Of a stretch of DNA of 64,000 nt, positions 1 to 64,000 are shown one piece after another. Made by a program: the position numbers and the translations under genes. The stretch spans positions 1 through 64,000 of the forward strand of contig DAIDJM010000059.1 of assembly GCA_027451405.1 (NCBI GenBank). The letters run 5' to 3'. The notes below the pieces were generated by a model. The model was not told the origin of the DNA. It made no database searches and worked only from the letters and a program-made list of their open reading frames with translations. The number at the start of each line of letters is the position of its first letter. The stretch's first letter is position 1. The stretch is from Acetobacteraceae bacterium. Lineage in GTDB: Bacteria; Pseudomonadota; Alphaproteobacteria; Acetobacterales; Acetobacteraceae.

Positions 1-1884
1 CGGCGCCGGGTTCACCGGCGGCCGGATCGCGGGCGGCCGGGTCTCGCCGGGCGGGCGGGGCGCGGGCAGGGCAGGCCGGGTCGCGGGACCCCCCGGGCGC
101 TCACCCGGGCGCTCGACGGGGCGCTCACCGGGGCGAGGCGCGGGGCGCTCGCCAGGGCGCGGGATGGCCGGGCGCTGCCCGATGTCACCCGGCGGGCGCA
201 GCGGCGGCAGACCCGGGCGGGTCTCGCCGGGACGGGCGGGCGGCAGGCCGGGCCTGGTCTCGCCGGGCCGCGGCACCGGCCGGCCCGGGCGATTTTCCGG
301 CCGGGGCGGCACGGCGGGGCGCACCTGGTTGACCGGCACCGGCCGCACATGCGGTGGCAACGGCGCGGGGCGGAGCGGCGGGCGCACATGCGGGCCGGCG
401 ACGACCGGCCGGATCTCGGGGCCCGGTGCCGGCCGCAGCGGGTGTGCCGGCCGCCGGATGTCGAAGCGGCGCGCGACCGCGGGCGTCAGATGCGGCGTCT
501 CCGCGGTCGGCCGCACCGGCAGGCGGCCGACGATCGGCCGGGACTGGGCGAAGGCCTCGCGCGGCAGCGGCCGGCCGAAGCGCTGCACGCGCTCGGCGCG
601 CACCATCGCCGCCGCCGGCATCACCGTCGCGCCGCGGTAATTGACGTAGTTGTTGATCGTCACGTTGCGGATATTCGTAATCGAAATGTTCCGCACATTG
701 ACGATGCTGATCCGGTTGACGTTCTGCAGATACCGGTTCGAGCAGCGATACCAGGGATAATAGGGCTCGCGGTATCCGAGCGGCACCCAGCCGACCGCGC
801 CGCCGGCGAGCGCGCCCGCCGCGAACCCGATCGCCGCCGCGGCCGCCGCCACGCCCACGAAACTCACCAGCGCCGGCGCATAGACCGGATAGGCGCCCAC
901 CGGCACATCGGGCGCGGCCGCGACCCAGCCCCAGCGCGGCCCGACCTGCACCCAGCGGCCGTAATGGAACGGCGCGAAGCCCCAGGGCTGCGAATCGACC
1001 CAGGTCCAGCCCCACGGCGCCACATACGACCACCGCCCGTCGCGATAGGGGGCCCAGTCCTGCGGCACATCGTTCGGATACCAGACCTGTCCGTAATTCG
1101 CGGTCTGCTGCCACGAACCGTAGCGCGCGAGTTCGGCGCCGCCGGTCATTTCCTGAACCACCGGCGGCGGCGCCGCGGCGGCTTGCGGCGGTGGCGGCGG
1201 TGCCGGCGGATTGAGCTGCGCCTGCAGGAACTCGTCCGGCTGCATCGCGCCGATGCTGCCCTGGAACGTATCGCTGCCGGTGATCGTCGCCATCTGTTGC
1301 GCGCCGATATCGAGCTCGATCCCCGGCCCGCTCACATGCGCCTGACCCTCGACCACCGTCACGGTCGTCGCGTCATTGGTGTCGCCGGCGACGATCTCGT
1401 ATCGTCCGACCGCGGTGATCTGCACCGTGCCGCGCGGCGTCGCGATCTGCACCCCCTGTCCGTTCGGCAGATCCGGCAGGTCGAGAAACAGCGCCCCCTG
1501 CGGCAGCGTCGCCTGGAGCTGGCTCTGATCGAGCGTGCCGACATCGAATTCGGTGGCGCCGGCCATCACGATCCGGTCGCTGTCCACTTCGAGCGTGGCC
1601 CCGCCGCTCGATTCCGTCCAAAAACTGTCGCCGTTCGTCACCGGATAATTGAGCGACGCGGTCTCCCAGTGATCCTCGCCCTCGGTGTGGAACGACACCG
1701 TGCCCTGCATATCGGCGACCCGGCCCGCGAGCGCCGGAGGATCGCCGCCATTCTCGTTGGCCTGCACATCCTCGCTGCCGGGCGGCGGCGGCTCCTGCGC
1801 CCAGGCAGGCGCCACGTTGCTCCAGACCAGGCTGGTGCTGGCCAGCCACACGCAGGCGCGGAACAGCGTCGTTCCGATACGCAT
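1..1884 (-). CDS. FecR / DUF6600-like exported protein, 3' end beyond the window
   Basis: The frame is open from the ATG at 1884 to the left edge, giving at least 628 residues. The start is supported by a GGAGAGACGAG Shine-Dalgarno region directly before it. Residues 1-30 form a signal peptide ending AWAQ. Residues about 45-170 resemble a FecR-type beta domain (GVQIATPRGTVQITAVGRY). Around residues 280-360 there are Trp/Tyr-rich segments (WSYVAPWGWTWV, FAPFHYGRWV) typical of DUF6600 proteins. An Ala/Gly-rich hydrophobic stretch follows, and the rest is a long Arg/Pro-rich tail with RPGE-type repeats running off the window. It is probably periplasmic or surface-associated. The substrate is unknown, and the low-complexity tail makes homology weak there. 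Confidence 0.8.
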   Translation of the reverse strand, partial: MRIGTTLFRACVWLASTSLVWSNVAPAWAQEPPPPGSEDVQANENGGDPPALAGRVADMQGTVSFHTEGEDHWETASLNYPVTNGDSFWTESSGGATLEVDSDRIVMAGATEFDVGTLDQSQLQATLPQGALFLDLPDLPNGQGVQIATPRGTVQITAVGRYEIVAGDTNDATTVTVVEGQAHVSGPGIELDIGAQQMATITGSDTFQGSIGAMQPDEFLQAQLNPPAPPPPPQAAAAPPPVVQEMTGGAELARYGSWQQTANYGQVWYPNDVPQDWAPYRDGRWSYVAPWGWTWVDSQPWGFAPFHYGRWVQVGPRWGWVAAAPDVPVGAYPVYAPALVSFVGVAAAAAAIGFAAGALAGGAVGWVPLGYREPYYPWYRCSNRYLQNVNRISIVNVRNISITNIRNVTINNYVNYRGATVMPAAAMVRAERVQRFGRPLPREAFAQSRPIVGRLPVRPTAETPHLTPAVARRFDIRRPAHPLRPAPGPEIRPVVAGPHVRPPLRPAPLPPHVRPVPVNQVRPAVPPRPENRPGRPVPRPGETRPGLPPARPGETRPGLPPLRPPGDIGQRPAIPRPGERPAPRPGERPVERPGERPGGPATRPALPAPRPPGETRPPAIRPPVNPAP

Positions 1885-2164
1885 CTCGTCTCTCCGTCAA
1901 AACCGGTTCGGCGTCTTAGCAGCAACGCCGCGATCGTGGCGCCTCCCGGCCCCATCGGTGGCCTAATCGGGGCGATCGCGTAACGCCGTGTAACCGGAGC
2001 CGGTTCGGACCGTCGCCCGCCGGTTGCGCGCACCTCGCCTCCGGCAGGGCGGGTGACATAGTGTGACGCGGCCGTTCCGGCGGCTGACGTCGGGCGCGGA
2101 AACCCTCAGTTATGCGCCCAGGTAAGCCGCCCCGAGATCGTGGCGGCCACGGAGAGAGCTGGAG

Positions 2165-2506
2165 ATGACGATCACGCGCTTCCTGCGGCGCGCCGCTTTG
2201 CCGGCCGCGCTGCTGGCCAGCACCGCGCTCGGCGGCTGCTACACCTACCCTTATGGGTATTACGGCGCCGGATACGGCTACCCCGCCTATTACGGCGGCT
2301 ATTACCCCGCCTATGTCGGCACCGGCGTGGTCGTCGGCGGCTGGGGCTGGGGCTGGCACCCGGGCTGGGGCTATGGCTGGGGCTGGCACGGCGGCTGGGG
2401 CTGGCATGGCGGCTGGGGCGGCGGCTGGCACGGCGGCTATGGCGGCGGCTGGCATGGCGGCTATGGCGGCGGCGGCGGCGGCATGCATTTCGGCGTGCAC
2501 CGCTGA
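2165..2506 (+). CDS. Small Gly/Trp/Tyr-rich putative lipoprotein
   Basis: A 113-residue protein with a GGAG ribosome-binding site 5 nt before the ATG. It has a basic N-terminus, a hydrophobic stretch and a lipobox-like LGGC ending near residue 25, so it is probably lipidated. The mature part is Tyr/Gly-rich (YGYYGAGYGYP) followed by near-perfect repeats of a GWGWHGG type unit and a Gly run, ending in a short MHFGVHR tail. Nothing catalytic is visible. It may be a surface or envelope structural protein. It is transcribed divergently from the FecR-like gene across a 280-nt gap in which I see no other gene. Confidence 0.75.
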   Translation: MTITRFLRRAALPAALLASTALGGCYTYPYGYYGAGYGYPAYYGGYYPAYVGTGVVVGGWGWGWHPGWGYGWGWHGGWGWHGGWGGGWHGGYGGGWHGGYGGGGGGMHFGVHR

Positions 2507-2533
2507 ACGCCGGACACGGTTGATGGCCTGACG

Positions 2534-2564
2534 GCGGGCGGAGGACGGGGCGTTCTCCGCCCGT
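2534..2564 (+). terminator. Hairpin terminator after the Gly-rich lipoprotein gene
   Basis: GGGCGGAG (2536-2543) pairs perfectly with CTCCGCCC (2555-2562), with one further C-G pair outside, around an 11-nt loop. It is followed by a short pyrimidine-rich stretch (GTCTTCTGTC), not a clean T tract, so it is a plausible but not textbook intrinsic terminator. Confidence 0.5.
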
Positions 2565-2721
2565 CTTCTGTCACCGCCGCGCCACGCCGCCGCAACTACT
2601 TGCCTGCCCCGCCCTGGCGGGGGAGTTGCCAAAGCCCGGCGGCTCGGCAGACAAGGCACAAAGCGGCATGTCTACCTGCCCTCCGGGTCCCCGGGCCGGG
2701 CATCAGAGCGAATAAAGAGGG

Positions 2722-4644
2722 ATGCGCCGGATGCGGCTCCAGGCCGTCGATCAAACCGAGGTCCTGCGACCTCTCCTGGCCGATCCCGCCCTCGGCCCGC
2801 TTCTCGCCTCCACCCGCCTCTCCATCGGCCCCGCGCCGGGACCGCTCGACCTCGCGGTCCCCGAGCCCGGCCATCTGCGGCTCGCCGCGGCGCTGGCCGG
2901 ACGGCCCGGCGCCCGCGTTCTGTTGCGCTACGGGCTCGAACTCGCCTGGCTCAGCGGCCTCCCCGCGCTCGACCTCGCCGCCGCCCGGCTGCTCGCCATG
3001 CAGGCCGCCGGCCGCTTCCTGCGCCTGCTCCCCCGCGCCGAGCGCGACGCGGCCCTCGAGGACCCGCTGCTGCCTTCCTTCGCCGCGCTCGCGGACGGCC
3101 CGCCCGCGCCGGACCGGCTCCGCGCCGCCTGGGCCACGCTCGAACCCGGCGCGGCGCCCCCCGACCCGGCCGCGCTCGAGACCGTCGCCCGGCTCTGGCG
3201 CTGCGCGCCGCCGCTCGAGGCGCTGCTGCTCGATGGCGGCGACGACCGGCTCGATCTCGATCCCGAAACCGGCCTGAACCGCTATCTCTGCGCGCCCTAT
3301 CCCGAGCCCGGCATCGTCACCTTCAGCTCCTGCACCGCGAGCCGCATCGGCGAGGCGCCCTACGCGACCGCCGAAGCCGCGCGCCAGGCCCTGATCGCCG
3401 CGGCCCTCGCCGACGGCACCGGCCCCGCGCTCCGCGCCGCCTCGGCCCGCGTCACCGGCGCGCTGCTCGACCATTACGGCATCGCCGACCTCGCCGAGGC
3501 CGTGCTCGCCGCCTCCGGCACCGACGCGACCCTCCTGCTCACCGGCCTGCTCGCCGCCGAACAGCCCGGCCGGCCCATCACCACCATCCTGATGAGCCCG
3601 TCCGAGACCGGCAGCGGCGTGCCCGAGGCCGTGCAGGGACGCCATTTCGCCAGCTGCACCGCCTCGGGCACGCTCGTCGTGAAGGGCCACGCGGTGGACG
3701 GCTTCCCCCCCGCGCTCGCGATGCGCAGCCTCGCCATCCGCACCGCCGACGGCCTGCCCCGCGACGCCGCCGTGCTCGAAGCCGAGGCCGAAGCGCTGAT
3801 CGCCGAGATCGCCGCCGCCGGCGGCCACGCGGTGCTCCACGCGATCGACGGCAGCAAGACCGGCCTCGTCGCCCCCGACCGTGCCGCCTGCGAGCGCCTC
3901 GCCCGGAAATTCGGCCCGCGGCTCGACATCGTGATCGATGCCTGCCAGGCCCGCATCGAGCCCTCCATCGTGCGCCGCTATCTCGAACAGGGCTTTCCGG
4001 TGCTCATCACCGGCTCGAAATTCTTCGCCGCCCCCGGCTTCTGCGGCGCGATCCTGTTCCCCCGCGCCCGCCTCGCCGCGATCGCCGGCGGCGGCTGCCT
4101 GCCGGACGGTCTCGGCGCCTATGCCGACCTCACCGAGGAAGGCGTCTCCCGGCGCTGCCCCGGCCTGCTGATGCGCTGGGAAGCCGCGCTGCACGAGATG
4201 CGCCGCTTCTCCGGACTGTCGGCGACGGACGTGCGCGAGGCGATCGACCGCGCCAGTTCGGCCACCCGCGCCGCGCTGATGCGCGACGAAAGGCTGCGCC
4301 TCATCCAGGCGCCGCGCCCGCCCGGCCCGGTCTGGTCGGGCCGCCGCTCGGTCTTCACCTTCGCCGTGCGCGGCGCCGAGGGCTGGCTGTCCGCCGAGAA
4401 ACTCCGCCCCCTCTACGTGGCGCTGAGCCAGGACATGCGCGACCGCATCGGCAGCACGCCCGAGGAACGCCACGCCGCCTCGGTCCGCTGCCTGCTCGGC
4501 CAGCCCGTCCAGCTCGGCTCGCCCGCGCTCGGCGGCCTGCGCATCGCCTTCAGCGCCGCCCAGCTCGCGCAGGGCGGCGAATGCCGCACCGAGCTCGGCC
4601 TCGTCTTCGCCAAGCTCGCGGCGCTTCTCGACAGCCGCGGCTAG
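2722..4644 (+). CDS. PLP fold-type I (aminotransferase class V-like) protein, unrecognised subfamily
   Basis: A 640-residue protein. AAAGAGGG lies just before the first ATG; a second in-frame ATG is at 2731. Residues 1-190 have no recognisable domain. Residues about 195-600 look like a PLP-dependent fold-type I enzyme. SGTDATLL (about 266-273) fits the phosphate-binding turn, VIDACQAR (D407, Q409) fits the Asp/Gln that stack on the cofactor, and ITGSKFFAAPGF supplies a candidate Schiff-base lysine, K433. The family is not one I can name, and the substrate is unknown. It is longer than a typical class V enzyme because of its N-terminal region. It stands alone between a terminator and a repeat element. 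Confidence 0.75.
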   Translation: MRRMRLQAVDQTEVLRPLLADPALGPLLASTRLSIGPAPGPLDLAVPEPGHLRLAAALAGRPGARVLLRYGLELAWLSGLPALDLAAARLLAMQAAGRFLRLLPRAERDAALEDPLLPSFAALADGPPAPDRLRAAWATLEPGAAPPDPAALETVARLWRCAPPLEALLLDGGDDRLDLDPETGLNRYLCAPYPEPGIVTFSSCTASRIGEAPYATAEAARQALIAAALADGTGPALRAASARVTGALLDHYGIADLAEAVLAASGTDATLLLTGLLAAEQPGRPITTILMSPSETGSGVPEAVQGRHFASCTASGTLVVKGHAVDGFPPALAMRSLAIRTADGLPRDAAVLEAEAEALIAEIAAAGGHAVLHAIDGSKTGLVAPDRAACERLARKFGPRLDIVIDACQARIEPSIVRRYLEQGFPVLITGSKFFAAPGFCGAILFPRARLAAIAGGGCLPDGLGAYADLTEEGVSRRCPGLLMRWEAALHEMRRFSGLSATDVREAIDRASSATRAALMRDERLRLIQAPRPPGPVWSGRRSVFTFAVRGAEGWLSAEKLRPLYVALSQDMRDRIGSTPEERHAASVRCLLGQPVQLGSPALGGLRIAFSAAQLAQGGECRTELGLVFAKLAALLDSRG

Positions 4645-4671
4645 AGCGAGGCGCGTCTCCGCCGAGGCGTG

Positions 4672-4785
4672 CCTCTGGCGTGCCTCTCCGGCCGCCCGGG
4701 CTCTGGGGTCATTTTCGAAAGAAGAGGGTCTGGGGCCTTCCGGCCCCAGCGGGTCCCGGGCCAGAGCCCGGGCCGCCAGGGGCCG
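4672..4785. repeat. GC-rich two-hairpin intergenic repeat, copy 1
   Basis: The core hairpin CTGGGGCCTTCCGGCCCCAG is at 4730-4749. GCCCGGGCTCTGG (4694-4706) is the exact reverse complement of CCAGAGCCCGGGC (4761-4773), so the whole unit can fold on itself. It lies between the PLP-fold gene and opgC and probably acts as a transcription terminator or structured spacer. Confidence 0.75.
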
Positions 4786-4823
4786 CTTGACCCAGCCTCC
4801 ATCCCGTCGGACATGGCCCCCCC

Positions 4824-5951
4824 GTGGCGCTCATCCGCGAAAACCGGGACCTGCGGATCGATTTCTTCCGCGGCCTCGCCCTCTGGTGGATCTTCACCGA
4901 CCACATTCCCGCCGACTGGCTCGGCAATTTCTCGATCCGCAATTTCGCGCTCTGCGACGCCACCGAGATCTTCGTCCTGCTCGCCGGCTATGCCGGCGGC
5001 CTCGCCTATGGCGGCACCATGCGGCGCCAGGGCTGGCTCTACGCGGCGGCCGACGTGGTCCGCCGCGCCTGGGTGCTCTACATCGCCCACATCTTCCTGT
5101 TCGTGATCTTCGCGGCCCAGGTCGGCTATTCCGCCAACGCGCTCGACCGCGACGACTATCTCGACGAGATCCATCTCGACGTCCTGGGCGACCGTCCCTA
5201 CCGCGCGCTGCTCGAAGCGCTGCTGCTGCATTTCCAGCCCGCCTACCTGAACATCCTGCCGCTCTATGTCGTGCTGCTGCTGATGTTCGCGGTCGCGATG
5301 CCGCTCCTGCGCTGGCCGGCCGTGCTCGGCGCCCTCTCCTTCGCGGTCTACGCGGCGGCGCGGCTGTTCGGACTAAATTTCCCGAGCTGGACCGGCGGCG
5401 GCTGGTTCTTCAACCCGCTCACCTGGCAGCTGCTCTTCATGATGGGGGCGATCCTGTCCTTCGCGCCGGGCGAGATGCCACGGCGCAAATGGCCGTTCGA
5501 CGTCGCGTCCATCGTGATCGTGGTGTTCGGGCTGCTCATGCAATGGGTGGTCTGGGTCCATCCCGATCTGGTCGAGAGCTGGCCCGACCGGCTCACCCAG
5601 GCCCTCATGTCGGTGGACAAGGAAGGGCTGCACCCGTTCCGGCTGCTCTCGATCCTGGCCCTGACCTGGCTGGCGGCCCGGCTGATCCCGCGCCATGCAC
5701 GCTGGCTGCGCAGCCTCTGGGCCGCGCCCTTCGTGGTGGCGGGGCAGCACTCCTTGCCGGTATTCTGCGCCGGAATATTTCTCTCTTTCCTCGGCCGGCT
5801 CGCTACCGAGGCGGATGACGGCTGGAAGATGCAGATCGGCGTCAATGTGGTGGGTGCGCTCGCCCTCTGGAGCGTGGCGGCGGTGGCCGCCTGGTATTCC
5901 AACAAGGGCCGCGGCGCGCGTCCGCCGAGCCCGGGCGTCGCGGCGTCGTGA
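4824..5951 (+). CDS. opgC: OpgC-family membrane acyltransferase
   Basis: A 375-residue polytopic membrane protein with about ten hydrophobic segments. The N-terminal motif RDLRIDFFRGLALWWIF..DHIP and the following ATEIFVLLAGY are characteristic of the OpgC family. Members transfer acyl (typically succinyl) groups to osmoregulated periplasmic glucans across the inner membrane. The start is a GTG at 4824; no strong ribosome-binding site is visible, so a slightly different start is possible. Its stop overlaps the next gene, suggesting translational coupling with the SGNH-like protein. No opgG/opgH glucan synthase gene lies in this window, so the acceptor is an inference. Confidence 0.85.
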   Translation: MALIRENRDLRIDFFRGLALWWIFTDHIPADWLGNFSIRNFALCDATEIFVLLAGYAGGLAYGGTMRRQGWLYAAADVVRRAWVLYIAHIFLFVIFAAQVGYSANALDRDDYLDEIHLDVLGDRPYRALLEALLLHFQPAYLNILPLYVVLLLMFAVAMPLLRWPAVLGALSFAVYAAARLFGLNFPSWTGGGWFFNPLTWQLLFMMGAILSFAPGEMPRRKWPFDVASIVIVVFGLLMQWVVWVHPDLVESWPDRLTQALMSVDKEGLHPFRLLSILALTWLAARLIPRHARWLRSLWAAPFVVAGQHSLPVFCAGIFLSFLGRLATEADDGWKMQIGVNVVGALALWSVAAVAAWYSNKGRGARPPSPGVAAS

Positions 5952-6697
5952 CACGGCGTCTCGCCGCGCTGCTGGCCGCTGCCTGGCTCACCGGCGCCGC
6001 CGCACCTCTCTGCCCGCCGACCGACGATGCGGAGCCTTCGCTCTCGCCGCTGCCGCATCTGGCGGCGCAGCTTCACCCGGGGGCCACGATTGCGGTGCTG
6101 GCGGTGGGCTCGGTGCCCGACCTGCCGGCCGCCGCCGGGCGCAAGCCGAGCCTTGCCACGCCGGCCGGCATCGCCGGGCAGGCCGTGCGGGCCCTGGAAG
6201 CCAGTGTGCACGGGCTGCACGTCGTGCTGACCGCCCGCGCCGGGCGCGGGCTCACCGCCGCCGACCTCGCCGGCATCATCCGCGCCGAACTCGCGCGCGG
6301 CCATTATGCGCTCGTGATCTGGCAGACCGGCACGGTCGATGCGATCGACGAGGTGACACCGGACGATTTCTATCAGACGCTCGCAGACACCAGCGCCGCG
6401 GTCGCGAAGGCCGGCGCCGATCTCGCGCTGATCGGGCCGCAATACAGCCGGTTCCTCGAGGAGAACGCCAATCTCCAGCCCTATCTCGACACGCTCCACA
6501 AGATCGACACACTGCCTGGCGTGCTGCTGTTTCCGCGCTACGCGCTGATGCGGCGCTGGGCCGAGACCGGCGCGATCGATCTCGAGCGCACGAAGAAACC
6601 CGACCGCCCGGCCAAGGCACAGCTTCTCCATGCCTGCCTCGGACGCGAACTCGCGCGGCTGCTGCTCGCCGGCAGCGCCGCCGCCACGCCGGATTAG
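5948..6697 (+). CDS. Exported SGNH/GDSL-hydrolase-like protein with degenerate motif
   Basis: A 249-residue protein starting at a GTG that overlaps the opgC stop by 4 nt. It has an N-terminal signal peptide (about residues 1-19, ending GAAA). VLAVGS near the mature N-terminus sits where SGNH hydrolases carry GDS, and a C-terminal LLHACLG segment could hold the catalytic His. The aspartate of GDS is replaced and the Asp of the DxxH block is not obvious, so activity is uncertain. Coupling to opgC suggests it adds, removes or senses an acyl group on a periplasmic glycan. That role is inference. Confidence 0.65.
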   Translation: MTRRLAALLAAAWLTGAAAPLCPPTDDAEPSLSPLPHLAAQLHPGATIAVLAVGSVPDLPAAAGRKPSLATPAGIAGQAVRALEASVHGLHVVLTARAGRGLTAADLAGIIRAELARGHYALVIWQTGTVDAIDEVTPDDFYQTLADTSAAVAKAGADLALIGPQYSRFLEENANLQPYLDTLHKIDTLPGVLLFPRYALMRRWAETGAIDLERTKKPDRPAKAQLLHACLGRELARLLLAGSAAATPD

Positions 6698-6783
6698 GGC
6701 CGCCATGCCGCACGTCACCGCATTCCCGAAACGCCGCGTTACTTTCGGCAACTATCGCGCCGCCCCGGCCTTTGGTCCGGGCG

Positions 6784-6945
6784 ATGTCCCGTCAGCAGCG
6801 CCTCGATCCGCCCGGCCCCGTCCCCGACCAGTATCTCGACCGCTGGCTGCGGGAGATGCTGTCCGCCCGCTTCGATTCGACGCTGCAAGAAAACCTGCCC
6901 GATTCATTGCTTCGGCTGCTGCACGAGGCCTCGCCGCCGACTTGA
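6784..6945 (+). CDS. Small NepR-like ORF (53 residues)
   Basis: An ATG ORF in the gap between the SGNH-like gene and the nitrilase gene, ending 13 nt before the latter. It contains PVPDQYLDRWL near the start and LPDSLLRLLHEA near the end. Both resemble the (V/I)PDRFLDLL signature of NepR anti-sigma factors of the alphaproteobacterial general stress response. No PhyR or EcfG gene is nearby and the ribosome-binding site is weak, so this could also be an unrelated small protein. Confidence 0.45.
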   Translation: MSRQQRLDPPGPVPDQYLDRWLREMLSARFDSTLQENLPDSLLRLLHEASPPT

Positions 6946-6958
6946 ACGGGAGCGCCCC

Positions 6959-7783
6959 GTGAAGATCGCGGCGGTGCAGCTGGCGCCTGGCGCCGAGAAG
7001 GCGGCCAATATCGAGGCGGCGCGGGCCGCCATCGCGGCGGCCATCGCGGGACACCGGCCCCATCTCGTCAGCCTGCCGGAAATGTGGACCTGCCTCGGCG
7101 GCGACCGCGCCACCAAGCTCGCGGAGGCCGAAACCCTCCCGCCGGGCGAGCCGGGCGGCGCTGCCTGGCATTTTCTCTCGGAGACCGCGCGGCGGCACGG
7201 GATCGTGCTGCATGGCGGCTCGATCGGCGAACGCGACGGCGAGCGGCTCTTCAACACGACGCTGGTGTTCGGGCCTGACGGCGCGGAGATCGCGCGCTAC
7301 CGCAAGATCCATCTGTTCGACGTGACCACCCCGAGCGGCGAGGGCTATCGCGAGAGCGCGCTGTTCGGCGCCGGCCGACTGCCGGTGGTGTGCGAGGCCG
7401 GCGGGGTGAGGCTGGGACTCTCGATCTGCTACGATGTGCGCTTCCCGGAACTGTTCCTGGCGCTGCGCCGGGCAGGTGCCGAGCTGATCCTGATCCCCGC
7501 CGCCTTCACCGCCGAGACCGGACGCGACCATTGGGAGACGCTGGTGCGGGCGCGGGCCATCGAGACGCAATGCTGGGTGGTGGCCGCCGCGACCTGCGGC
7601 ACGCATCAGGACCCGAAAGGGCCGCGGCGCACCTGGGGCCATAGTCTCATCGTCGATCCCTGGGGACAGGTGCACGCATCGCTCGGCGACGCGCCGGGGA
7701 TCGCTGCCGCCGAGGCCGATCTCGGCATGCTGGCCCGCATTCGCGGGGCGATGCCGGTGATCGAGCACCGGGTCCTGTGCTGA
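6959..7783 (+). CDS. Carbon-nitrogen hydrolase (Nit1 / nitrilase superfamily)
   Basis: A 274-residue protein with a GTG start. The Glu-Lys-Cys triad is clear: E41 in SLPEMW, K116 in YRKIHLFD and C157 in [11 protein letters not shown]. The last motif and the length match the Nit1 branch, whose best-studied members hydrolyse deaminated glutathione to alpha-ketoglutarate and cysteinylglycine (a metabolite-repair reaction). It is cytoplasmic. It overlaps nadK by 7 nt and so is probably co-transcribed with it. The precise substrate is inferred from the subfamily. Confidence 0.88.
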
Positions 7784-8577
7784 GCCGCCCGGCGCCGGCC
7801 GCCGCGGCCCGCGCCGTCCGGCGCCTTTTTTTCCACGCCGCGAACACGCCGCAGGCCCAGGCGCACCGCGCCGAACTCGCGCTCCGCCACGGCGACGTGC
7901 GGTTCGAGGAGGCCGAACTCGTGGTCTGCCTCGGCGGGGACGGGACCATGCTGGAGGCGCTGCATCGCACGCTCGGGCGCGACGTGCCGGTCTATGGCAT
8001 GAATTGCGGCTCGGTCGGCTTCCTCATGAACCCGTATCGCGAGGAGGATCTGCCGGGCCGTCTCGCGCGCGCCCAGGCGGTCGATCTCCACCCGCTGCGC
8101 ATGCACGCGGTGACGCGGGGCGGCAGCGTCGAGGAGGCGATCGCGCTCAACGAAGTGTCCTTGCTGCGCCAGCAGCGGCAGAGCGCGAAGATCCGCATCA
8201 CGGTGGACGGGCGCGTGCGGCTCGAGGAGTTGATCTGTGACGGGGTGCTGGTCTGCACGCCGGCCGGCAGCACGGCCTATAATCTCTCGGCGCACGGGCC
8301 GATCGTGCCGTTATCGGCGAATTTATTGCCGCTGACGCCGATCAGCGCGTTCCGGCCACGCCGCTGGCGGGGCGCGCTGCTTCCCAGCACCGCCGAACTG
8401 GTGTTCGATGTGCTGGAGGCTGACAAGCGCCCCGTGGCCGCGGTCGCCGACTTCACCGAGGTGCGCGACGTGGCGAGCGTCGCGGTCAGCGAGGACCGAA
8501 GCGTGAAAACCACCATCCTCTTCGATCCCGAGCAGGGTCTGTCCGAGCGCATCGTCGCCGAACAGTTCACCGCATGA
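7777..8577 (+). CDS. nadK: NAD kinase
   Basis: A 266-residue protein with a GTG start overlapping the nitrilase stop by 7 nt. The ATP-binding GGDGT motif is at residues 53-57. The conserved Asn-Glu is N125-E126 (ALNEVSLL) and the Gly-rich [10 protein letters not shown] loop follows. It phosphorylates NAD to NADP in the cytoplasm using ATP or polyphosphate. The N-terminus is short, as in many alphaproteobacterial NadK proteins. It overlaps the next gene by ATGA. Confidence 0.93.
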
Positions 8578-9011
8578 GACGCGGGCTCGCGCTCGGGGCG
8601 CTGTTTCTCGCGGCGGCCGGTCAGGCGCCGCCGCCGGACCCGAAAGCGAAAATCTACATGCCGGCGCCGGTGCCCTCCGAGCCCGACCCGTTTTCGATCG
8701 CCAACTGGTTCGATCTGGCGCCGGCGGGCAGCGGGGCCCTCGCGCCGTCCCGATCGAACGCGCTCGATCTCGGGGTGCGCGACGACGATCCCAACAGCAT
8801 CTTCGTGTTCGGCAAGAAACGGAAAATCGAACCGAGGCTCTGGCAGCGGCAGGATCTGGGCAACCCGCTCTTCATCGAGGCGGCGGGACCGCGCGACCGG
8901 CTTCTCCCGCCGCACACGAACTGCGCCGGCTCGGCCTACAACACGATCGGCGGCCAGGCGGCGACGGGGCGGGACCTGATGGGCGTGGCCGGCGCCGGGG
9001 CGAGTTGCTAG
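8574..9011 (+). CDS. Hypothetical exported protein downstream of nadK
   Basis: A 145-residue protein whose ATG overlaps the nadK stop (ATGA). A signal peptide spans about residues 1-17 ([17 protein letters not shown]). The mature part is Pro/Asp-rich and ends with Cys (GAGASC); another Cys occurs in [12 protein letters not shown]. No catalytic motif or known family is recognised. The tight coupling shows it is translated with nadK, but no functional link is evident. Confidence 0.65.
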
Positions 9012-9077
9012 AGCGGTTTCACGCAGGGTGTCCGTGCGGGCCGCCGGCGGCACGCCTTGACCCAGACGCGCCCGCGT

Positions 9078-10244
9078 CTACGGCGCGATCCGAAACAGAA
9101 CCCCGCACCCGCCGGCGCCATCCGCTTCGGCGGTGCCGTAAAGCGCGCCGTCGAGTGCCACCAAGGCCGCCGCGGGATTGCCGCCATCCTCTCCGCCGGT
9201 GAATTGGTGCGGCAGCGACAGCGCGCCATTTTCCGGTCGCAGCGCGAAGACCGCGCCACTGCCCGCGCCGTCCGACAAGGTGCCCCACAGCGCATCCGCG
9301 ACCGGCGTCAGTTCCGCCAGCGCATTGCCGCCTTCCTCGGGCGTGAAGCGATGCAGCACGGTTTCCCGCCGCTGTTGCGGATCGAACGCGAACACGGTCC
9401 CGCAGCCTTCATCGCCGCAGCCCTTCATGCCCCCCGCATCGGTCGTGCCATATAGCGTGCCGCCGACCGGCCGCAGGCTGGCGCGCGGATAGGCGCCGTC
9501 GCCGTGGCCGCCCTCGAGCCCGCCGAAACTGTAGAGCACGGTCCCGGCGCCGCTCGCCGGGTCGATCCGGTAGATCAGCCCGTCGCCGGCCGCGCCGCCG
9601 AACGCGGCCGTGCCGTAGAGCGCGCCGCCGGCCAGGACCGGTGCCGATTCGGGGTCGAAACCGCCCGCGTCGCCCGGGAAGCGGAAAATCACGCGCTCGG
9701 CGCCGGTCGCGGGATCGAGCGCGAACAGCGTGCCGCAGCCGAAGCCGGCGCAGTTCGCGCCGCCCCCCTCGAGAGTGACGCCGTAGAGCGTGTGGCCGGC
9801 CGCCAGCAATTCGGCCTGCGGCGCCTTGCCGTCCTGGCCGCCCCGGAAATCGTGGAGCACCCGGGCCTTGCCGGTGGCGGGATCGAAGACGAACACCGTG
9901 CCGAGCCCGGCCGCGCCGCCTTCCTGCGTGGTGCCATAGAACTGGCCGCCGCTCCCGACCAGCCCGGCATAAGGCGACTTTCCGCCCGCGCCGCCCGGGA
10001 AACTGTAGAGGATCGAGACCGCGCCGGTCGCGGGATCGAGCCGGTAGATCGTGCCGGCGCCGGCTGACCCCCCGGCGAGCGTCACCCCGTAGAGTGCGCC
10101 CCGGAAGGGCAGCAGCCGACCTTTCGGCGTGACGCCGTCCGTCGCGGACCGGCAGGGGAAAGCGTGCACTATCGTGAATGTCGCCGCCGGCGACGGCGTC
10201 GCCGCGAGCCACGCCGCGCCGGCCATCCATGCAAGCCGCCCCAT
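9078..10244 (-). CDS. Exported GloVer tandem-repeat protein
   Basis: A 388-residue protein. I place the start at the ATG at 10244 because GAGGAGA lies just upstream and a signal peptide (MGRLAWMAGAAWLAA...SPAAT) follows; a longer frame exists upstream. It consists of about eight tandem repeats of roughly 40 residues with the pattern LYGTT..GG..G.GTVF..DP.TG...VLYSF. This is the GloVer repeat of choice-of-anchor proteins, expected to form a beta-propeller. Cys pairs occur in two repeats (NCAGFGCGT, GCGDEGCGT). It is secreted or periplasmic, with unknown ligand. Confidence 0.85.
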   Translation of the reverse strand: MGRLAWMAGAAWLAATPSPAATFTIVHAFPCRSATDGVTPKGRLLPFRGALYGVTLAGGSAGAGTIYRLDPATGAVSILYSFPGGAGGKSPYAGLVGSGGQFYGTTQEGGAAGLGTVFVFDPATGKARVLHDFRGGQDGKAPQAELLAAGHTLYGVTLEGGGANCAGFGCGTLFALDPATGAERVIFRFPGDAGGFDPESAPVLAGGALYGTAAFGGAAGDGLIYRIDPASGAGTVLYSFGGLEGGHGDGAYPRASLRPVGGTLYGTTDAGGMKGCGDEGCGTVFAFDPQQRRETVLHRFTPEEGGNALAELTPVADALWGTLSDGAGSGAVFALRPENGALSLPHQFTGGEDGGNPAAALVALDGALYGTAEADGAGGCGVLFRIAP

Positions 10245-10305
10245 CGCTTTCTCCTCAGAAGCCGGACTACCCTTTCCCGGCTTCCCGTCTCCGGCAAGGG
10301 TTGCC

Positions 10306-11112
10306 ATGCGGCGCTCGGCTCTCGTGCTGCTCGATCATCCGGCCCAGGTCGCGAATCTGCTCGCGGCGACCGCCTGTCTGCTCGCCCGCACGGGCGGCGG
10401 ACAGCTTTGCGCGCTCGCCATCCGCACGCCGGCGCTCGATCGCGTGCTGCCAACCGAGGAAGTGCTGCTGCCCGAACGGATCGCCGCCTTCGCGGACGAG
10501 GCGCGCGCCCATGCCGAACGGCTCTGCGCCAAAGCCCGGGAATGGGAGGCGCGCGCGCCGGCGGATGTCGCGGTCCGATGTGAATCGGAGGAGGGCGAGG
10601 GCGCCGACATCGTGGCGGCCCGCGGCGGCCGGGCGGATCTGATCGTGCTGACGAGGCCCGAGCCGCACGAGCCGGCGGCGGAGCGATCCTGGCGTCATGC
10701 GGCGATCTTCCGGACCGGCACGCCGGTGCTGCTGGTGCCGCCTTCCTATGCGGGTGGTGCCCTGGGCGGTGTGATCGCGGTCGCCTGGAAGAACGCGCCC
10801 GCATCCGAGCGCGCGGTGCATGCTGCCCTTCCCTGGCTGGCGCGCGCGGGCTCCGTGCATGTGCTGCAGGCCGGCCACCCGCCCGAGATGCCGCCGGTGC
10901 TCGCCGAGCATGGCGTCGCGGCGGCGCTGTCCGAGGTGCCGGCTTCTCCGGATGCGGTCGGCGAAGCCTTGCTGCGGGCCGCGCATGGCTGCGGCGCCGA
11001 CATGATGGTGATGGGCGCATTCGGCCGCGCGCCCTGGCGGGAGGCCGTGTTCGGCGGCGTGACCCGGACGCTGCTCGCGGGCGCGGATCTGCCGCTGTTC
11101 GTGCGGCATTGA
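10306..11112 (+). CDS. Universal stress protein (UspA) family
   Basis: A 268-residue protein with an ATG at 10306, a weak AAGGG upstream, and divergent orientation to the GloVer gene. It has two UspA-like halves. The first ends in ADLIVLTRPEP plus FRTGTPVLLVPP. The second ends in GADMMVMGAFGRAPWREAVFGGVTRTLL, which matches the G-x2-G-x9-G(S/T) nucleotide-binding pattern, followed by ADLPLFVRH. Tandem Usp proteins are cytoplasmic and respond to stress; the specific role is unknown. It ends at a bidirectional terminator. Confidence 0.85.
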   Translation: MRRSALVLLDHPAQVANLLAATACLLARTGGGQLCALAIRTPALDRVLPTEEVLLPERIAAFADEARAHAERLCAKAREWEARAPADVAVRCESEEGEGADIVAARGGRADLIVLTRPEPHEPAAERSWRHAAIFRTGTPVLLVPPSYAGGALGGVIAVAWKNAPASERAVHAALPWLARAGSVHVLQAGHPPEMPPVLAEHGVAAALSEVPASPDAVGEALLRAAHGCGADMMVMGAFGRAPWREAVFGGVTRTLLAGADLPLFVRH

Positions 11113-11124
11113 TGGCGCTTTTCG

Positions 11125-11160
11125 ATGGCCTTCCGGCCCCAGCGGGTCCCGGGCAGCGCC
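11125..11160. repeat. Partial copy of the GC-rich intergenic repeat (copy 2)
   Basis: The segment carries GGCCTTCCGGCCCC followed by AGCGGGTCCCGGGCAGCGCCC, matching the right half of copy 1. The left half is missing, so this is a truncated copy. Confidence 0.55.
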
Positions 11161-11186
11161 CACCCAGACCGATTCCGGTCTGGGTG
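11161..11186. terminator. Bidirectional hairpin terminator between convergent genes
   Basis: CACCCAGACCG pairs perfectly with CGGTCTGGGTG around a 4-nt ATTC loop (11 bp stem). It lies between the convergent UspA and lipoprotein genes. There is no T-run of note on either side, so efficiency is unknown, but the perfect stem and position support a shared terminator. Confidence 0.6.
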
Positions 11187-11194
11187 ATGTTGCT

Positions 11195-11911
11195 CTAGTT
11201 CGAGGCCGCCACCCAGCCTTGCCGCGCCGCGAACGCGTCGATCTCCCGCGCGAGCGCGCCGCCGGCCTTGGCCGCATTCTGGGCGCCCCCGGTTTTGTAG
11301 CGTTCCGCATAGCCATGCAGGATCGCGCTCGTGGCAGCGCTCGCGGCCACGCGTTCCGCCGCGGCGCCGGCACCCATGGTTTCGGCCGCGCCGGGCATGC
11401 GGCCGGAATCGCCGGTGGCCTCGAAGGATTGCAGGAAGCGGGGATGCGCCGGGTCGGTGGCGTCGTAGAGCTGCGCCTCGGCGACGACGCGGCTCTGGCC
11501 GGCGCCGAGCCCGATCAGGGTGCGCCGCGTGCGGTTGCCCTCGTCGATCGCGACGATCTGGCCCTGCACCAGAAGGGAGCCGGGCGGCGGCGCGGCGGAA
11601 GCGGGCAGGCGCTCGACCGGCAGTCCGTCGGCGGCGAGCCTCTCGGCGAGCGTCTCAGTGATGGCTTGCTGCGCCTCCGCGGCTTCCTCTTGCGCGGCCT
11701 GCTCGGGCGCGGTGCCGCTCGCCGCGCGGCGCAGCGAGGCGCCGATCCCGGCGTCGAGATGCACCTGGTCGGGGCTCACGGCGAATTCGGTGAGGACGAT
11801 ATGGGCGGGGCGCGGCAGCGGAGCGGCGACGGGGGCGACCGCGGTCGTCTCCACATGGCTCTGCATGCAGGCGCCGAGCGCGAGCGCGGGCGCGAGCGCC
11901 GCGCGCTTCAT
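11195..11911 (-). CDS. DUF4410-like lipoprotein
   Basis: A 238-residue protein. The ATG at 11911 is chosen because it overlaps the upstream stop (ATGA) and is followed directly by a lipoprotein signal, MKRAALAPALALGACMQS, with lipobox LGAC. The mature protein has VLTEFAVSP, a Gln/Glu-rich helix and LLVQGQIVAIDEGNRTRRTLIGLGAG, matching DUF4410 proteins in which a GxxxxR...GFGAG-type strand is conserved. It is probably anchored to the outer membrane, with unknown function. It is paired with the Cys-rich protein gene just upstream. Confidence 0.75.
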   Translation of the reverse strand: MKRAALAPALALGACMQSHVETTAVAPVAAPLPRPAHIVLTEFAVSPDQVHLDAGIGASLRRAASGTAPEQAAQEEAAEAQQAITETLAERLAADGLPVERLPASAAPPPGSLLVQGQIVAIDEGNRTRRTLIGLGAGQSRVVAEAQLYDATDPAHPRFLQSFEATGDSGRMPGAAETMGAGAAAERVAASAATSAILHGYAERYKTGGAQNAAKAGGALAREIDAFAARQGWVAASN

Positions 11912-12363
11912 CGGGCGCCGCGCAGGCTCATCATCGCCGAACGGCAGGGCGGCGAGAGGGCAGGCGCGTTGGCGCGGAGGCACACCAGAATCCGCCCGCC
12001 GCCGGGCGGTATGCCCGCGCAGAAGCGGTGGTAGTCGGCGCGGCAGCTCATGCGCAGCATCATGGCTTCCTGGCGCGGGGAGACCGGCGTGGGCGGCGGC
12101 ATGGCGGGGGTCGCGGCGGCCACCGGCGCCGGCGCTTGGCCGCCCACGGCGGCGAGCGCTGCCGCGCAGCCGGATGAGACCGCGTTCTGGTGCTGCTCGA
12201 GACATTCGAGCGCGGCGCGGCCGCCGGTCGGCACGTTGGCGCAGACATTCATGTAATCGCCGCGGCAGGCCGAGCGTATGGCGCTCGATTGCGCCTGGGT
12301 CGGCGTCTGCGCCGCGGCGGGCACGGCGAGCGACGCCGCGAGAAGCAGGAAACCGTATCGCAT
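11908..12363 (-). CDS. Exported cysteine-rich repeat protein
   Basis: A 151-residue protein. The start at 12363 has GAGG six nt upstream; another ATG at 12375 is too close to that site. It has a signal peptide ending VPAAAQ. Two similar Cys motifs follow: ACRGDYMNVCANVPTGG...CLEQH and SCRADYHRFCAGIPPGGGRILVCL. This is the Cys-rich (GLG1-type) repeat common in small rhizobial and acetobacterial periplasmic proteins, with paired Cys likely forming disulfides. The function is unknown. It overlaps the DUF4410 gene by 4 nt and lies 16 nt after the large secreted protein gene. Confidence 0.75.
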   Translation of the reverse strand: MRYGFLLLAASLAVPAAAQTPTQAQSSAIRSACRGDYMNVCANVPTGGRAALECLEQHQNAVSSGCAAALAAVGGQAPAPVAAATPAMPPPTPVSPRQEAMMLRMSCRADYHRFCAGIPPGGGRILVCLRANAPALSPPCRSAMMSLRGAR

Positions 12364-12379
12364 CGGGAACCTCATGGCC

Positions 12380-14761
12380 TCAGAACCGCCGCCCGTGTCC
12401 GCCGCCGCCACCGCCGCGGAAGCCGCCGCGGTTCTGGAAGCCGCCGCCCGAAGAGCCGCCGAAACTGCCGCCGAAATTGCCACCCGAGCGCCCGGCCCAG
12501 TCGCGCTGGAGCTGCTGGTATGTGCCGCGCTCGAAATTGCTGCCGGACGGGGTGCGGCCGGAGAGCGTGCGGTTGGAAGCGCCGAGATTGCTGTTGTTGC
12601 GGCTGGCTGACGGGTTGCGGCTGCCGTTCGTGTTGTTGCGGCTCGGCGGATTGACCGGGTTCCAGCCGCCATTGCCGTATTTCTGCCAGCCGCTGTCGGT
12701 CTTGCGATACACGTTGCCGTCGCGCCCGGCATAGACGTCGCCGTTCGCCGTCTTCACGGCGCCGCCGGAATTGCCGGTGACGCGGTTATGGTAGCCCGCG
12801 CCCTCCGCGCCGCTGCTCGAACGGAAACCGCCGGCCGAGCCGTTCGCGTTGCTGCGGCTTTGCGTGTTCACGGTCTGGTTGGGGCCGCTGAAGCTGCTCG
12901 ATCCCCATCGCCCGTAGGGGTTCCAGTTCTGGTTCGTGCTGCCCGAGACGCCGGTGCGGCCGTTGTAGAAGCTCGCGTTGGCGGTGCCGTAGCCGCCGCT
13001 CCAGCTCGCACTGCCATGGGCCCAGGAGCCGGTCGAGGGGTTGTAGGCGGAGAAGGCGCCGGCGCCGCCATAAGGACCGTAGATCGCGCCGCCGCGCGCC
13101 CAGGCGCCCGTTGCGCTATTGTAATAGCTGGCGCCGTGCGCGGTCGCGTAGGGACCATAGACCGTGCCGCCGCGGACCCAGGCTCCCGTTGCGGAATTGT
13201 ACCAGACATTGCCGGCATAGGTGACGGGATAGGGATAGAAGACCGGGATGCGGCCCGGCACGACATAGGGCGGGTAGGCGTAGCCGGTGCCGTAGACGAC
13301 CACGCCGGCGCTGACGAAGCCCGCGAGATAGCCGGCGGTGTAGCCGAAGGTCACGGCATCCGGAGTCGCGCCGTACACCTGCACGTAGGTGACGGGATAG
13401 GCGGGGCTCGACGGCGGAATGGTTTTGATGGCGGGAGGCAGGCTGTCGGCGAGGACCCAGGGGCCGTTCGGCGCGGGGGCCACGAACCAGGCGCCATTTT
13501 CGCAGCCGTAATAGCGCGCGCCGATCTTCAGCACGACGCTCGCGCTGTTGACGGCGCGCTGGATGCTGGTGCCGGGGATCGGCTCGAAGCGCGGCGGGCC
13601 GGCATAGCGCGGCGCGAAATGTGCCGAGGCGCGCTTGAGGGTCGCGGTCGTGGGGATCTGCGCCTTCAGCACCGCTTCCTGCGATTGGGTGGTGTCGGGC
13701 ACGCTCGTGAGCAGGGCTGCGTCGGCGCCGCCGTTCGGCGGGAGGGCGGCGAAATCGGGCGGCAGGCGGTCGGTCGCGAAGCTCCAGGGGCCGGTCAGCG
13801 CGGGGGCTGCGAACCAGCGGCCGGAGAGCAGCACGTAATATTGTTTCTGGCCCGGATGAAAGAACAGCGTGGCCTGGCTGTTGGTCACGCGCTCCAGCGA
13901 CGTGCCGGAGACCGGCGCGAGCGCGGGCGGGCCGTCCGTGACGATGATTTCGGCCGGCTCCGTGGTGGCGAAAACCGTGGGAACGGGGGCGCCGGGCGGC
14001 GCCGCGCGGGCCGGGATGTTGCGCCGGGCATCGGCGAAGGCGGGATCGTTGGGCAGATGCGCGAAGGCGGGCGGCAGCGGGGCTGCCGGCGCATAGGGGC
14101 CGGTCGCCGCCCGGGCGGCGAACCAGCGGTCGTTGATCAGCAGATACCAGGTACCGCCATAGGTGAAGACCGGCCAATTCGTGTTGACCGCGAAACTGAT
14201 GCCGCTCTTGCCGGCGGGAGCCAGCACCGGGTCGCCATCGAACACGACGAGGCTCGCGGGCTTGTCGGCATAGAAGATCGGCGGCGGATCGTTGCGGATG
14301 GCGGCCGGCGCGGGGCCGTTCTGCTCGAGGCTCGCGACCACCGAGGCGACCGGGACCGGACGCAGATCGACGCTCGGCAACGCGGCGCGCAGGCGTGCTT
14401 CCACCTGCGCCGCGCGGGCGGTGTCGAGCGACGGGAAATGCGTCGAAATCAGTTGCGGATCAGAAAGGATCACGCTGCCGGCATCGTCGGTCGCGGTGGC
14501 GAGCGAGAGTTCGATCGTGCCGAGCAGCGGCTGGGCCGCGCCCTTGGGCGTCAGCGCGACCGCGGCGCGCGCGGTCAGCCGTTTGCGGTCGGGCCAAGCG
14601 ATGGCCTGTGGCTGGTAGACCGTGAGGCTGGCGCCGTCGCGGGTGAGGGTGCGAGGCCAGAGCGCGTCCTGCGCGCGCGGCGCGGCGAGCGGTGCGCTCG
14701 ACAGCACGAAAACACAGAACAAGGCCGGAAGACGAGCGCGCAAACGGCACCGCCGAAACAT
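12380..14761 (-). CDS. Large secreted repeat protein (carbohydrate-binding V/XII-like annotation family)
   Basis: A 793-residue protein with its start set at 14761 by a signal peptide (MFRRCRLRARLP...PRAQD). The N-terminal half contains three similar blocks of a VNTNWPVFTYGG.WYLL..RWFAA....GPY type, separated by LPPAFAHLPNDP segments. The middle has TYVQVYGATPDAVTFGYTAGY. After residue about 560 come repeats of NSATGAWVRGGTVYGPYA, then an Asn/Ser/Gly-rich tail ending in a Gly/Arg run. Homologues I recall carry the label 'carbohydrate-binding family V/XII', but no CBM signature is seen here. It probably acts outside the cell. Confidence 0.7.
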   Translation of the reverse strand: MFRRCRLRARLPALFCVFVLSSAPLAAPRAQDALWPRTLTRDGASLTVYQPQAIAWPDRKRLTARAAVALTPKGAAQPLLGTIELSLATATDDAGSVILSDPQLISTHFPSLDTARAAQVEARLRAALPSVDLRPVPVASVVASLEQNGPAPAAIRNDPPPIFYADKPASLVVFDGDPVLAPAGKSGISFAVNTNWPVFTYGGTWYLLINDRWFAARAATGPYAPAAPLPPAFAHLPNDPAFADARRNIPARAAPPGAPVPTVFATTEPAEIIVTDGPPALAPVSGTSLERVTNSQATLFFHPGQKQYYVLLSGRWFAAPALTGPWSFATDRLPPDFAALPPNGGADAALLTSVPDTTQSQEAVLKAQIPTTATLKRASAHFAPRYAGPPRFEPIPGTSIQRAVNSASVVLKIGARYYGCENGAWFVAPAPNGPWVLADSLPPAIKTIPPSSPAYPVTYVQVYGATPDAVTFGYTAGYLAGFVSAGVVVYGTGYAYPPYVVPGRIPVFYPYPVTYAGNVWYNSATGAWVRGGTVYGPYATAHGASYYNSATGAWARGGAIYGPYGGAGAFSAYNPSTGSWAHGSASWSGGYGTANASFYNGRTGVSGSTNQNWNPYGRWGSSSFSGPNQTVNTQSRSNANGSAGGFRSSSGAEGAGYHNRVTGNSGGAVKTANGDVYAGRDGNVYRKTDSGWQKYGNGGWNPVNPPSRNNTNGSRNPSASRNNSNLGASNRTLSGRTPSGSNFERGTYQQLQRDWAGRSGGNFGGSFGGSSGGGFQNRGGFRGGGGGGHGRRF

Positions 14762-14862
14762 TGGACACCGAATTGTGAACCACCGCCGCCCGCCGATCAA
14801 TACGCCTGTGGCGAAGGCGCGCCGCGTGGCATGGTGGCACATCGTCTCCACAACCCTGGCGA

Positions 14863-15294
14863 GTGCAGACCGTGAAATCGATGACGGAATATCTCACCTT
14901 CACCGTGCCGGCGCGGGTCGGGTTCCTCAACATCACGCCGCAAATCGAAGCCTTCGTGGCGAAGAGCGGGGTGCGCGAGGGGCTCCTGCTGTGCAACGCC
15001 ATGCACATCACCGCCTCGGTCTTCATCAACGACGACGAGCGCGGGCTGCACGAGGATTACCGGCGCTGGCTCGAGCGGCTCGCGCCGTTCGATGCGTCGC
15101 CGGAAACGTATCACCACAACCGCACCGGCGAGGACAATGCCGATGCACATATGAAACGGCAGGTGATGGGGCGGGAGGTGGTGATCGCCGTGACCGGCGG
15201 GCGGCTCGATTTCGGGCCCTGGGAACAGGTGTTCTATGGCGAGTTCGACGGGCGGCGGCCAAAGCGGGTGCTGATGAAGATCATCGGCGAATAA
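14863..15294 (+). CDS. YjbQ family protein (secondary thiamine-phosphate synthase fold)
   Basis: A 143-residue protein. It may start at GTG 14863, GTG 14872 or ATG 14881. The family signature is clear: [42 protein letters not shown] and a C-terminal [16 protein letters not shown]. These hold the conserved His/Asp/Glu residues of the UPF0047/YjbQ fold. E. coli YjbQ has weak thiamine-phosphate synthase activity, but the physiological role is unclear. It is a single cytoplasmic gene, convergent with the gamma-glutamyltransferase gene. Confidence 0.9.
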
Positions 15295-15324
15295 GGACCG
15301 CCTCCGGGGGCCGGCGGCACAGCC

Positions 15325-16788
15325 TCACCCGCCGGTCGCGAATCCCGCCCCGCGCGGATCGGTCGCAAACCGGCACAGACCCGCATCGCCCGGCAGATAC
15401 CGGGGGCAGAGGGCCGCGTTCGTCCGCCCGGGCGGCGGCACCTCGCCTGGGCTCTCGCCGGCCAGCGCACGCTGCAGGCCGGCCGCTTCCGCCACCGCCG
15501 CCGCCTCCTGTCCGCTCGCGCCGACCGCGGCGCGGAACGCGTGCAGGTTGTCGTTCCAGCCGATCCCGGCTTCCAGCAGCGGCATTGGCTTGGCAGCCGG
15601 CGAGGCACCCAGCACGATCCCCGTACCGGGGGCGATCCGGCCGGTGCCGAACAGATTGTCGAGCGTGAGCGCGCAGGCGACCGCATCCCCCTTGCGGTCG
15701 AGCGCCACGAAGCTCGTGGAGGCCGGCAGGGCCGGGAGCGACCCGCCCCGCGCCGCGGCCGCCGCGGCCAGCGCGGCCCGGTTCGCGGCCTCCAGATCCC
15801 GCGGGTTGGCCCGCAGCGCGGCGAAGGCGGCGGCGGCGGCGCGGCCGCCATCGATCGGGGCGGGCAGCAGCGCCACCTGGTCGTCGCCGGCCGGGACTTC
15901 CAGCGCCGGGGCGAGGGCAGGGCGCGCCAGACGCAGATCCTCGACCCCGACCGGCCCTCCGGCCTCGGCCGTCACTTCGGCGAGCTTGTGGGCTAGCAGC
16001 CCCTGATACATGTCGCCGACGCCGACCGTGCGAAGCTGCGAGAACGTGGCCGCGAGTTCCGGCTGCACGAGCCGGGCGCCGTCGGCAAGCGGTCTGCCGC
16101 CGGGCACGAACAGCGCGCCCGCCGCCGGGTCGCCGGCGAGCGGGCCAGCCACCTCGGCGATGTCGAGCGCGAGCGCCCGGGAGATGCCGAAGCCGAACTG
16201 GGCGGCCTCCTCGGCCGGCGCCATGAGCCGCCCGATCTGCTCGCTGCCGTAGCGGGCGAGCAGGAGGTAGAGGCCACGCGCCAGCATCGGCACGGCGGCG
16301 GGACGGTCCCCGGCAAGGGTGCGTGGGGCGATGGGCGGGAACAGGATCGCCTCCGGCACGCCGCGATTGGGCGAGCCGGTATCGGGCGCGTAGGCGATGC
16401 AGGCACCGCCGGCGCCGAGCGAGGCGCGCGACGGCAGCGTCACCGCGAGCATGAACCCCATCGCGACCGCGGCGTCGGCGGCATTGCCGCCGGTCGCGAG
16501 CACTTCGCGGCCGACCAGCGCGGCCCGAGGTTCATCGGCCGCGACGCCGCCGATGAAGCCGCTCAGCACGTGGGGGCCGGTGTCGCCGCCGCCGAGAACG
16601 GCCCGCTTGACGGAGCCGACCGCGCCGCAGCCCGAGAGTGCCAAGCTCAATCCGATGGCGAGCGCCTGCTGCCGCCGCCCGCCTGTCGCTCGCACCACGT
16701 CCCGCCGGCTCCCGCCCCCGATGAAGCCCGCCCGATTAGCCGCGATCCGGCCGTCGGGCAACGGCGCATGGACAGACGGCGGCTTCAT
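15325..16788 (-). CDS. Gamma-glutamyltransferase family protein, probable lipoprotein
   Basis: The frame extends to 16827, but that would overlap the divergent gene's start, so I use the ATG at 16788 (487 residues). A GTG at 16695 would place the signal RRQQALAIGLSLALSGCGAVG (lipobox LSGC) nearer the N-terminus and may be the true start. The large-subunit signature is present (REVLATGGNAADAAVAMGFML and LPSRASLGAGGACI). ASTSFVALD holds the autoprocessing, catalytic Thr, although the next residue is Ser rather than Thr. DNLFGTG and PGTGIVLG follow. It is a periplasmic or membrane-anchored Ntn-hydrolase acting on gamma-glutamyl compounds. Confidence 0.8.
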   Translation of the reverse strand: MKPPSVHAPLPDGRIAANRAGFIGGGSRRDVVRATGGRRQQALAIGLSLALSGCGAVGSVKRAVLGGGDTGPHVLSGFIGGVAADEPRAALVGREVLATGGNAADAAVAMGFMLAVTLPSRASLGAGGACIAYAPDTGSPNRGVPEAILFPPIAPRTLAGDRPAAVPMLARGLYLLLARYGSEQIGRLMAPAEEAAQFGFGISRALALDIAEVAGPLAGDPAAGALFVPGGRPLADGARLVQPELAATFSQLRTVGVGDMYQGLLAHKLAEVTAEAGGPVGVEDLRLARPALAPALEVPAGDDQVALLPAPIDGGRAAAAAFAALRANPRDLEAANRAALAAAAAARGGSLPALPASTSFVALDRKGDAVACALTLDNLFGTGRIAPGTGIVLGASPAAKPMPLLEAGIGWNDNLHAFRAAVGASGQEAAAVAEAAGLQRALAGESPGEVPPPGRTNAALCPRYLPGDAGLCRFATDPRGAGFATGG

Positions 16789-16825
16789 GCGCGAATAACC
16801 GGGCGCGTGTAGATCCGGGCCGAAC

Positions 16826-17452
16826 ATGGAAAACGAAGCCGTCGACTTCCGGCTGGAAATCCGGATCCTGCAATTCTGGCGCGGGGTGCTGGGCGAGGCC
16901 GATTTCGCGCGCTACGCGCAGTCCGATCTGGTGCGCTGGTTCATCGCGCTCGATCTCGCCGGGCCGGAGGAGATCCGCGAAAAGCTCATCGAGCGGCATG
17001 GCGTGCGGCCGATGAAGGAGCTGCTCGGGGTCGTGCCGGTCGCGCCGCATCCGCCGGTGACGCTGATCGAAACCTGGCTCGAGACCCACGAGAACAAGGT
17101 CCACACCGCGCCGGTCTGGCTGTCCCTGGCCGGGCTGCTGGTCGCGTGCTTCACCTTCGGGCTGCTCTTCAGCACCTGTTCCATCAACTACAATCCGAAC
17201 CCGCTGGCGCTGAACCCGCAGCCGGTGCAGCCGGCGCTGAACGGTCCGGTCTTTTCTGGCCCCGCCCCGATCGGCGGCCTGACGCAGGTCACGCCGATGG
17301 CGCCGGGTCTGCCGCTGCCCGCGTCACCGTCGCGAGGCGTGCCGAACCCGATCTCTCCACCCCCGGGGGCGGGGGTACCGGCCGCGAGCAGCGGCAGCGG
17401 GACCGCGATCGCCAATCCCGGCGGCGTCTCGGCCACCGTCACCGGACACTGA
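16826..17452 (+). CDS. Hypothetical single-pass membrane protein
   Basis: A 208-residue protein with an ATG at 16826. Residues 1-90 are soluble and predicted alpha-helical (LEIRILQFWRGVLGEADFARYAQ). A transmembrane segment lies around residues 96-114 (LSLAGLLVACFTFGLLFSTC). A Pro/Gly/Asn-rich, low-complexity region follows to the end, presumably periplasmic. Its start is almost back to back with the gamma-glutamyltransferase frame. No known domain is recognised. Confidence 0.7.
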   Translation: MENEAVDFRLEIRILQFWRGVLGEADFARYAQSDLVRWFIALDLAGPEEIREKLIERHGVRPMKELLGVVPVAPHPPVTLIETWLETHENKVHTAPVWLSLAGLLVACFTFGLLFSTCSINYNPNPLALNPQPVQPALNGPVFSGPAPIGGLTQVTPMAPGLPLPASPSRGVPNPISPPPGAGVPAASSGSGTAIANPGGVSATVTGH

Positions 17453-17463
17453 ACCGGCTGCCT

Positions 17464-19071
17464 TCAGCGGGCGGCGGGTGCGTAAAGGTCGGCGACCGGC
17501 GCGGCGATCGTCACGCTGCCGGCGAAACCGGGGCGCAGCGTGAGTCCGAGCTTCTGTTCGAAGGCGTAACCGAGCGCCAGCACCTGCGCGTCGCCCCAGC
17601 GCGGGCCGATGATCGAGAGCCCGACGGGCAGGCCGCTCACGCTGCCCATCGGCAGCGACAAATGCGGGTAACCCGCGACCGCCGCGAGCGTCGGCGTCGA
17701 GCCGAGCGCGTGATCGCCGTTGACGACGTCATTGGTCCAGGCAGGCCCGGCGGTGGGCGCGACCAGCGCGTCCACCTTGTATTGCGCCAGCAGCTTGTCG
17801 ATGCCTTCGGGTCCCGCCAGTTTTTTCTCGAGCGCGAGCGCCGCCTGGTAGCCGGGATCATCGAGCCCGGGCCCGGCTTGCGCCTTCTCGAAATCCTCCT
17901 GGCCGAACAGCGCGAGCTCGCGGTCGGCGTGCTGCTTGTTGAAATCGATCAGGGCGGCGAGCGTGCGCGTGGTCACGGCGGGCGGCGTGGTCGCGAGATA
18001 TTTGTTGAGGTCGGCTTTCAGTTCCGTGGTCAGAACCAGAAACTCGGCGTCGCCGATCTTCTCGTAGCCGTCCAGCTTGGGGATTTCGACGAGGGTCGCG
18101 CCGGCGGCCTTCAGCACCTCGAGCGCGTGGGCGAAGACCGCGTCGGTCTCGGGATGGAAACCGGCGAGAAAGCGGGCGACGCCGATGCGCTTGCCGGCGA
18201 GCGCGCCGGCATCGAGCGCGGCCTCATAGTCGGCTTTATGCTTGTCGGCATCGGCGGTCGCCGGATCGAGCGGATCGCTGCCGGCGAGCGCGGTCAGCAG
18301 GACCGCCACGTCGCGCACGCTGCGCGCCATTGGGCCCGCCGTGTCCTGGCTGTGCGCGATCGGCACGATATGCGTGCGCGAGAGCAGGCCGAGCGTCGGC
18401 TTGAAGCCGACCACGCCGTTCACCGAGGCGGGGCAGGTGACGGAGCCGTCGGTTTCGGTGCCGATCGCGAGCGGCGCGAGGCCGGCGGCAAGCGCCGCGG
18501 CGCTGCCGGAACTCGAGCCGCAGCTGTTGCGATCGAGCGCATACGGGTTGCGCACCAGGCCGCCGACGCCGCTCCAGCCCGAGATCGAGCGGCTGCCGCG
18601 CATATTGGCCCATTCGGAAAGATTGGTCTTGCCGAGGATCACCGCGCCGGCCGCGCGCAGCCGCGCGATGATCGGCGCATCGCGGTCGGTCTGGTTCTTC
18701 GCGAGCGCCAGCGAGCCTGCCGTCGTCGGCAGCGGATCGGCGGTCTCGACATTGTCCTTGATGAGCACCGGAATGCCATGCAGCGGCCCGCGCACATGGC
18801 CGACCGCCCGCTCCTCGTCGAGCGCGCGGGCATCCTCGATCGCCTGCGGATTGACCGCGATCACGGACTGCACCCCGCTTGGCCCGCGATCCACCGCCTC
18901 GATGCGCGCGAGCAGCGCGCCGACCAGCAGCTCGGAGGTCAGCCGATGGTGGGCAAGATCGTCCTGCAACTGTGCCACGGAGCGATATTCCACCGGCGTT
19001 TCGTCGGCCCGAGCCTGCAGGCTCAGCAGCAGGAGCGGGAGGGCGGGGAGAAGGAACCGGAGCAGCGTCAT
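17464..19071 (-). CDS. Exported amidase-signature enzyme
   Basis: A 535-residue protein. The ATG at 19071 begins a signal peptide (MTLLRFLLPALPLLLLSLQARA). The amidase-signature Ser-cisSer-Lys triad is visible: K105 in VLIKDN, the cis-Ser in CGSSSGSA (about 187) and nucleophile S210 in TETDGSVTCPA. Full-length AS enzymes are about 450-550 residues, so it is complete. It hydrolyses amides, probably in the periplasm. GatA is unlikely because of the signal peptide and the absence of gatB/gatC. An AT-rich repeat lies upstream. Confidence 0.87.
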   Translation of the reverse strand: MTLLRFLLPALPLLLLSLQARADETPVEYRSVAQLQDDLAHHRLTSELLVGALLARIEAVDRGPSGVQSVIAVNPQAIEDARALDEERAVGHVRGPLHGIPVLIKDNVETADPLPTTAGSLALAKNQTDRDAPIIARLRAAGAVILGKTNLSEWANMRGSRSISGWSGVGGLVRNPYALDRNSCGSSSGSAAALAAGLAPLAIGTETDGSVTCPASVNGVVGFKPTLGLLSRTHIVPIAHSQDTAGPMARSVRDVAVLLTALAGSDPLDPATADADKHKADYEAALDAGALAGKRIGVARFLAGFHPETDAVFAHALEVLKAAGATLVEIPKLDGYEKIGDAEFLVLTTELKADLNKYLATTPPAVTTRTLAALIDFNKQHADRELALFGQEDFEKAQAGPGLDDPGYQAALALEKKLAGPEGIDKLLAQYKVDALVAPTAGPAWTNDVVNGDHALGSTPTLAAVAGYPHLSLPMGSVSGLPVGLSIIGPRWGDAQVLALGYAFEQKLGLTLRPGFAGSVTIAAPVADLYAPAAR

Positions 19072-19118
19072 GGCGCCGCAGCATAGCTTGGGTGGAGACC
19101 GGCGCCAGGGGAGGCTTT

Positions 19119-19233
19119 GTTCTTTTTTTGAAAAAAAAGAACCAAAAAAACTTCTTCCGTATGGGACCGGGGGGTGCAGCAACCTCCGTCTCATACGAGT
19201 GAAGTCTTTTTGCTTCCTTTTCTTCAGAAAAAG
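19119..19233. repeat. AT-rich palindromic intergenic element, copy A
   Basis: It begins with GTTCTTTTTTT-G-AAAAAAAAGAAC (19119-19142) and ends with CTTTTTGCTTCCTTTTCTTC plus AGAAAAAG. The left and right halves are imperfect reverse complements of each other over about 45 nt, including GTATGGGAC paired with GTCTCATAC around a GC-rich loop. A second copy is at 30677-30786. It stands out in a very GC-rich genome. It lies upstream of the minus-strand amidase gene and downstream of the glycosyltransferase gene. Confidence 0.75.
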
Positions 19234-19240
19234 CAGGGTC

Positions 19241-21124
19241 TTAAAAAACCCTCAACATGTCCCGAAACGCCTCCATCTCGGGTATGTCCGCAGGCCCCGA
19301 ATCGAGAAACGCCTGCGTCAATCGCCGCAGCCGGAGCGGCATCGCGCCGCGGATCTCGGCATCGGCGTCGCCGACGCCGGGCAGGGCGCGCAGGCGCGCG
19401 AGTTCGGCCTCCGATCCGGGCAGGCAGCCGCGCCGGTCGGCGACGCGCGGGCCGCGCGCCAGCGAGACGAAGCTGCGGCAGATGAAGTGCCGGAACGCGG
19501 TTTCGCGCTCGGCCGTGCGGGCAGGCCAGTCGCCGCGGCCGCGGGCGAGTTTCCAGAGCGCCTCGGGGGCGCTGCGGAACAGATAATGGTTCACCCAGGC
19601 ATGGCTCGCGGACGGCGCGGCGGCGAAGGCGGGTAGCCGGCCCTCGATGCCGGGATGGTGGTGCAGCGCGCCGGTTTCGTTGCGGAAAAAAAAGGGGAGC
19701 CCGAGCGGCGAATAGGGGAAGTGCGACTGCGCGTGCCAGAAGCGCTGCGGGCGGAACAGCGATTTCACGTGCGGATTGATGGCGGGTTCGCGCTCGGTGA
19801 AGCGCAGTGTGGTCGGCGCGTCGCGCCAGCCTTCGCCGCCGCCGGAGGCGAAGATGAGCCAGCAGAGCGCGACCGCGTCGGTCGGCTGGGTTTCCTGGAA
19901 CGCCAGAAAATCCGCGATGGTGGTAAACGACCCCGTATCGAGCACCAGATATTCGTCCGGGTCGAGAATGGCGGTCCAGCGATAGTCGAGGATGGCGGGC
20001 AGCAGCGAGAGCGCGTGCGCGTAGGCTTTCGGCTGCGGTCCGAAATGGCCGCCCGGCATGTTCTCGATCCAGGTGATTTCGCCGGCGGCGGCGAGCGAAC
20101 CGAGCAGCGCCTCCGAGCCGTCGTCGCAATCGTTTGAATAAAGGAACAGATGCTCGAAGCCGAGGGCGCGGTGGTGGGCGATCCATTCGAGCAGATAGGG
20201 ACCCTCGTTGCACACGCTGGCGAGCAGGCAGGCGCCGCGGCGCGGCGCCACGCGGCGGCGGGCGAGAGCCGCCATCGCCTGCCCGGCCTGGGGCTGCCCG
20301 AACCCTTCGATCGCGTCCCCGGCGAACTGGTCGGCGGCCGGCGAGGCGAGTCGCGCGGGCGGCGGCCCGGGCGCGCGCGACCAGGCGGCGAGCGGCGCGA
20401 GTGCGCCTGTGATCCAGGGATTGCGCGGCATCGCCGCCCGCAGCAGCGCCAGCGTGTCGGGGTTGGCGAGTGCCAGCGCGGCGAGCCGTTCGAGCTCATC
20501 GGACGGCAACAGCCGGATCAGCGGCTCGGCCAAAGCCTGGCGCACCACGCCGCCGCGCAGCAGGGCGATCAGCGGTTCGGCGCGGAACGGGCGGGACGCG
20601 GCCTCGGCCAGTTCGATCGCGGCGAGCCGGGCCGGCTCGGCCACCGCCGGCGCGGACACCGGCTCGAGCCCCAGAGCGCCGAGCGGGCCGTTGCCGAAAC
20701 CGTCGAACACGACGCACCCTTCGGGCGAGCCTTCGCCCGGCCGCGTGACCGCGAGATAGCGGCCGGAGAGCGGATGGCGCAGCCGGATCAGGTCCGGCTC
20801 CGGACCCGGCAGCCGGAAACCCGAGATGGCGACTGCGCGCAGCCCGTCCGACTGCACTTCGAGCGGGCGCAGATCGGGCGCGAGCAGGAAGCAGAGGCTG
20901 GGATTGGCGTCGGGGATCGCGACCAGCAGCCGGCCCGGATCGGTGCCGCCCATGCCGATGCGCGGCGCGCCGGGGTGGAGCCAGTCCCCGCGGCCGGTGC
21001 GGGCATGGTAGAAGCGGATGCCGTCGCGCCGGGATGCGTGGCGCCCGATTGAGGGGGAAGCCGGCCGCGAGAGCGGCAGGGCGGGCGGCGGCGCCGGGCG
21101 CGTACGGAAGCCGAAAAATCCCAC
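19241..21124 (-). CDS. Glycosyltransferase (GT2/GT92-like) with large N-terminal region
   Basis: A 627-residue protein starting at GTG 21124, with AGGAGG 9 nt upstream; the frame is open further upstream. Residues about 1-290 are unassigned, with a beta-rich part (GIRFYHARTGRGDWL, RHPLSGRYLAV) and then helices. The catalytic domain begins near residue 305 (CLLASVCNEGPYLLEWIAHH and LFLYSNDCDDGSEALL) and has the metal-binding DPDEYLVL. This is typical of the DUF23/GT92-like and related GT2 enzymes that act from the cytoplasm. The acceptor and donor are unknown. It is divergent from mazG. Confidence 0.8.
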   Translation of the reverse strand: MGFFGFRTRPAPPPALPLSRPASPSIGRHASRRDGIRFYHARTGRGDWLHPGAPRIGMGGTDPGRLLVAIPDANPSLCFLLAPDLRPLEVQSDGLRAVAISGFRLPGPEPDLIRLRHPLSGRYLAVTRPGEGSPEGCVVFDGFGNGPLGALGLEPVSAPAVAEPARLAAIELAEAASRPFRAEPLIALLRGGVVRQALAEPLIRLLPSDELERLAALALANPDTLALLRAAMPRNPWITGALAPLAAWSRAPGPPPARLASPAADQFAGDAIEGFGQPQAGQAMAALARRRVAPRRGACLLASVCNEGPYLLEWIAHHRALGFEHLFLYSNDCDDGSEALLGSLAAAGEITWIENMPGGHFGPQPKAYAHALSLLPAILDYRWTAILDPDEYLVLDTGSFTTIADFLAFQETQPTDAVALCWLIFASGGGEGWRDAPTTLRFTEREPAINPHVKSLFRPQRFWHAQSHFPYSPLGLPFFFRNETGALHHHPGIEGRLPAFAAAPSASHAWVNHYLFRSAPEALWKLARGRGDWPARTAERETAFRHFICRSFVSLARGPRVADRRGCLPGSEAELARLRALPGVGDADAEIRGAMPLRLRRLTQAFLDSGPADIPEMEAFRDMLRVF

Positions 21125-21311
21125 GGGAACGGGCCTCCTGACCGGCTTGCGGCCGTTGGATGCTTCTACCGGGAGTTGATTAACGCACGCTGAATCCTTT
21201 CGGCCAAGCCCGTAACGTCCCCGCCTCGCGCCGAGGCCTTTGGCCAGCGCCTTGGAAGCCGGCGCCCGCTCGGCCAAAAGCCCGTCTCCGCCCCGCTCCG
21301 GAGACCTGACC

Positions 21312-22100
21312 GTGCCGCGTCCCGATGCCGAAATCCTGCGCCTGATCGAGATCATGGCGCGGCTGCGCGACCCCGCGGGCGGCTGTCCCTGGGACCGGGT
21401 GCAGAGCTTCGCCACCATCGCCCCCTACACGATCGAGGAGGCCTACGAGGTGGCCGACGCGGCGGAGCGGCGCGATCTGCCGGCGCTCGCCGACGAGCTC
21501 GGCGATCTGCTGTTCCAGGTCGTCTACCATGCGCGCCTGGCCGAGGAGGAAGGCGCCTTCGCCTTCGGCGACGTGGCGGCCTCGATCGCCGACAAGATGG
21601 TGCGGCGCCATCCGCACGTGTTCGGCAGCGAGGATCGCGACGCCGCCGCCCATTCGGAGGCGTGGGAGGCGGGCAAGGCGGCCGAGCGGGCGCTCCGCCG
21701 CGAGCATGGCGTGCTGGCCGGCGTGCCGCGGGCGCTGCCGGCGCTCACCCGGGCCGAGAAGCTGACGAGGCGGGCGGCGCGCGTCGGGTTCGACTGGCCG
21801 GATGCGGAACAGGTGATCGCCAAGCTCGAGGAGGAGATCGCCGAGCTGCGCGCCGAGCTGCCGGGGGCCGACCCGGCGCGGCTCGAGGACGAGCTCGGCG
21901 ACATGATGTTCGTGCTCGCCAACCTCGCGCGCAAATTGTCGCTCGATCCGGAAGCGTGCCTGCGGCGCGCGAACGCGAAGTTCGAGCGGCGCTTCGGGGC
22001 GGTGGAGCAGGCGCTGGCGGCGCGGGGGGAAACACCGGCGGAGGCCGGGCTCGAGGCGATGGAGGCGGCCTGGCAGGCGGTCAAGGCGCAGGAGCGCTGA
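21312..22100 (+). CDS. mazG: Nucleoside triphosphate pyrophosphohydrolase MazG
   Basis: A 262-residue protein. The GTG at 21312 is preceded by GGAGA at suitable spacing. MazG motifs occur twice: GGCPWDRVQSF with EEAYEVAD (about 42-49) and ELGDLLFQVVYHA in the first half, and KLEEEIAELRAEL with ELGDMMFVLANLAR in the second. The E-x2-E and E-x2-D residues bind magnesium. It hydrolyses NTPs and dNTPs to monophosphates and pyrophosphate, cleaning the nucleotide pool. It is cytoplasmic and full length. The methyltransferase gene follows on the same strand. Confidence 0.93.
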   Translation: MPRPDAEILRLIEIMARLRDPAGGCPWDRVQSFATIAPYTIEEAYEVADAAERRDLPALADELGDLLFQVVYHARLAEEEGAFAFGDVAASIADKMVRRHPHVFGSEDRDAAAHSEAWEAGKAAERALRREHGVLAGVPRALPALTRAEKLTRRAARVGFDWPDAEQVIAKLEEEIAELRAELPGADPARLEDELGDMMFVLANLARKLSLDPEACLRRANAKFERRFGAVEQALAARGETPAEAGLEAMEAAWQAVKAQER

Positions 22101-22186
22101 GTTCGGCGGCCGTCACCCCGGCCTTTTCGTTGCCTTCACCCTCCCCCGCCCATAAGTTCCGCCCGCCTACCGGAGACCTCTCCCCC

Positions 22187-23287
22187 TTGATCGACGCCCC
22201 GAAGAGCCTGAACGCGCTCGGTATCGAATTCCGCACCGACAAATCCTCGCTCGCCCACGACTACCTGACCTTCTACGAGCGGTATCTGTTTGGCCTGCGC
22301 GACAAACCCGTCAAGCTGCTCGAGATCGGCGTGTTCAACGGCGCCTCGCTCGCGGTCTGGGAAGCCTATTTCCCCTACGGTCAGATCGTCGGCGCCGACA
22401 TCGAGCCGACGGCGAGCCGTTTCGCGCGCGAGCGCGTCGCCATCGAAATCATCGACCAGTCGAACCTCGAGGATCTCGTCCGGATCGGCATGAAACACGG
22501 GCCGTTCGACGTCATCATCGATGATGGCTCGCATCTCTGGGAACACCAGATCACCTCGCTGCGCACCATGTTCCCGTTCGTCAGGGACGGCGGCATCTAC
22601 ATCGTCGAGGACCTGCACACGAACTACGGCGAACTCGCGGACTCCTATCGCGGCGTCGCCACGCAATCCTGCATGGAGTACCTCAAGCAGCTGGTCGATC
22701 TGCGCGTCTCCGACCCGATGCTCGACATCACCCGCGAGGAAGACCCGTTCCTGCGCACCTATGGGCACGCGATGCATGCGATCATCTTCTATCGCCGCGC
22801 CTGCCTGATCGAGAAATCCATGCGCCAGGCGATGGAAATCGCGAGCGCGCCGCCCTTCGTCCCGGTTTCGCAGATCAACGACCCGATACGCATCGCGATC
22901 TTCGCCCATGTCGGCAATTTCGGCGACCGCAGGAGCACGACCGGCGCCATGCGGCCGATGCAGCCGGGCCAGCACATCCAGGGTTTCGCGGTCACCACGC
23001 CGCGCACCGAGGTCGGGCTCGAATATCGCGCCCGGCTGGCCCAGGGCGCCTGGACCGACTGGGCCCCGGCACCCGCCTTCGTCGGCACCCGCGGGCGTGG
23101 CCAGGACCTCACGGGCTTCGCGGTCCGGCTGACCGAGGCGGGCCGCGCGGCCTACGAGGTGAGCGCGATCGGCGCGTTCGGTCTCGATCCCGAGCCGGTC
23201 ATGGTGGGCGACGGCGAGGATTGCGTGCCGCGCCAGGGTCTGGCCCCGCTCGCCGGCATGCAGATCGTGCTCCGGGCGCGCGGATAG
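22187..23287 (+). CDS. SAM-dependent methyltransferase (CmcI/TylF-like) with C-terminal ChW-like domain
   Basis: A 366-residue protein. The only sensible start is TTG at 22187, with GGAG upstream in the same CCGGAGACCT context as maz[17 protein letters not shown] gives the SAM-binding loop, [13 protein letters not shown] the acidic and metal-binding region, and [13 protein letters not shown] the following strand. This resembles methyltransferases of antibiotic and glycan biosynthesis. The C-terminal 110 residues carry [38 protein letters not shown] and LTGFAVRL, which resemble clostridial hydrophobic W (ChW) repeats. The substrate is unknown. Confidence 0.78.
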
Positions 23288-23345
23288 CGGCGCTTCCGCC
23301 CGTGCGCGCCCTCGTGCGACACTGCGCCCCGGCGAGGCGGCACCC

Positions 23346-23933
23346 ATGATCCTGCTCATCGACAATTACGACAGCTTCACCTTCAACCTCGTGCACTACC
23401 TCGCCGAACTCGGCGCGGCATGCGACGTGCGCCGCAACGACACGCTGAGCGCCGACGAGGCGATGGCGCTGGCGCCCGAGGCGATCGTGCTCTCGCCCGG
23501 CCCCTGCACGCCGAACGAGGCCGGCATCTGCCTCGACCTCATCCGGCTCGCGGCCGGGCGCATCCCGGTGCTCGGCGTCTGCCTCGGCCACCAGGCGATC
23601 GGCCAGGCTTTCGGCGGCGAGGTGGTGCGCGCGCCCACCCCGATGCATGGCAAGGTGAGCCGCATCCACCATCACGGGACCGATCTGTTCGCCGGCCTCT
23701 CGAACCCGTTCGAGGCCACGCGCTACCACAGCCTGGTGGTGCGGGCGGAGACGCTGCCGCCGAGCCTGCTGGCCACGGCGCATACCGAGGACGGGCTGAT
23801 CATGGGGCTGCGGCACCGCACCCACGCGCTCTACGGCGTGCAGTTCCACCCGGAGAGCATCGCGAGCCAGCACGGGCACGATCTGCTGCGGAATTTCCTG
23901 CGTCTCGCGCAGGCGGAGCGGGTGGCGGCTTGA
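23346..23933 (+). CDS. trpG: Anthranilate synthase component II (glutamine amidotransferase)
   Basis: A 195-residue protein. It begins [15 protein letters not shown], the family hallmark. The nucleophile is C79 in [10 protein letters not shown], and VQFHPESI near residue 170 supplies the catalytic His-Glu. It supplies ammonia from glutamine for anthranilate synthesis from chorismate; the same protein may also serve p-aminobenzoate synthesis. trpE is not adjacent. It is 16 nt before trpD and probably co-transcribed. GAGGCGG serves as the ribosome-binding site. Confidence 0.93.
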
Positions 23934-23949
23934 GCGGAGGCCACCCCCC

Positions 23950-25005
23950 ATGAAACCCCACCTCGCCGCGAAACCCTACCTCTCCGCCCTGGCCCGCGGC
24001 GAAACCCTCACCGCCGCCGCCGCCGAAGCCTTCTTCGCCGCCATCATGGAAGGCGAGGCGACGCACGCGCAGATCGCCGCCCTGCTCACCGCGCTCCGGG
24101 TCCGCGGCGAAACCCCGGACGAACTGCTCGGCCTGGTCCGCGCGCTCCGTGCCCGCATGGTGCCGGTGGCCGCGCCCCCCGGCACCATCGATCTCTGCGG
24201 CACCGGCGGCGACGGCCGGCACACGCTCAACGTCTCCACCGCCGCGTCCTTCGTGGTTGCCGGCTGCGGCGTGCCGGTGGCCAAGCACGGCAACCGGGCG
24301 ATGTCCTCGCGCAGCGGCGGCTCGGACGTGCTGGGCGCGCTGGGTATCCCCCCGGTCGCCGACATTCCCGCGCTCGAGGCCAGCCTCGCGGAGGAGGGAC
24401 TCGCCTTTCTTTTTGCGCCGCACCATCATCCCGCCCTGCGCCACGCGGCGCCGGTGCGTGCGGAACTCGGCTTCCGCACCATCTTCAATCTCGCCGGCCC
24501 GCTGGCCAATCCGGCCGGGGTCAGGCGGCAATTGGTGGGCGTGCACGATCCGGGCTGGCTCGAGCCTCTGGCCGCCATCCTGGGCGGGCTCGGCGCCGAG
24601 CATGTCTGGGCGGTGCATGGCGACGGCATGGATGAGGTAACTTTGTCGGGACCGACACAGGTGGCCGAGTGGCGGGGCGGGGTCTGCCGGAGCTTCGCGA
24701 TCCTGCCCGAGGCGGCGGGTTTCGCGCGGGCGCCGGCCGAGGCGATCGCGGGCGGAACCCCGGCCGAAAACGCCGCGGCGCTGGAAGCGTTGCTGGCAGG
24801 GCAGCGCGGACCCTATCGCGATACCGTTCTGCTCAATGCGGCGGCGGCGCTCATGGTGGCCGGGCACGCCGCGACGCTGCGCGACGGCGCGATACGGGCG
24901 GCGCGGGCGATCGACGACGGTTCGGCCCGGGCGCGGCTCGAGCGGATGCGGCGCCGGTTCGCCCGGCATGAGGAAGGAGCGGTCCGCGAGGTGGCCGATG
25001 CCTGA
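23950..25005 (+). CDS. trpD: Anthranilate phosphoribosyltransferase
   Basis: A 351-residue protein. The PRPP-binding GTGGDG motif is at residues 84-89, KHGNR at 112-116, and the Asp-Glu metal motif (GMDEVTLSGPT) occurs near residue 230. It transfers phosphoribose to anthranilate, the second step of tryptophan synthesis, in the cytoplasm. Its stop overlaps the trpC start by 8 nt. The length is normal. Confidence 0.95.
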   Translation: MKPHLAAKPYLSALARGETLTAAAAEAFFAAIMEGEATHAQIAALLTALRVRGETPDELLGLVRALRARMVPVAAPPGTIDLCGTGGDGRHTLNVSTAASFVVAGCGVPVAKHGNRAMSSRSGGSDVLGALGIPPVADIPALEASLAEEGLAFLFAPHHHPALRHAAPVRAELGFRTIFNLAGPLANPAGVRRQLVGVHDPGWLEPLAAILGGLGAEHVWAVHGDGMDEVTLSGPTQVAEWRGGVCRSFAILPEAAGFARAPAEAIAGGTPAENAAALEALLAGQRGPYRDTVLLNAAAALMVAGHAATLRDGAIRAARAIDDGSARARLERMRRRFARHEEGAVREVADA

Positions 25006-25813
25006 CAGCCTGCCAGAAAGCGCCGGAACGCTCTCGCGGATCTGCGCCGAGACGCTGGCCGAGGTCGAGCGGCGGCGCGAATTGCTGCCGCTCGAAAAGC
25101 TCCGCTCGAAGATCGCGAGCGGCAAGCTCAAGCCGCGCGGCTTCGGGCTGGCGCTGAAAGCCACGCTCATGGGCCATCGCTGCGCGCTGATCGCCGAGTT
25201 CAAGCGCGCCTCGCCCTCGGGCGGCGTGATCCGCCCGGACGCCGATCCGGCCGAGGTGGCGCAGGCCTACCAGGCCGGCGGCGCGACCTGCCTCTCGGTC
25301 CTCACCGATGCGCCGTTCTTCCGCGGCTCGCTCGCCGATCTGGGGCTGGTCCGCCGGACCGTCGATCTGCCGGTGCTGCGCAAGGATTTCATCCTTGATC
25401 CCTGGCAGGTCTTCGAGAGCCGGGCGGCCGGGGCCGACTGCATCCTGCTGATCATGGCGGCGCTCTCCGATGCCCAGGCGATCGAGCTCGAGGCGGCGGC
25501 CCGTGAACTCGATCTCGACGTGCTCGTCGAGGTCCATGACCGCCACGATCTCGATCGCGCGCTCGGGCTGCAGACCCCGCTGCTCGGCATCAACAACCGC
25601 AACCTCCGCACGCTCCACACCGACATCTCGACCACCATCGAACTCGCGCCCCACGTGCCGCCCGATCGCATCCTGGTCACCGAGAGCGGCATCCGGACGC
25701 ATGACGATCTGGTGCGGCTCGCCGCCGTTGGCGCCCATTGCCTGCTGGTCGGCGAAAGCCTGCTGCGCCAGCCCGATATCGTGGCGGCCACCCGGGCGCT
25801 CCTCGGCGAATGA
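24998..25813 (+). CDS. trpC: Indole-3-glycerol phosphate synthase
   Basis: A 271-residue protein from the ATG at 24998; the frame is open further upstream, inside trpD. TIM-barrel motifs are visible: [12 protein letters not shown] (catalytic Lys), [27 protein letters not shown] and ILVTESGI. It catalyses ring closure of carboxyphenylamino-deoxyribulose phosphate. It overlaps trpD at its start and moaC at its end (ATGA), showing translational coupling. Confidence 0.95.
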
Positions 25814-26280
25814 ACACGCTGACCCATCTCGACGCCGAAGGCCGGGCGCGGATGGTGGATGTGTCGGACAAGCCCGAGACCGCCCGCACCGCGGTGGCGC
25901 GCGGCTTCGTGTCCATGGCGCCGGCGACCGCGCAGGCGATCGGCGCTGGGTCGCTGCCCAAGGGGGACGTGCTCGCGGCGGCGCGGATCGCCGGCATCCT
26001 GGCCGCGAAACGGACCGCCGACCTGGTGCCGCTCTGCCACCCGCTGCCGATCGCGGCAGTCGAGCTGGCGCTCACCGTCGAGCCCGCCGGGGTCGCGATC
26101 GAGGCGTCGGTGCGGACCACGGCCCGCACCGGCGTCGAGATGGAGGCGCTGACCGCGGTCTCGGTCGCGGCGCTCACGGTCTATGACATGGCCAAGGCGC
26201 TCGATCGCGGGATGCGGATCGAGGGCGTGCGCGTGGTGCTGAAGGATGGCGGCCGGTCCGGGCGGTTCGAAGCTGGCTGA
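25810..26280 (+). CDS. moaC: Cyclic pyranopterin monophosphate synthase MoaC
   Basis: A 156-residue protein starting at ATG 25810, which overlaps the trpC stop. Family motifs are [26 protein letters not shown] and [24 protein letters not shown]. The last of these carries the conserved Lys and Asp region of the active site. It converts the MoaA product to cyclic pyranopterin monophosphate in molybdenum-cofactor synthesis. It overlaps moeA by 35 nt. Confidence 0.95.
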
Positions 26281-27481
26281 CCTGCTGCCGGTGGCCGAGG
26301 CCAGGGCGCGGATCCTCGCGGATCTCACGCCCGTCGGCGTCGAGGTCGCGAGTCTCGCGCAGGCCGCGGGGCGGGTGCTGGCGGCGCCGGCCCTGGCGCG
26401 GCTCGACCAGCCGCCCGCGGATCTGTCGGCCATGGACGGGTGGGCGGTGCGGGCCGGCGAGGGCGCGGCCGAGCGGCGCGACGCCGGCGCTTCCGCCGCC
26501 GGCCAGCCGTTCGCCGGCACGGTCGGACCGGGCGAGGCGGTGCGGGTATTCACCGGGAGCGTGGTGCCCGAGGGCGCCGACGCGGTCCTGTTGCAGGAGG
26601 ATGCGTCGCCGGCGGGAGAGCGCGTGCGGTTTTCCGCCATGCCCCGCCCGGGCCAGCATATCCGGCGGCGCGGTCAGGATTTCCGCGCCGGTGTCGTGGT
26701 GCTCGAACCCGGGCTGCGTCTCGGGGCGCGGGCGATCGGGCTGGCCGCCGCGGCGAACCGCGCCTGGCTCAGCGTGCACCGGCGGCCGCGGGTCGCCTTG
26801 CTCTGCACCGGCGACGAGATCGTGCTCCCCGGCGAGGATCCGCCGCCCGGCGGCATCGCCGGGTCGAACGGGCCGATGCTGGCGGCGCTTGTGGCCGCGG
26901 CCGGGGGGGAGCCCTGGCTCTTGCCGGTGGTGCGTGACGAGGCGGCCGCCATTGCCGCGGCGGCGCGCGAGGCCGCGGGGGCCGACCTGCTGGTCACGAC
27001 CGGCGGGGTGAGCGTCGGCGACCGCGATCTGGTGCGGGCGGGGCTCGCCGAGGGCGGTTTCGCGCTTGATTTCTGGCGGATCGCGATGCGCCCGGGGAAG
27101 CCGATGCTGCATGGCCGGATCGGCGCGCTGCCGGTGCTCGGCCTGCCGGGCAATCCGGTTTCCGCCTTCGTCTGCGCGGTGCTGTTCCTGCTGCCGGCGC
27201 TGCGGAAGCTGGCGGGAGAGCGGACCACCGAACCCGCCTTCGCGACGGCGAAACTCGGCGGCGCGCTGCCCGCCAACGACCACCGGGAGGATTATCTGCG
27301 CGCGCGGCTGGACCGGGACGAGGCGGGAGAGACGATCGCTCTACCCTTTCCCAGGCAGGATTCGGCGATGCTGACGACGCTCGCCGCGTCCGATGGCCTC
27401 ATCCAGCGTCCGTCCCAAGCGGGCGCCGCTCAAATCGGCGACCCGGTTCGCGTGCTGAGACTCGATCTGCCGGGGTGGTGA
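26246..27481 (+). CDS. moeA: Molybdopterin molybdenumtransferase MoeA
   Basis: A 411-residue protein with an ATG inside the end of moaC. It contains [61 protein letters not shown] and [21 protein letters not shown], which are the ordered MoeA domain III and IV motifs. It inserts molybdate into adenylated molybdopterin in the cytoplasm. The overlap with moaC indicates co-translation. The gene order trpC-moaC-moeA-lexA is shared with other alphaproteobacteria. Confidence 0.94.
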
Positions 27482-27496
27482 GGCCCCGGCGGCCGG

Positions 27497-27628
27497 TCAG
27501 GAATGGACCGCGCCGAAATAGAGGGCGAGGGCGACTCCGATGCCGAGCCCAGCCAGTCCGAGTCTGGGGAGAAGCGTGCTATCCGCTTCCGCCCGCACTG
27601 AAGCCACACTCCGGGACCGACGCTGCAT
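27497..27628 (-). CDS. Small 43-residue membrane protein between moeA and lexA
   Basis: A short minus-strand ORF with a near-perfect Shine-Dalgarno (AGGAGGTG) 7 nt before its ATG at 27628. The peptide starts [10 protein letters not shown], is basic, and ends in one hydrophobic segment (LGLAGLGIGVALALYFGAVHS), so it is predicted to be a single-pass membrane peptide. It is convergent with moeA, with 15 nt between stops, and divergent from lexA. The function is unknown. The strong ribosome-binding site and sensible topology are the reasons to believe it. Confidence 0.6.
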   Translation of the reverse strand: MQRRSRSVASVRAEADSTLLPRLGLAGLGIGVALALYFGAVHS

Positions 27629-27758
27629 TCCCGACACCTCCTGATAACGAATGGCAGCCTAGGCATTTTCGGCAGCCGGGCACAAGCATTCCGTGATGGT
27701 CCGGTGACAGTGGCAGCGCTTGACGCGGCCCGGAGAATAAATATAGAACGCGAATGGA

Positions 27759-27773
27759 GTTGCTGCTTTGTTC
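27759..27773 (+). promoter_or_regulatory. Candidate LexA (SOS) box upstream of lexA
   Basis: GTTG-N7-GTTC is one mismatch from the alphaproteobacterial LexA target GTTC-N7-GTTC. It lies 55 nt before the lexA start, just after an AT-rich AATAAATATAGA stretch that could hold a -10 element. Autorepression would be expected for lexA. The match is short, and one base is wrong, so this is tentative. Confidence 0.4.
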
Positions 27774-27828
27774 GCGGCTCGGCCCGGATTCGCGGCACGC
27801 CTATGGCCAGGAAAGCGAGTGCCCTTTC

Positions 27829-28524
27829 ATGCTCACGCGTAAGCAGCACGAACTGCTCACCTTCATCGACCAGCATCTGAAGGAGACCGGCGTTTCGCCG
27901 AGCTTCGAGGAGATGAAGGAGGCGCTGTCGCTCCGCTCCAAATCGGGCATCCACCGGCTGATATCGGCGCTCGAGGAGCGTGGCTTCCTGCGGCGGCACC
28001 ATCATCGGGCGCGGGCGCTGGAGGTGGTGCGGCTGCCGGAAAACATGGGCGGCAAACGGGAAGCGACCGGTTTCGCCCCGAACGTGATCCGCGGCGATTT
28101 CTCGGGCCGGCTGCCGGCGGTGAAGGCCGCCAACGATGCGGCGGCCGTGGCGCTGCCGATGTATGGGCGCATCGCGGCGGGCCTGCCGATCGAGGCGATC
28201 CGGGACGACGCGGCGCAGATCGAGGTGCCGGTGGCGCTGCTCGGCGCGGGCGAGCATTTCGCGCTCGAAATCGCCGGCGACTCGATGATCGAGGCCGGCA
28301 TCCTCGACGGCGACACGGTGGTCATCCGCAAGGGCGAGACGGCCGAGAACGGCCAGGTCGTGGTGGCGCTGGTGGACGAGAACGAGGTGACGCTGAAGCG
28401 CCTGCGCCGCCGCGGCAACTCGATCGCGCTGGAGCCGGCGAACGCGCGCTACGAGACGCGGCTGTTTCCCGCCAACCGCGTGAAGATCCAGGGCAAGCTC
28501 GTCGCTTTGTTGCGTCGCTACTGA
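27829..28524 (+). CDS. lexA: SOS repressor LexA
   Basis: A 231-residue protein. The ATG at 27829 gives the usual N-terminus ([13 protein letters not shown]); a 25-residue upstream extension is not conserved in the family. It has a winged-helix DNA-binding domain (about 1-65, [13 protein letters not shown] and [16 protein letters not shown]) and an S24 peptidase domain. The self-cleavage site is A117-G118 (IAAGLP), with catalytic S152 (GDSM) and K190 (VTLKRL). It represses DNA-damage genes and is cleaved upon RecA activation. Its stop codon lies in the arm of a repeat element. Confidence 0.95.
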
Positions 28525-28591
28525 GGCGTGCCTCCGGAGCTTGTGGGGTCTGGGGCCTTCCGGCCCCAGCGGGCCGCCGGAGGCACGCCTC
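28523..28591. repeat. GC-rich intergenic repeat, compact perfect dyad copy (copy 3)
   Basis: GAGGCGTGCCTCCGG (28523-28537) is the exact reverse complement of CCGGAGGCACGCCTC (28577-28591). Inside is the core hairpin CTGGGGCCTTCCGGCCCCAG. It starts within the lexA stop codon and separates convergent lexA and tonB, so a bidirectional terminator role is likely. Confidence 0.8.
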
Positions 28592-28629
28592 AACCCGTCA
28601 ATCCCCAGCAGCCGCGCTCCCCGGCAGGC

Positions 28630-29442
28630 TCACTGATAATTCCCGAGATGGATCCCGAACCCGAACGGCAGGCTCATCTGAGGCATGTCCGCCGTGAACC
28701 GGGGTGGCCTGGTCTGCCGCGCGGCTTCCAGCGCCGCCTGGTCGATCGCATCGCTCCCGCTCGTGGCCTCCAGCCAGACCTTCTGAACCTGGCCGTCGGG
28801 CGAGACCAGCATGCGGATATGGGCGGTGCCGTCGACGCCGGCTTTGTAGACCGAGTCGGGCGTCGTCGCCGCCTGCTGCACGCGCGCCGCCAGTTTTTCC
28901 GCATAGGCCTGGAAGGCCACCGACTGCGCCGGGGTGAAGCTCGGCGCGGATGATGCCGGGGCAGCCGGCGCGGGCGCCGGCGCGGGCGAGGGGGCCGCCG
29001 GCGCCGCCGGCGGCGCGGGCCGAGGCACATGCCGTGCTTCGTGGTGGACCCGCGGCGGCCGGTGGTGGATCTCGCGGTGCCTGGGCTCGGTCCGGTGCGG
29101 CGCTGGCGGCCGGTGCGGCGGCAGCGTGCCTTTGGGCGTCTCCGGCAACGGGCGCGGCGCCGGCTGCGGTGGCGGCGGCGCAGGTTTCGGTGGCGCGGGC
29201 TGAGGCGGCGCGGGTGGCGGCGGCGGCGCGGGCGCCGCGATCGTCGTCGGATGCGTGGCCGGGGCCGCGCTCATCGCGATGTGCAATCGCATCCGCGCCG
29301 GGTGGTGCGGCGGCAAGGAGGGCGCCCAGTCCACGTTCATGGCGGCGAGGATCGCCAGCGCCTCGAGGATCAGGGCGGCGAAGAGCGCCAGCCGGAAGCG
29401 GCGGCCCTCGCCGGGATCGTGGAGGAACTCGGCGCCGTTCAC
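28630..29442 (-). CDS. tonB: TonB family energy-transducing protein
   Basis: A 270-residue protein. A membrane anchor lies at about residues 18-36 (LALFAALILEALAILAAMN). A very long Pro/Ala/His-rich spacer (about 60-165) crosses the periplasm. The C-terminal TonB domain (about 170-270) contains YKAGVDGTAHIRMLVSPDGQV and DQAALEAARQTR. It couples the inner-membrane proton gradient to outer-membrane receptors. Its ATG overlaps the exbD stop by 4 nt, so exbB-exbD-tonB is one operon. Confidence 0.88.
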   Translation of the reverse strand: MNGAEFLHDPGEGRRFRLALFAALILEALAILAAMNVDWAPSLPPHHPARMRLHIAMSAAPATHPTTIAAPAPPPPPAPPQPAPPKPAPPPPQPAPRPLPETPKGTLPPHRPPAPHRTEPRHREIHHRPPRVHHEARHVPRPAPPAAPAAPSPAPAPAPAAPASSAPSFTPAQSVAFQAYAEKLAARVQQAATTPDSVYKAGVDGTAHIRMLVSPDGQVQKVWLEATSGSDAIDQAALEAARQTRPPRFTADMPQMSLPFGFGIHLGNYQ

Positions 29443-29867
29443 GGCGCCGCCGGCACCGCGCTCTCGGGTGTCGCGGCCAGACCCACATCCGAGACGCCGG
29501 CGGCCCGCGACGCATCCATGATGCGCAGCAATTGCTGCACCGGCGTATCCCTGTCCGCCGCGATCGTGACCTGCGCATGGGCGGGATCGGGCAGCGCGCG
29601 CAGGAGGGCGGTGAGCCCCGCCGCATCGAGCGTCTGGTGCTTGACCGTAATATGCCCGTCCTTGTGCAGGTTGACGGTGACTTCCGGATGCTCGAGCCGC
29701 TCGCTCTGGCTGGAGGCCGGCAGCTTCAGCGCGAGCCCGGAATCGGGAATCATCTGCAGCGTGACGATGATGAAGAACACGAGCAGGAACAGCATCACGT
29801 CGATCATCGGAATGATCTCGACGCGGCCCCGGCGAACCTCGAGATAGCGCGATTTGCTGCCTTCCAT
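29439..29867 (-). CDS. exbD: Biopolymer transport protein ExbD/TolR family
   Basis: A 142-residue protein. VEIIPMIDVMLFLLVFFIIVT contains the single transmembrane helix with the essential Asp of the proton path. The periplasmic part ends with ITVKHQTLDAAGLTALL and VTIAADRDTPVQQLLRIMDA, as in ExbD and TolR. It lies 6 nt after the ExbB-like gene and overlaps tonB, so it works in a TonB motor rather than in Tol-Pal. Confidence 0.9.
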   Translation of the reverse strand: MEGSKSRYLEVRRGRVEIIPMIDVMLFLLVFFIIVTLQMIPDSGLALKLPASSQSERLEHPEVTVNLHKDGHITVKHQTLDAAGLTALLRALPDPAHAQVTIAADRDTPVQQLLRIMDASRAAGVSDVGLAATPESAVPAAP

Positions 29868-29873
29868 CGGCCT

Positions 29874-30515
29874 CTACTCCGCCGCCGCGCGTCCGGCGCG
29901 CGACTCCGTGAACCGGTTGAGCACGAGCGTGCGCAGCGTCTCCATCTGGTGCACCACGAGCCGCACCGCGTTCGACAAGCCATTATAGGCCAGCAGCCCG
30001 ATCATCGCGACGAAGATGCCGGCCGCCGTGGTGATCAGCGCATTGGCGACGCCGCCGGTGACCGCGGTCGGCGCGTTGCCGGGCGTGCCGAGCACCGAGA
30101 AGGCGCGGAACATGCCGAGGATGGTGCCGAACAGCCCGAGCAGCGGCGAGAGCGTCACGATCGTGTCGAGGAACCAGAGCCGCCGGTCGAGCCGGGGGGC
30201 AGCGAGCATGATGGCCTCGTCGAGCAGCCGCCCGAGATCGCCGAGATCGCGCCGCGGGCCCTGACGCAGGCAGATCTCCAGAATCGCCGCCTCCGGCAGG
30301 TTGCCGGCCTCGGCCAGCAGGCGGCCGAGATCGGCCGTGCCGATCGCCTCATGCGCCGCGACGTCGGCGACCAGGCGCTCCCCGCCCAGGATGGTGCGCC
30401 GCAGATACCAGGCCCGGTCGAGGATGACCGCCAGCGCGAGCAGCATCAGCACGGCGAGCGCGTAGAGAACGCCGTCCGAGTAGTTGGCGATGCGGATGAT
30501 CGATTGCAGCGTCAT
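29874..30515 (-). CDS. exbB: MotA/TolQ/ExbB proton channel protein
   Basis: A 213-residue protein. The ATG at 30515 is chosen because GGAGGG lies just upstream; the frame is open 24 codons further. It has an N-terminal transmembrane helix (GVLYALAVLMLLALAVIL) and then a cytoplasmic part. Two more helices contain TIVTLSPLLGLFGTILGMFRAF and GGVANALITTAAGIFVAMIGLLAYN, the ExbB/TolQ hallmark. It forms the proton channel with ExbD. The 302 nt upstream hold the AT-rich repeat and no gene. Confidence 0.9.
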   Translation of the reverse strand: MTLQSIIRIANYSDGVLYALAVLMLLALAVILDRAWYLRRTILGGERLVADVAAHEAIGTADLGRLLAEAGNLPEAAILEICLRQGPRRDLGDLGRLLDEAIMLAAPRLDRRLWFLDTIVTLSPLLGLFGTILGMFRAFSVLGTPGNAPTAVTGGVANALITTAAGIFVAMIGLLAYNGLSNAVRLVVHQMETLRTLVLNRFTESRAGRAAAE

Positions 30516-30676
30516 GCGCCCTCCCGCGCCCATGATGGCACGAAGGCGCGGCCGCCGGGCAGGGGGCGATCCGGCCACCGGCTTCACATTCCGTGATCAC
30601 CGGCCGGTGACGGCCCGGCGCGCGGAGGCGGAATGTTTTGCAGACGGGATAACGTGCCGAGCCAGCGAAGGAAGAT

Positions 30677-30786
30677 GTTCTTTTTTGAAAAAAAGAACCG
30701 AAAAACTTTCTCGCATGTGACGAGGCGGTTCAACCACCCCGTCCTATACGGATAAAGTCTTTTTGCTTCTTTTTCTTCCGAAAAAG
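30677..30786. repeat. AT-rich palindromic intergenic element, copy B
   Basis: It begins GTTCTTTTTTGAAAAAAAGAAC and ends CTTTTTGCTTCTTTTTCTTC plus CGAAAAAG, matching copy A (19119-19233) in both hairpins and overall layout. The centre differs (CGGTTCAACCACCCCG). It lies in the divergent gap between exbB and the cupin gene. I see no gene elsewhere in that gap (30516-30817). Confidence 0.75.
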
Positions 30787-30817
30787 GAGAATCCTTACCT
30801 TCCCGCCGAGGCCCGGC

Positions 30818-31516
30818 ATGAACCTGAACGCTGATTTCACCGCCCGCGCCGCCATCCATGCCGCGCGCCTGCCCTGGGTGCCCTCGCCCACGCCCGGCGT
30901 CGAGCGCCGCATGCTCGACCGGGTCGGCGGCGAGGTCGCCCGCGCCACCTCGATCGTGCGCTACGCGCCGGGCTCGCAGTTTCCGCCGCACACGCATGGC
31001 GGCGGCGAGGAGATCCTCGTGCTCGACGGCGTCTTCTCCGACGAGACCGGGGATTTCCCGGCTGGCACCTACCTGCGCAATCCGCCGGGCTCGCGGCACC
31101 GGCCGGGCTCGGCGCCGGGCTGCACGCTGCTGGTCAAGCTATGGCAGATGGATCCGGGCGACCGCGCGACCGTGCGATGCGATTGGGCTTGTGCCCCGCC
31201 GGAGCGGCTCGCGGCCGGTGTCGAATCGACCCTTCTGTTCGGCAACGACGAGGAGAGTGTGCGCGTCGAACGCTGGGCGCCCGGCGCCGTCGTGGATCGG
31301 GCGGCGCCCGGCGGCCTCGAACTGCTGGTGCTGGAGGGAGGGTTCGACAGCCTGGGCGAGCCGTTCGAGCCGCTTTCCTGGCTCCGCCGGCCGGACGGCG
31401 ACCGGCTCTGCGCGCGCGCGGGCGCGGCGGGGTGCCGGGTCTGGCTCAAATCGGGGCATCTGGCGCGGGTGCGCGGGCTGGCCGCCGCCGGCGCAGACCA
31501 TGCAACCCCAGGCTGA
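30818..31516 (+). CDS. ChrR-like cupin protein
   Basis: A 232-residue protein. The first cupin has FPPHTHGGGEEILVLDGVF and PAGTYLRNPPGSRHRPGSAPG, which supply the His/His/Glu metal ligands and match the ChrR C-terminal cupin. A second, weaker half repeats the pattern (WAPGAVVDRAAPGGLELLVLEGGF). The zinc-binding anti-sigma domain of ChrR is absent, so it is not an anti-sigma factor by itself. Its 3' end overlaps the convergent permease gene by 71 nt. Confidence 0.8.
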   Translation: MNLNADFTARAAIHAARLPWVPSPTPGVERRMLDRVGGEVARATSIVRYAPGSQFPPHTHGGGEEILVLDGVFSDETGDFPAGTYLRNPPGSRHRPGSAPGCTLLVKLWQMDPGDRATVRCDWACAPPERLAAGVESTLLFGNDEESVRVERWAPGAVVDRAAPGGLELLVLEGGFDSLGEPFEPLSWLRRPDGDRLCARAGAAGCRVWLKSGHLARVRGLAAAGADHATPG

Positions 31517-32789
31517 TCGCGACGAGCAGCGCCAGCCCCAGCAGCTCGATCGGCCGCGCGGACAAAGCGAGCGCGGCGACCCCGGCGAAGCCGACCGAAG
31601 CCGCGGCGGATAGCGCCGGGAAACCGAGCGGCTTGCCGGCCAGCGCCACGCCGCGCCGCGCCAGGACGAGGGATGCGGCGCAGTTGAGCGCATAGACGAG
31701 GATCACCGCGAGGCCCGAGAGAAAGACGAGTTCGAGAAAACTCCCGCTCGCGGCCAGCAGGAACGCGGCCACGCCGTAGGTGGCCACGGCGCGGGCCGGG
31801 ATGTCGGTATGCGGCGCCAGGCCGCCCAGCCAGCGCGGCATGAGCCCGTCACGGCCGAAAGCGAACAGCAGCCGTGACGAACCGAGAACGTCGCTGGCCA
31901 GGAAGCCGAGCATGGCGAGTGCCGCGGCGGCGAGCATGGCGTGGCCTAGCCAGGGACGGATATGTGCCGCGCCCTCCGCGAGCGGCGCGTCGGAATGGGC
32001 GAGCGCCGCGCCGAGCAGATTTTGCGACGCGATCTGCACGCCGAGATAGAGGCCGAGGATCGCCAGCATGGAGAGGAGAAGCGCGCGCGGCAGGGTGCGC
32101 GCCGGGTCGGCGATTTCGCCGCTATTGAGCAGCGCGCATTCGTAGCCGGAGAACGCGAAGATCGTGAGCACGACGGCGCGGGCGAAGGGCAGGGCGCCGG
32201 CCGCCGAAGGGGCCGCCTGCGCAGACGCGCCATGCCCCGCGAGCAGCAGCCCGAGCGCGATGAAGCCGATCAGCGGCAGTAATTTCGCCCCAGCAACAAC
32301 CGCGAGCAGCCGCGCCGTTCCCGCGACCGGGCGCAGATTGCCCGCGAGCATCAGCGCGTAGATGGCAGCCAGCAGGCTGAGGCGCCCGGCGCCGTGCGCG
32401 AGCGGCGCCAGCACGCCGCCCGCGCTGTCGGCGAGCGCCGCGGCGACGCCGGCGTCGGCGAGGATGTTGGAGGCAAGGAACACGATCCCGGTGACCGCGC
32501 CGGCGGCGGGGCCGAACGCCATGGCGACCGCGCCATAGGCGCCGCCGCTGGTCGGCACGCGGCTGCCGGCTTCGGCGAAACAGACCACCACGCCGCCGAC
32601 GATGAGGGCGCCGAGCCCGTAGGCGAGCGGCGCGGCACCTCCCGCCAGCAGCGCGATCGAGGCCGGCAGCGTGAAGATGCCCGCGCCGACCACATTGTTC
32701 ACGACGCTGCCGGCAAGCCCGAGCGGGCCGATGCCGCGCGCGAGCCCGCGGTCGCGCGCCAGTTCGGAGGGAGCGGGCGGTTCGGGCAT
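31446..32789 (-). CDS. APC-superfamily amino-acid permease
   Basis: A 447-residue protein. The ATG at 32789 fits the family; the open frame continues far upstream but antisense to another gene. It has about 12 hydrophobic segments. The first has the APC substrate motif GLAGSVVNNVVGAGIFTLPA. FAFSGYECALLNSGEIADP lies in TM6 and the loop after it. It imports or exchanges an amino acid or amine at the inner membrane; the substrate is unknown. Its tail overlaps the cupin gene on the opposite strand. Confidence 0.85.
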   Translation of the reverse strand: MPEPPAPSELARDRGLARGIGPLGLAGSVVNNVVGAGIFTLPASIALLAGGAAPLAYGLGALIVGGVVVCFAEAGSRVPTSGGAYGAVAMAFGPAAGAVTGIVFLASNILADAGVAAALADSAGGVLAPLAHGAGRLSLLAAIYALMLAGNLRPVAGTARLLAVVAGAKLLPLIGFIALGLLLAGHGASAQAAPSAAGALPFARAVVLTIFAFSGYECALLNSGEIADPARTLPRALLLSMLAILGLYLGVQIASQNLLGAALAHSDAPLAEGAAHIRPWLGHAMLAAAALAMLGFLASDVLGSSRLLFAFGRDGLMPRWLGGLAPHTDIPARAVATYGVAAFLLAASGSFLELVFLSGLAVILVYALNCAASLVLARRGVALAGKPLGFPALSAAASVGFAGVAALALSARPIELLGLALLVAISLGLHGLRRRRPARAPAPDAPI

Positions 32790-32864
32790 GGCCCATTCCA
32801 CGGCAAGCGGAACGGGCTTGCAACGGCCGGAAGATGCGCCGAAACCTCCGCCCCGGAGGCAGGC

Positions 32865-34715
32865 ATGAGCGAATCCAATCCGCTGGCCGAGTTCATGGGC
32901 AGCGAAGCCGAAGCGCGCGAGACCGAAGGGCGCACCGATTTCGACCCGCTGCTGACGCCCGCCGCCTTCGCCGCCGCCGCCCAGCATCCCGAGATCGCCA
33001 GGGAGCTCGGCAGCTACATCGACCAGCAGCGGCGCTTCGTCAAAATCCAGACCGAGCACCTGCACGAGCAGCGCGCGGTCATGGTGCAAAACCTGCGGCT
33101 GCGCACCCATAGCGAACGGATCCGGCTGGTGATCCAGCTCGTGATCCTGGCCGTCGTGGCCAGTTTCGTCGCGCTCGTCGCGCAGCTCGTGATCAGCGCC
33201 GTCAACGCTCAGGACGTCATCGTCGACCCGTTCGACGTGCCGCCGGCCTTGGCGACCTCGGGGCTCACCGGCGAAGTGGCCGCCGCCTCGCTGCTGGACG
33301 AGCTGACCGCGATCCAGAACGGCACGCGCGCGATCGGCGGCAAGCGACGCGTCGAGGCGGCCTGGTCCGGCGAAATCCGGGTGGAAATTCCCTCGACCGG
33401 GATCGCGATCGGCGAAATCTCGAAATTGCTGCGCAAATGGCTCGGGAACGACACGCATATCGGCGGCGAGATCGTCTCGCTGCCGGGCGGGCGCATGTCG
33501 CTCACCGTGCGCGGCACCGATATCCCGGCCCGCAGCTTCACCGGACCGGATACCCATCTCGAGGATCTCTCGCGCGAGGCCGCCGAATATCTCTATGCCG
33601 CGACCGCGCCCGATCTGTTCGCGGAATATCTGTTCCAGCAGCAGCGCTACGGCGAACTGATCGGCTTCCTCGACGCGCATTACTGGTCGGCGCCGAAGCA
33701 GCACCGCGCCGAGATGCTGGAATTGTGGGGCGAGAGCCTGGCGCTGCAGGGCCAGCTCGACCCGGCGCTCGAAAAGCTGCGTTTCGCGCTGACCCAGAAC
33801 CCCTACGACTGGGATCTGTGGGAAGACATCACCCACATCACGCTGCTGGCCAAAGGCGTCAAGGCCGGGCTCGCGGCCGCGGCGGCGATGCATGCGCAGG
33901 CGAAATCGGCGCCACCCGACAAACAGCCGAACCCGATCTCGTTCGCTTACGAACTGATCTGGCACGCCGACTATATCGGCGCGGCGAACGCCATGGCGAA
34001 CGACGAGGCGACGCCGATCGGCGGCGTGTGGGGCACGCCCATCCAATCCAACATCGCCTGGCTGCAGGCGCTGCTGCATGATTGGGACGCGGCCGAGAAC
34101 TGGCTGCTGTCCGATCTGCCGAGCGATCCCGAGCGCGAGCCGATCGGCCACCTGATCGCCGGCATGCGCGCGCTCGAGCAAGGCAACCCGGCGGATGCCG
34201 TGGGGCATTTCCGTGCCTATGCGAAAGCCTGGCATGCCATTGCTGATCTGCAATATTGGCTGCCGAACGCGCCCTGCTATCTCGCGGTGGCGCTCGCCGG
34301 TCAGGGCCAGGCGGATGCGGCGCGCGCGGCGCTGGCCGAGGGCGATCAGGCGCCGGGGAGTGCGGTCTGGGGGTGTGCCACGGCGCGCGGACGCGTCGAG
34401 GAGGCGCTCGGCAACCGCGCGGCGGCGGACGCGGCCTTTCAGAAGGCGATCGATTTGTTCCAGAGCCTGCCGCAGGCGTTCAACGCCCGCGGCCGCGCGC
34501 GGCTGGCGCGCGGCGATTATGCCGGGGCGATCGCGGATTTCGCCGCCGCGCACGAGCGCGGGCCGAAATGGGCCGATCCGCTCAAATATTGGGGCGACGC
34601 GCTGATGGCGCAGGGCAAGCGGGACGATGCGATGGAGAAATATCGCGCGGCGCTGCCGCTGGCGCCGGGATGGGCGGAGTTGCGGGCGGCCCTGCAAAGG
34701 GCAAAGGGCAAGTAG
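32865..34715 (+). CDS. Membrane-anchored TPR-repeat protein
   Basis: A 616-residue protein with the ATG at 32865 preceded by GGAGGCAGGC. The N-terminal 85 residues are cytoplasmic. A transmembrane helix lies at about 88-112, followed by AQDVIVDPFDVPPAL and a domain with IAIGEISKLLRKWLG. Several TPR-like helix pairs lie between about 240 and 616 (DPALEKLRFALTQNPYDWDLW, AFQKAIDLFQSLPQAFNARGRARLARGDYAGAI). It probably scaffolds periplasmic proteins. No named family is recognised. Confidence 0.8.
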   Translation: MSESNPLAEFMGSEAEARETEGRTDFDPLLTPAAFAAAAQHPEIARELGSYIDQQRRFVKIQTEHLHEQRAVMVQNLRLRTHSERIRLVIQLVILAVVASFVALVAQLVISAVNAQDVIVDPFDVPPALATSGLTGEVAAASLLDELTAIQNGTRAIGGKRRVEAAWSGEIRVEIPSTGIAIGEISKLLRKWLGNDTHIGGEIVSLPGGRMSLTVRGTDIPARSFTGPDTHLEDLSREAAEYLYAATAPDLFAEYLFQQQRYGELIGFLDAHYWSAPKQHRAEMLELWGESLALQGQLDPALEKLRFALTQNPYDWDLWEDITHITLLAKGVKAGLAAAAAMHAQAKSAPPDKQPNPISFAYELIWHADYIGAANAMANDEATPIGGVWGTPIQSNIAWLQALLHDWDAAENWLLSDLPSDPEREPIGHLIAGMRALEQGNPADAVGHFRAYAKAWHAIADLQYWLPNAPCYLAVALAGQGQADAARAALAEGDQAPGSAVWGCATARGRVEEALGNRAAADAAFQKAIDLFQSLPQAFNARGRARLARGDYAGAIADFAAAHERGPKWADPLKYWGDALMAQGKRDDAMEKYRAALPLAPGWAELRAALQRAKGK

Positions 34716-34725
34716 CCTGCGGCGG

Positions 34726-34835
34726 GCAGGGAGCTTTGCCCCTGCACCCCATTGGGGCCGGAAGGCCCCAAACCCCGCTTTGTCGGGTATCCGGGGGCCT
34801 ATGGCTCCAGTGGCGATGGGGGCAAAGCTCCCTGC
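34726..34835. repeat. GC-rich intergenic repeat, copy 4
   Basis: GCAGGGAGCTTTGCCCC (34726-34742) is an exact 17-bp inverted match to GGGGCAAAGCTCCCTGC (34819-34835). A TTGGGGCCGGAAGGCCCCAA hairpin lies inside. The right arm lies within the coding end of the next permease gene. It separates convergent genes. Confidence 0.8.
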
Positions 34836-36319
34836 GCGCCGGAAGCGAACGGCGCCGGCCGGCGCCGCAGCCGCGAATGCCTTGCCCCATACATCGCGTA
34901 AACCACGCCCCCGATCATCAGCCACAGCGCCAGCCGCCACCAGGTCCCGTTCGACAGCGACGCCATCAGCCAGAAGCAACTCAGCACCGCCAGGATTGGC
35001 GTCACCGGCATGAACGGGGTGCGGAACGGCCGGTGCGCGTCCGGCATCGTGCGGCGCAGAATCAGCACGCCGGCGGACACCACGGCGAAGGCCAGCAGCG
35101 TGCCGATCGACACGAGATCGCCCAGCAGATCGAGCGGGAACACTGCCGCGAACAGCGCCGCCCCGATGCCGGTGACGAGGCTGCCGACATGCGGCGTGTG
35201 GTAGCGCGGGTGGATGCGGGCGAAGGCCGGCGGCAGCAGACCGTCCCGGCCCATGGCGTAAAAGATGCGCACCTGCCCAAGCAGCGTGACCAGCAGCACC
35301 GAGATAAGTCCGAACACCGCGACGATGCTCACGCACCAGCGCGCCCAGTCGAGACGATGGCCTTGCGCGCGCAGCGCCTCGGCGATCGGGTCTGCGACGT
35401 TCAGCGTGCGGTAATCGGCGATGCCGGTCATGATCAGCGCCACACCGACATAGAGGACGACGCAGATCGCGAGCGACAGCATCAGCGCCAGCGGAATCGT
35501 GCGCTGCGGATTTTTGGTTTCCTGGCCGAGAGTCGAGACGGAATCGAATCCGACATAGGCGAAGAACAGGATGCCGGCGGCGCGCATCACGCCCGAGAAG
35601 CCGTAATGGCCGGAGATGCCGGTGTTGGGCGGAATGAACGGGTGCCAGTTGGCCGGCACGACATAGGGCGCCGCGCCGATGATGACCGCCACGATCGTGA
35701 GCACCTTGAGCCCCACGATGGCGTCGTTCACCTGCGCCGAAAGCTTGGTGCCGCGCAGGATCAGCCAGGCCGTGAACAGCGTGATGGCGACGGCCGGCAG
35801 GTCGAACCATTTGCCGCTGGCATAGACGCTGCCGTCCGCCGCGACCGCGAGCGGCGCGCCGGTGATCGCATTCGGCAGATCGAAGCCGAAACTATGTAGC
35901 GTCGCCGTGAAATATCCCGACCAGCCGATCGCGACGAGCGACCCGCTCATCAGATATTCGAGCAGCAGGCACCAGCCGATCATCCAGGCGACACCCTCGC
36001 CCATCGTTGCGTAGGCGTAGGAATAGGCGCTGCCCGCGACCGGCACGAGGCCTGCGAACTCGGCGTAGCAGAGCGCCGCGAACAGGCAGGCGAGGCTCGC
36101 GATCACGAAGGAGAGCGCCACCGCCGGGCCGGCATGGATGGCGGCCTCCGGCCCGGTCTGCACGAACAGCGAGACGCCGACCGCGGAGCCGACGCCGAAG
36201 CCGACCAGGTTGCGCAGGCCCAGGCTGCGCTGGAGATGGCCGCCGGCATGCGGGTCGGATTCCGCCGCGTCGGCGTCGGCCAGCATGGCGGCGATGTTCT
36301 TGCGGGACCAGAGGGACAT
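34799..36319 (-). CDS. APC-superfamily amino-acid permease (CAT/YfnA-like)
   Basis: A 506-residue protein with about 12 transmembrane segments. It has LRNLVGFGVGSAVGVSLFVQTG in TM1, LCYAEFAGLVPVAGSAYSYAYATMGE in TM3 and FFAYVGFDSVSTLGQETKNPQRTIP in TM6-7, the cationic amino-acid transporter (CAT) pattern. The last about 14 residues (SGAQGALPPSPLEP) are encoded by the GC-rich intergenic repeat, so the original stop has probably been replaced. The substrate is inferred only at the family level. Confidence 0.88.
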   Translation of the reverse strand: MSLWSRKNIAAMLADADAAESDPHAGGHLQRSLGLRNLVGFGVGSAVGVSLFVQTGPEAAIHAGPAVALSFVIASLACLFAALCYAEFAGLVPVAGSAYSYAYATMGEGVAWMIGWCLLLEYLMSGSLVAIGWSGYFTATLHSFGFDLPNAITGAPLAVAADGSVYASGKWFDLPAVAITLFTAWLILRGTKLSAQVNDAIVGLKVLTIVAVIIGAAPYVVPANWHPFIPPNTGISGHYGFSGVMRAAGILFFAYVGFDSVSTLGQETKNPQRTIPLALMLSLAICVVLYVGVALIMTGIADYRTLNVADPIAEALRAQGHRLDWARWCVSIVAVFGLISVLLVTLLGQVRIFYAMGRDGLLPPAFARIHPRYHTPHVGSLVTGIGAALFAAVFPLDLLGDLVSIGTLLAFAVVSAGVLILRRTMPDAHRPFRTPFMPVTPILAVLSCFWLMASLSNGTWWRLALWLMIGGVVYAMYGARHSRLRRRPAPFASGAQGALPPSPLEP

Positions 36320-36404
36320 CGGGCTCTTGAAACTGTGAGGGGCGAAGACGCCGTGGCGGGAGATTGCCCGCCATCCGGGGGCTAGGCCAGACCTGCCGCC
36401 CTCC

Positions 36405-36530
36405 GAGGCGTGCCTCCCGTTCCTTCAGGGATCGCCTCAGCCAGCACGGCGGTTCGCCGTCATGGGGGTCTCGGGCCTTTCGGCCCCAGTCGGGTCCAGG
36501 GGCAAAGCCCCGGCCGCCGGAGGCACGCCT
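36405..36530. repeat. GC-rich intergenic repeat, copy 5
   Basis: GAGGCGTGCCTCC at the left is the inverted match to GGAGGCACGCCT at the right end. The centre has CGGGCCTTTCGGCCCCAG and a second hairpin GGGGC-AAA-GCCCC. It lies between tandem minus-strand genes, and its right edge touches the ppc stop codon. Confidence 0.75.
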
Positions 36531-39306
36531 ATCCGAACGCCCCCACATGGTGCGTGATCGCCGTGCCGATCTCGCGCACCAGCCCGAACAGCCGGTGGAT
36601 CGGCGCGAACAGCCGCTCATGCTCGCGCAGATACGAGGTCGCCGCGCGGGGGCCGCGCGGCTCGGCATAATCGCGCTCGGCCGCCGGGTCGGGCGAGGCC
36701 GGGAATATCTCGTGCAGGATCGTCAGCGCCGCCGGCACGTCGAGCCGCAGGATGCGGCGGATCAGCGTCTCGCGGGTCAGCCCGTGGCGCGGCGAGAATT
36801 CGGGAATGCCCATCGCCAGCAGCCAGATGCGGCCGATCAGCGCGATGCGCAGCGCATGCAGCAGCATCTCCTCGGTCGCCATCTGCGGCGCGTCGGGCCA
36901 GGCCTCGCGCAGCCGCACATGATCGGCCTGGATCCGCCGGAACATCGCCTGCGCCGGCGCCCACAGCCCGAGCTGTTCGAGCGCCCCGGCGATTTCGGCG
37001 AGCGCGCGGGCGCGGCCGGGCCGCCGCGCATGGCCCGCGCGGTCCAGCCACGAGCCCGGATCGAGCAGCGAGATCACCGCGCGCAGCACGTCGAGATCGG
37101 AATGGCGCAGCGCGTGCTGCGCGAAATCGAGCGCGCGACGGAAGCGGGGACTCGCCTCGCGCATCTCGACGAACTGTTCCGGCATGCGCGCCGCGGCGCC
37201 GCCGATCCCCTGCAACGTGTTCGCGCACCAGCCCAATTGCTGCAGGATCGCATTGTTCGGGATGGCGCGCAGTTCACGCGGGTGGCGGATCACGGCGGGC
37301 CCCCCGGTATCCGACTGCCGCGCCGGGGGCCGCGAGCCGGACGCATCGAGCAGGGCAGGGCCGAACGCGCCGAGCAGCGCCGCGTAGCCCGGATCCTCCA
37401 CGAGATCGCCCATGGCGGCGCCGGCGCTCAGGAAGAAATCGGTCGCGAAATCGGTCTCGGTATAGACCGGATCGGTGCGCGCCGGCACGGATGCGAAAGC
37501 GTGCCGCGCGAGCACCGCGACCGTCGCCTCGGCGAGACGCTCGGTGCCGAACAGCACGAAACCGTCGCCGCCCTGAAAGGCGCTTTCCTCGCAGAGCGCG
37601 ATGCCGGCATTCGCGAAAGCCTGGCGCGCCGCCGCGGGCGAGAGATAATGCATGCGGTCGAGCAGCGAGCGCGGATGCGCGCCGCGGCCGATGCTCTCGC
37701 CATGCGTGTCGAACAGCACGAGCTCGACATCGGCGAGCCCATGTTTGACCATCAGATCGGCCACTTTCAGCCGCAGCCGCTCGATGTGATAGCTCGCGGC
37801 CATCTGGCCGATATAGCGGCCGGAATCGGAATAGCCGAATTGCAGCGCCATGCGCCCGGTGAGCCGCAGATAGGCGCGCCAATGCGGGCTGCGCAGCGCC
37901 TCCTCGAGCAGCCGCGCGCCGTGCGCCAGCGCGTTCTCGGTCTCGAACAACGGGCTGATCTCGATCGCGTGCTCGATGCCGAACAGGCGCGCCAGCCAGA
38001 GTGCCGCGAGCAGCGTCGCCCCGCTCTCGGTCTCGGCGATCAGGAACCGGACTTTCGTGCCGGAATCGACATGCTTGACGATCTGCGCGACCGTCATCAT
38101 GAGCCGCGCGGCCGAGGCCTGCTCGGCCAGGATCGCGCCGAAATCGACCGGCACCGGCTCGACGCGGGCCAGCGCCGCGTTGAGCGCCGCGAGCAGCGTG
38201 CGCCGCCGCGCGAGATCGGCCGGCGGATCCTCGAGTCCGAGCCGCAGCCGGAGCGCGTTATGCACCTGCGAGGCGTTGAGCCGGACATGCGTGTGCGCCA
38301 GCGACATGCCATGCGCCGCGAGCCCGGCGCGCGCGACCGCGAGCGCCATGCTGCCCTCGTCCGACACGCTAGCCATCGCCTCGGCGAACAGCGGATCCAG
38401 TTCGGCCGGCGAAAGGATCGCCTCCTCGCGCCCGCGCACCACCGCACTCGCGAAGGCGGCCGTCGCCGCCGGCTCGGCGCGCGTCGGGCAGATCGCGATC
38501 TGCCCCGCCACCACCCGCTCCGCCTGTTCGAGCCGGGCGGCGAGCGCGCATCCCGGCGCCGCCGCCGCCACCTGCCGCCGCACCCGCACGAGCTGCAGAT
38601 GCTTCATCACGAGCCGGTAGCGGAACGTATCCCACCAGCCGATATCGGTGCGCCCGTCGGTGTCGTAACCGACCCAGGTCGCGAGCACGATTGGCTGCGG
38701 CCGCAATTCGCTCCAGTAGGCGGGCCAGGATTCCCGCGCCGCCGCCAGCAGCGCGCGGCACAGCCCGTCGAGCGCGTCGCGCGCATTCTCGATCGCCCGC
38801 CGCGCCGCCTCGAACTCCTCGGCCAGCGTCGGCCGCGCCGGCCGGTGCGAGATGAAGCATTGCGAGGTCGCAACACCGGACGCCGCCCCGGCGAGCGCCT
38901 CATACACCTCGGGCGGATGCGCGAAGGTCGGGTGCGCGGTGAACACGGCGGCGAAACGCGCCCGCTCGACCGCGCCGCGGAAGGCGGCGAGCGGCACCGG
39001 GCTGTCCGCCGGATCGGGACGGATCAGCCGCGCCGCGAGCGCCGCGAAATCCGGTTCCCCACCGCCACGCAGCCCGACATAGGCGGCGAGCCGGGCGGCA
39101 CGGGCAGCGAAGGCGCGGTCGCGCAACTCGCGCACGAGCGCCGCGATGCGCCCCTCGTTGAGTTCGCCCTCATCGATCTGCCGGTGGATCGCGAGCGCCA
39201 CCGCCAGCACCGGATTGCCGAACGGATCCTCCTCCGCGCGGGCCCGCGCACGCTCGGTCAGGTCGATCAGGTCGGAGGCCGGGTCGTCGGTTTCGCTGTC
39301 ATCCAT
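36529..39306 (-). CDS. ppc: Divergent phosphoenolpyruvate carboxylase
   Basis: A 925-residue protein of the usual PEPC length. VFTAHPT (121-127) matches the VxTAHPT motif but is followed by Phe, not Glu. WVGYDTDGRTDI resembles WIGGDRDGN, SPLFET matches, and GYSDSG (491-496) matches GYSDSAKDAG. The catalytic FHGRGGxVGRGG loop is replaced by a shorter THGESIGRGAHP (534-545). This keeps the His and the distal GRG but loses the first Arg. The C-terminus lacks the canonical NTG end. The normal reaction is PEP plus bicarbonate to oxaloacetate; whether this protein performs it is uncertain. Confidence 0.78.
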   Translation of the reverse strand: MDDSETDDPASDLIDLTERARARAEEDPFGNPVLAVALAIHRQIDEGELNEGRIAALVRELRDRAFAARAARLAAYVGLRGGGEPDFAALAARLIRPDPADSPVPLAAFRGAVERARFAAVFTAHPTFAHPPEVYEALAGAASGVATSQCFISHRPARPTLAEEFEAARRAIENARDALDGLCRALLAAARESWPAYWSELRPQPIVLATWVGYDTDGRTDIGWWDTFRYRLVMKHLQLVRVRRQVAAAAPGCALAARLEQAERVVAGQIAICPTRAEPAATAAFASAVVRGREEAILSPAELDPLFAEAMASVSDEGSMALAVARAGLAAHGMSLAHTHVRLNASQVHNALRLRLGLEDPPADLARRRTLLAALNAALARVEPVPVDFGAILAEQASAARLMMTVAQIVKHVDSGTKVRFLIAETESGATLLAALWLARLFGIEHAIEISPLFETENALAHGARLLEEALRSPHWRAYLRLTGRMALQFGYSDSGRYIGQMAASYHIERLRLKVADLMVKHGLADVELVLFDTHGESIGRGAHPRSLLDRMHYLSPAAARQAFANAGIALCEESAFQGGDGFVLFGTERLAEATVAVLARHAFASVPARTDPVYTETDFATDFFLSAGAAMGDLVEDPGYAALLGAFGPALLDASGSRPPARQSDTGGPAVIRHPRELRAIPNNAILQQLGWCANTLQGIGGAAARMPEQFVEMREASPRFRRALDFAQHALRHSDLDVLRAVISLLDPGSWLDRAGHARRPGRARALAEIAGALEQLGLWAPAQAMFRRIQADHVRLREAWPDAPQMATEEMLLHALRIALIGRIWLLAMGIPEFSPRHGLTRETLIRRILRLDVPAALTILHEIFPASPDPAAERDYAEPRGPRAATSYLREHERLFAPIHRLFGLVREIGTAITHHVGAFG

Positions 39307-39376
39307 GGCACCGCACCCCCCGCGCGGCCGGGGAGTGTATCCCGGCCCGGCGCGGGCGGGCAGAGGCTCCCCGCGC

Positions 39377-40420
39377 TCACATCTCCGGGTCGAACGGCGC
39401 CTTGAGCAACCGCTCCACGGCAGCGGCGCGGCCGGTGCGGCCGACCAGGGCGATGCCGTCGCCCGGCCTCAGGATCATGTCCGGCGCCGGCGGGAGCCGG
39501 TCGTCGCTGCCCTGGCGATGCAGCCCCACCACCAGGAAAGCGCCCGCCGCCTCGGCCTCGAGCGCCGCGACCGGACGGCCCGCGCCCCAGCAGCCGGGAT
39601 CGACCGGCACCACGTCGAGCGCGAGACCGAGCCGCTCCAGCGCGTCGAGCGGCCCCGCAAGGCGCTGCGCCAGGTCGCGATAAAGAATGAGCTCGGCGAT
39701 GCGCTCGGCGCCGATATGGGTCGGCATCACCACCTGGCTCGCGCCGGCCTGCACCAGCTTGCGCTCGGTGCTCGGCGCCTCGCCGCGCGCGATGATGACG
39801 AGCTCGCGGTTGAGGCTGCGCGCCGAGAGCGTGATGAACACGTTGGCCGCATCCTCGGGCAGCACGGTCGCGAGCGCCCGCGCCCGCGCCACGCCGGCCG
39901 CGACGAGGCAGCCCTCGTCGGTTGCGTCCCCCTCGAGCGTGAGCTGGCCCAGCGCCCGCGCCGCCGCCAGCCGGTCCGGCGACCGCTCGACGATCACGAA
40001 GCGCATGCCGGCCGATTGCAGCTCGCGCGCGAGCTGCTGGCCGATCCGGCCATAGCCGCAAATCACCACATGCCCGCTCAGGCGCTCGATTTCCCTGCTC
40101 ATCCGGCGCGATCCGAAATAGGCCGCGAACTGGCTCGCGGTAATCAGTTGCACGAACGCACCGGTGACGAACAGCATGCCGGTGCAGCCGAGCACGATCA
40201 GCCCGAGCGTGATCGCATGCAGCGCCGGGCCGGTGACCGGATGCACCTCGCCGTAGCCGACCGTGTACACGGTGATTACCACCATGTAGAGCGCGTCGAG
40301 GAAGCTCCAGCCGCACGCCATGTAGCCGACGGTCGCGGCGGCCATCACGAGGGCGACGAAGCCGGAGCCGGCCAGCAGATTACGCCAGGGCGAACCCAGC
40401 CACTCTGGCTTCACTGCCAC
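39377..40420 (-). CDS. Potassium channel with RCK/TrkA-N domain
   Basis: A 347-residue protein. The first transmembrane helix (LLAGSGFVALVMAAATVGYMA) is followed by a pore helix and the selectivity filter TVGYGE (53-58), then a second helix. This is the two-TM channel layout. The cytoplasmic RCK domain starts at about 117 (HVVICGYGRIGQQ, GYGRIG at 122-127), with an acidic E near 147 for the nucleotide. A TrkA-C-like domain ends the protein (MILRPGDGIALVGR). It passes K+ under ligand control. Confidence 0.9.
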   Translation of the reverse strand: MAVKPEWLGSPWRNLLAGSGFVALVMAAATVGYMACGWSFLDALYMVVITVYTVGYGEVHPVTGPALHAITLGLIVLGCTGMLFVTGAFVQLITASQFAAYFGSRRMSREIERLSGHVVICGYGRIGQQLARELQSAGMRFVIVERSPDRLAAARALGQLTLEGDATDEGCLVAAGVARARALATVLPEDAANVFITLSARSLNRELVIIARGEAPSTERKLVQAGASQVVMPTHIGAERIAELILYRDLAQRLAGPLDALERLGLALDVVPVDPGCWGAGRPVAALEAEAAGAFLVVGLHRQGSDDRLPPAPDMILRPGDGIALVGRTGRAAAVERLLKAPFDPEM

Positions 40421-40492
40421 ATCCCCGCCTGTTGCAACCGTTTCACCGTTTCGCCGATTCCAGACTCCGGCGCTTGAGGCTAGTCTGCGCCC

Positions 40493-40822
40493 ATGCCGAT
40501 TCCCCTGAGTTTCCCGGACTGGGTGCCGTGGTGGGTGCAGCTGCTGGTGTTCGTGGCGCTAATCCTGCTCGGCATCGCTTTCGCCATCATGCCCTTCAGC
40601 GTCATCGGCACGAAATCCCGGCTCGACCTGATCGAGGCGCGGCTCGATGAGATCCAGGGGGAGATCCGCAACCTGGCGCTCAGGCTGCCCGAGCCCGTGC
40701 GCGGCAGCGGCTTCGACGACGCGCCGGTGCTGCGGGCGCAGCCGCCCATCCCGCCGGCGCCGCGCAGCGCCGAACGGGGGCGGGCGGAGCCGAGACTCGA
40801 TCCGCCGCTCCGGCGGCGTTGA
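40493..40822 (+). CDS. Small single-pass membrane protein
   Basis: A 109-residue protein. A hydrophobic segment lies at about residues 13-36 (WWVQLLVFVALILLGIAFAIMP). It is followed by a probable coiled coil (SRLDLIEARLDEIQGEIRNLALRL) and a Pro/Arg-rich tail. It is divergent from the potassium channel gene across 72 nt. No family is recognised. A TTG-started frame overlaps its stop, but I place the transporter start further downstream. Confidence 0.65.
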   Translation: MPIPLSFPDWVPWWVQLLVFVALILLGIAFAIMPFSVIGTKSRLDLIEARLDEIQGEIRNLALRLPEPVRGSGFDDAPVLRAQPPIPPAPRSAERGRAEPRLDPPLRRR

Positions 40823-40852
40823 GGTTCAGCCGCTTTCTCGTGCCATCGCCGC

Positions 40853-40930
40853 CGAGGCGCGGGGTCCAGGGCCTTCCGGCCCCAGCCGGGGTGCGGGAGA
40901 CGAAGCCTCCGCCCCGCCGCAGGCTCGCCC
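40853..40930. repeat. GC-rich intergenic repeat, copy 6 (degenerate)
   Basis: The segment contains GGGCCTTCCGGCCCCAGC and, to the right, GGAG...CTCC, in the same order as other right half-elements. It overlaps the 5' end of the AmpG-like gene. Confidence 0.6.
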
Positions 40931-42108
40931 TCATGCTCCCGTTCGGCTTCGCGAGCGGGCTCCCGCTCCCGCTCAGCACCTTCACGCTGCATCAATGGTT
41001 CGCGGTCGCCGGCATCTCGGTGCAGACGATCGGGCTGCTCGCCCTCGTCGCCCTGCCCTATACGCTGAAATTCCTCTGGTCGCCGCTGTTCGACCGCGCG
41101 CCGCCCTGGGCGCCCGCCGCGCGCCGCCGCGGCTGGCTCCTGCTCGTCCAGCCGCTGCTCGCCGGCGCCATCCTGCTGCTCGCCTCAAGCGATCCCGCGA
41201 CCGGACCGGCGCTCACCGCCGCGGCGGCGGGGCTGGTCGCGCTGATGTCGGCGAGCCAGGACATCCTGATCGACGCCTGGCGGATCGACACGTTCGCGGA
41301 ACACGAACAAGGTGCCGCGCTCGCCGCCTATGTCTGGGGTTACCGCACCGCGATGGTGGTCGCCAATGCCGGCGCGATCTGGCTTTCGACGAAAATCGGC
41401 TGGCATCTGGCACTCGCGCTGGTGGCCTCGCTGGTGGGCGTCGGGTTCGCGACCGCGTGGCTGGCGCCCGAGCCGGAAGGTGCGGCGCTCGTGAACCGCC
41501 CGGCGGGTCTTGCCGCCTTCCGCGCCGCGATCCTCGACCCGCTGCGCAATTTCCTCACCCGCGAGAACGCGGCGTGGCTGCTGGCCTTCGTCATCCTGTT
41601 CCGATTGGGCAAGGTGTTCGCCGACCAGACCGCGGCCCCGTTCTACCGCTACGCGCTGCATTTCTCCTCGGCCGCGGTGGCGGCGGCCAATACGGTCCCG
41701 CAACTGATCGGCACCTTCGCGGGCGCCGCGGCGGGCGGCGCGCTGGTGGCGCGGCTCGGCGCGCGCCGCGCGGTGCTGGTCGCCGGAACCGCCCAGGCGC
41801 TCTCGCTCGGTCTCTATATCCTGCTCGACCGCCACCCGACCGGCCCGATGCTGGCGGCGAAAGTGGGCGGCGAATTCCTCGCCGGCGGCGCCGCCGACAC
41901 CGCCTTCCTCGCCTATGTCTCGACGCTCTGCTCGCGCAACTATTCGGCCTCGCAATACGCGCTGCTTTCCTCGCTGGCGGCGCTCGTGTTCCATACGCTG
42001 GGCGGGCTGTCGGGCTACACCGAGGCGGCGCTTGGCTGGGTGCCCTTCTTCGCGTTCACGATGCTGGCGAGCCTGCCGGCGCTCGCGATCCTGGGACGAT
42101 TGCGGTGA
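40891..42108 (+). CDS. AmpG-like MFS transporter
   Basis: About 405 residues with 12 transmembrane segments. The AmpG hallmark LPFGFASGLPLPLSTFTLHQW begins about residue 15, and SQDILIDAWRIDT, the second hallmark, follows. AmpG proteins import muropeptide anhydro-sugars for recycling. The start is unclear. GTG 40891 aligns with the usual N-terminal length. A TTG at 40819 (overlapping the preceding gene) and an ATG at 40933 are alternatives. The upstream part lies within a repeat element. No ampD or nagZ is nearby. Confidence 0.8.
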   Translation: MRETKPPPRRRLALMLPFGFASGLPLPLSTFTLHQWFAVAGISVQTIGLLALVALPYTLKFLWSPLFDRAPPWAPAARRRGWLLLVQPLLAGAILLLASSDPATGPALTAAAAGLVALMSASQDILIDAWRIDTFAEHEQGAALAAYVWGYRTAMVVANAGAIWLSTKIGWHLALALVASLVGVGFATAWLAPEPEGAALVNRPAGLAAFRAAILDPLRNFLTRENAAWLLAFVILFRLGKVFADQTAAPFYRYALHFSSAAVAAANTVPQLIGTFAGAAAGGALVARLGARRAVLVAGTAQALSLGLYILLDRHPTGPMLAAKVGGEFLAGGAADTAFLAYVSTLCSRNYSASQYALLSSLAALVFHTLGGLSGYTEAALGWVPFFAFTMLASLPALAILGRLR

Positions 42109-42320
42109 GGCGCGCCTCCGGCGGGCAGGGCTCTGCCCTGCACCCGCTGGGGCCGAAAGGCCCCAGACCCCATGACTTTGAATGGGCCGGGCAGGCTTCC
42201 GCGACTTTTTAAAGAAATGGGGTCTGGGGCCTTTCGGCCCCAGCGGCTTGCGGCCGGCGCGCCATCGGTCCGAGCACCGGACGCAAGAGAGGCGGAGCCT
42301 CTGCCCGCCGGAGGCGCGCC
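42109..42320. repeat. GC-rich intergenic repeat, double inverted copy (copy 7)
   Basis: This is the best-formed copy. The outer arms at 42109-42128 and 42301-42320 are perfect 20-bp inverted repeats. The inner arms at 42146-42173 and 42217-42244 are a perfect 28-bp inverted pair, each holding a CTGGGGCC...GGCCCCAG hairpin. It fills the gap between the convergent transporter and sulfotransferase genes. Confidence 0.85.
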
Positions 42321-42325
42321 CCGCT

Positions 42326-43177
42326 TCAGGCGCCGAGTGCCGCGAGCCGCGCGATGGTGCGCCCACGTGCCTGTTCGGCGATCGCAGCCGCGTCCGCCCG
42401 GGCGAGCGTTTCCGTCCAGAGCACGCGATCGAGCCGGGTGCGCGCCTCGAGCCGCGCCCAGGCCTCGCTCGTCAGTTCCGCCGCCAGATCGAGCCTCGCG
42501 TCGGGCGGCAGATTGGGCGTTTCGTTCACGCGCTGCGGCGTGAAATCGCGACCGAGCCAGGCCGCGAGACGCGCCCAGAAATCGGGCGCTTCGGCGATGC
42601 CCACATGATCGAAACGGGCGAGCGAGGCGCGCGCCGCGTCGAGCAGGCCCGCATCTTCCTCCGGCGGGATGAACCCGCCATCCGGGATCCGCTCATGCGG
42701 CCAGAGCAGAAGCCGGAGCGCCACATTGTCGATCTGGCACGCGATTTCCGGGCTTTCGAGAAACGCCGCGAGCGGTCCGCGCGCGAGCGCCATGCGGCCG
42801 GCCCAGCCGCCCCAGTCGGCGAGAGCCGCCGGCGGGAAACTGCGCCAGAAGACGAAATGCGAGAGCAGCCGGCAGACCGGCTCCCGGAGCACGGTGACGA
42901 ACTGACCGCCGCCGTAGGCGGCGCGCAGCGTCGAGGCCGACATATGCGCGCGCACGAGGCGCTCGCCGAGCGGGATGGTTGCCGGGCCAAAATGGATAAA
43001 TCCGCGGTTTTCGCTGCCGACCGTATCGAAATCGGTGAAGCTGCCGAAAAAAGCGAGATCGAAGCCGAACAGGCAGCGCGGCGGATCGGCCGCCTGCACG
43101 AGCGCATCCGCGACCGCGATGCCCGCCGTCTTCGGGATGTGCATGAACACAAGCGGCCGGGAGGGATCATAAGTCAT
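42326..43177 (-). CDS. Sulfotransferase family protein
   Basis: A 283-residue protein. The start is set at ATG 43177; an upstream extension is repeat-derived. LVFMHIPKTAGIAVADAL is the 5'-phosphosulfate-binding loop and VLREPVCRLLSHF the 3'-phosphate-binding element. It uses PAPS to sulfate an acceptor, possibly a glycan. It is flanked on both sides by repeat elements and sits between the transporter and glyQ. Confidence 0.85.
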   Translation of the reverse strand: MTYDPSRPLVFMHIPKTAGIAVADALVQAADPPRCLFGFDLAFFGSFTDFDTVGSENRGFIHFGPATIPLGERLVRAHMSASTLRAAYGGGQFVTVLREPVCRLLSHFVFWRSFPPAALADWGGWAGRMALARGPLAAFLESPEIACQIDNVALRLLLWPHERIPDGGFIPPEEDAGLLDAARASLARFDHVGIAEAPDFWARLAAWLGRDFTPQRVNETPNLPPDARLDLAAELTSEAWARLEARTRLDRVLWTETLARADAAAIAEQARGRTIARLAALGA

Positions 43178-43212
43178 GGGGTTTGGGGCACGGGAGGTGC
43201 GCCGCTTTGGTT

Positions 43213-43428
43213 GATGCGCGCCTCCGGCGGCCCGGGCTCTGCCCGAGACAAGCTGGGGCCGAAAGGCCCCAGACCCCATCCCGTCGAATAAGCCATGCTG
43301 GCGGAGCCGATTTCCTGACGTCACGGGGTCTGGGGCCTTTCGGCCCCGGCGGCCTGCGGCCGGCGCGCCATCGGTCCGAGCAACGGAGGCAAGAGAGGCG
43401 GAGCCTCTGCCCGCCGGAGGCGCGCATC
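43213..43428. repeat. GC-rich intergenic repeat, double inverted copy (copy 8)
   Basis: The outer arms at 43213-43230 and 43411-43428 are perfect 18-bp inverted repeats. CTGGGGCCGAAAGGCCCCAG starts at 43253, and its inverted partner is at 43325-43347. It is strongly similar to copy 7, including CGGCCTGCGGCCGGCGCGCC-type sequence and AGAGGCGGAGCCTCT. Confidence 0.85.
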
Positions 43429-43447
43429 AACGCAAACCAATCCCGCT

Positions 43448-44305
43448 CTATGTCTCGCCCGTCAAATAGCATTCGCAACAAGCCTTCGCGAGTGCCCGCA
43501 CCCGCCCGATATAGCCAGCGCGTTCCGCCACCGAGATGACCCCGCGCGCATCGAGCAGATTGAACAGATGGCTCGCCTTGATGCACTGATCGTAGGCCGG
43601 CAGCGGCAGACGCGCTTCGATCAGCGCCGCGCATTCCGCCTCCGCGTCGGCGAAATGGGATGCGAGCCGGCCCGTGTCGGCCCGCTCAAAATTATAGGCG
43701 CTGTATTCGCGTTCAGCCCGCAGGAACACGTCGCCGTAGCGCACGCCCGCGCCGTTGAAGTCGAGATCGTAGACGCTCTCGACTCCCTGCACATACATCG
43801 CCAGACGCTCGAGACCGTAAGTGAATTCCGCGCTCGGCAAGTCGACGGCGATGCCGCCGACCTGCTGGAAGTAGGTGAATTGCGTGACCTCCATGCCGTC
43901 GCACCAGACTTCCCAGCCGAGCCCCCAGGCGCCGAGCGTCGGGCTTTCCCAATCGTCCTCGACGAAGCGGAAATCGTGCAGGGCCGGATCGATCCCGATC
44001 GCGCGGTAGCTGTCCAGCACCAGCGCCTGGGCGTTCTCCGGACTCGGCTTCATGATCACCTGGTATTGGTAATAATGCTGCAGCCGGTTGGGATTTTCGC
44101 CGTAGCGCCCGTCGCCGGGCCGGCGGCAAGGCTGCACGTAGGCGGCGCGCCAGGGGCGCGGCCCGAGAGCCCGGAGCGTCGTCGCCGGGTGGAACGTGCC
44201 CGCGCCCATCTCGAGATCGTAAGGCTGGAGGATCACGCAGCCTTGCGCCGCCCAATAGGCATGCAGGCGCAGGATGATGTCCTGAAAGCTCGGTGTGGCG
44301 CCCAT
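43448..44305 (-). CDS. glyQ: Glycyl-tRNA synthetase alpha subunit
   Basis: A 285-residue protein, the normal GlyQ length. The start at ATG 44305 yields [23 protein letters not shown], the usual N-terminus. Motifs include [54 protein letters not shown] and [14 protein letters not shown]. Together with GlyS it charges tRNA-Gly. glyS is not next to it: a repeat and a sulfotransferase gene lie downstream. The GlyS gene must be elsewhere. Confidence 0.96.
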
Positions 44306-44360
44306 GGGACGAGGCCGGTAGCATGCGGGGCGGTGTGAGCGGAAGGCAGGCGGGCGCGGC

Positions 44361-44750
44361 ATGCGGCGGCGCGATCTTTGGGCGATCCTGGCGGTGGCGG
44401 CGGCGCTCGCCGGCACGATCGAATACCGGGCGGCCTTCATCGAGCCCCGGGCATGGGGCGCGCTCTGCAGCGCCTCGGCGCCGCCGCTCGCCTGCGTGCC
44501 GCGCGGCGCGCTGCTGTGGCTCCAACAGCAATACCTGCTCGGCGACGCCGCGCTGGCGCTCGGGCTGCTGGCCTTTCTCCGGGGCGGCGACTGGGCGGCG
44601 CTCGCCGCCATGGTCGCCGGCGTGATCGGCGTCGAGAACTACAACGCAACCTGGGCGATGGTCGGCGGCGTGCTCGGGGCCTGGTGCTGGCTCGAACGCA
44701 CCGGACCCTGGCGCGGCGGCGCGCGAGCGGCTAGGCAGGAGGGATCGTGA
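44361..44750 (+). CDS. Hypothetical membrane protein
   Basis: A 129-residue protein with three or four hydrophobic segments ([61 protein letters not shown]). Two Cys occur near residues 36 and 45. It overlaps the next lipoprotein gene by 4 nt and is divergent from glyQ. No family is recognised. Confidence 0.7.
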
Positions 44751-45070
44751 CGACACGCTGGCTTCTCCTGGCTGGGCTTTTCGGCATGGCGGCCTCCTGC
44801 ACCCTGGATCGCGGCGGCGATCCGGGCACGCGGTTGCAGGCGCTGCTCGACGCTTATCATATTGCTCACGGAATGGCGGCGAGCACGGTGGAAAATCCCG
44901 ATGTCGATCCGGCCGTGAAGATGCAGCTCATCCGGCTCGACCGGCGCGCCTACGACGCCGTCGCGGCCCTGACGCGCGGCAATGACGGCTTCGCCGACGA
45001 GGAAGCGACGGCGCGCGCCGTCTCCGCGCTCACCGATTATGCGGCCCGGCAGACCGCTTCCTCGCCCTGA
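44747..45070 (+). CDS. Hypothetical small lipoprotein
   Basis: A 107-residue protein starting at a GTG that overlaps the preceding stop. It has a lipoprotein signal with lipobox-like AASC at residue 18. The mature part is helical (DPGTRLQALLDAYHIAHGMAAS, MQLIRLDRRAYDAVAAL). It is translationally coupled to the membrane protein before it. No family is recognised. Confidence 0.7.
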   Translation: MTTRWLLLAGLFGMAASCTLDRGGDPGTRLQALLDAYHIAHGMAASTVENPDVDPAVKMQLIRLDRRAYDAVAALTRGNDGFADEEATARAVSALTDYAARQTASSP

Positions 45071-45088
45071 GCCCGGCATGAAATCAGC

Positions 45089-45382
45089 ATGAACGGCGGC
45101 GGGTCGCTGCTGCAGGCCATCACGCGGGCGCTGCTGCATATCCTCGAAATCGGCGTCCAACTCGTGAGCCGCATCCTCGCGGCTTTCGAAGCCTGGCTGC
45201 GCGGCGCGCTGAGCGCGCTCCATGTCGGCGGCGACCTGCAGACGATCATCGTGACTCTGCTGCCGATTCTGCTGCTGGTCGCGGTGGTACGGCTGCTCGG
45301 CGGGGTGATTCGGATCGTGCTCGTGATCGTCCTGGTGTTGCTGGTGCTGCAAATTCTCTCGCCGGCGCTGGGCGTGCGATAG
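45089..45382 (+). CDS. Small hydrophobic membrane protein
   Basis: A 97-residue protein, 18 nt after the lipoprotein gene. Residues 1-45 are amphipathic (HILEIGVQLVSRILAAFEAWLR), and residues about 50-90 form one or two hydrophobic helices (IIVTLLPILLLVAVVRLLGG, IVLVIVLVLLVLQIL). Three small envelope genes here (44361-45382) may be an operon. The function is unknown. Confidence 0.6.
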   Translation: MNGGGSLLQAITRALLHILEIGVQLVSRILAAFEAWLRGALSALHVGGDLQTIIVTLLPILLLVAVVRLLGGVIRIVLVIVLVLLVLQILSPALGVR

Positions 45383-45417
45383 ACCGGAGTGCGTTTTGGT
45401 TGAGCCGCGGCCCCGGC

Positions 45418-46311
45418 CTACAGCGTGATCCGCATCCCGTCATAGGCGACCTCGAATCCGGCCCCGGCGCATTCCGCGCGTTCGGGGGAATCGTCGAGCA
45501 GGATGGGATTGGTGTTGTTGATATGAAAGAAAATCCGCCGCGCCCGCAGCCCGGCCAGTGAAGTGAGCGACCCGCCGGCCCCGGAGAGCGGCACATGCCC
45601 CATGCGCCGGCTGGTCTTGGCGCTCATCCCGGCGCGGATCATTTCCTCGTCATCATAAAGCGTGCCGTCGAACAGCAGCAGATCGGCCGGCGCCAGAGCC
45701 TCGAGGACCGCCGGCGTGATCTCGGCGCAACCGGGTGCCGCGATCGCCACACGGCCCTTCGCATCAAGACGGGCGGCGTAGGTGGGCGCGGCCTCGGCGC
45801 GCGCCGCCTGGCGGTCTTCCTGATACAGCGGAACCTTGCCGGGCATCGGCAACAAACGCACCGTCATTCCGTCACCGAGATCGGCCGCCTGGCCCGGTGC
45901 CAGCGCCTCGCGCACCACGAGCGCGGGGTCGAGCGAGGCAAAAAGACTGTTCCCAGCGAGAATGTCGAGAATTGCCCTGGGCGCCAGAATGCGCAGCCTG
46001 TGCTGCTCGCGGAGCGCCAGCAGTCCCGCGATACCGTCCACATCGGCGCTGATCAGCACCACCGTGTCGACCGGAGAATGACGCGTGCCGGCAGGTGGGG
46101 CGAGTTCCTGGGTGGCAAGGATCTGCTGGCGGAGGTCGGGCGAGGCGCCGATCAACGTCCAGCGCGCCCCGTCAGGGCTGACGGCGAGCTGAGCCTGTGT
46201 GCGGGGACGGGCGGCCGGATCCCCGCTCCGCGCGCGCGCGCAATTCGCGCAGCCGCAATTCCATTGCGGGAAACCGCCGCCGGCGGCGGCGCCTTGGACG
46301 ATGAGGTGCAT
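45418..46311 (-). CDS. pqqB: Pyrroloquinoline quinone biosynthesis protein PqqB
   Basis: A 297-residue protein starting at ATG 46311. The N-terminus MHLIVQGAAAGGGFPQWNCG and the CxCxxC cluster C19-C21-C24 (structural zinc) are diagnostic. The metallo-beta-lactamase core continues with VLISADVDGIAGLL, LLLFDGTLYDDEEM and IFFHINNTNPIL. PqqB acts in PQQ synthesis, probably hydroxylating the Tyr of the crosslinked peptide. The other pqq genes are not in the window, so it is an orphan here. Its 5' end abuts a repeat. Confidence 0.93.
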   Translation of the reverse strand: MHLIVQGAAAGGGFPQWNCGCANCARARSGDPAARPRTQAQLAVSPDGARWTLIGASPDLRQQILATQELAPPAGTRHSPVDTVVLISADVDGIAGLLALREQHRLRILAPRAILDILAGNSLFASLDPALVVREALAPGQAADLGDGMTVRLLPMPGKVPLYQEDRQAARAEAAPTYAARLDAKGRVAIAAPGCAEITPAVLEALAPADLLLFDGTLYDDEEMIRAGMSAKTSRRMGHVPLSGAGGSLTSLAGLRARRIFFHINNTNPILLDDSPERAECAGAGFEVAYDGMRITL

Positions 46312-46317
46312 TCTTTT

Positions 46318-46527
46318 GGCCTCCGGCGGGCAGGGGGGCTTTGCCCCTCGCCATTGGTGCTTGAACCAATGGCGCACTCAATGGCGAACCCCACTGGGGC
46401 CGAAAGGCCCCAGACCCCGTTTCTTTAGAAAGTCGCCCCAGCGAGCAAGGCCTATTCAAGGCGATGGGGTCTAGGGCCTCTCGGCCCCGGCTTGTCCCGG
46501 GCAGAGCCCGGGCCGCCGGAGGCACGC
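46318..46527. repeat. GC-rich intergenic repeat, double inverted copy (copy 9)
   Basis: It starts GGCCTCCGGCGGGCAGGGGGGCTTTGCCCC and ends with CCCGGGCAGAGCCCGGG and CCGCCGGAGGCACGC. Hairpin CTGGGGCCGAAAGGCCCCAG lies in the left half and a mutated version (TAGGGCCTCTCGGCCCC) in the right half. An ATTGGTGCTTGAACCAAT hairpin lies in the middle. The right half is inside the coding 3' end of the photolyase gene. Confidence 0.8.
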
Positions 46528-48038
46528 AACCGCAAAAAAGCTTCGGCGTCGGCCACGATTTCCCTGCGCCTCGCCTCGCTCATCGCGGCCAGCGTGCGAT
46601 ACGGCATCCCCATGCGCGGATTGCGCGACAGAGCCCGCTCGTTCTCGATCAGGAAGTTCCAATAGAGGTAATTGAACGGGCAGGCCTTCGGGCCCGCTTT
46701 TGCCTTCACGTCATAGGCGCAGCGGCCGCAATAATCCGACATGCGGTCGATATAGGCTCCCGAGGCCGCGTAAGGTTTCGACGCCAGAACGCCGCCATCG
46801 GCGAACAGGATCATGCCGTGCACATTGGGCAATTCCACCCAATCATAGGCATCGGCATAGACCACGAGATACCATTCCTCCACCTGCCGCGGCTCGATGC
46901 CGGCGAGCAGCGCGAAATTGCCGGTGACCATCAGGCGCTGAATGTGGTGCGCGTAGGCGTGACGCCGCGTGTCGCGCACGACCTCCGCGATGCAATTCAT
47001 GTCGGTCTCGCCGGACCAGTAGAACCACGGCAAATCGCGCTTCGCACCGAGCGCGTTCGTCGTCGCATAGTCCGGCATCCGGTGCCAGTAGATGCCGCGG
47101 ATATATTCGCGCCAGCCGAGAATTTGCCGCACGAAGCCCTCGACCGCATTGAGCGGCGCGGTGCCGGCTTCATAGGCCTTTACAGCGCCCTCGCAGACTT
47201 CGCGCGGAGACAGGAGCCCGCAATTCAAATAAGGCGAGATGACAGCGTGGAACAGGAACGGCTCGCCGCTCTTCATCGCATCCTGATAATCGCCGAACGC
47301 CGGCAGTCCATGCCGCAGGAAATGCGCCAGCGCCCGCAGCGCCTCGGCGCGCGTCACCGCCCAGCCGAATGGCTCGAGATCGCCGAAATGGTCCGCGAAG
47401 CGCTGGGCCACGAGCGACAGCACGTCGCGCGTCACCGCGTCGGGGGTGAAGCGCGGCAGAGCCGGCACGCGGGTACGCGCCGGCAAGCGCTTGCGGTTTT
47501 CCGCGTCGAAATTCCACTGCCCGCCCGCGGGCTTGTCCTGCTCCATGAGGAGTCCGGTCTCGCACCGCATCTCGCGATAGAAGAACTCCATGCGATACTG
47601 GCTACGCCCTCCGGCCCATTCCGCGAAACGCTGGCGGGAGCAGAAGAAACGCGTATCGGCCCGGATATGCACGGGAATGCCGAACGCTGCTTCCCAGCCG
47701 CGCATCGCCTGCTCGACCCGCCACTCGCCAGGTTCGGTGACAATCAGCCGGTCAGGTCGATGACGCGCGATCGCGCGCCCCACCTCGCCGGTGAAGCTGC
47801 CGGTATTGCCGGGATCGTCGAGCCGCACGTAATCGACGCATAGACCCGCCGCCTTCAAATCGGCCGCGAAATGCCGCATCGCCGAGAGAATGAGCGCGAT
47901 CTTCTGCTTGTGATGGCGAACGTACCGCGTCTCCTCGTCGGCCTCGACGAGCAGGATCACGTCATCCGGCGCGGTGTCGGCCAGCGCGGCGAGCTCGCGC
48001 GAGAGCTGGTCCCCGAGGACCAGTCGCAAGGCCGGCAT
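46452..48038 (-). CDS. phrB: FeS-BCP type (6-4) photolyase, PhrB family
   Basis: A 528-residue protein. The four FeS-cluster cysteines are C349, C437, C440 and C453, almost the same numbering as in the characterised Agrobacterium PhrB (C350, C438, C441, C454). FAD-domain features include WREYIRGIYWHRMPDY and MVTGNFALLAG. It uses blue light to repair DNA photoproducts. It is the last gene of the nine-gene cluster, 3 nt after the S9 peptidase. The last about 25 residues (SGGPGSARDKPGPRGPRP...) are encoded by the repeat. Confidence 0.92.
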   Translation of the reverse strand: MPALRLVLGDQLSRELAALADTAPDDVILLVEADEETRYVRHHKQKIALILSAMRHFAADLKAAGLCVDYVRLDDPGNTGSFTGEVGRAIARHRPDRLIVTEPGEWRVEQAMRGWEAAFGIPVHIRADTRFFCSRQRFAEWAGGRSQYRMEFFYREMRCETGLLMEQDKPAGGQWNFDAENRKRLPARTRVPALPRFTPDAVTRDVLSLVAQRFADHFGDLEPFGWAVTRAEALRALAHFLRHGLPAFGDYQDAMKSGEPFLFHAVISPYLNCGLLSPREVCEGAVKAYEAGTAPLNAVEGFVRQILGWREYIRGIYWHRMPDYATTNALGAKRDLPWFYWSGETDMNCIAEVVRDTRRHAYAHHIQRLMVTGNFALLAGIEPRQVEEWYLVVYADAYDWVELPNVHGMILFADGGVLASKPYAASGAYIDRMSDYCGRCAYDVKAKAGPKACPFNYLYWNFLIENERALSRNPRMGMPYRTLAAMSEARRREIVADAEAFLRLRASGGPGSARDKPGPRGPRPHRLE

Positions 48039-48041
48039 GGC

Positions 48042-50024
48042 TCAATGCTTGCCGTGGGTCTCCAGCGCGGCTTTCAGCCCGGGCACGTAATCGGCGCCGC
48101 TCAGCACCTCAAGGCTGGAGCCCTTGAAATCCTCGCCGATCGGCTGGGCCCGGCCATGCAGGCAGGCCGCCAGAAACCCTTCCTCAATCGCATTGAACGA
48201 GGTGCGGTTCTCCGGCCGCGCGAAACCATGCCCCTCATCGGGATAGAGCACATACGTGACCGGCACGTGCTTCGCGCGCATGGCCGCGACGATCTGATCC
48301 GATTCCCGCTTGTTCACACGAGGATCGTTCGCACCCTGACCGATCAGCAGCGGACGCACGATCTGATCGGCATAGGTGAGCGGCGACTCGGCCTTGAGCA
48401 GCTCCCGGCCCGCCGCGGTGCTCGGGTCGCCCATGCGCTGGACCATCTGCTCGTAGCCGGATTTCCAATAGGGCGGAATGGTCTGCAGCAGGGTGAACAG
48501 GTTCGAGGGGCCGACGATATCGACACCGCAGGCAAACGTCGTCGGGTGCATCGAAAGGCCCGCAAGCGTCGCATACCCGCCATAGCTGCCGCCGGTGATC
48601 GCCACCTGATCGGCCGTGGTGACGCCGTGCTGGATGACCCAGCTGACGCCGTCGAGCAGGTCGTCCTCCATCGCCCGGCCCCATTGCTTGTCGCCGGCGG
48701 CGATGAACGCTTTCCCGAAACCCGTGGAGCCGCGGTAATTGACCGAGAGCACCGCATAGCCCCGGTTCGCGAGCCATTGGTGCTCCGGATCGTAACCGTA
48801 ACTGTCCCGTGACCAGGGCCCACCATGTACCGCGAGCACGAGCGGTGCAGGTCCTTTTGTGTCCGGCCGGGTCAGATAGGCGGTCAGCAGCTTCCCGTCG
48901 CGAGCCGGAAAGGTGAAGGCCTCCATCGGCAGCAACTTGTATTTCTCGAGCTCGGGACGAGCCGTGAACAGCTTCGTCAGCTGCTTTTTCTGGCGGTCGT
49001 AGAGATAGAACGCCGCCGGCTCGGTCACCTTGTCGATGGCGACGGTCCAGAGACGGTCATCATCGGTCTGGCTGATCACCGACCATTGGCCCTGCGCGGT
49101 CTTGTCGAGGAAATCGATGTCCGCGCGGTAGGTGTCGTCGAGCGGCGTCCACCGTGTCTTGAGATATTCCACCGCATAGGCATGCACCGTACCGGTCATG
49201 GGATCGGTCAGCACACCGCCGATATCGGCGCGGGGATCGGCCGCGATCAGGGTTTCCTTCCCGGTCGCGAGATCGATTTTCTCGAGAGCCGCCGTGTCGC
49301 GCCCGCGGCTATCGATGATGTAGGCGAAGTCCGCGCCCTTCGGGATACCCGCGATCGAGGTGGTGAGGCCATCCTCGAACGGAATATCGAGCAGCTTCGC
49401 GGTCTTGCCGTCGGGGAGCAGTTTGAGGATCGTGTAGCTGCCGTCCGGGTTCACCTGCTGCGCCAGACGGGGCACGAGGTTGAAATCGACCACGAAGCCT
49501 GCGAGCCCGTCGCCTTTGCGCAGCATCGTGAGCTTACCGGACGCGAGTTCCAGCCGGTAGAGATCGTGCCAGTGCGGATCGCGATTGTTCAGGCCGATCA
49601 GGATCGCGTCCTTCACGATCGGGCTTTCCGCCTCGATCTCGACCCGTGTGTCCTTGAAGGGCGTATAATCGGTGACTTTCCCGGAGGCGAGATCGATGCC
49701 GTGCAGCAGGAAATTTTCGCTACCCCCTTTGTCCTGCATGTAGAGCATGCGACTGCCGTCGGGGGAGAAGAAGAAAATCCGTAGCGGACGGTCGGTCTCG
49801 TGCGTGATGGGCTTCGCCGCGCTGATATCGCCGGCGGGGCCGAGCCATACATTCATGACGCCGCCTACCGGCGCCGAGAAGGCCAGCTTCGTCCCGTCCG
49901 GACTGAGCATGGCGCCGGCCCGGCTCGGATTGCCGAACAGGACCTGACGGGGAATGAGCGGGGGCTGATCGGCAGCGTGCGCCAGCGAGACAAAGAATAC
50001 CGAGCCGAGCAGCAGTTTCTTCAT
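48042..50024 (-). CDS. Exported S9 family peptidase (prolyl oligopeptidase / DPP-like)
   Basis: A 660-residue protein with a signal peptide (MKKLLLGSVFFVSLAHAA). A beta-propeller occupies about residues 30-370. The alpha/beta-hydrolase domain has LAVHGGPWSRDSYG, nucleophile S480 (GGSYGGYA), D567 (GANDPRV) and H599 (DEGHGFARPENR). It is a periplasmic serine peptidase. Its ATG overlaps the stop of the CgeB-like gene before it (ATGA), and photolyase follows after 3 nt, so it is in the same operon as the glycan genes. Confidence 0.9.
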   Translation of the reverse strand: MKKLLLGSVFFVSLAHAADQPPLIPRQVLFGNPSRAGAMLSPDGTKLAFSAPVGGVMNVWLGPAGDISAAKPITHETDRPLRIFFFSPDGSRMLYMQDKGGSENFLLHGIDLASGKVTDYTPFKDTRVEIEAESPIVKDAILIGLNNRDPHWHDLYRLELASGKLTMLRKGDGLAGFVVDFNLVPRLAQQVNPDGSYTILKLLPDGKTAKLLDIPFEDGLTTSIAGIPKGADFAYIIDSRGRDTAALEKIDLATGKETLIAADPRADIGGVLTDPMTGTVHAYAVEYLKTRWTPLDDTYRADIDFLDKTAQGQWSVISQTDDDRLWTVAIDKVTEPAAFYLYDRQKKQLTKLFTARPELEKYKLLPMEAFTFPARDGKLLTAYLTRPDTKGPAPLVLAVHGGPWSRDSYGYDPEHQWLANRGYAVLSVNYRGSTGFGKAFIAAGDKQWGRAMEDDLLDGVSWVIQHGVTTADQVAITGGSYGGYATLAGLSMHPTTFACGVDIVGPSNLFTLLQTIPPYWKSGYEQMVQRMGDPSTAAGRELLKAESPLTYADQIVRPLLIGQGANDPRVNKRESDQIVAAMRAKHVPVTYVLYPDEGHGFARPENRTSFNAIEEGFLAACLHGRAQPIGEDFKGSSLEVLSGADYVPGLKAALETHGKH

Positions 50025-51157
50025 GACGTTTCTGTAACCTCAAGCCCTGCGGGCCGTCCGGATTTGGCCCGCGATCCTGGGCTTGCGACCGCGGGACTTT
50101 TCTCCAGAACGCGCTCCAGCGCAAGAGCCCGGGCGGCAGCGGTGTGCTCGGCCAGAACCCGCGCGCGGGCGGCGATGCCGATCCTGCGGCGCCGTTCCGG
50201 CATCATCTCCAGCAGGGGCAGGATGTCGGAACTCTGTTCGGCGATCCGGATTTCGCTGCCGATCCGAAAGAACGTGCCGATGCCCGGCCACGGATCGGAC
50301 ACGATCGGCGTCGCGCAGGCGCCGGCCTCGAACAAGCGAACGCTCGGGCTATAGCCTGCCTCGATCATGTCGGCACGTGTGACGTTCAGGGTCCAGGCCA
50401 GGCTGTTGTAGAATTCCGCGTGCCGTCCCGGTGGGACATGCTCGATCCGGTCGACGTTGGAGGGCCAGGCGATGGAAGCAGGGTATTGCGGCCCAGCAAC
50501 GACGAACCGCAGATCCGGGCGCCGGCGCGCCGGTTCCAAAAGCAGCCGTTCCAGCATGGGCTGCCGGTCGATGCTATACGTGCCGAGATACCCGAGAGAC
50601 CAGCGCGCCGGCAGCGGCGCAGCGGCCGGCCCATAAAGCGCGGGATCGACGGCGCAGAACAGCGCCTGCGCGTCGCGGGCCCCATAGTCTCGTTCGAGGC
50701 GCCTCAGCGTCGGCCCACCTGTGAACGAAAGATAGTGATCGAAACATGGCACGATGTCCGGCGCGAGATAGGGGCACTCGCCGGCATCCAGAGCCGCGAG
50801 CGTGACCGGTGTATCGATGTCGTAAAATGCCAGCCGCCGCGCCCAGGGACGCAGTCGGCGGATCACCCTGGCCCCGTCCGCGACGAACGAACCGACGACC
50901 ACGAGATCGGCGCTTTCGATGGCAGCGCGGAAGGCATGGAGGTCGGCCACCTCATCGTAAAACGCCAGTCGGCAAAAGGAGGGATCGGCCAGATCGCGCT
51001 CCGCGGCATACCAGGGCCGGTCGCACTCCAGAAACAGAATATCATGCCCACGATCGCCCAGCGCTTTGAGCAGCGCGCGATAGGTCGTGGCATGTCCGTT
51101 GCCCCAGGAGGAGCTGAGCGTCAGCCCCACGAAAACGAAGGAGAGGCGCCGTTTCAT
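50021..51157 (-). CDS. CgeB-like glycosyltransferase, third of a tandem trio
   Basis: A 378-residue protein. The N-terminus RLSFVFVGLTLSSSWGNGHATTYRALLKAL resembles the start of the two genes before it. The C-terminal domain has ARHAEFYNSLAWTLNVTRADM-type and YSPSVRLFEAGACATPIVSDPW, the CgeB/GT-B donor-site region. It probably transfers a sugar to a lipid or glycan in the cytoplasm. It overlaps both neighbours by ATGA. The sugar is unknown. Confidence 0.83.
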   Translation of the reverse strand: MKRRLSFVFVGLTLSSSWGNGHATTYRALLKALGDRGHDILFLECDRPWYAAERDLADPSFCRLAFYDEVADLHAFRAAIESADLVVVGSFVADGARVIRRLRPWARRLAFYDIDTPVTLAALDAGECPYLAPDIVPCFDHYLSFTGGPTLRRLERDYGARDAQALFCAVDPALYGPAAAPLPARWSLGYLGTYSIDRQPMLERLLLEPARRRPDLRFVVAGPQYPASIAWPSNVDRIEHVPPGRHAEFYNSLAWTLNVTRADMIEAGYSPSVRLFEAGACATPIVSDPWPGIGTFFRIGSEIRIAEQSSDILPLLEMMPERRRRIGIAARARVLAEHTAAARALALERVLEKSPAVASPGSRAKSGRPAGLEVTETS

Positions 51158-52248
51158 GCGGCACGCTGGGCGCGTTTGCGGGCCAGCGCGTCCTGCAGGA
51201 TTTCATTCACCTGCGCTGCACGCGCCGCGTAACTATGGTCCGCAACGGCGCGGCGGCGGGCTGCCTCCCCGATTTCTCGAGCGCGCGCCGGGGTGAGGGC
51301 GGCGAGATGGGCCGCGACCGCATCGCCATCGTCCGCGACGAGAATTTCCTGGCCAGGCGCGAAAAAGCAATCGATACCATCCCACCGGTCGGTGATGATG
51401 CATGCCCCTGCGCCGGCCGCCTCGAACACGCGGGTGGCGGGGGAATAGCCAACCTCCGCCATGCTGTCGCGCGCCACGTTCAGCACCGCGAGCGCAGACG
51501 CATTGAGTGCATTATGGCGCTCGCTCTTCACATGTCCGAGCCAGCGCACATTGGCAGGCAGAAGCCGGTCTTCCCAGCCGGCGCCGCCCAAGAGAAAGGC
51601 GCGAGTCGAATCAATCCCGGCGGCTCTGAAGAAAAATTCGTCGATGCGCGCCTCGCGGTCAGGCAAACGGTTCGCCAGTAAGGCCAGATCGCAGATCAGA
51701 TCGGAGTCAGGCGGAACCGGGAAATGCGTTGTCCCATCGAGACCGTTATAGATCGGCTGGCAGCCGCGCGCCCCCGCCCGGCGATAGGCCTCAACCACCG
51801 GCGGTCCGCCGCCATAGGTAAAGACGAGATCCAGACCCCCCAGTGCGTCGCGCAAGACGGCCTCCTGTCCCCGCCGCAACGCCGCGAGTGTGGCAGGCGC
51901 GTCGACATCCCAGAAAATACGGAGCGCGTCCTCTCGCGCGCAGCGCGAGATCCCCGCGAGCAAAACATCGTCGAATACGCCGACGCCGCTCGCCTTGATG
52001 ACGACATCCGCAAGCGCTGCCTGCTGCAGAGCGCGACGGACACCCTCCGGGGTCGCCGGATAGACGCTGACCTGCGCCCAATCGGGCGGATCGATATCGC
52101 GATGCGCCTGACGATCGAACGCGTCCGGCTCATAAAACGAAATGCTGTGGCCCAGCGCCGCCAGTGCCCGCAGCACGCCGCGATAATACGTCGCGGCACC
52201 GTTCCAGTAGCAGGAAAGCAAGCTCGACCCGTAAAAGGCAATGCGCAT
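51154..52248 (-). CDS. CgeB-like glycosyltransferase, second of a tandem trio
   Basis: A 364-residue protein. It begins MRIAFYGSSLLSCYWNGAATYYRGVLRALA and has HNALNASALAVLNVARDSMA and YSPATRVFEAAGAGACIITD, like its neighbours. It is probably a GT-B transferase. Its start and the previous stop share 1 nt, and it overlaps the next gene by 4 nt. It differs enough from its neighbours to be a separate activity rather than a recent copy. Confidence 0.83.
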   Translation of the reverse strand: MRIAFYGSSLLSCYWNGAATYYRGVLRALAALGHSISFYEPDAFDRQAHRDIDPPDWAQVSVYPATPEGVRRALQQAALADVVIKASGVGVFDDVLLAGISRCAREDALRIFWDVDAPATLAALRRGQEAVLRDALGGLDLVFTYGGGPPVVEAYRRAGARGCQPIYNGLDGTTHFPVPPDSDLICDLALLANRLPDREARIDEFFFRAAGIDSTRAFLLGGAGWEDRLLPANVRWLGHVKSERHNALNASALAVLNVARDSMAEVGYSPATRVFEAAGAGACIITDRWDGIDCFFAPGQEILVADDGDAVAAHLAALTPARAREIGEAARRRAVADHSYAARAAQVNEILQDALARKRAQRAA

Positions 52249-53345
52249 TACACCCGTTCCGCCCTCTGTTTGAACTGCTCCACGTGCTCCACCAATTCCA
52301 GCGCACGATGCATGCAGCTATGGCGTTCGCGGATCCGAGTCAGGCCCGATTGGGCGAGAGCTTGGCCAAAAGCCGGGTCGTGGTGAAGCGCCCGCATATG
52401 CTTTGTCATCTCCTCTCGGCTATGCGCCACGAGGAAATCGTCGCCAGCTCGGAACAGGCCTTCGCGATCCTCCCATGGCGCGCAGATCAGCGGAACACCG
52501 CAGGCGAGCGCCTCAAAAACGCGGATGGTCGGGATGCCCGGGAGCTGTCTCGCATAGAATCCGCGTGGAACATGAACCGTGAATTCAGGACGCGAGAATA
52601 CCTGCGGAACATCCGCATTGGCCAGCCAGCCATGATAACGCGCCCCGTGGCGCTTCAGGGTCGCCAGCGCCGGCTCCGGATAACGGACACCATAGATGTC
52701 GAGTGCTGTTTGACTATCCCGACAGGGAACAAGGAGAAAATCCACCAGCGCCTCGCTGCGCTCATCGTCGCCCCAATTGCCGATCCAGACGCATCCGTGC
52801 CTCGGCGTTTCCGATACGATGGAGTAAAAATGCGTCGTATCCGCGGCCTCGTGCCAGACCTGAGCGCGGCTTCCCCAGCCCCACTTCCGATAGATTTCTG
52901 CGAGTGCCTCGCCGAAGGCCAGCACACCATCATAATCGCCCAGATCATGCGTACGCAGCGATTCGGGATCGCTGAGCGCGCGATGGTGCGTGTCATGGAA
53001 CAGGAGCGTGAAGCCCGCGCTGCGCCGCCAGCGCCCAAGGGCGGTAATGATGTCGGAATCGTTCCATTCATGAACGATGACGAGATCGCTGTCGCCCACG
53101 AGCCCCGCGATATCCTCTGGGCAGGCGTAGGTCACGACTGGCAGATCGGCGAAGGACGACGCGAAGCGATCCTCGGCATCGGAGGCATCCTGCCGGAGAT
53201 GGCTGCGGCTCCAGCCTCCCTCAGGTTCGCAGGCAATGGCATCGTGACCGAGTTTTCGCAGAGCGCGCAGAACGCCGCGCTGAAAATGCGCGTTGCCGTG
53301 ATTCCAGCATGAGACGAGCGAGTGTGTGAAATAGAGGATACGCAT
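52248..53345 (-). CDS. CgeB-like glycosyltransferase, first of a tandem trio
   Basis: A 365-residue protein from ATG 53345; a longer upstream frame lies inside the previous gene. It begins MRILYFTHSLVSCWNHGNAHFQRGVL. LLFHDTHHRALS and IPTIRVFEALACGVPLICAPWED are the GT-B acceptor and donor segments. The ATG shares one nt with the preceding stop. One 60-nt line here (52681-52740) has 28 G/C, well below the typical GC of this genome. Confidence 0.83.
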   Translation of the reverse strand: MRILYFTHSLVSCWNHGNAHFQRGVLRALRKLGHDAIACEPEGGWSRSHLRQDASDAEDRFASSFADLPVVTYACPEDIAGLVGDSDLVIVHEWNDSDIITALGRWRRSAGFTLLFHDTHHRALSDPESLRTHDLGDYDGVLAFGEALAEIYRKWGWGSRAQVWHEAADTTHFYSIVSETPRHGCVWIGNWGDDERSEALVDFLLVPCRDSQTALDIYGVRYPEPALATLKRHGARYHGWLANADVPQVFSRPEFTVHVPRGFYARQLPGIPTIRVFEALACGVPLICAPWEDREGLFRAGDDFLVAHSREEMTKHMRALHHDPAFGQALAQSGLTRIRERHSCMHRALELVEHVEQFKQRAERV

Positions 53346-54439
53346 CAGGCCGCCGGCCTGACCTCGTCGTAATCCCGGCGTGCCAAGGCATGCACATGCA
53401 GGGTCCGGCGAGCCATGGAATCGGCAGTAAAACAGAGTGCCCGTCGACGGGCAGCGGCGCCGAGCTGGAACCGGGTCGCCGGGTCGGCCATCAGCTCGCC
53501 GATACATTCCGCCCAGACGGTCGGATCATCGGCCGGCAGGAACAGCGCGGCTCCCTCCCACAGCTCGCGGAAAGTGGGAATATCGGAGAGCAGGAGAGGC
53601 GTTCCGAGAGAGGCGGCTTCGAGCACGGCGAGTCCGAATGGTTCATATCGCGCGGGCGAAGCAAAAAGCGCGGCGCTCGCCATGCAGCAACGAAGATTCG
53701 GACCAGACAGAACGCCCAAGGGCTGCATATGCTGCGGTACAAATCCGGCATTCGCGGGCCCATGCAAAGGACCGGCGACCCGCACGGGTAAGGCAATTCG
53801 CGCGGCGACGGCATCGAGCAGCCGCATGCCCTTGGCTTCATCCCAGATCCGCCCCGCGGAGAGAATGACGCTTTCCCGACCGGCAACGATGTCGGGTGCC
53901 GGCGGAATGCCGTTCGGAACGATTTCGAGTCGCGACAGGGCCGTGCCGTAAACCGCCTCGATTTGCGTGGCCAATGCCGCGGTCGGCGCAATCAGCGCGT
54001 CGCAATGGCGTGCGCCGGCAGCAAGCGCCTGCGTGCGCCAAGCCAGATCCGCAGGCAACGGACCTCGTCGTTGCGCCCGCCACCATGTACCGACACAGGA
54101 ATGAACGACCGCCACGCAGGGACACTCGAACGGTTCCAGGGCATAAGCCGGGCTGTGCAGATGAACCGCATCGGCCCGCAACTCCTGCGCCACTGCCACG
54201 AGCCGCCGCGAGACGCCGCGAAGCGCACCCGCATCGGAGACCATCCAGTCGAGATCGAGTCCAGTCGCAACCCAGACCAGACCATCGGCTTCGGCGCGAG
54301 CAGTTTCCGAGGGGGGTGGACCAAGTACGGCAAGCGTGCACTCCACGCCAAACCGGCGAAACTCGCGTGCGAGCGTGCAACTATATTGCCAGACGCCACC
54401 GACCGCGTCAGTGGTCAGCAGCAGGGAGCGTGGTGGCAT
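53345..54439 (-). CDS. Glycosyltransferase family 4-like protein
   Basis: A 364-residue protein. The N-terminal domain has LLTTDAVGGVWQYSCTLAREF, the GT4 'GG' loop, and VAVVHSCVGTWW. The C-terminal donor domain has VILSAGRIWDEAKGMRLL, then CCMASAALFASPARYEPFGLAVLEAASLGTPLLLSD with the E-x7-E signature. It transfers a sugar from a nucleotide donor. It overlaps the radical SAM gene by 25 nt. Confidence 0.9.
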   Translation of the reverse strand: MPPRSLLLTTDAVGGVWQYSCTLAREFRRFGVECTLAVLGPPPSETARAEADGLVWVATGLDLDWMVSDAGALRGVSRRLVAVAQELRADAVHLHSPAYALEPFECPCVAVVHSCVGTWWRAQRRGPLPADLAWRTQALAAGARHCDALIAPTAALATQIEAVYGTALSRLEIVPNGIPPAPDIVAGRESVILSAGRIWDEAKGMRLLDAVAARIALPVRVAGPLHGPANAGFVPQHMQPLGVLSGPNLRCCMASAALFASPARYEPFGLAVLEAASLGTPLLLSDIPTFRELWEGAALFLPADDPTVWAECIGELMADPATRFQLGAAARRRALCFTADSMARRTLHVHALARRDYDEVRPAA

Positions 54440-55719
54440 TGCGATTCAAGAACATGAAGAGGCAGTGGCGTGTTGCTTTGGATATCGCTCAGCCGGTCGA
54501 ACTGCCCCAGATAATGGTCGAGAGCCCGTTCCCAGGCATCGTCATCCGGCTCTCCCCAGCGGGCGCGATATTCGGGACTACTCGGATAGGCGAACAGCGG
54601 CACGGGATCGTTGGCCCACACCCCCTGGCTTCGCAGCCGGTCGCGCCACCGGCCGATCATCGCGGGATCGTCCGACTCGGTCGCGATCAGGTTAGCCTGC
54701 ACGAAGGGAACATGGTTTCTGGCATGGACGAGCCGTTCGGTAAGCGCCTCGGTGCTCATCCGGCAATCCTTGTCCAGCACGGCGCGGCCGGCTTCGGTCA
54801 GGCTCTCGACGCCGGCTTCGATGGAAACGCATCCCGAGCGGCCGAGCTTTTCGATCATGGCAGGCTTCCAAAGATCGAGCCGGGTTTGGATGCCATACTG
54901 GATTTTGCGTTCGGCGAGCGCATCGAGCAGCGCCGAATTCGGTAGAAAAATCTCGTCTATGAAATAGAGGTAGGCGACCCCGGCTTCCACAAGTCTGTCG
55001 ACCTCCGCGAGGATCGCGGGCAAATCGCGGCGGCGGTAGTTGTCACGAAAGTCGATTTTTGAACAGAATGTACAAGCGTAGGGGCAACCGCGCGACGATT
55101 CGGTTTCAGCACCAAGGCCATGAGGGGCGGTATCGAAACGGTGATGGTGGTGCGTATGTGCCGCAATCCATTGCGCGGGCCAGGTCAGCGGCGGCAGGTG
55201 GCGGAAATGGGCCATCTGGGGCCGGCCGGTCACCCGCAATCCTCCGTCACGGTCCAGGCGTGCGGTTCCGGGGATGTCCGCCCACGCGCCTTGTTGCGCT
55301 AAAGTGACAAGCGTTTCTTCGGGTTCGCCCCGGATCACGTAGTCGACGTCAAGCTTGCGCAGGCAGGCGCCTGGCGTCGCCGACCCGTGCGGGCCGATGG
55401 CGACGAGCAGGCCCCCGCGGCGATCGAGCGCCGCGACAAAATCGCGCGGCGACCGCAATTCCGGTGGAGGACAACGCCAGAAAAGATAGGACGGAGCCGT
55501 GGTCACGACGGTCATCGCCGGCGCAAACCCTGCCACGCGATCCGCGAGTTCAGGGTTGGTGAGGCCGTCATATTGCCCGTCCAGCAAGAGCACCTCGTGC
55601 CCGGCGCGCTCGAGCAGCAGGCCAGCGGCGCCGAGTTCGAGCGGCAGATGCGGCTCCTGGCAGCCGAAATAAATGCTGCCGGTGAAATCCCATGCCGGAT
55701 TGACCAGGGCAATTCTCAC
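54415..55719 (-). CDS. B12-binding-type radical SAM protein
   Basis: A 434-residue protein from GTG 55719, which overlaps the previous stop (GTGA). Residues 1-140 form a cobalamin-binding-like fold (LELGAAGLLLERAGHEVLLLDGQYD), but the DxHxxG His is not seen. Radical SAM C212-C216-C219 (RGCPYACTFCSK) binds the FeS cluster, followed by LYFIDEIFLPN. It belongs with the B12-rSAM proteins near sugar-nucleotide genes. It may methylate or rearrange a sugar or lipid; the reaction is unknown. Confidence 0.88.
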   Translation of the reverse strand: MRIALVNPAWDFTGSIYFGCQEPHLPLELGAAGLLLERAGHEVLLLDGQYDGLTNPELADRVAGFAPAMTVVTTAPSYLFWRCPPPELRSPRDFVAALDRRGGLLVAIGPHGSATPGACLRKLDVDYVIRGEPEETLVTLAQQGAWADIPGTARLDRDGGLRVTGRPQMAHFRHLPPLTWPAQWIAAHTHHHHRFDTAPHGLGAETESSRGCPYACTFCSKIDFRDNYRRRDLPAILAEVDRLVEAGVAYLYFIDEIFLPNSALLDALAERKIQYGIQTRLDLWKPAMIEKLGRSGCVSIEAGVESLTEAGRAVLDKDCRMSTEALTERLVHARNHVPFVQANLIATESDDPAMIGRWRDRLRSQGVWANDPVPLFAYPSSPEYRARWGEPDDDAWERALDHYLGQFDRLSDIQSNTPLPLHVLESQCHHAPCC

Positions 55720-56783
55720 GACGCGGCGTCCAGAGCCGGCGCGATCGCAGCGCCGAAATGCGCCGCGAGACGCGCAACCCCCCTCCGCCATCCGATCGGT
55801 GAAGGCAGTCCCAGAGCTGCGCGTGCTGCGCGCGTGTCCGCAACAAACCATTTCTGGTCGCCCTGGCGCCAATTTGCGAACGCGATATCGACCGGCCGGC
55901 CAAGCAAATCGGCGATATGCAGGGTGAGCGCCCGCAGGCTGACCGCATTGGCGGGTCCACCCCCGAGATTGAAGGCCTGCCCCGTCACCTGGTCAATGCG
56001 ATGCCATGCCGCTTCGTACGCCGCCACCGCGTCGGTGACATGCAGGATGTCGCGCACTTGCCAGCCATCGCCATAAAGGGTCAGAGGATCCCCGGCGATG
56101 GCACGGAGCAGGAAATGGGCAACCCAGCCCTGGTCCTCGGTGCCGAGTTGGCGCTCGCCGTAGATGCAGCTCATCCGCAGAACCGTGGTTTTTAGCCCGA
56201 AACTACGCGCATAATCCAGAACGTACTGGTCGGCGGCGCCTTTGCTGCAGCCATAGGGTGTGTGGAAGTCGAGCGGGCGGGTTTCGGCGATGCCCGCTTC
56301 GGCAAGCAGGGCATCGCGCGGCGCGTAGCCGGCTTCGGTGCGGATGCAGTCAAGATCGGCCAGATCACCATAGACTTTGTTTGTGCTGGCAAAGATGAGG
56401 GGTGCGCTCGGGTTGTGCTTGCGAAGGATTTCGAGCAAGCGCAGGGTGCTCGCGGCATTGACCGCGAAATCCTGTTCCGGCGTCACCAGGCTCGTGGTCA
56501 CGGCAACTTGCGCCGCAAGGTGAAAGACGCAGGCGGCGTTGGCCGCCGCATCCTCGAGGGCGGCGGTGTCGCGGACATCCGCCACGGCGAAAGCAATGCG
56601 CGACCGGTGCCGGCCCGCAAGCCAATCACGATTCCGCTCGACGCCAGGCCGACATAGTGAGTCGTAAATCAGGATCGGATGGCCTGCGCCGGCGAGCCGG
56701 TCGGCAAGGTTGCAACCGATGAAACCGGCGCCACCGGTGATCAGGATCGGGCGCGGGCCGATCGACACCGGAACAACGCTCAT
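55716..56783 (-). CDS. CDP-paratose 2-epimerase-like SDR
   Basis: A 355-residue protein from ATG 56783, overlapping the previous stop. NAD-binding GGAGFIG is at 17-23 and the catalytic Y177-x3-K181 is in HTPYGCSKGAADQYVLDYAR. The signatures CRPGVERNRDWL, STNKVYGD and YGERQLGTEDQGWVAHF match CDP-paratose 2-epimerase (CDP-tyvelose synthesis). In this context the substrate may be another nucleotide sugar. It is cytoplasmic. Confidence 0.85.
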   Translation of the reverse strand: MSVVPVSIGPRPILITGGAGFIGCNLADRLAGAGHPILIYDSLCRPGVERNRDWLAGRHRSRIAFAVADVRDTAALEDAAANAACVFHLAAQVAVTTSLVTPEQDFAVNAASTLRLLEILRKHNPSAPLIFASTNKVYGDLADLDCIRTEAGYAPRDALLAEAGIAETRPLDFHTPYGCSKGAADQYVLDYARSFGLKTTVLRMSCIYGERQLGTEDQGWVAHFLLRAIAGDPLTLYGDGWQVRDILHVTDAVAAYEAAWHRIDQVTGQAFNLGGGPANAVSLRALTLHIADLLGRPVDIAFANWRQGDQKWFVADTRAARAALGLPSPIGWRRGVARLAAHFGAAIAPALDAAS

Positions 56784-57886
56784 GCAACGAGGCCGCGCAT
56801 CTCGAGTTCGCGGCGGGCTTCCGCAACACGGTCGACGGCCTGCTGGGAGCGGACCCAGTCGGCGAGTTCGGGCAGGCTGTCCTCGAAGCCGCGGCGGGGC
56901 GCAAACCCGAGCGTCTGCCGGGCCTGCGTGATGTCGGCGAAGCAATGGCGGATGTCACCCGCGCGGGCCCGACCGGTGATTTCGGGAGCGATCTGGGGAC
57001 GTTCCATGGCAGATGCGAACCGTTCAGCGACTTCGGCGATGCTGACGTGCCGGCCGCTTCCAATGTTGAAGACCCTGCCAGGTGCCGCTTCGTGGCGGAG
57101 CGCCAGGGTGAAGGCATGCGCGACATCGGCGACATGGACGAAATCGCGTTGCTGCCGGCCATCCTCGAAGATCATCGGACGCTGCCCGTTCAGCAGCCGC
57201 GAGGCGAAAATCGCGAGCACGCCGGTGTAGGGATTGGAAAGTGCCTGACCGGCGCCATAGACATTGAAAAGCCGTAGCGCCACGGCTTCCATCCCGTAGG
57301 CCGCCGCCACGGTCATCACCAATTTTTCCTGCATATACTTCGTCATCGCATAGACCGACGCCAGATGGACGGGCTTGCTCTCGGGCGTAGGCACAGGCGT
57401 GAGCGGCTTGCCCATTTCGTCACAAGGATCCCAGCCCGAACCTGCGGGAGGCCGCGTTGCGTCCTCGATCCTTTGTCCCGCATCGGTGACGTAAAGCCCC
57501 TCCCCGTAGACGCTCATCGACGACGCCACGACGATGCGCTGCACGGGATTTTCGAGAAGTGCCTGCATCAGCACGGCGGTGCCGAGATCGTTGCTGGAGA
57601 CGTAGCGGTCGATGGAATACATGCTCTGGCCGACACCGACCTCGGCCGCGAGATGGATCACACGATCGATACCGCGCAGCGCCCTGCGGACCAGCGCCTC
57701 GTCGCGAATGTCACCCTCGTGGAAGTCGACCTCTTCCAGGAGTTCGCGACGGCTTGCCGCAGCGCCGTGAACCTGTTCGATCAGGCTGTCGAGGACCCGA
57801 ACATTGCATCCTTGCTGCAATAAGGCGCGCACCACATGCGTGCCGATGAAGCCGGCGCCTCCGGTGACCAGGACAGTTCCGGCCAT
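56780..57886 (-). CDS. NAD-dependent sugar epimerase, dTDP-L-rhamnose 4-epimerase-like
   Basis: A 368-residue protein from ATG 57886, with GGAGG just upstream. GGAGFIG is at 9-15, the active site is S-M-S with Y179-x3-K183 (VYAMTKYMQEKLV), and the long loop GKPLTPVPTPESKP is characteristic of dTDP-L-rhamnose 4-epimerases. That reaction would give dTDP-6-deoxy-L-talose. It is the first gene of the nine-gene cluster and probably sets its transcription start. Confidence 0.83.
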   Translation of the reverse strand: MAGTVLVTGGAGFIGTHVVRALLQQGCNVRVLDSLIEQVHGAAASRRELLEEVDFHEGDIRDEALVRRALRGIDRVIHLAAEVGVGQSMYSIDRYVSSNDLGTAVLMQALLENPVQRIVVASSMSVYGEGLYVTDAGQRIEDATRPPAGSGWDPCDEMGKPLTPVPTPESKPVHLASVYAMTKYMQEKLVMTVAAAYGMEAVALRLFNVYGAGQALSNPYTGVLAIFASRLLNGQRPMIFEDGRQQRDFVHVADVAHAFTLALRHEAAPGRVFNIGSGRHVSIAEVAERFASAMERPQIAPEITGRARAGDIRHCFADITQARQTLGFAPRRGFEDSLPELADWVRSQQAVDRVAEARRELEMRGLVA

Positions 57887-58015
57887 GCAACCTCCGCTAC
57901 GCTCGGAAATGATGCGAGCCCGAGCGGTCAGCAGCAAACCTTTGTAAGTTGAAGATGTTCCTTCACATCGCCGCGACCGGAGGGACCGGTGATCGGGGCG
58001 CGGCGGACTTGGGTT
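57887..58015 (-). promoter_or_regulatory. Probable promoter region for the nine-gene cluster
   Basis: This non-coding gap upstream of the first epimerase gene is the only place a promoter for the overlapping cluster could lie, apart from read-through from gpmI. It is less GC-rich than the flanks. No clear -35/-10 pair was found by eye. The far side holds a repeat element that would terminate transcription coming from gpmI. Confidence 0.3.
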
Positions 58016-58086
58016 GGCCTCCGGCGAGCAGAGGCTCCGCCTCTGCACTCCGCTGGGGCCATCAGGCCCCAGACCCCCTTTCTTCA
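58016..58086. repeat. GC-rich intergenic repeat, half copy (copy 10)
   Basis: Two hairpins in the standard order: GCAGAGGC-TCC-GCCTCTGC (58028-58046), then CTGGGGCCATCAGGCCCCAG (58053-58072), followed by ACCCC. It lies between gpmI and the first epimerase gene. Confidence 0.75.
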
Positions 58087-58153
58087 GAAACCCGCCTCTC
58101 GTCGCACTGTGGATGCAAAACCGGGGAAAAGCCCCGCCTGCCAAACACCCGTT

Positions 58154-59683
58154 CTAACGCGCGGCGCAGATGGCCGGTTCGATCAGCGACCGTCCGGTCA
58201 TGGCCGGCGGAATATCGAGCCCCATCAGTTCCAGCAGGGTCGGCGCAAGATCGCAGAGCCGTCCGTCATGCAGCCCGACAGAACCCGCGCCGTGCAAAAA
58301 CACCGGCACGGGGTTCGTGGTATGCGACGTGTGCGGTCCGCCGGTCTCGGGATCGCGCATCAGCTCGCAATTGCCGTGGTCGGCCGTCACGAGAATCGCG
58401 CCGCCCGCCGCGTCGATCGCGCGCGCGATCCGTCCCAGCCCCTCATCGACCGTCTCGACTGCGCGGATCGCCGCGTCGAGGTCGCCGGTATGCCCGACCA
58501 TGTCGGGATTGGCGTAATTGAGCACGATGAGATCGTATTGTCCGGAGCCGATCGCAGCCACCGCGCGATCCGTCAGTTCCGGGGCCGACATTTCCGGCTG
58601 CAGATCGTAGGTGGCCACTTTCGGCGAGGGAACCAGGATGCGGTCTTCGCCCGCGTAGAGCGTTTCCTTCCCGCCGTTGAGAAAATAGGTGACGTGAGGG
58701 TATTTCTCGGTCTCCGCCATGCGAAGCTGCCGGCGTCCGGCGGACGCCACCACCTCTCCCAGAAGCTGGTCGAGCGGCTGGGTCGGAAAAATCACGCCCA
58801 TGCGCGCGGCGAGCGCGTCGCTGTAGCGCGTCATGCCGGCGAACGCCGAAAGTTCGGGCAGGCGGGCGCGGGGAAAACCGTCGAAAGCAGGATCGGTGAG
58901 GCTGGCCAGCAGCTCGCGCACGCGATCCGCACGGAAGTTGAAACACAACAGCGAATCGCCGTCTTTCATTCCGTCATAGGCGCCGACCACGGCGGGAGCG
59001 ATGAATTCGTCGGTCGTGCCTTCCGTGTAGGCCGCTTCGATCACCTGGCCGGGACTGGAGAATCGCGGCGCTTCGGCGAGCGCGATCGCGCGCCACGCGC
59101 GCTCCACACGGTCCCAGCGCTTATCGCGGTCCATCGCGTAGTAGCGGCCCGACACGGTGACGATGCGGGCGTTCTCGGGCAACGCCTCGGTGAGTTCCCG
59201 CAGGAAACCCGCCGCCGTCTGCGGACCCGTATCGCGTCCGTCGGTGAAGGCATGCACGGCGACCGCCAGTCCGGCATCGGTCAGGATGCGCGCCAGCGCC
59301 ACCGCATGATCCTGGTGCGAATGGACGCCGCCATCCGAGACGAGACCGCACAAATGACAGACGCCGCCGCGTTTCCGCGTGGCCTCGATGAGCGAGCGCA
59401 GCGCCGGCGCCTCCGCCAGACGCCCGTCGCGCACGGCGTTACCGATCCGCACCAACTCCTGCTCGACCACGCGGCCCGCACCGATATTGAGGTGCCCCAC
59501 TTCGGAATTGCCCATCTGGCCCTCCGGCAATCCGACATCGTTGCCGGATGTGTGCAGGAAGGCCCGCGGCGAGTTTTGCCAGAGCCGGTCGAAATTGGGC
59601 TTGCGCGCGAGGGCGACGGCATTGTCGGCGGACTCTGCGCGCCAGCCGAATCCGTCGAGGATGACGAGCATCACGGGTTTCAT
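58154..59683 (-). CDS. gpmI: 2,3-bisphosphoglycerate-independent phosphoglycerate mutase
   Basis: A 509-residue protein. D10 (LVILDGFG) and the phosphorylated S60 (GNSEVGHLNIGAG) are metal and nucleophile residues of the alkaline-phosphatase fold. RYYAMDRDKRWDRVE and VTADHGNCE complete the metal sites. It interconverts 3- and 2-phosphoglycerate in glycolysis. Its ATG overlaps the maeB stop by 4 nt. The length is normal. Confidence 0.95.
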   Translation of the reverse strand: MKPVMLVILDGFGWRAESADNAVALARKPNFDRLWQNSPRAFLHTSGNDVGLPEGQMGNSEVGHLNIGAGRVVEQELVRIGNAVRDGRLAEAPALRSLIEATRKRGGVCHLCGLVSDGGVHSHQDHAVALARILTDAGLAVAVHAFTDGRDTGPQTAAGFLRELTEALPENARIVTVSGRYYAMDRDKRWDRVERAWRAIALAEAPRFSSPGQVIEAAYTEGTTDEFIAPAVVGAYDGMKDGDSLLCFNFRADRVRELLASLTDPAFDGFPRARLPELSAFAGMTRYSDALAARMGVIFPTQPLDQLLGEVVASAGRRQLRMAETEKYPHVTYFLNGGKETLYAGEDRILVPSPKVATYDLQPEMSAPELTDRAVAAIGSGQYDLIVLNYANPDMVGHTGDLDAAIRAVETVDEGLGRIARAIDAAGGAILVTADHGNCELMRDPETGGPHTSHTTNPVPVFLHGAGSVGLHDGRLCDLAPTLLELMGLDIPPAMTGRSLIEPAICAAR

Positions 59684-62067
59684 GGCATTCTACCTCCGGC
59701 GGCCAGGGCGCCGCCCTGGATCCGCTGGGGCCAACGGGCCCCAGACCCCATTCCCATCGGTTGAGCGCCCGTTTCCCGGGGGCTCGACAAGGTCCCCCGT
59801 CCGCCGGACGCATCGACCGACACCAAAGCGGTCAAATTCGCGATGCCGCGCGCCGTCACGCTCGGCACCAGCACATGAATGGGCTTGCACATCCCAAGCA
59901 GCATCGGTCCCACCGGCAGCCCGTCGGCCGCTGCCTTCAGCAGCGTGAACGCGATGTTCGCCGCGTCGAGATTGGGCAGGATCAGCAAATTCGCCGTGCC
60001 CGCAAGCCGGCTGTCGGGCACGGCGCGCTCGCGGATCGCCTCCGACAGCGCCGCATCCGCATGCATCTCCCCATCCACTTCGAGCTCCGGCGCGCGCGCC
60101 CGGATGAGCGCCAGCGCCGCGCGCATCTTGCGCGCCGAGGGCGACCGGCTGGCTCCGAAACTCGAGTGAGACAGCAAGGCGATTTTCGGCGTGAGACCGA
60201 ATCCGCGCACCGCGTCGGCGGCCAGCAGCGTCATTTCCGCGACCTCGTCCTCGTCGGGATCGACATTCATGTGCGTGTCGCACATGAAGATCGCGCCGCT
60301 TTGCAGGATCACCGCCGAGAGCGCGAATACGCGCGTCACGTCCGGCCGGCGCGGAATGATCGGCAGCATATAGGCCATCTGCCGCCACCAATCGCCGGTG
60401 CCGCCGCACAGCGCGGCGTCCGCCTGCCCGGTATGCAGCAGCATCGCGGCGGTGACGGTCGGGCGGTTGCGGATGCGGCGCGCCGCGGCGTCGGGCGGCA
60501 CGCCGCGGCGCCCGACCAGCGCCTGATAGGGCGCCACGAGACCATCATAGACGCCGCCATCGAGGCTCGGATCGAGCACCTGCACATCGTCGCCGATCCG
60601 CAGGCGCAACGCCAATTCGCGCACGCGCCGCGCGATCACGTCGCGGCGGCCCAGCAGCACCGGTTGCGCGATGCCCTCGTCCAGCGCGATCTGCACCGCC
60701 CGCAGCACCCGCTCGTCCTCGCCTTCCGCATACACCACCCGCGCGGGATGCTTGCGCGCGGCCTCGAACACCGGACGCATGAGCTGGCCGGAACGGAATA
60801 CGAAACGTTCGAGCGTCTCGCGGTAATGGTCGAAATCCTCGATCGGGCGCGCGGCGACGCCGCTTTCCATCGCCGCCCGCGCGACCGCGGGCGCGACATG
60901 CAGGATCAGCCGGGGATCGAACGGCTTCGGAATGATATAGCTCGGGCCGAAAATGGGGGCGCTGCCGCCATAGGCCCGCGCCACCACCTCGTCGGCCTCC
61001 ATGCGGGCGAGCTCGGCGATCGCCTCGACCGCGGCGATCTGCATCGGCCGGTTGATGGTGCTGGCCGCGACATCGAGCGCGCCACGGAAGATGAAAGGAA
61101 AACAAAGCACATTGTTGACCTGGTTCGGCAGGTCGCTGCGCCCGGTCGCGATGATCGCATCCGGCCGTGCGGCGCGCGCGGCGTCGGGATCGATCTCGGG
61201 GACGGGATTGGCCAGCGCGAGGATCACCGGCCGCGGCGCAAGCCGGTCCAGCCATTCCGGACGCAGTACATTCGGCGCGGAGAGGCCGAGGAAAATGTCG
61301 GCGCCCGGCAGCACGTCGGCGAGCGTGCGCGCGTCCGTGCGGCGCGCGTAACGCGCCATGTTCGGCGCCATGCCGGGATCGCGCCCCGCATACACCACGC
61401 CGGCGACGTCCGTGAGCGTCACGGCGTCCGCCGGCAGGCCCATCTCCACCAGCAGATCGACGCAGGCGAGGGCCGCCGCTCCCGCGCCGGCCGTGACCAG
61501 CCGCACCCCATCCAGCGGCTTGCCCTGCAGCAGGAGCGCGTTGCGCACCGCCGCCGCGACCGTGATCGCGGTGCCGTGCTGATCGTCATGGAACACCGGA
61601 ATGCCCATGCGCGCCTGCAGCCGCGCCTCGATCTCGAAACATTCCGGGGCTTTGATATCCTCCAGGTTGATCGCGCCGAAACTCGGCTCGAGCGCCGCCA
61701 CCACCTCGACGAACCGATCCGGGTCGTCGGCGCTCACCTCGATATCGAACACGTCGATCCCGGCGAACTTCTTGAACAAGGCCGCCTTGCCCTCCATCAC
61801 CGGCTTGCCCGCCAGCGGACCGATCGCGCCCAGCCCCAGCACCGCCGTGCCGTTCGTGATCACCGCCACCAGATTGCCGCGGCTCGTAAGGTCCCGTGCG
61901 GCCGCCGGATCGGCAACGATCGCCTCGCAGGCGGCGGCGACACCCGGGGAATAGGCGAGCGACAGATCGCGCTGCGTGACCATGCGCTTGGTGGGCTCGA
62001 TCGCGAGTTTTCCGGGCCGCGGATGACGGTGATAGTCGAGCGCGGCTTCGCGGAAATCGGGGTCCAT
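59680..62067 (-). CDS. maeB: NADP-dependent malic enzyme with phosphotransacetylase-like domain
   Basis: A 795-residue protein. The ATG at 62067 is used because the upstream extension is repeat-derived. The malic domain begins [20 protein letters not shown] with [15 protein letters not shown] and [15 protein letters not shown](P)-binding [16 protein letters not shown] follows. The C-terminal PTA-like domain (about 430-760, [16 protein letters not shown]) is typical of MaeB and is often regulatory. It makes pyruvate, CO2 and NADPH. The last residues ([20 protein letters not shown]) come from a repeat element. It is coupled to gpmI. Confidence 0.94.
59692..59756. repeat. GC-rich intergenic repeat, half copy (copy 11), inside the end of maeB
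   Basis: Hairpins CCAGGGC-GCC-GCCCTGG and CTGGGGCCAACGGGCCCCAG are in the standard order, followed by ACCCC. It lies inside the last about 22 codons of maeB, upstream of the gpmI start. Confidence 0.75.
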
Positions 62068-62071
62068 CTTT

Positions 62072-62143
62072 TGCCTCCGGCGGGCAAGGGGCGCTGCCCC
62101 TTGCATCCCCGCTGGGGCCACCGGCCCCAGACCCCTCTACTTA
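62072..62143. repeat. GC-rich intergenic repeat, half copy (copy 12)
   Basis: GCAAGGGG...CCCCTTGC (62084-62104), then CTGGGGCC-ACC-GGCCCCAG and ACCCC. It lies between the DUF4175-type gene and maeB, just before the maeB start. Confidence 0.75.
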
Positions 62144-62173
62144 GGGGGGGCCTGAGCGCTGGGGCAAATGGGC

Positions 62174-64000
62174 TTAATAGGGGCGCAGCAGGCGTTCTAT
62201 GTAGTCGAGTTCGCCCTGCGGGCGGTCACGCTCGGCGTCGCGCCGGCGCAGCTCTTCCTGGATCGCCCGGCTCCGCCCGGCCTCCATCTCCGTCGGCACC
62301 TTCACGCTGCCATCATCCTGCACCTGGCCGGTATTGCCGGCCTGCATCGGGCGCCCCAGCGGATCGCGCTGGCCCTCCTGCTGCGGCCCCTCGCCCTCGC
62401 CGAGCCCGAATTCGTCGCCGCCCTGGCCGCCCCCCGGCATGATCGCCAGCTGCGAGCCCTGCTGCATCTGCTGCGCCAGCGCCCGCCCGCCCTTCTGCAG
62501 ATCCTGCACCGCCTCCGACTCGGCGTCGCGCGCCGCGCCGTCCTGGCCCGATTGCAGCGCCTGCTCGGCCTGCTGCATCGCCTTCTGCGCCTCGCCCAGA
62601 TTGCCCGGCGGCTTCATGCCGAACCGCGCGATCGATTGCTGCAGCGCCCGGAGCGCCTGCTGCAGGGCCCGCTCGGTCTTCGCGTCTGCCGAGCGCGACG
62701 CCTCGTCCTGCTCGAGCTTCTGCGGGTCGGGCGGCGGCGGCGGCATGTCCTGCCCCCACATGGCCGGCGGCACCGGCGTCGGCATCGGCAATGGCGGCGG
62801 TCGCGGCGCGCGCGCCTGTCCGTGATCCATCAGCCCCGCCTCGCGCCGCGCCAGATCGGCGGCCGCCCCGGTGAGCTGATGCGCCTTGCGGTTCGCCTCC
62901 GCCGCCCGCCGGGCTTGCTCGGGGGACAGCACCTTCGCGTGATTCAGCTTCTGCAGCAGGTCCTGCAGCTCCGCCATCTGCCGCCGCGCCTCGTCGTAGT
63001 GGCCCTCGCGGGCGCTCTGCTCCATCCGCTTCATCATCCGGTCGAGCATCGGCGACCCGAAATTCTTGCCGCGCGGGTCGAACGGGCCGAGCTGGCCGCG
63101 CTCGAAGGCCCGCCGCGCCAGATCGGCCAGCCGCTGGGCGAGCGCCTGCCGCAGCGCCTGAATCTTCGCGGCGAGCTGCTTGTCGGTGATGCGGCCCTGG
63201 GCGCGCTCGGCGATCGCCCGCCGCACATCCTCCTGCGCCTGCGCGAGACGCTGCTCGGCGGCGCTCGGCAGCGCGCCGTCGAGATCGAGCGCCAGCGTCC
63301 ACAGCCGCGACTGCGCCTCCGCCTCGCCGGCCGGCCCCTGATCGCGCAGCAGCGCGGCGACCGAGCTGAGGTTGAGGAACGTCCCTGGCTGCCGGGCGCG
63401 GCCTTCCGGTGCGCCGGCCAGCGCATCGAGATCGCCCGCGGCCTCGTCCGGCGCCTGCGGGTTCAGCGCCAGCCGCTGGCGCAGCGCGGCGACCGCCTGC
63501 GCCAGCGGATCCTGGAAAGCGTGCGCCGGCAGCGTGAAGCGCGCCTCCGCGCTCCGGCCCGTCTGGCCCGAGACGCTGCGGCCGGCCAGGACCGCCCGCA
63601 CCGCGAGCCCGGCCAGCGGGTTCGATTCGAGATCGACCAAAGCCGCGCCGCGCGCATCCCGCGGCGTGCCCGGCAGCGGGATCGGCACCACGAGCGGCGG
63701 CAGATCGGGATTCGCCTCGGGCCGGATTTCCGCGTGCAGCGCCGCCACCCCCCAGCGTTGCGCGACATGCCAGGGCAGCCGCGTCTCGGCCGTCCGCCCG
63801 GCCTGCGCGGGGGTGCCGTTCCAGGCGATGACGGGCGGCGCATCGGCGATCGCGGCGATCTTCCAGGCCGCGAGTGTCAGCCAGTGGCGCCGGACCGCGA
63901 GCGTGCCGCTCGCCGCGATCGGCGCGCTCGCCTGCCAGGCCCCCTCGGCCAGCCGTCCGAACGCGGCGCTCGCGCCCGGCATGTCGAGCGTCGGCTGGCC
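62174..64000 (-). CDS. DUF4175 / TIGR02302-like protein, 5' end beyond the window
   Basis: The frame is open to the right edge (609 residues seen), so the N-terminus, which in this family carries two membrane helices, is missing. Visible parts include an Ig-like region, an Ala/Gln-rich coiled coil (EQRLAQAQEDVRRAIAER, LAAKIQALRQALAQRLADLARRAF), GPFDPRGKNFGSPMLDRMMKRMEQ, and ELDYIERLLRPY at the end. That C-terminus is typical of the family. It is an envelope-linked protein of unknown function. Confidence 0.87.
   Translation of the reverse strand, partial: GQPTLDMPGASAAFGRLAEGAWQASAPIAASGTLAVRRHWLTLAAWKIAAIADAPPVIAWNGTPAQAGRTAETRLPWHVAQRWGVAALHAEIRPEANPDLPPLVVPIPLPGTPRDARGAALVDLESNPLAGLAVRAVLAGRSVSGQTGRSAEARFTLPAHAFQDPLAQAVAALRQRLALNPQAPDEAAGDLDALAGAPEGRARQPGTFLNLSSVAALLRDQGPAGEAEAQSRLWTLALDLDGALPSAAEQRLAQAQEDVRRAIAERAQGRITDKQLAAKIQALRQALAQRLADLARRAFERGQLGPFDPRGKNFGSPMLDRMMKRMEQSAREGHYDEARRQMAELQDLLQKLNHAKVLSPEQARRAAEANRKAHQLTGAAADLARREAGLMDHGQARAPRPPPLPMPTPVPPAMWGQDMPPPPPDPQKLEQDEASRSADAKTERALQQALRALQQSIARFGMKPPGNLGEAQKAMQQAEQALQSGQDGAARDAESEAVQDLQKGGRALAQQMQQGSQLAIMPGGGQGGDEFGLGEGEGPQQEGQRDPLGRPMQAGNTGQVQDDGSVKVPTEMEAGRSRAIQEELRRRDAERDRPQGELDYIERLLRPY

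Follow-up and report, generated by a model that had tools for sequence, protein, structure and literature searches.

The GC-rich intergenic repeats in the window (the whole 64,000-nt stretch of DNA analysed here) carry, beside their variable hairpin, a run of bases that appears to serve as a third strand. The linker that follows this hairpin (HP2) complements the purine strand of the stem in parallel (mirror) orientation, position for position. In the sequence comparisons the stem pairs are shown to covary, the run is shown to covary with the stem in the parallel and not in the antiparallel sense, the three strands shift in length together, and the base that comes after the run covaries with the loop. 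A triple helix would be the best reading of this covariation. Taken as a whole, the observations are probably best explained by selected intrastrand triple-helix beads that act as orientation-independent punctuation at gene ends, a reading to which we assign a probability of roughly 0.58. The combined claim that the three-stranded fold is the selected unit, that the punctuation of gene ends is family-wide and that stem, counter-strand and Hoogsteen strand have repeatedly changed together is more tentative, at a little short of even odds.

Read along the C-rich strand, a half-element begins with the arm GCCTCCGGCGG, continues with HP2 (a variable stem with a three-base loop), the linker and the hairpin HP1 (CTGGGGCC-N3/4-GGCCCCAG), and ends with the tail ACCCC and a T-rich stretch. 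Halves occur singly or as inverted pairs, in which the arms mostly lie outside. The features in the window are given below by coordinates and strand.

42109-42320, unstranded: full inverted-pair element between convergent genes, flanked by an MFS permease gene ending at 42108 (+) and by a gene at 42326-43150 (-).
42114-42172, +: left half-element (arm, HP2, putative third strand, HP1, tail), covariance model, 75.7 bits.
42114-42124, +: outer arm GCCTCCGGCGG, 5 nt past the stop codon.
42125-42141, +: HP2 hairpin GCAGGGC-TCT-GCCCTGC (variable stem), from sequence and family comparison.
42142-42146, +: turn A, proposed third strand CCC parallel to the stem GGG, then a G that covaries with the middle C of the loop, from sequence and family comparison.
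42147-42166, +: HP1 hairpin CTGGGGCC-GAAA-GGCCCCAG.
42167-42171, +: ACCCC tail, the proposed third strand of HP1.
42218-42315, -: right half-element with an extra hairpin module between HP1 and HP2, covariance model.
4724-4783, -: half-element, covariance model.
11125-11165, unstranded: shortened remnant, below the covariance-model threshold.
28544-28584, -: short element, HP1 and arms without HP2, covariance model.
34715-34777, +: half-element, covariance model.
34785-34846, -: degenerate partner half, a weak match (27.5 bits, E 0.0065).
36464-36524, -: half-element, covariance model.
40860-40924, -: half-element, covariance model.
43220-43278, +: half-element of the pair 43198-43425, covariance model; this pair is 82% like 42092-42319.
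43324-43421, -: partner half with an inserted module, covariance model.
46319-46419, +: half-element with an inserted hairpin module between HP2 and the putative HP2 third strand.
46465-46523, -: partner half, covariance model.
58017-58078, +: half-element with a GAGG/CCTC stem and putative CTCC third strand.
59692-59750, +: half-element within the 3' end of the malic enzyme frame.
62073-62136, +: half-element with an AAGGGG/CCCCTT stem and putative TCCCC third strand.

The core CTGGGGCC-N2-6-GGCCCCAG occurs nine times in the window against none in 100 dinucleotide shuffles, and 283 exact cores are present in the 3.37 Mb, 67-contig assembly, in which the same pattern read backwards occurs 0 times. 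A covariance model was built from 34 half-elements of this genome, two of them from the window. The MAFFT alignment of halves of mixed length misplaces the variable stem, so the model holds only 16 pairs, and the pair counts for stem and run given below were taken instead from a gap-free set of 26-nt modules. At E-values of up to 0.01 the model places 15 half-elements in the window and so recovers 11 of the 12 sites for which a preliminary description had listed copies; the remaining one, at 11125, is a shortened copy that scores below the model threshold. A genome-wide covariance search, which that description had proposed, places the family beyond the window as well: 172 half-elements were found in the 1,228,412 bases read (61 stretches, a non-random sample in which contigs were picked partly for known repeat matches), and the search of the whole genome returned at least 150 matches, with all 150 scored candidates matching out of 7,148 candidates. 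The repeats are short intergenic palindromes in high copy, and the cores, the model matches and the positions in gaps between genes bear out the description of a real, genome-wide, REP-like family. No Rfam family matches the window at the gathering score, and the plasmid and phage records searched gave no match to the repeat, nor did blastn against E. coli genomes. The window also contains a second, A/T-rich repeat pair (19124-19245 and 30680-30798), made up of a GTTCTTTTTT-type hairpin and a 51-nt stretch of 84% identity, and a short called gene at 2165-2506 (+) lies over GGCTGGCACGGCGGCT-type repeats.

Selection on the fold had been deduced earlier from compensatory changes in the stem, and this deduction is supported by the double changes and by a covariation score above that of shuffles. 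Across 32 distinct 26-nt modules 96.1% of the stem cells pair, and three of the eight stem pairs are changed on both sides; the statement that the stem always pairs is therefore nearly right. If the loop-run pair is taken together with the eight stem pairs, 96.2% of cells form a standard pair, and there are 24 double-changed cells (14 belong to the stem, 10 to the loop-run pair), compared with at most three once the partner is displaced by 1-3 columns. Both the covariation score and the percentage paired are reached by 0 of 500 shuffles; the number of further pair types, one of the five measures, shows no excess over shuffles. The earlier picture of a two-strand hairpin thus holds for the stems but is incomplete, as the putative third strand belongs to the conserved unit.

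The correspondence between stem and run extends over many types. GAGG is accompanied by CTCC, AGGG by TCCC, AGGGG by TCCCC, GGGAGG by CCCTCC and GGGGAGG by CCCCTCC, while G runs of 3, 4 or 5 are matched by C runs of 3, 4 or 5. Nine stem types in all (GGG, GGGG, GGGGG, GAGG, AGGG, AGGGG, GGAGG, GGGAGG and GGGGAGG) are accompanied by a matching run in one module or more, and the asymmetric AAGGG type is found in the genome of the window and in genus g34. Within this genome, 42 of 77 distinct HP2-plus-linker sequences are fully parallel-complementary, the first (turn) base excepted, whereas shuffled linkers give a mean of 19.6 and a maximum of 31 in 5,000 shuffles. In eight genera the match is complete in 48 of 72 distinct exact-stem modules (shuffled linkers: mean 21.2, maximum 31 in 10,000), and the G run and the C run are equal in length in 58 of the 72. 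There are about ten types of purine run and the shuffles take no account of shared ancestry, so that the independent events are far fewer than the modules; some of the types may share ancestry.

The direction of the match is best seen in the 62 modules with an asymmetric purine run, where the parallel register is the better one in 24 (several of them by a margin of one position), the antiparallel register in a single module, which is a parse with a displaced C, and 37 are ties. In alignment A1, 93.8% of the cells in the four parallel contacts are complementary and 11 double changes are seen (at most two when slid); the antiparallel register reaches 85.2% and has no double changes. A one-column slide of the antiparallel register yields 10 double changes as well, because one column pair holds most of the signal in the 26-nt modules. 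If the run paired with the stem in a shifted Watson-Crick register, it would be a direct repeat of the 3' strand; this reading was rejected because asymmetric stems would then need CCTC or CCCT runs and the parallel register prevails by 24 to 1. The linker was also considered as a copy of the loop, which suits only the commonest module (GAGG/TCC) and not the others.

The three strands also change length together. The distance from the arm to HP1 is 23, 26, 29, 32 or 35 nt, and 83 of 99 distinct regions (a set that includes some chance matches) fall into one length residue class modulo 3; the steps of three would correspond to one base in each of three strands. The middle base of the loop and the base after the run form C-G in 53 cases, T-A in 12 and A-T in one in the eight genera, with the non-pairing combinations C-A, T-G and C-C in three, two and one cases, respectively (Fisher p 3.5e-9). 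HP1 tends to obey the same stem-run rule: the first run and the tail are G4/C4 in 142 of 214 parsed cases and G3/C3 in 23, the 49 other combinations including parses of other beads. The rule has exceptions. A full match is absent from 24 of the 72 modules from the eight genera, replacements by AA or AG recur within the run in the genome of the window, and three of the four modules from genus g83 combine GGGAAGG with the run CCCATCC.

A de novo grammar scan of the 1.23 Mb returned 241 hairpins with an asymmetric purine run, followed downstream by a parallel run in 34 cases and by an antiparallel run in 11; on one shuffle it returned 28 hairpins, with one parallel run and no antiparallel run. 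Seven of the 11 antiparallel cases are GGAGG, GGGAGG or GGGGAGG modules of the family in which the mirror run contains CCTC by chance. The scan also gave an 'identical' count of 33 and a 'mirror' count of 30, for which the constant outer arm may be responsible. Slippage, duplication and template switching yield direct or inverted repeats and not mirror repeats. The asymmetric types therefore require either selection or chance, and the results with shuffles disfavour chance for these types.

A third strand that has the same direction as the purine strand and sets C against G-C and T against A-T follows the pyrimidine-motif code as described in those parts of Holder et al. (2015; PMC4666352) that concern triplex motifs, and the same symmetry gives the purine-motif code, as defined there, on the other strand. 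The element would then be a string of beads, each consisting of a GC-rich hairpin, a short turn and a run lying back along the stem. The C-rich strand would present a purine strand, a pyrimidine strand and a Hoogsteen strand, which corresponds to class III in the published scheme, and the G-rich strand would take the reverse-Hoogsteen class I form. Selection would keep the intrastrand triple helix, or a fold with equal contacts, and the triple helix would form when the DNA is single-stranded or supercoiled, including during transcription or replication. More speculatively, the folded strand might hinder polymerases at the ends of convergent or tandem genes from either side, copies might be reshuffled via recombination or gene conversion, and new sites might have arisen by a route needing no Y1 transposase. 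The g83 combination CCCATCC/GGGAAGG breaks the pyrimidine code and fits the purine motif, in which T may face A-T, a small hint in favour of the G-rich DNA strand as the folding strand.

Several points count against triplex beads. The third strand is only 3-7 nt long, the C-rich form requires protonated C and, as noted, 24 of 72 modules lack a full match. A further point is the fold of the paired element. The segments 42144-42182 and 42208-42246 are 92% complementary over 39 nt, the fold of 42109-42320 has z = -15 against shuffles, and its predicted minimum-energy form is a single long hairpin joining both halves; the long hairpin and the separate beads thus compete there. Inverted pairs with perfect arms had been described previously, and the pairs do exist, but the perfect 28-nt match (42217-42244 with 43252-43279) links two neighbouring elements and not the arms of one.

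The beads can repeat or be interrupted: other genera may have three hairpins in succession, or a further hairpin inserted between HP2 and HP1, the linker staying with HP2. Extra modules are inserted between the hairpins in the window too, at 42244-42300 and 46350-46390 (for example CGCCATTGGTGC-TTGA-ACCAATGGCG), and other genera carry different inserts at a similar place. For a rule like that of Box C, by which paired halves differ in type, one of 17 pairs was alike (25 pairs minus eight with a chance hairpin on one side) against 3.1 expected, and 13.5% of shuffles were as low.

To place the elements relative to genes, the latter were called with a custom codon-usage script, which leaves 653 gaps of 20 bp or more in the sequence read. 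Of the convergent gaps, 51 of 140 hold a unit, compared with 68 of 374 tandem and 10 of 139 divergent ones (p 2e-9 for convergent versus divergent). The units total 216, of which 18 without a neighbour on one side were left out. Inside called genes lie 28 of the 216, nine at most 50 nt from the stop and 19 farther away; some of the latter may reflect miscalled genes. A same-strand stop is present within 60 nt of the exact arm in 57 of 99 halves, and in 21 of these 57 it lies 4-6 nt before the arm. The orientation in tandem gaps is unbiased: this genome has 41 sense and 46 antisense units, and seven further genera have 17 and 27 once 16 units at the edges of loci are set aside (pooled p 0.22). 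This lack of bias favours a DNA-level or two-way role over a single mRNA fold, and a role specific to the RNA strand was rejected on these grounds.

The preliminary description had also proposed a terminator activity, and the location agrees with it: the units are enriched in convergent gaps and near stop codons, and a T-rich stretch lies 3' of HP1, with the consensus ACCCCaTtactTt in 95 halves of this genome (selected by exact arm and GACCCC) and similar stretches visible by eye in other genera. The elements could thus be bidirectional intrinsic terminators or mRNA 3'-end structures in which the run acts in RNA, as a pyrimidine-motif triple or in a pseudoknot-like manner, and the loop-run base pair does resemble a pseudoknot contact. 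An intrinsic terminator would have its T-tract directly after the stem and would be oriented with the upstream gene, whereas here ACCCC intervenes before the T-rich stretch and tandem copies point either way. Moreover, the account of triplex motifs in Holder et al. (PMC4666352) has purine-motif triplexes not forming in RNA, so that antisense tandem copies could not act in this manner. We therefore regard a role as terminator or RNA structure as somewhat unlikely.

The distribution among relatives is patchy. The pattern of HP1 with its tail occurs in 101 of 249 genomes of the family and 56 of 102 genera, with none in 148 genomes; two copy-rich examples have 222 forward and 215 reverse copies (G168) and 88 and 72 (G142). 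A stricter two-hairpin pattern is present in two of 385 genomes from the class, both of the same family as the window. Four species of genus g34 carry an element at one and the same convergent site. In three of them the left module is G3/C3/C3 with loop C and base G and the right module is G4/C4/C4 with T and A; in the fourth species (G194) the left and right types are exchanged (L091:1006-1212; counterparts G235, G142 and G194). This site was at first read as a matched three-strand change, a reading dropped for a flip of the element, as by recombination between the arms, which explains the exchange without stepwise change. The site therefore persists while whole modules move, and the flip slightly lowers the odds of triple-helix beads and of the combined claim given at the outset, and raises those of an ordinary repeat. 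In a comparison of the same g34 locus (L091; G033:C45:15500-29500) with G142 and G194, homology stops at the borders of the second element and of the third, close to 6349/6556 and 12610-12620/12781-12843; these points could be rearrangement breakpoints of the kind reported for TM_ECO, or in part contig ends. Elsewhere in g34 (L076-L095, G033) there are dozens of copies of a ~205-bp stretch, ~80-96% identical, in which a central CCGCCTTCGGCGGGGAGGGGCC inverted repeat separates two beaded halves.

The repeats could be ordinary REP/BIME-like palindromes in which a few early module types were copied and the match between run and stem is a founder accident or a consequence of C-richness. The small number of types with many copies each would be expected from such copying, as would the movement of modules in blocks seen in the exchange at the orthologous site, and the location is REP-like. 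Founder accident or C-richness does not readily account for nine stem types with a matching run, or for 48 full matches where shuffled linkers give at most 31, and the known copying mechanisms give no mirror repeats. Ordinary palindromes are on balance an unlikely explanation.

Mobility through a RAYT (Y1) transposase, for which the end hairpins and foot sequences would be signals, is very unlikely. The high and patchy copy number and the arrangement in inverted pairs are as expected of REP/RAYT elements, and there is an apparent insertion into a gene end at 59692. The malic enzyme frame at 59680-62067 (-) encodes 795 aa and runs through the half-element 59692-59750, whereas matches to most of 80 relatives end near residue 745-760, and the C-terminus has apparently been extended by repeat sequence; the best named relative of the enzyme is from an Acetobacteraceae MAG (76% identity), which points to this family as the probable source of the window. 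The transposase search suggested in the preliminary description speaks against the link, which was rejected. Y1_Tnp (PF01797) was not found in the genome of the window, and in the family it does not track copy number, being present in four of 16 copy-rich and two of 14 copy-free genomes, so that 12 of the 16 copy-rich genomes lack it. Furthermore, CGTC-tagged REPs are given as missing in Acetobacteraceae in the relevant part of Di Nocera et al. (2013; PMC3733652), which makes no mention of GTAG repeats in this family, and one element lies at the same site in four species. Least probable of all is a G-quadruplex or i-motif repeat built on four G-runs in a single strand: the G-rich strand of copies with a G4 stem does read GGGG-TCT-GGGG ... 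GGGG-TGCA-GGGG, but the GAGG and GGGAGG types interrupt the G-runs and still keep the mirror rule, and neither the stem pairing nor the loop-run covariation is explained.

If the repeats are triple-helix beads, as we favour, natural variants that alter three strands in register would constitute independent evidence for a three-stranded contact. Joint change of the three strands in different lineages would make the Hoogsteen code, and the pair between loop and third strand, readable by comparative genomics in the way that Watson-Crick covariation is for RNA. Matched and mismatched natural alleles are ready for experiments, and the repeats offer an evolutionary way to ask whether triplex folds matter in living cells. 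In the open-access literature searched, nothing closer was found on triplex repeats of Acetobacteraceae or on third-strand covariation.

Among other known repeats, the REP/BIME sequences associated with RAYT (GTAG- and CGTC-tagged), as treated in the portion of Di Nocera et al. (2013; PMC3733652) used here, are likewise high-copy intergenic palindromes that occur singly or as inverted pairs; the present elements differ in having no Y1 link and in having a putative third strand. A MITE would have terminal inverted repeats, a target-site duplication and an empty site in relatives; here inverted arms are present, and the one site compared closely is occupied in all four species. H-DNA mirror repeats share the mirror symmetry between two pyrimidine runs, but in the present repeats the mirror partner lies beside a Watson-Crick hairpin in one strand, with three segments per strand and not two.

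Nearest in kind are the intrastrand-triplex repeats of E. coli and its relatives, Box C/PIT/TM_ECO (the PIT work is that of Hoyne and Maher, cited in Holder et al., 2015; PMC4666352), although class and sequence differ. The comparison draws on the sections of Holder et al. that describe these elements. Like them, the present repeats are short, GC-rich and intergenic, with a strand that could fold into a hairpin and third strand; they are abundant in some genomes and few or absent in near relatives, show no strand bias, form some inverted pairs and have loops that vary more than the stems. A purine run, a pyrimidine run and a (reverse-)Hoogsteen run in one strand, the arrangement sought in PIT elements, occur in 48 of 72 modules. 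The published PIT-type searches used stems of at least 6-8 triads, whereas most modules here have 3-5 and only the GGGAGG and GGGGAGG types reach 6-7, and the Box C consensus CCCTCNCCC-N3-6-GGGNGAGGG-N3-GGGNGAGGG differs in order and sequence. For Box C elements that source found neither a footprint of a stable triplex in vivo nor any terminator activity; TM_ECO triplexes are described there as stable in vitro, with in vivo data that did not support their stable formation. TM_ECO belongs to class II, with a stem and third strand of 9 nt, and is more often upstream of genes; the present elements would be class I on the G-rich strand and class III on the C-rich strand, have third strands of mostly 3-5 and at most 7 nt and several beads in a row, and favour gene ends. 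TM_ECO is one near-fixed sequence in the same account, and evolution is therefore hardly usable there as a test of the triplex. Intrastrand-triplex repeats are already known from these examples; in the repeats described here the stem and the putative third strand have diversified together.
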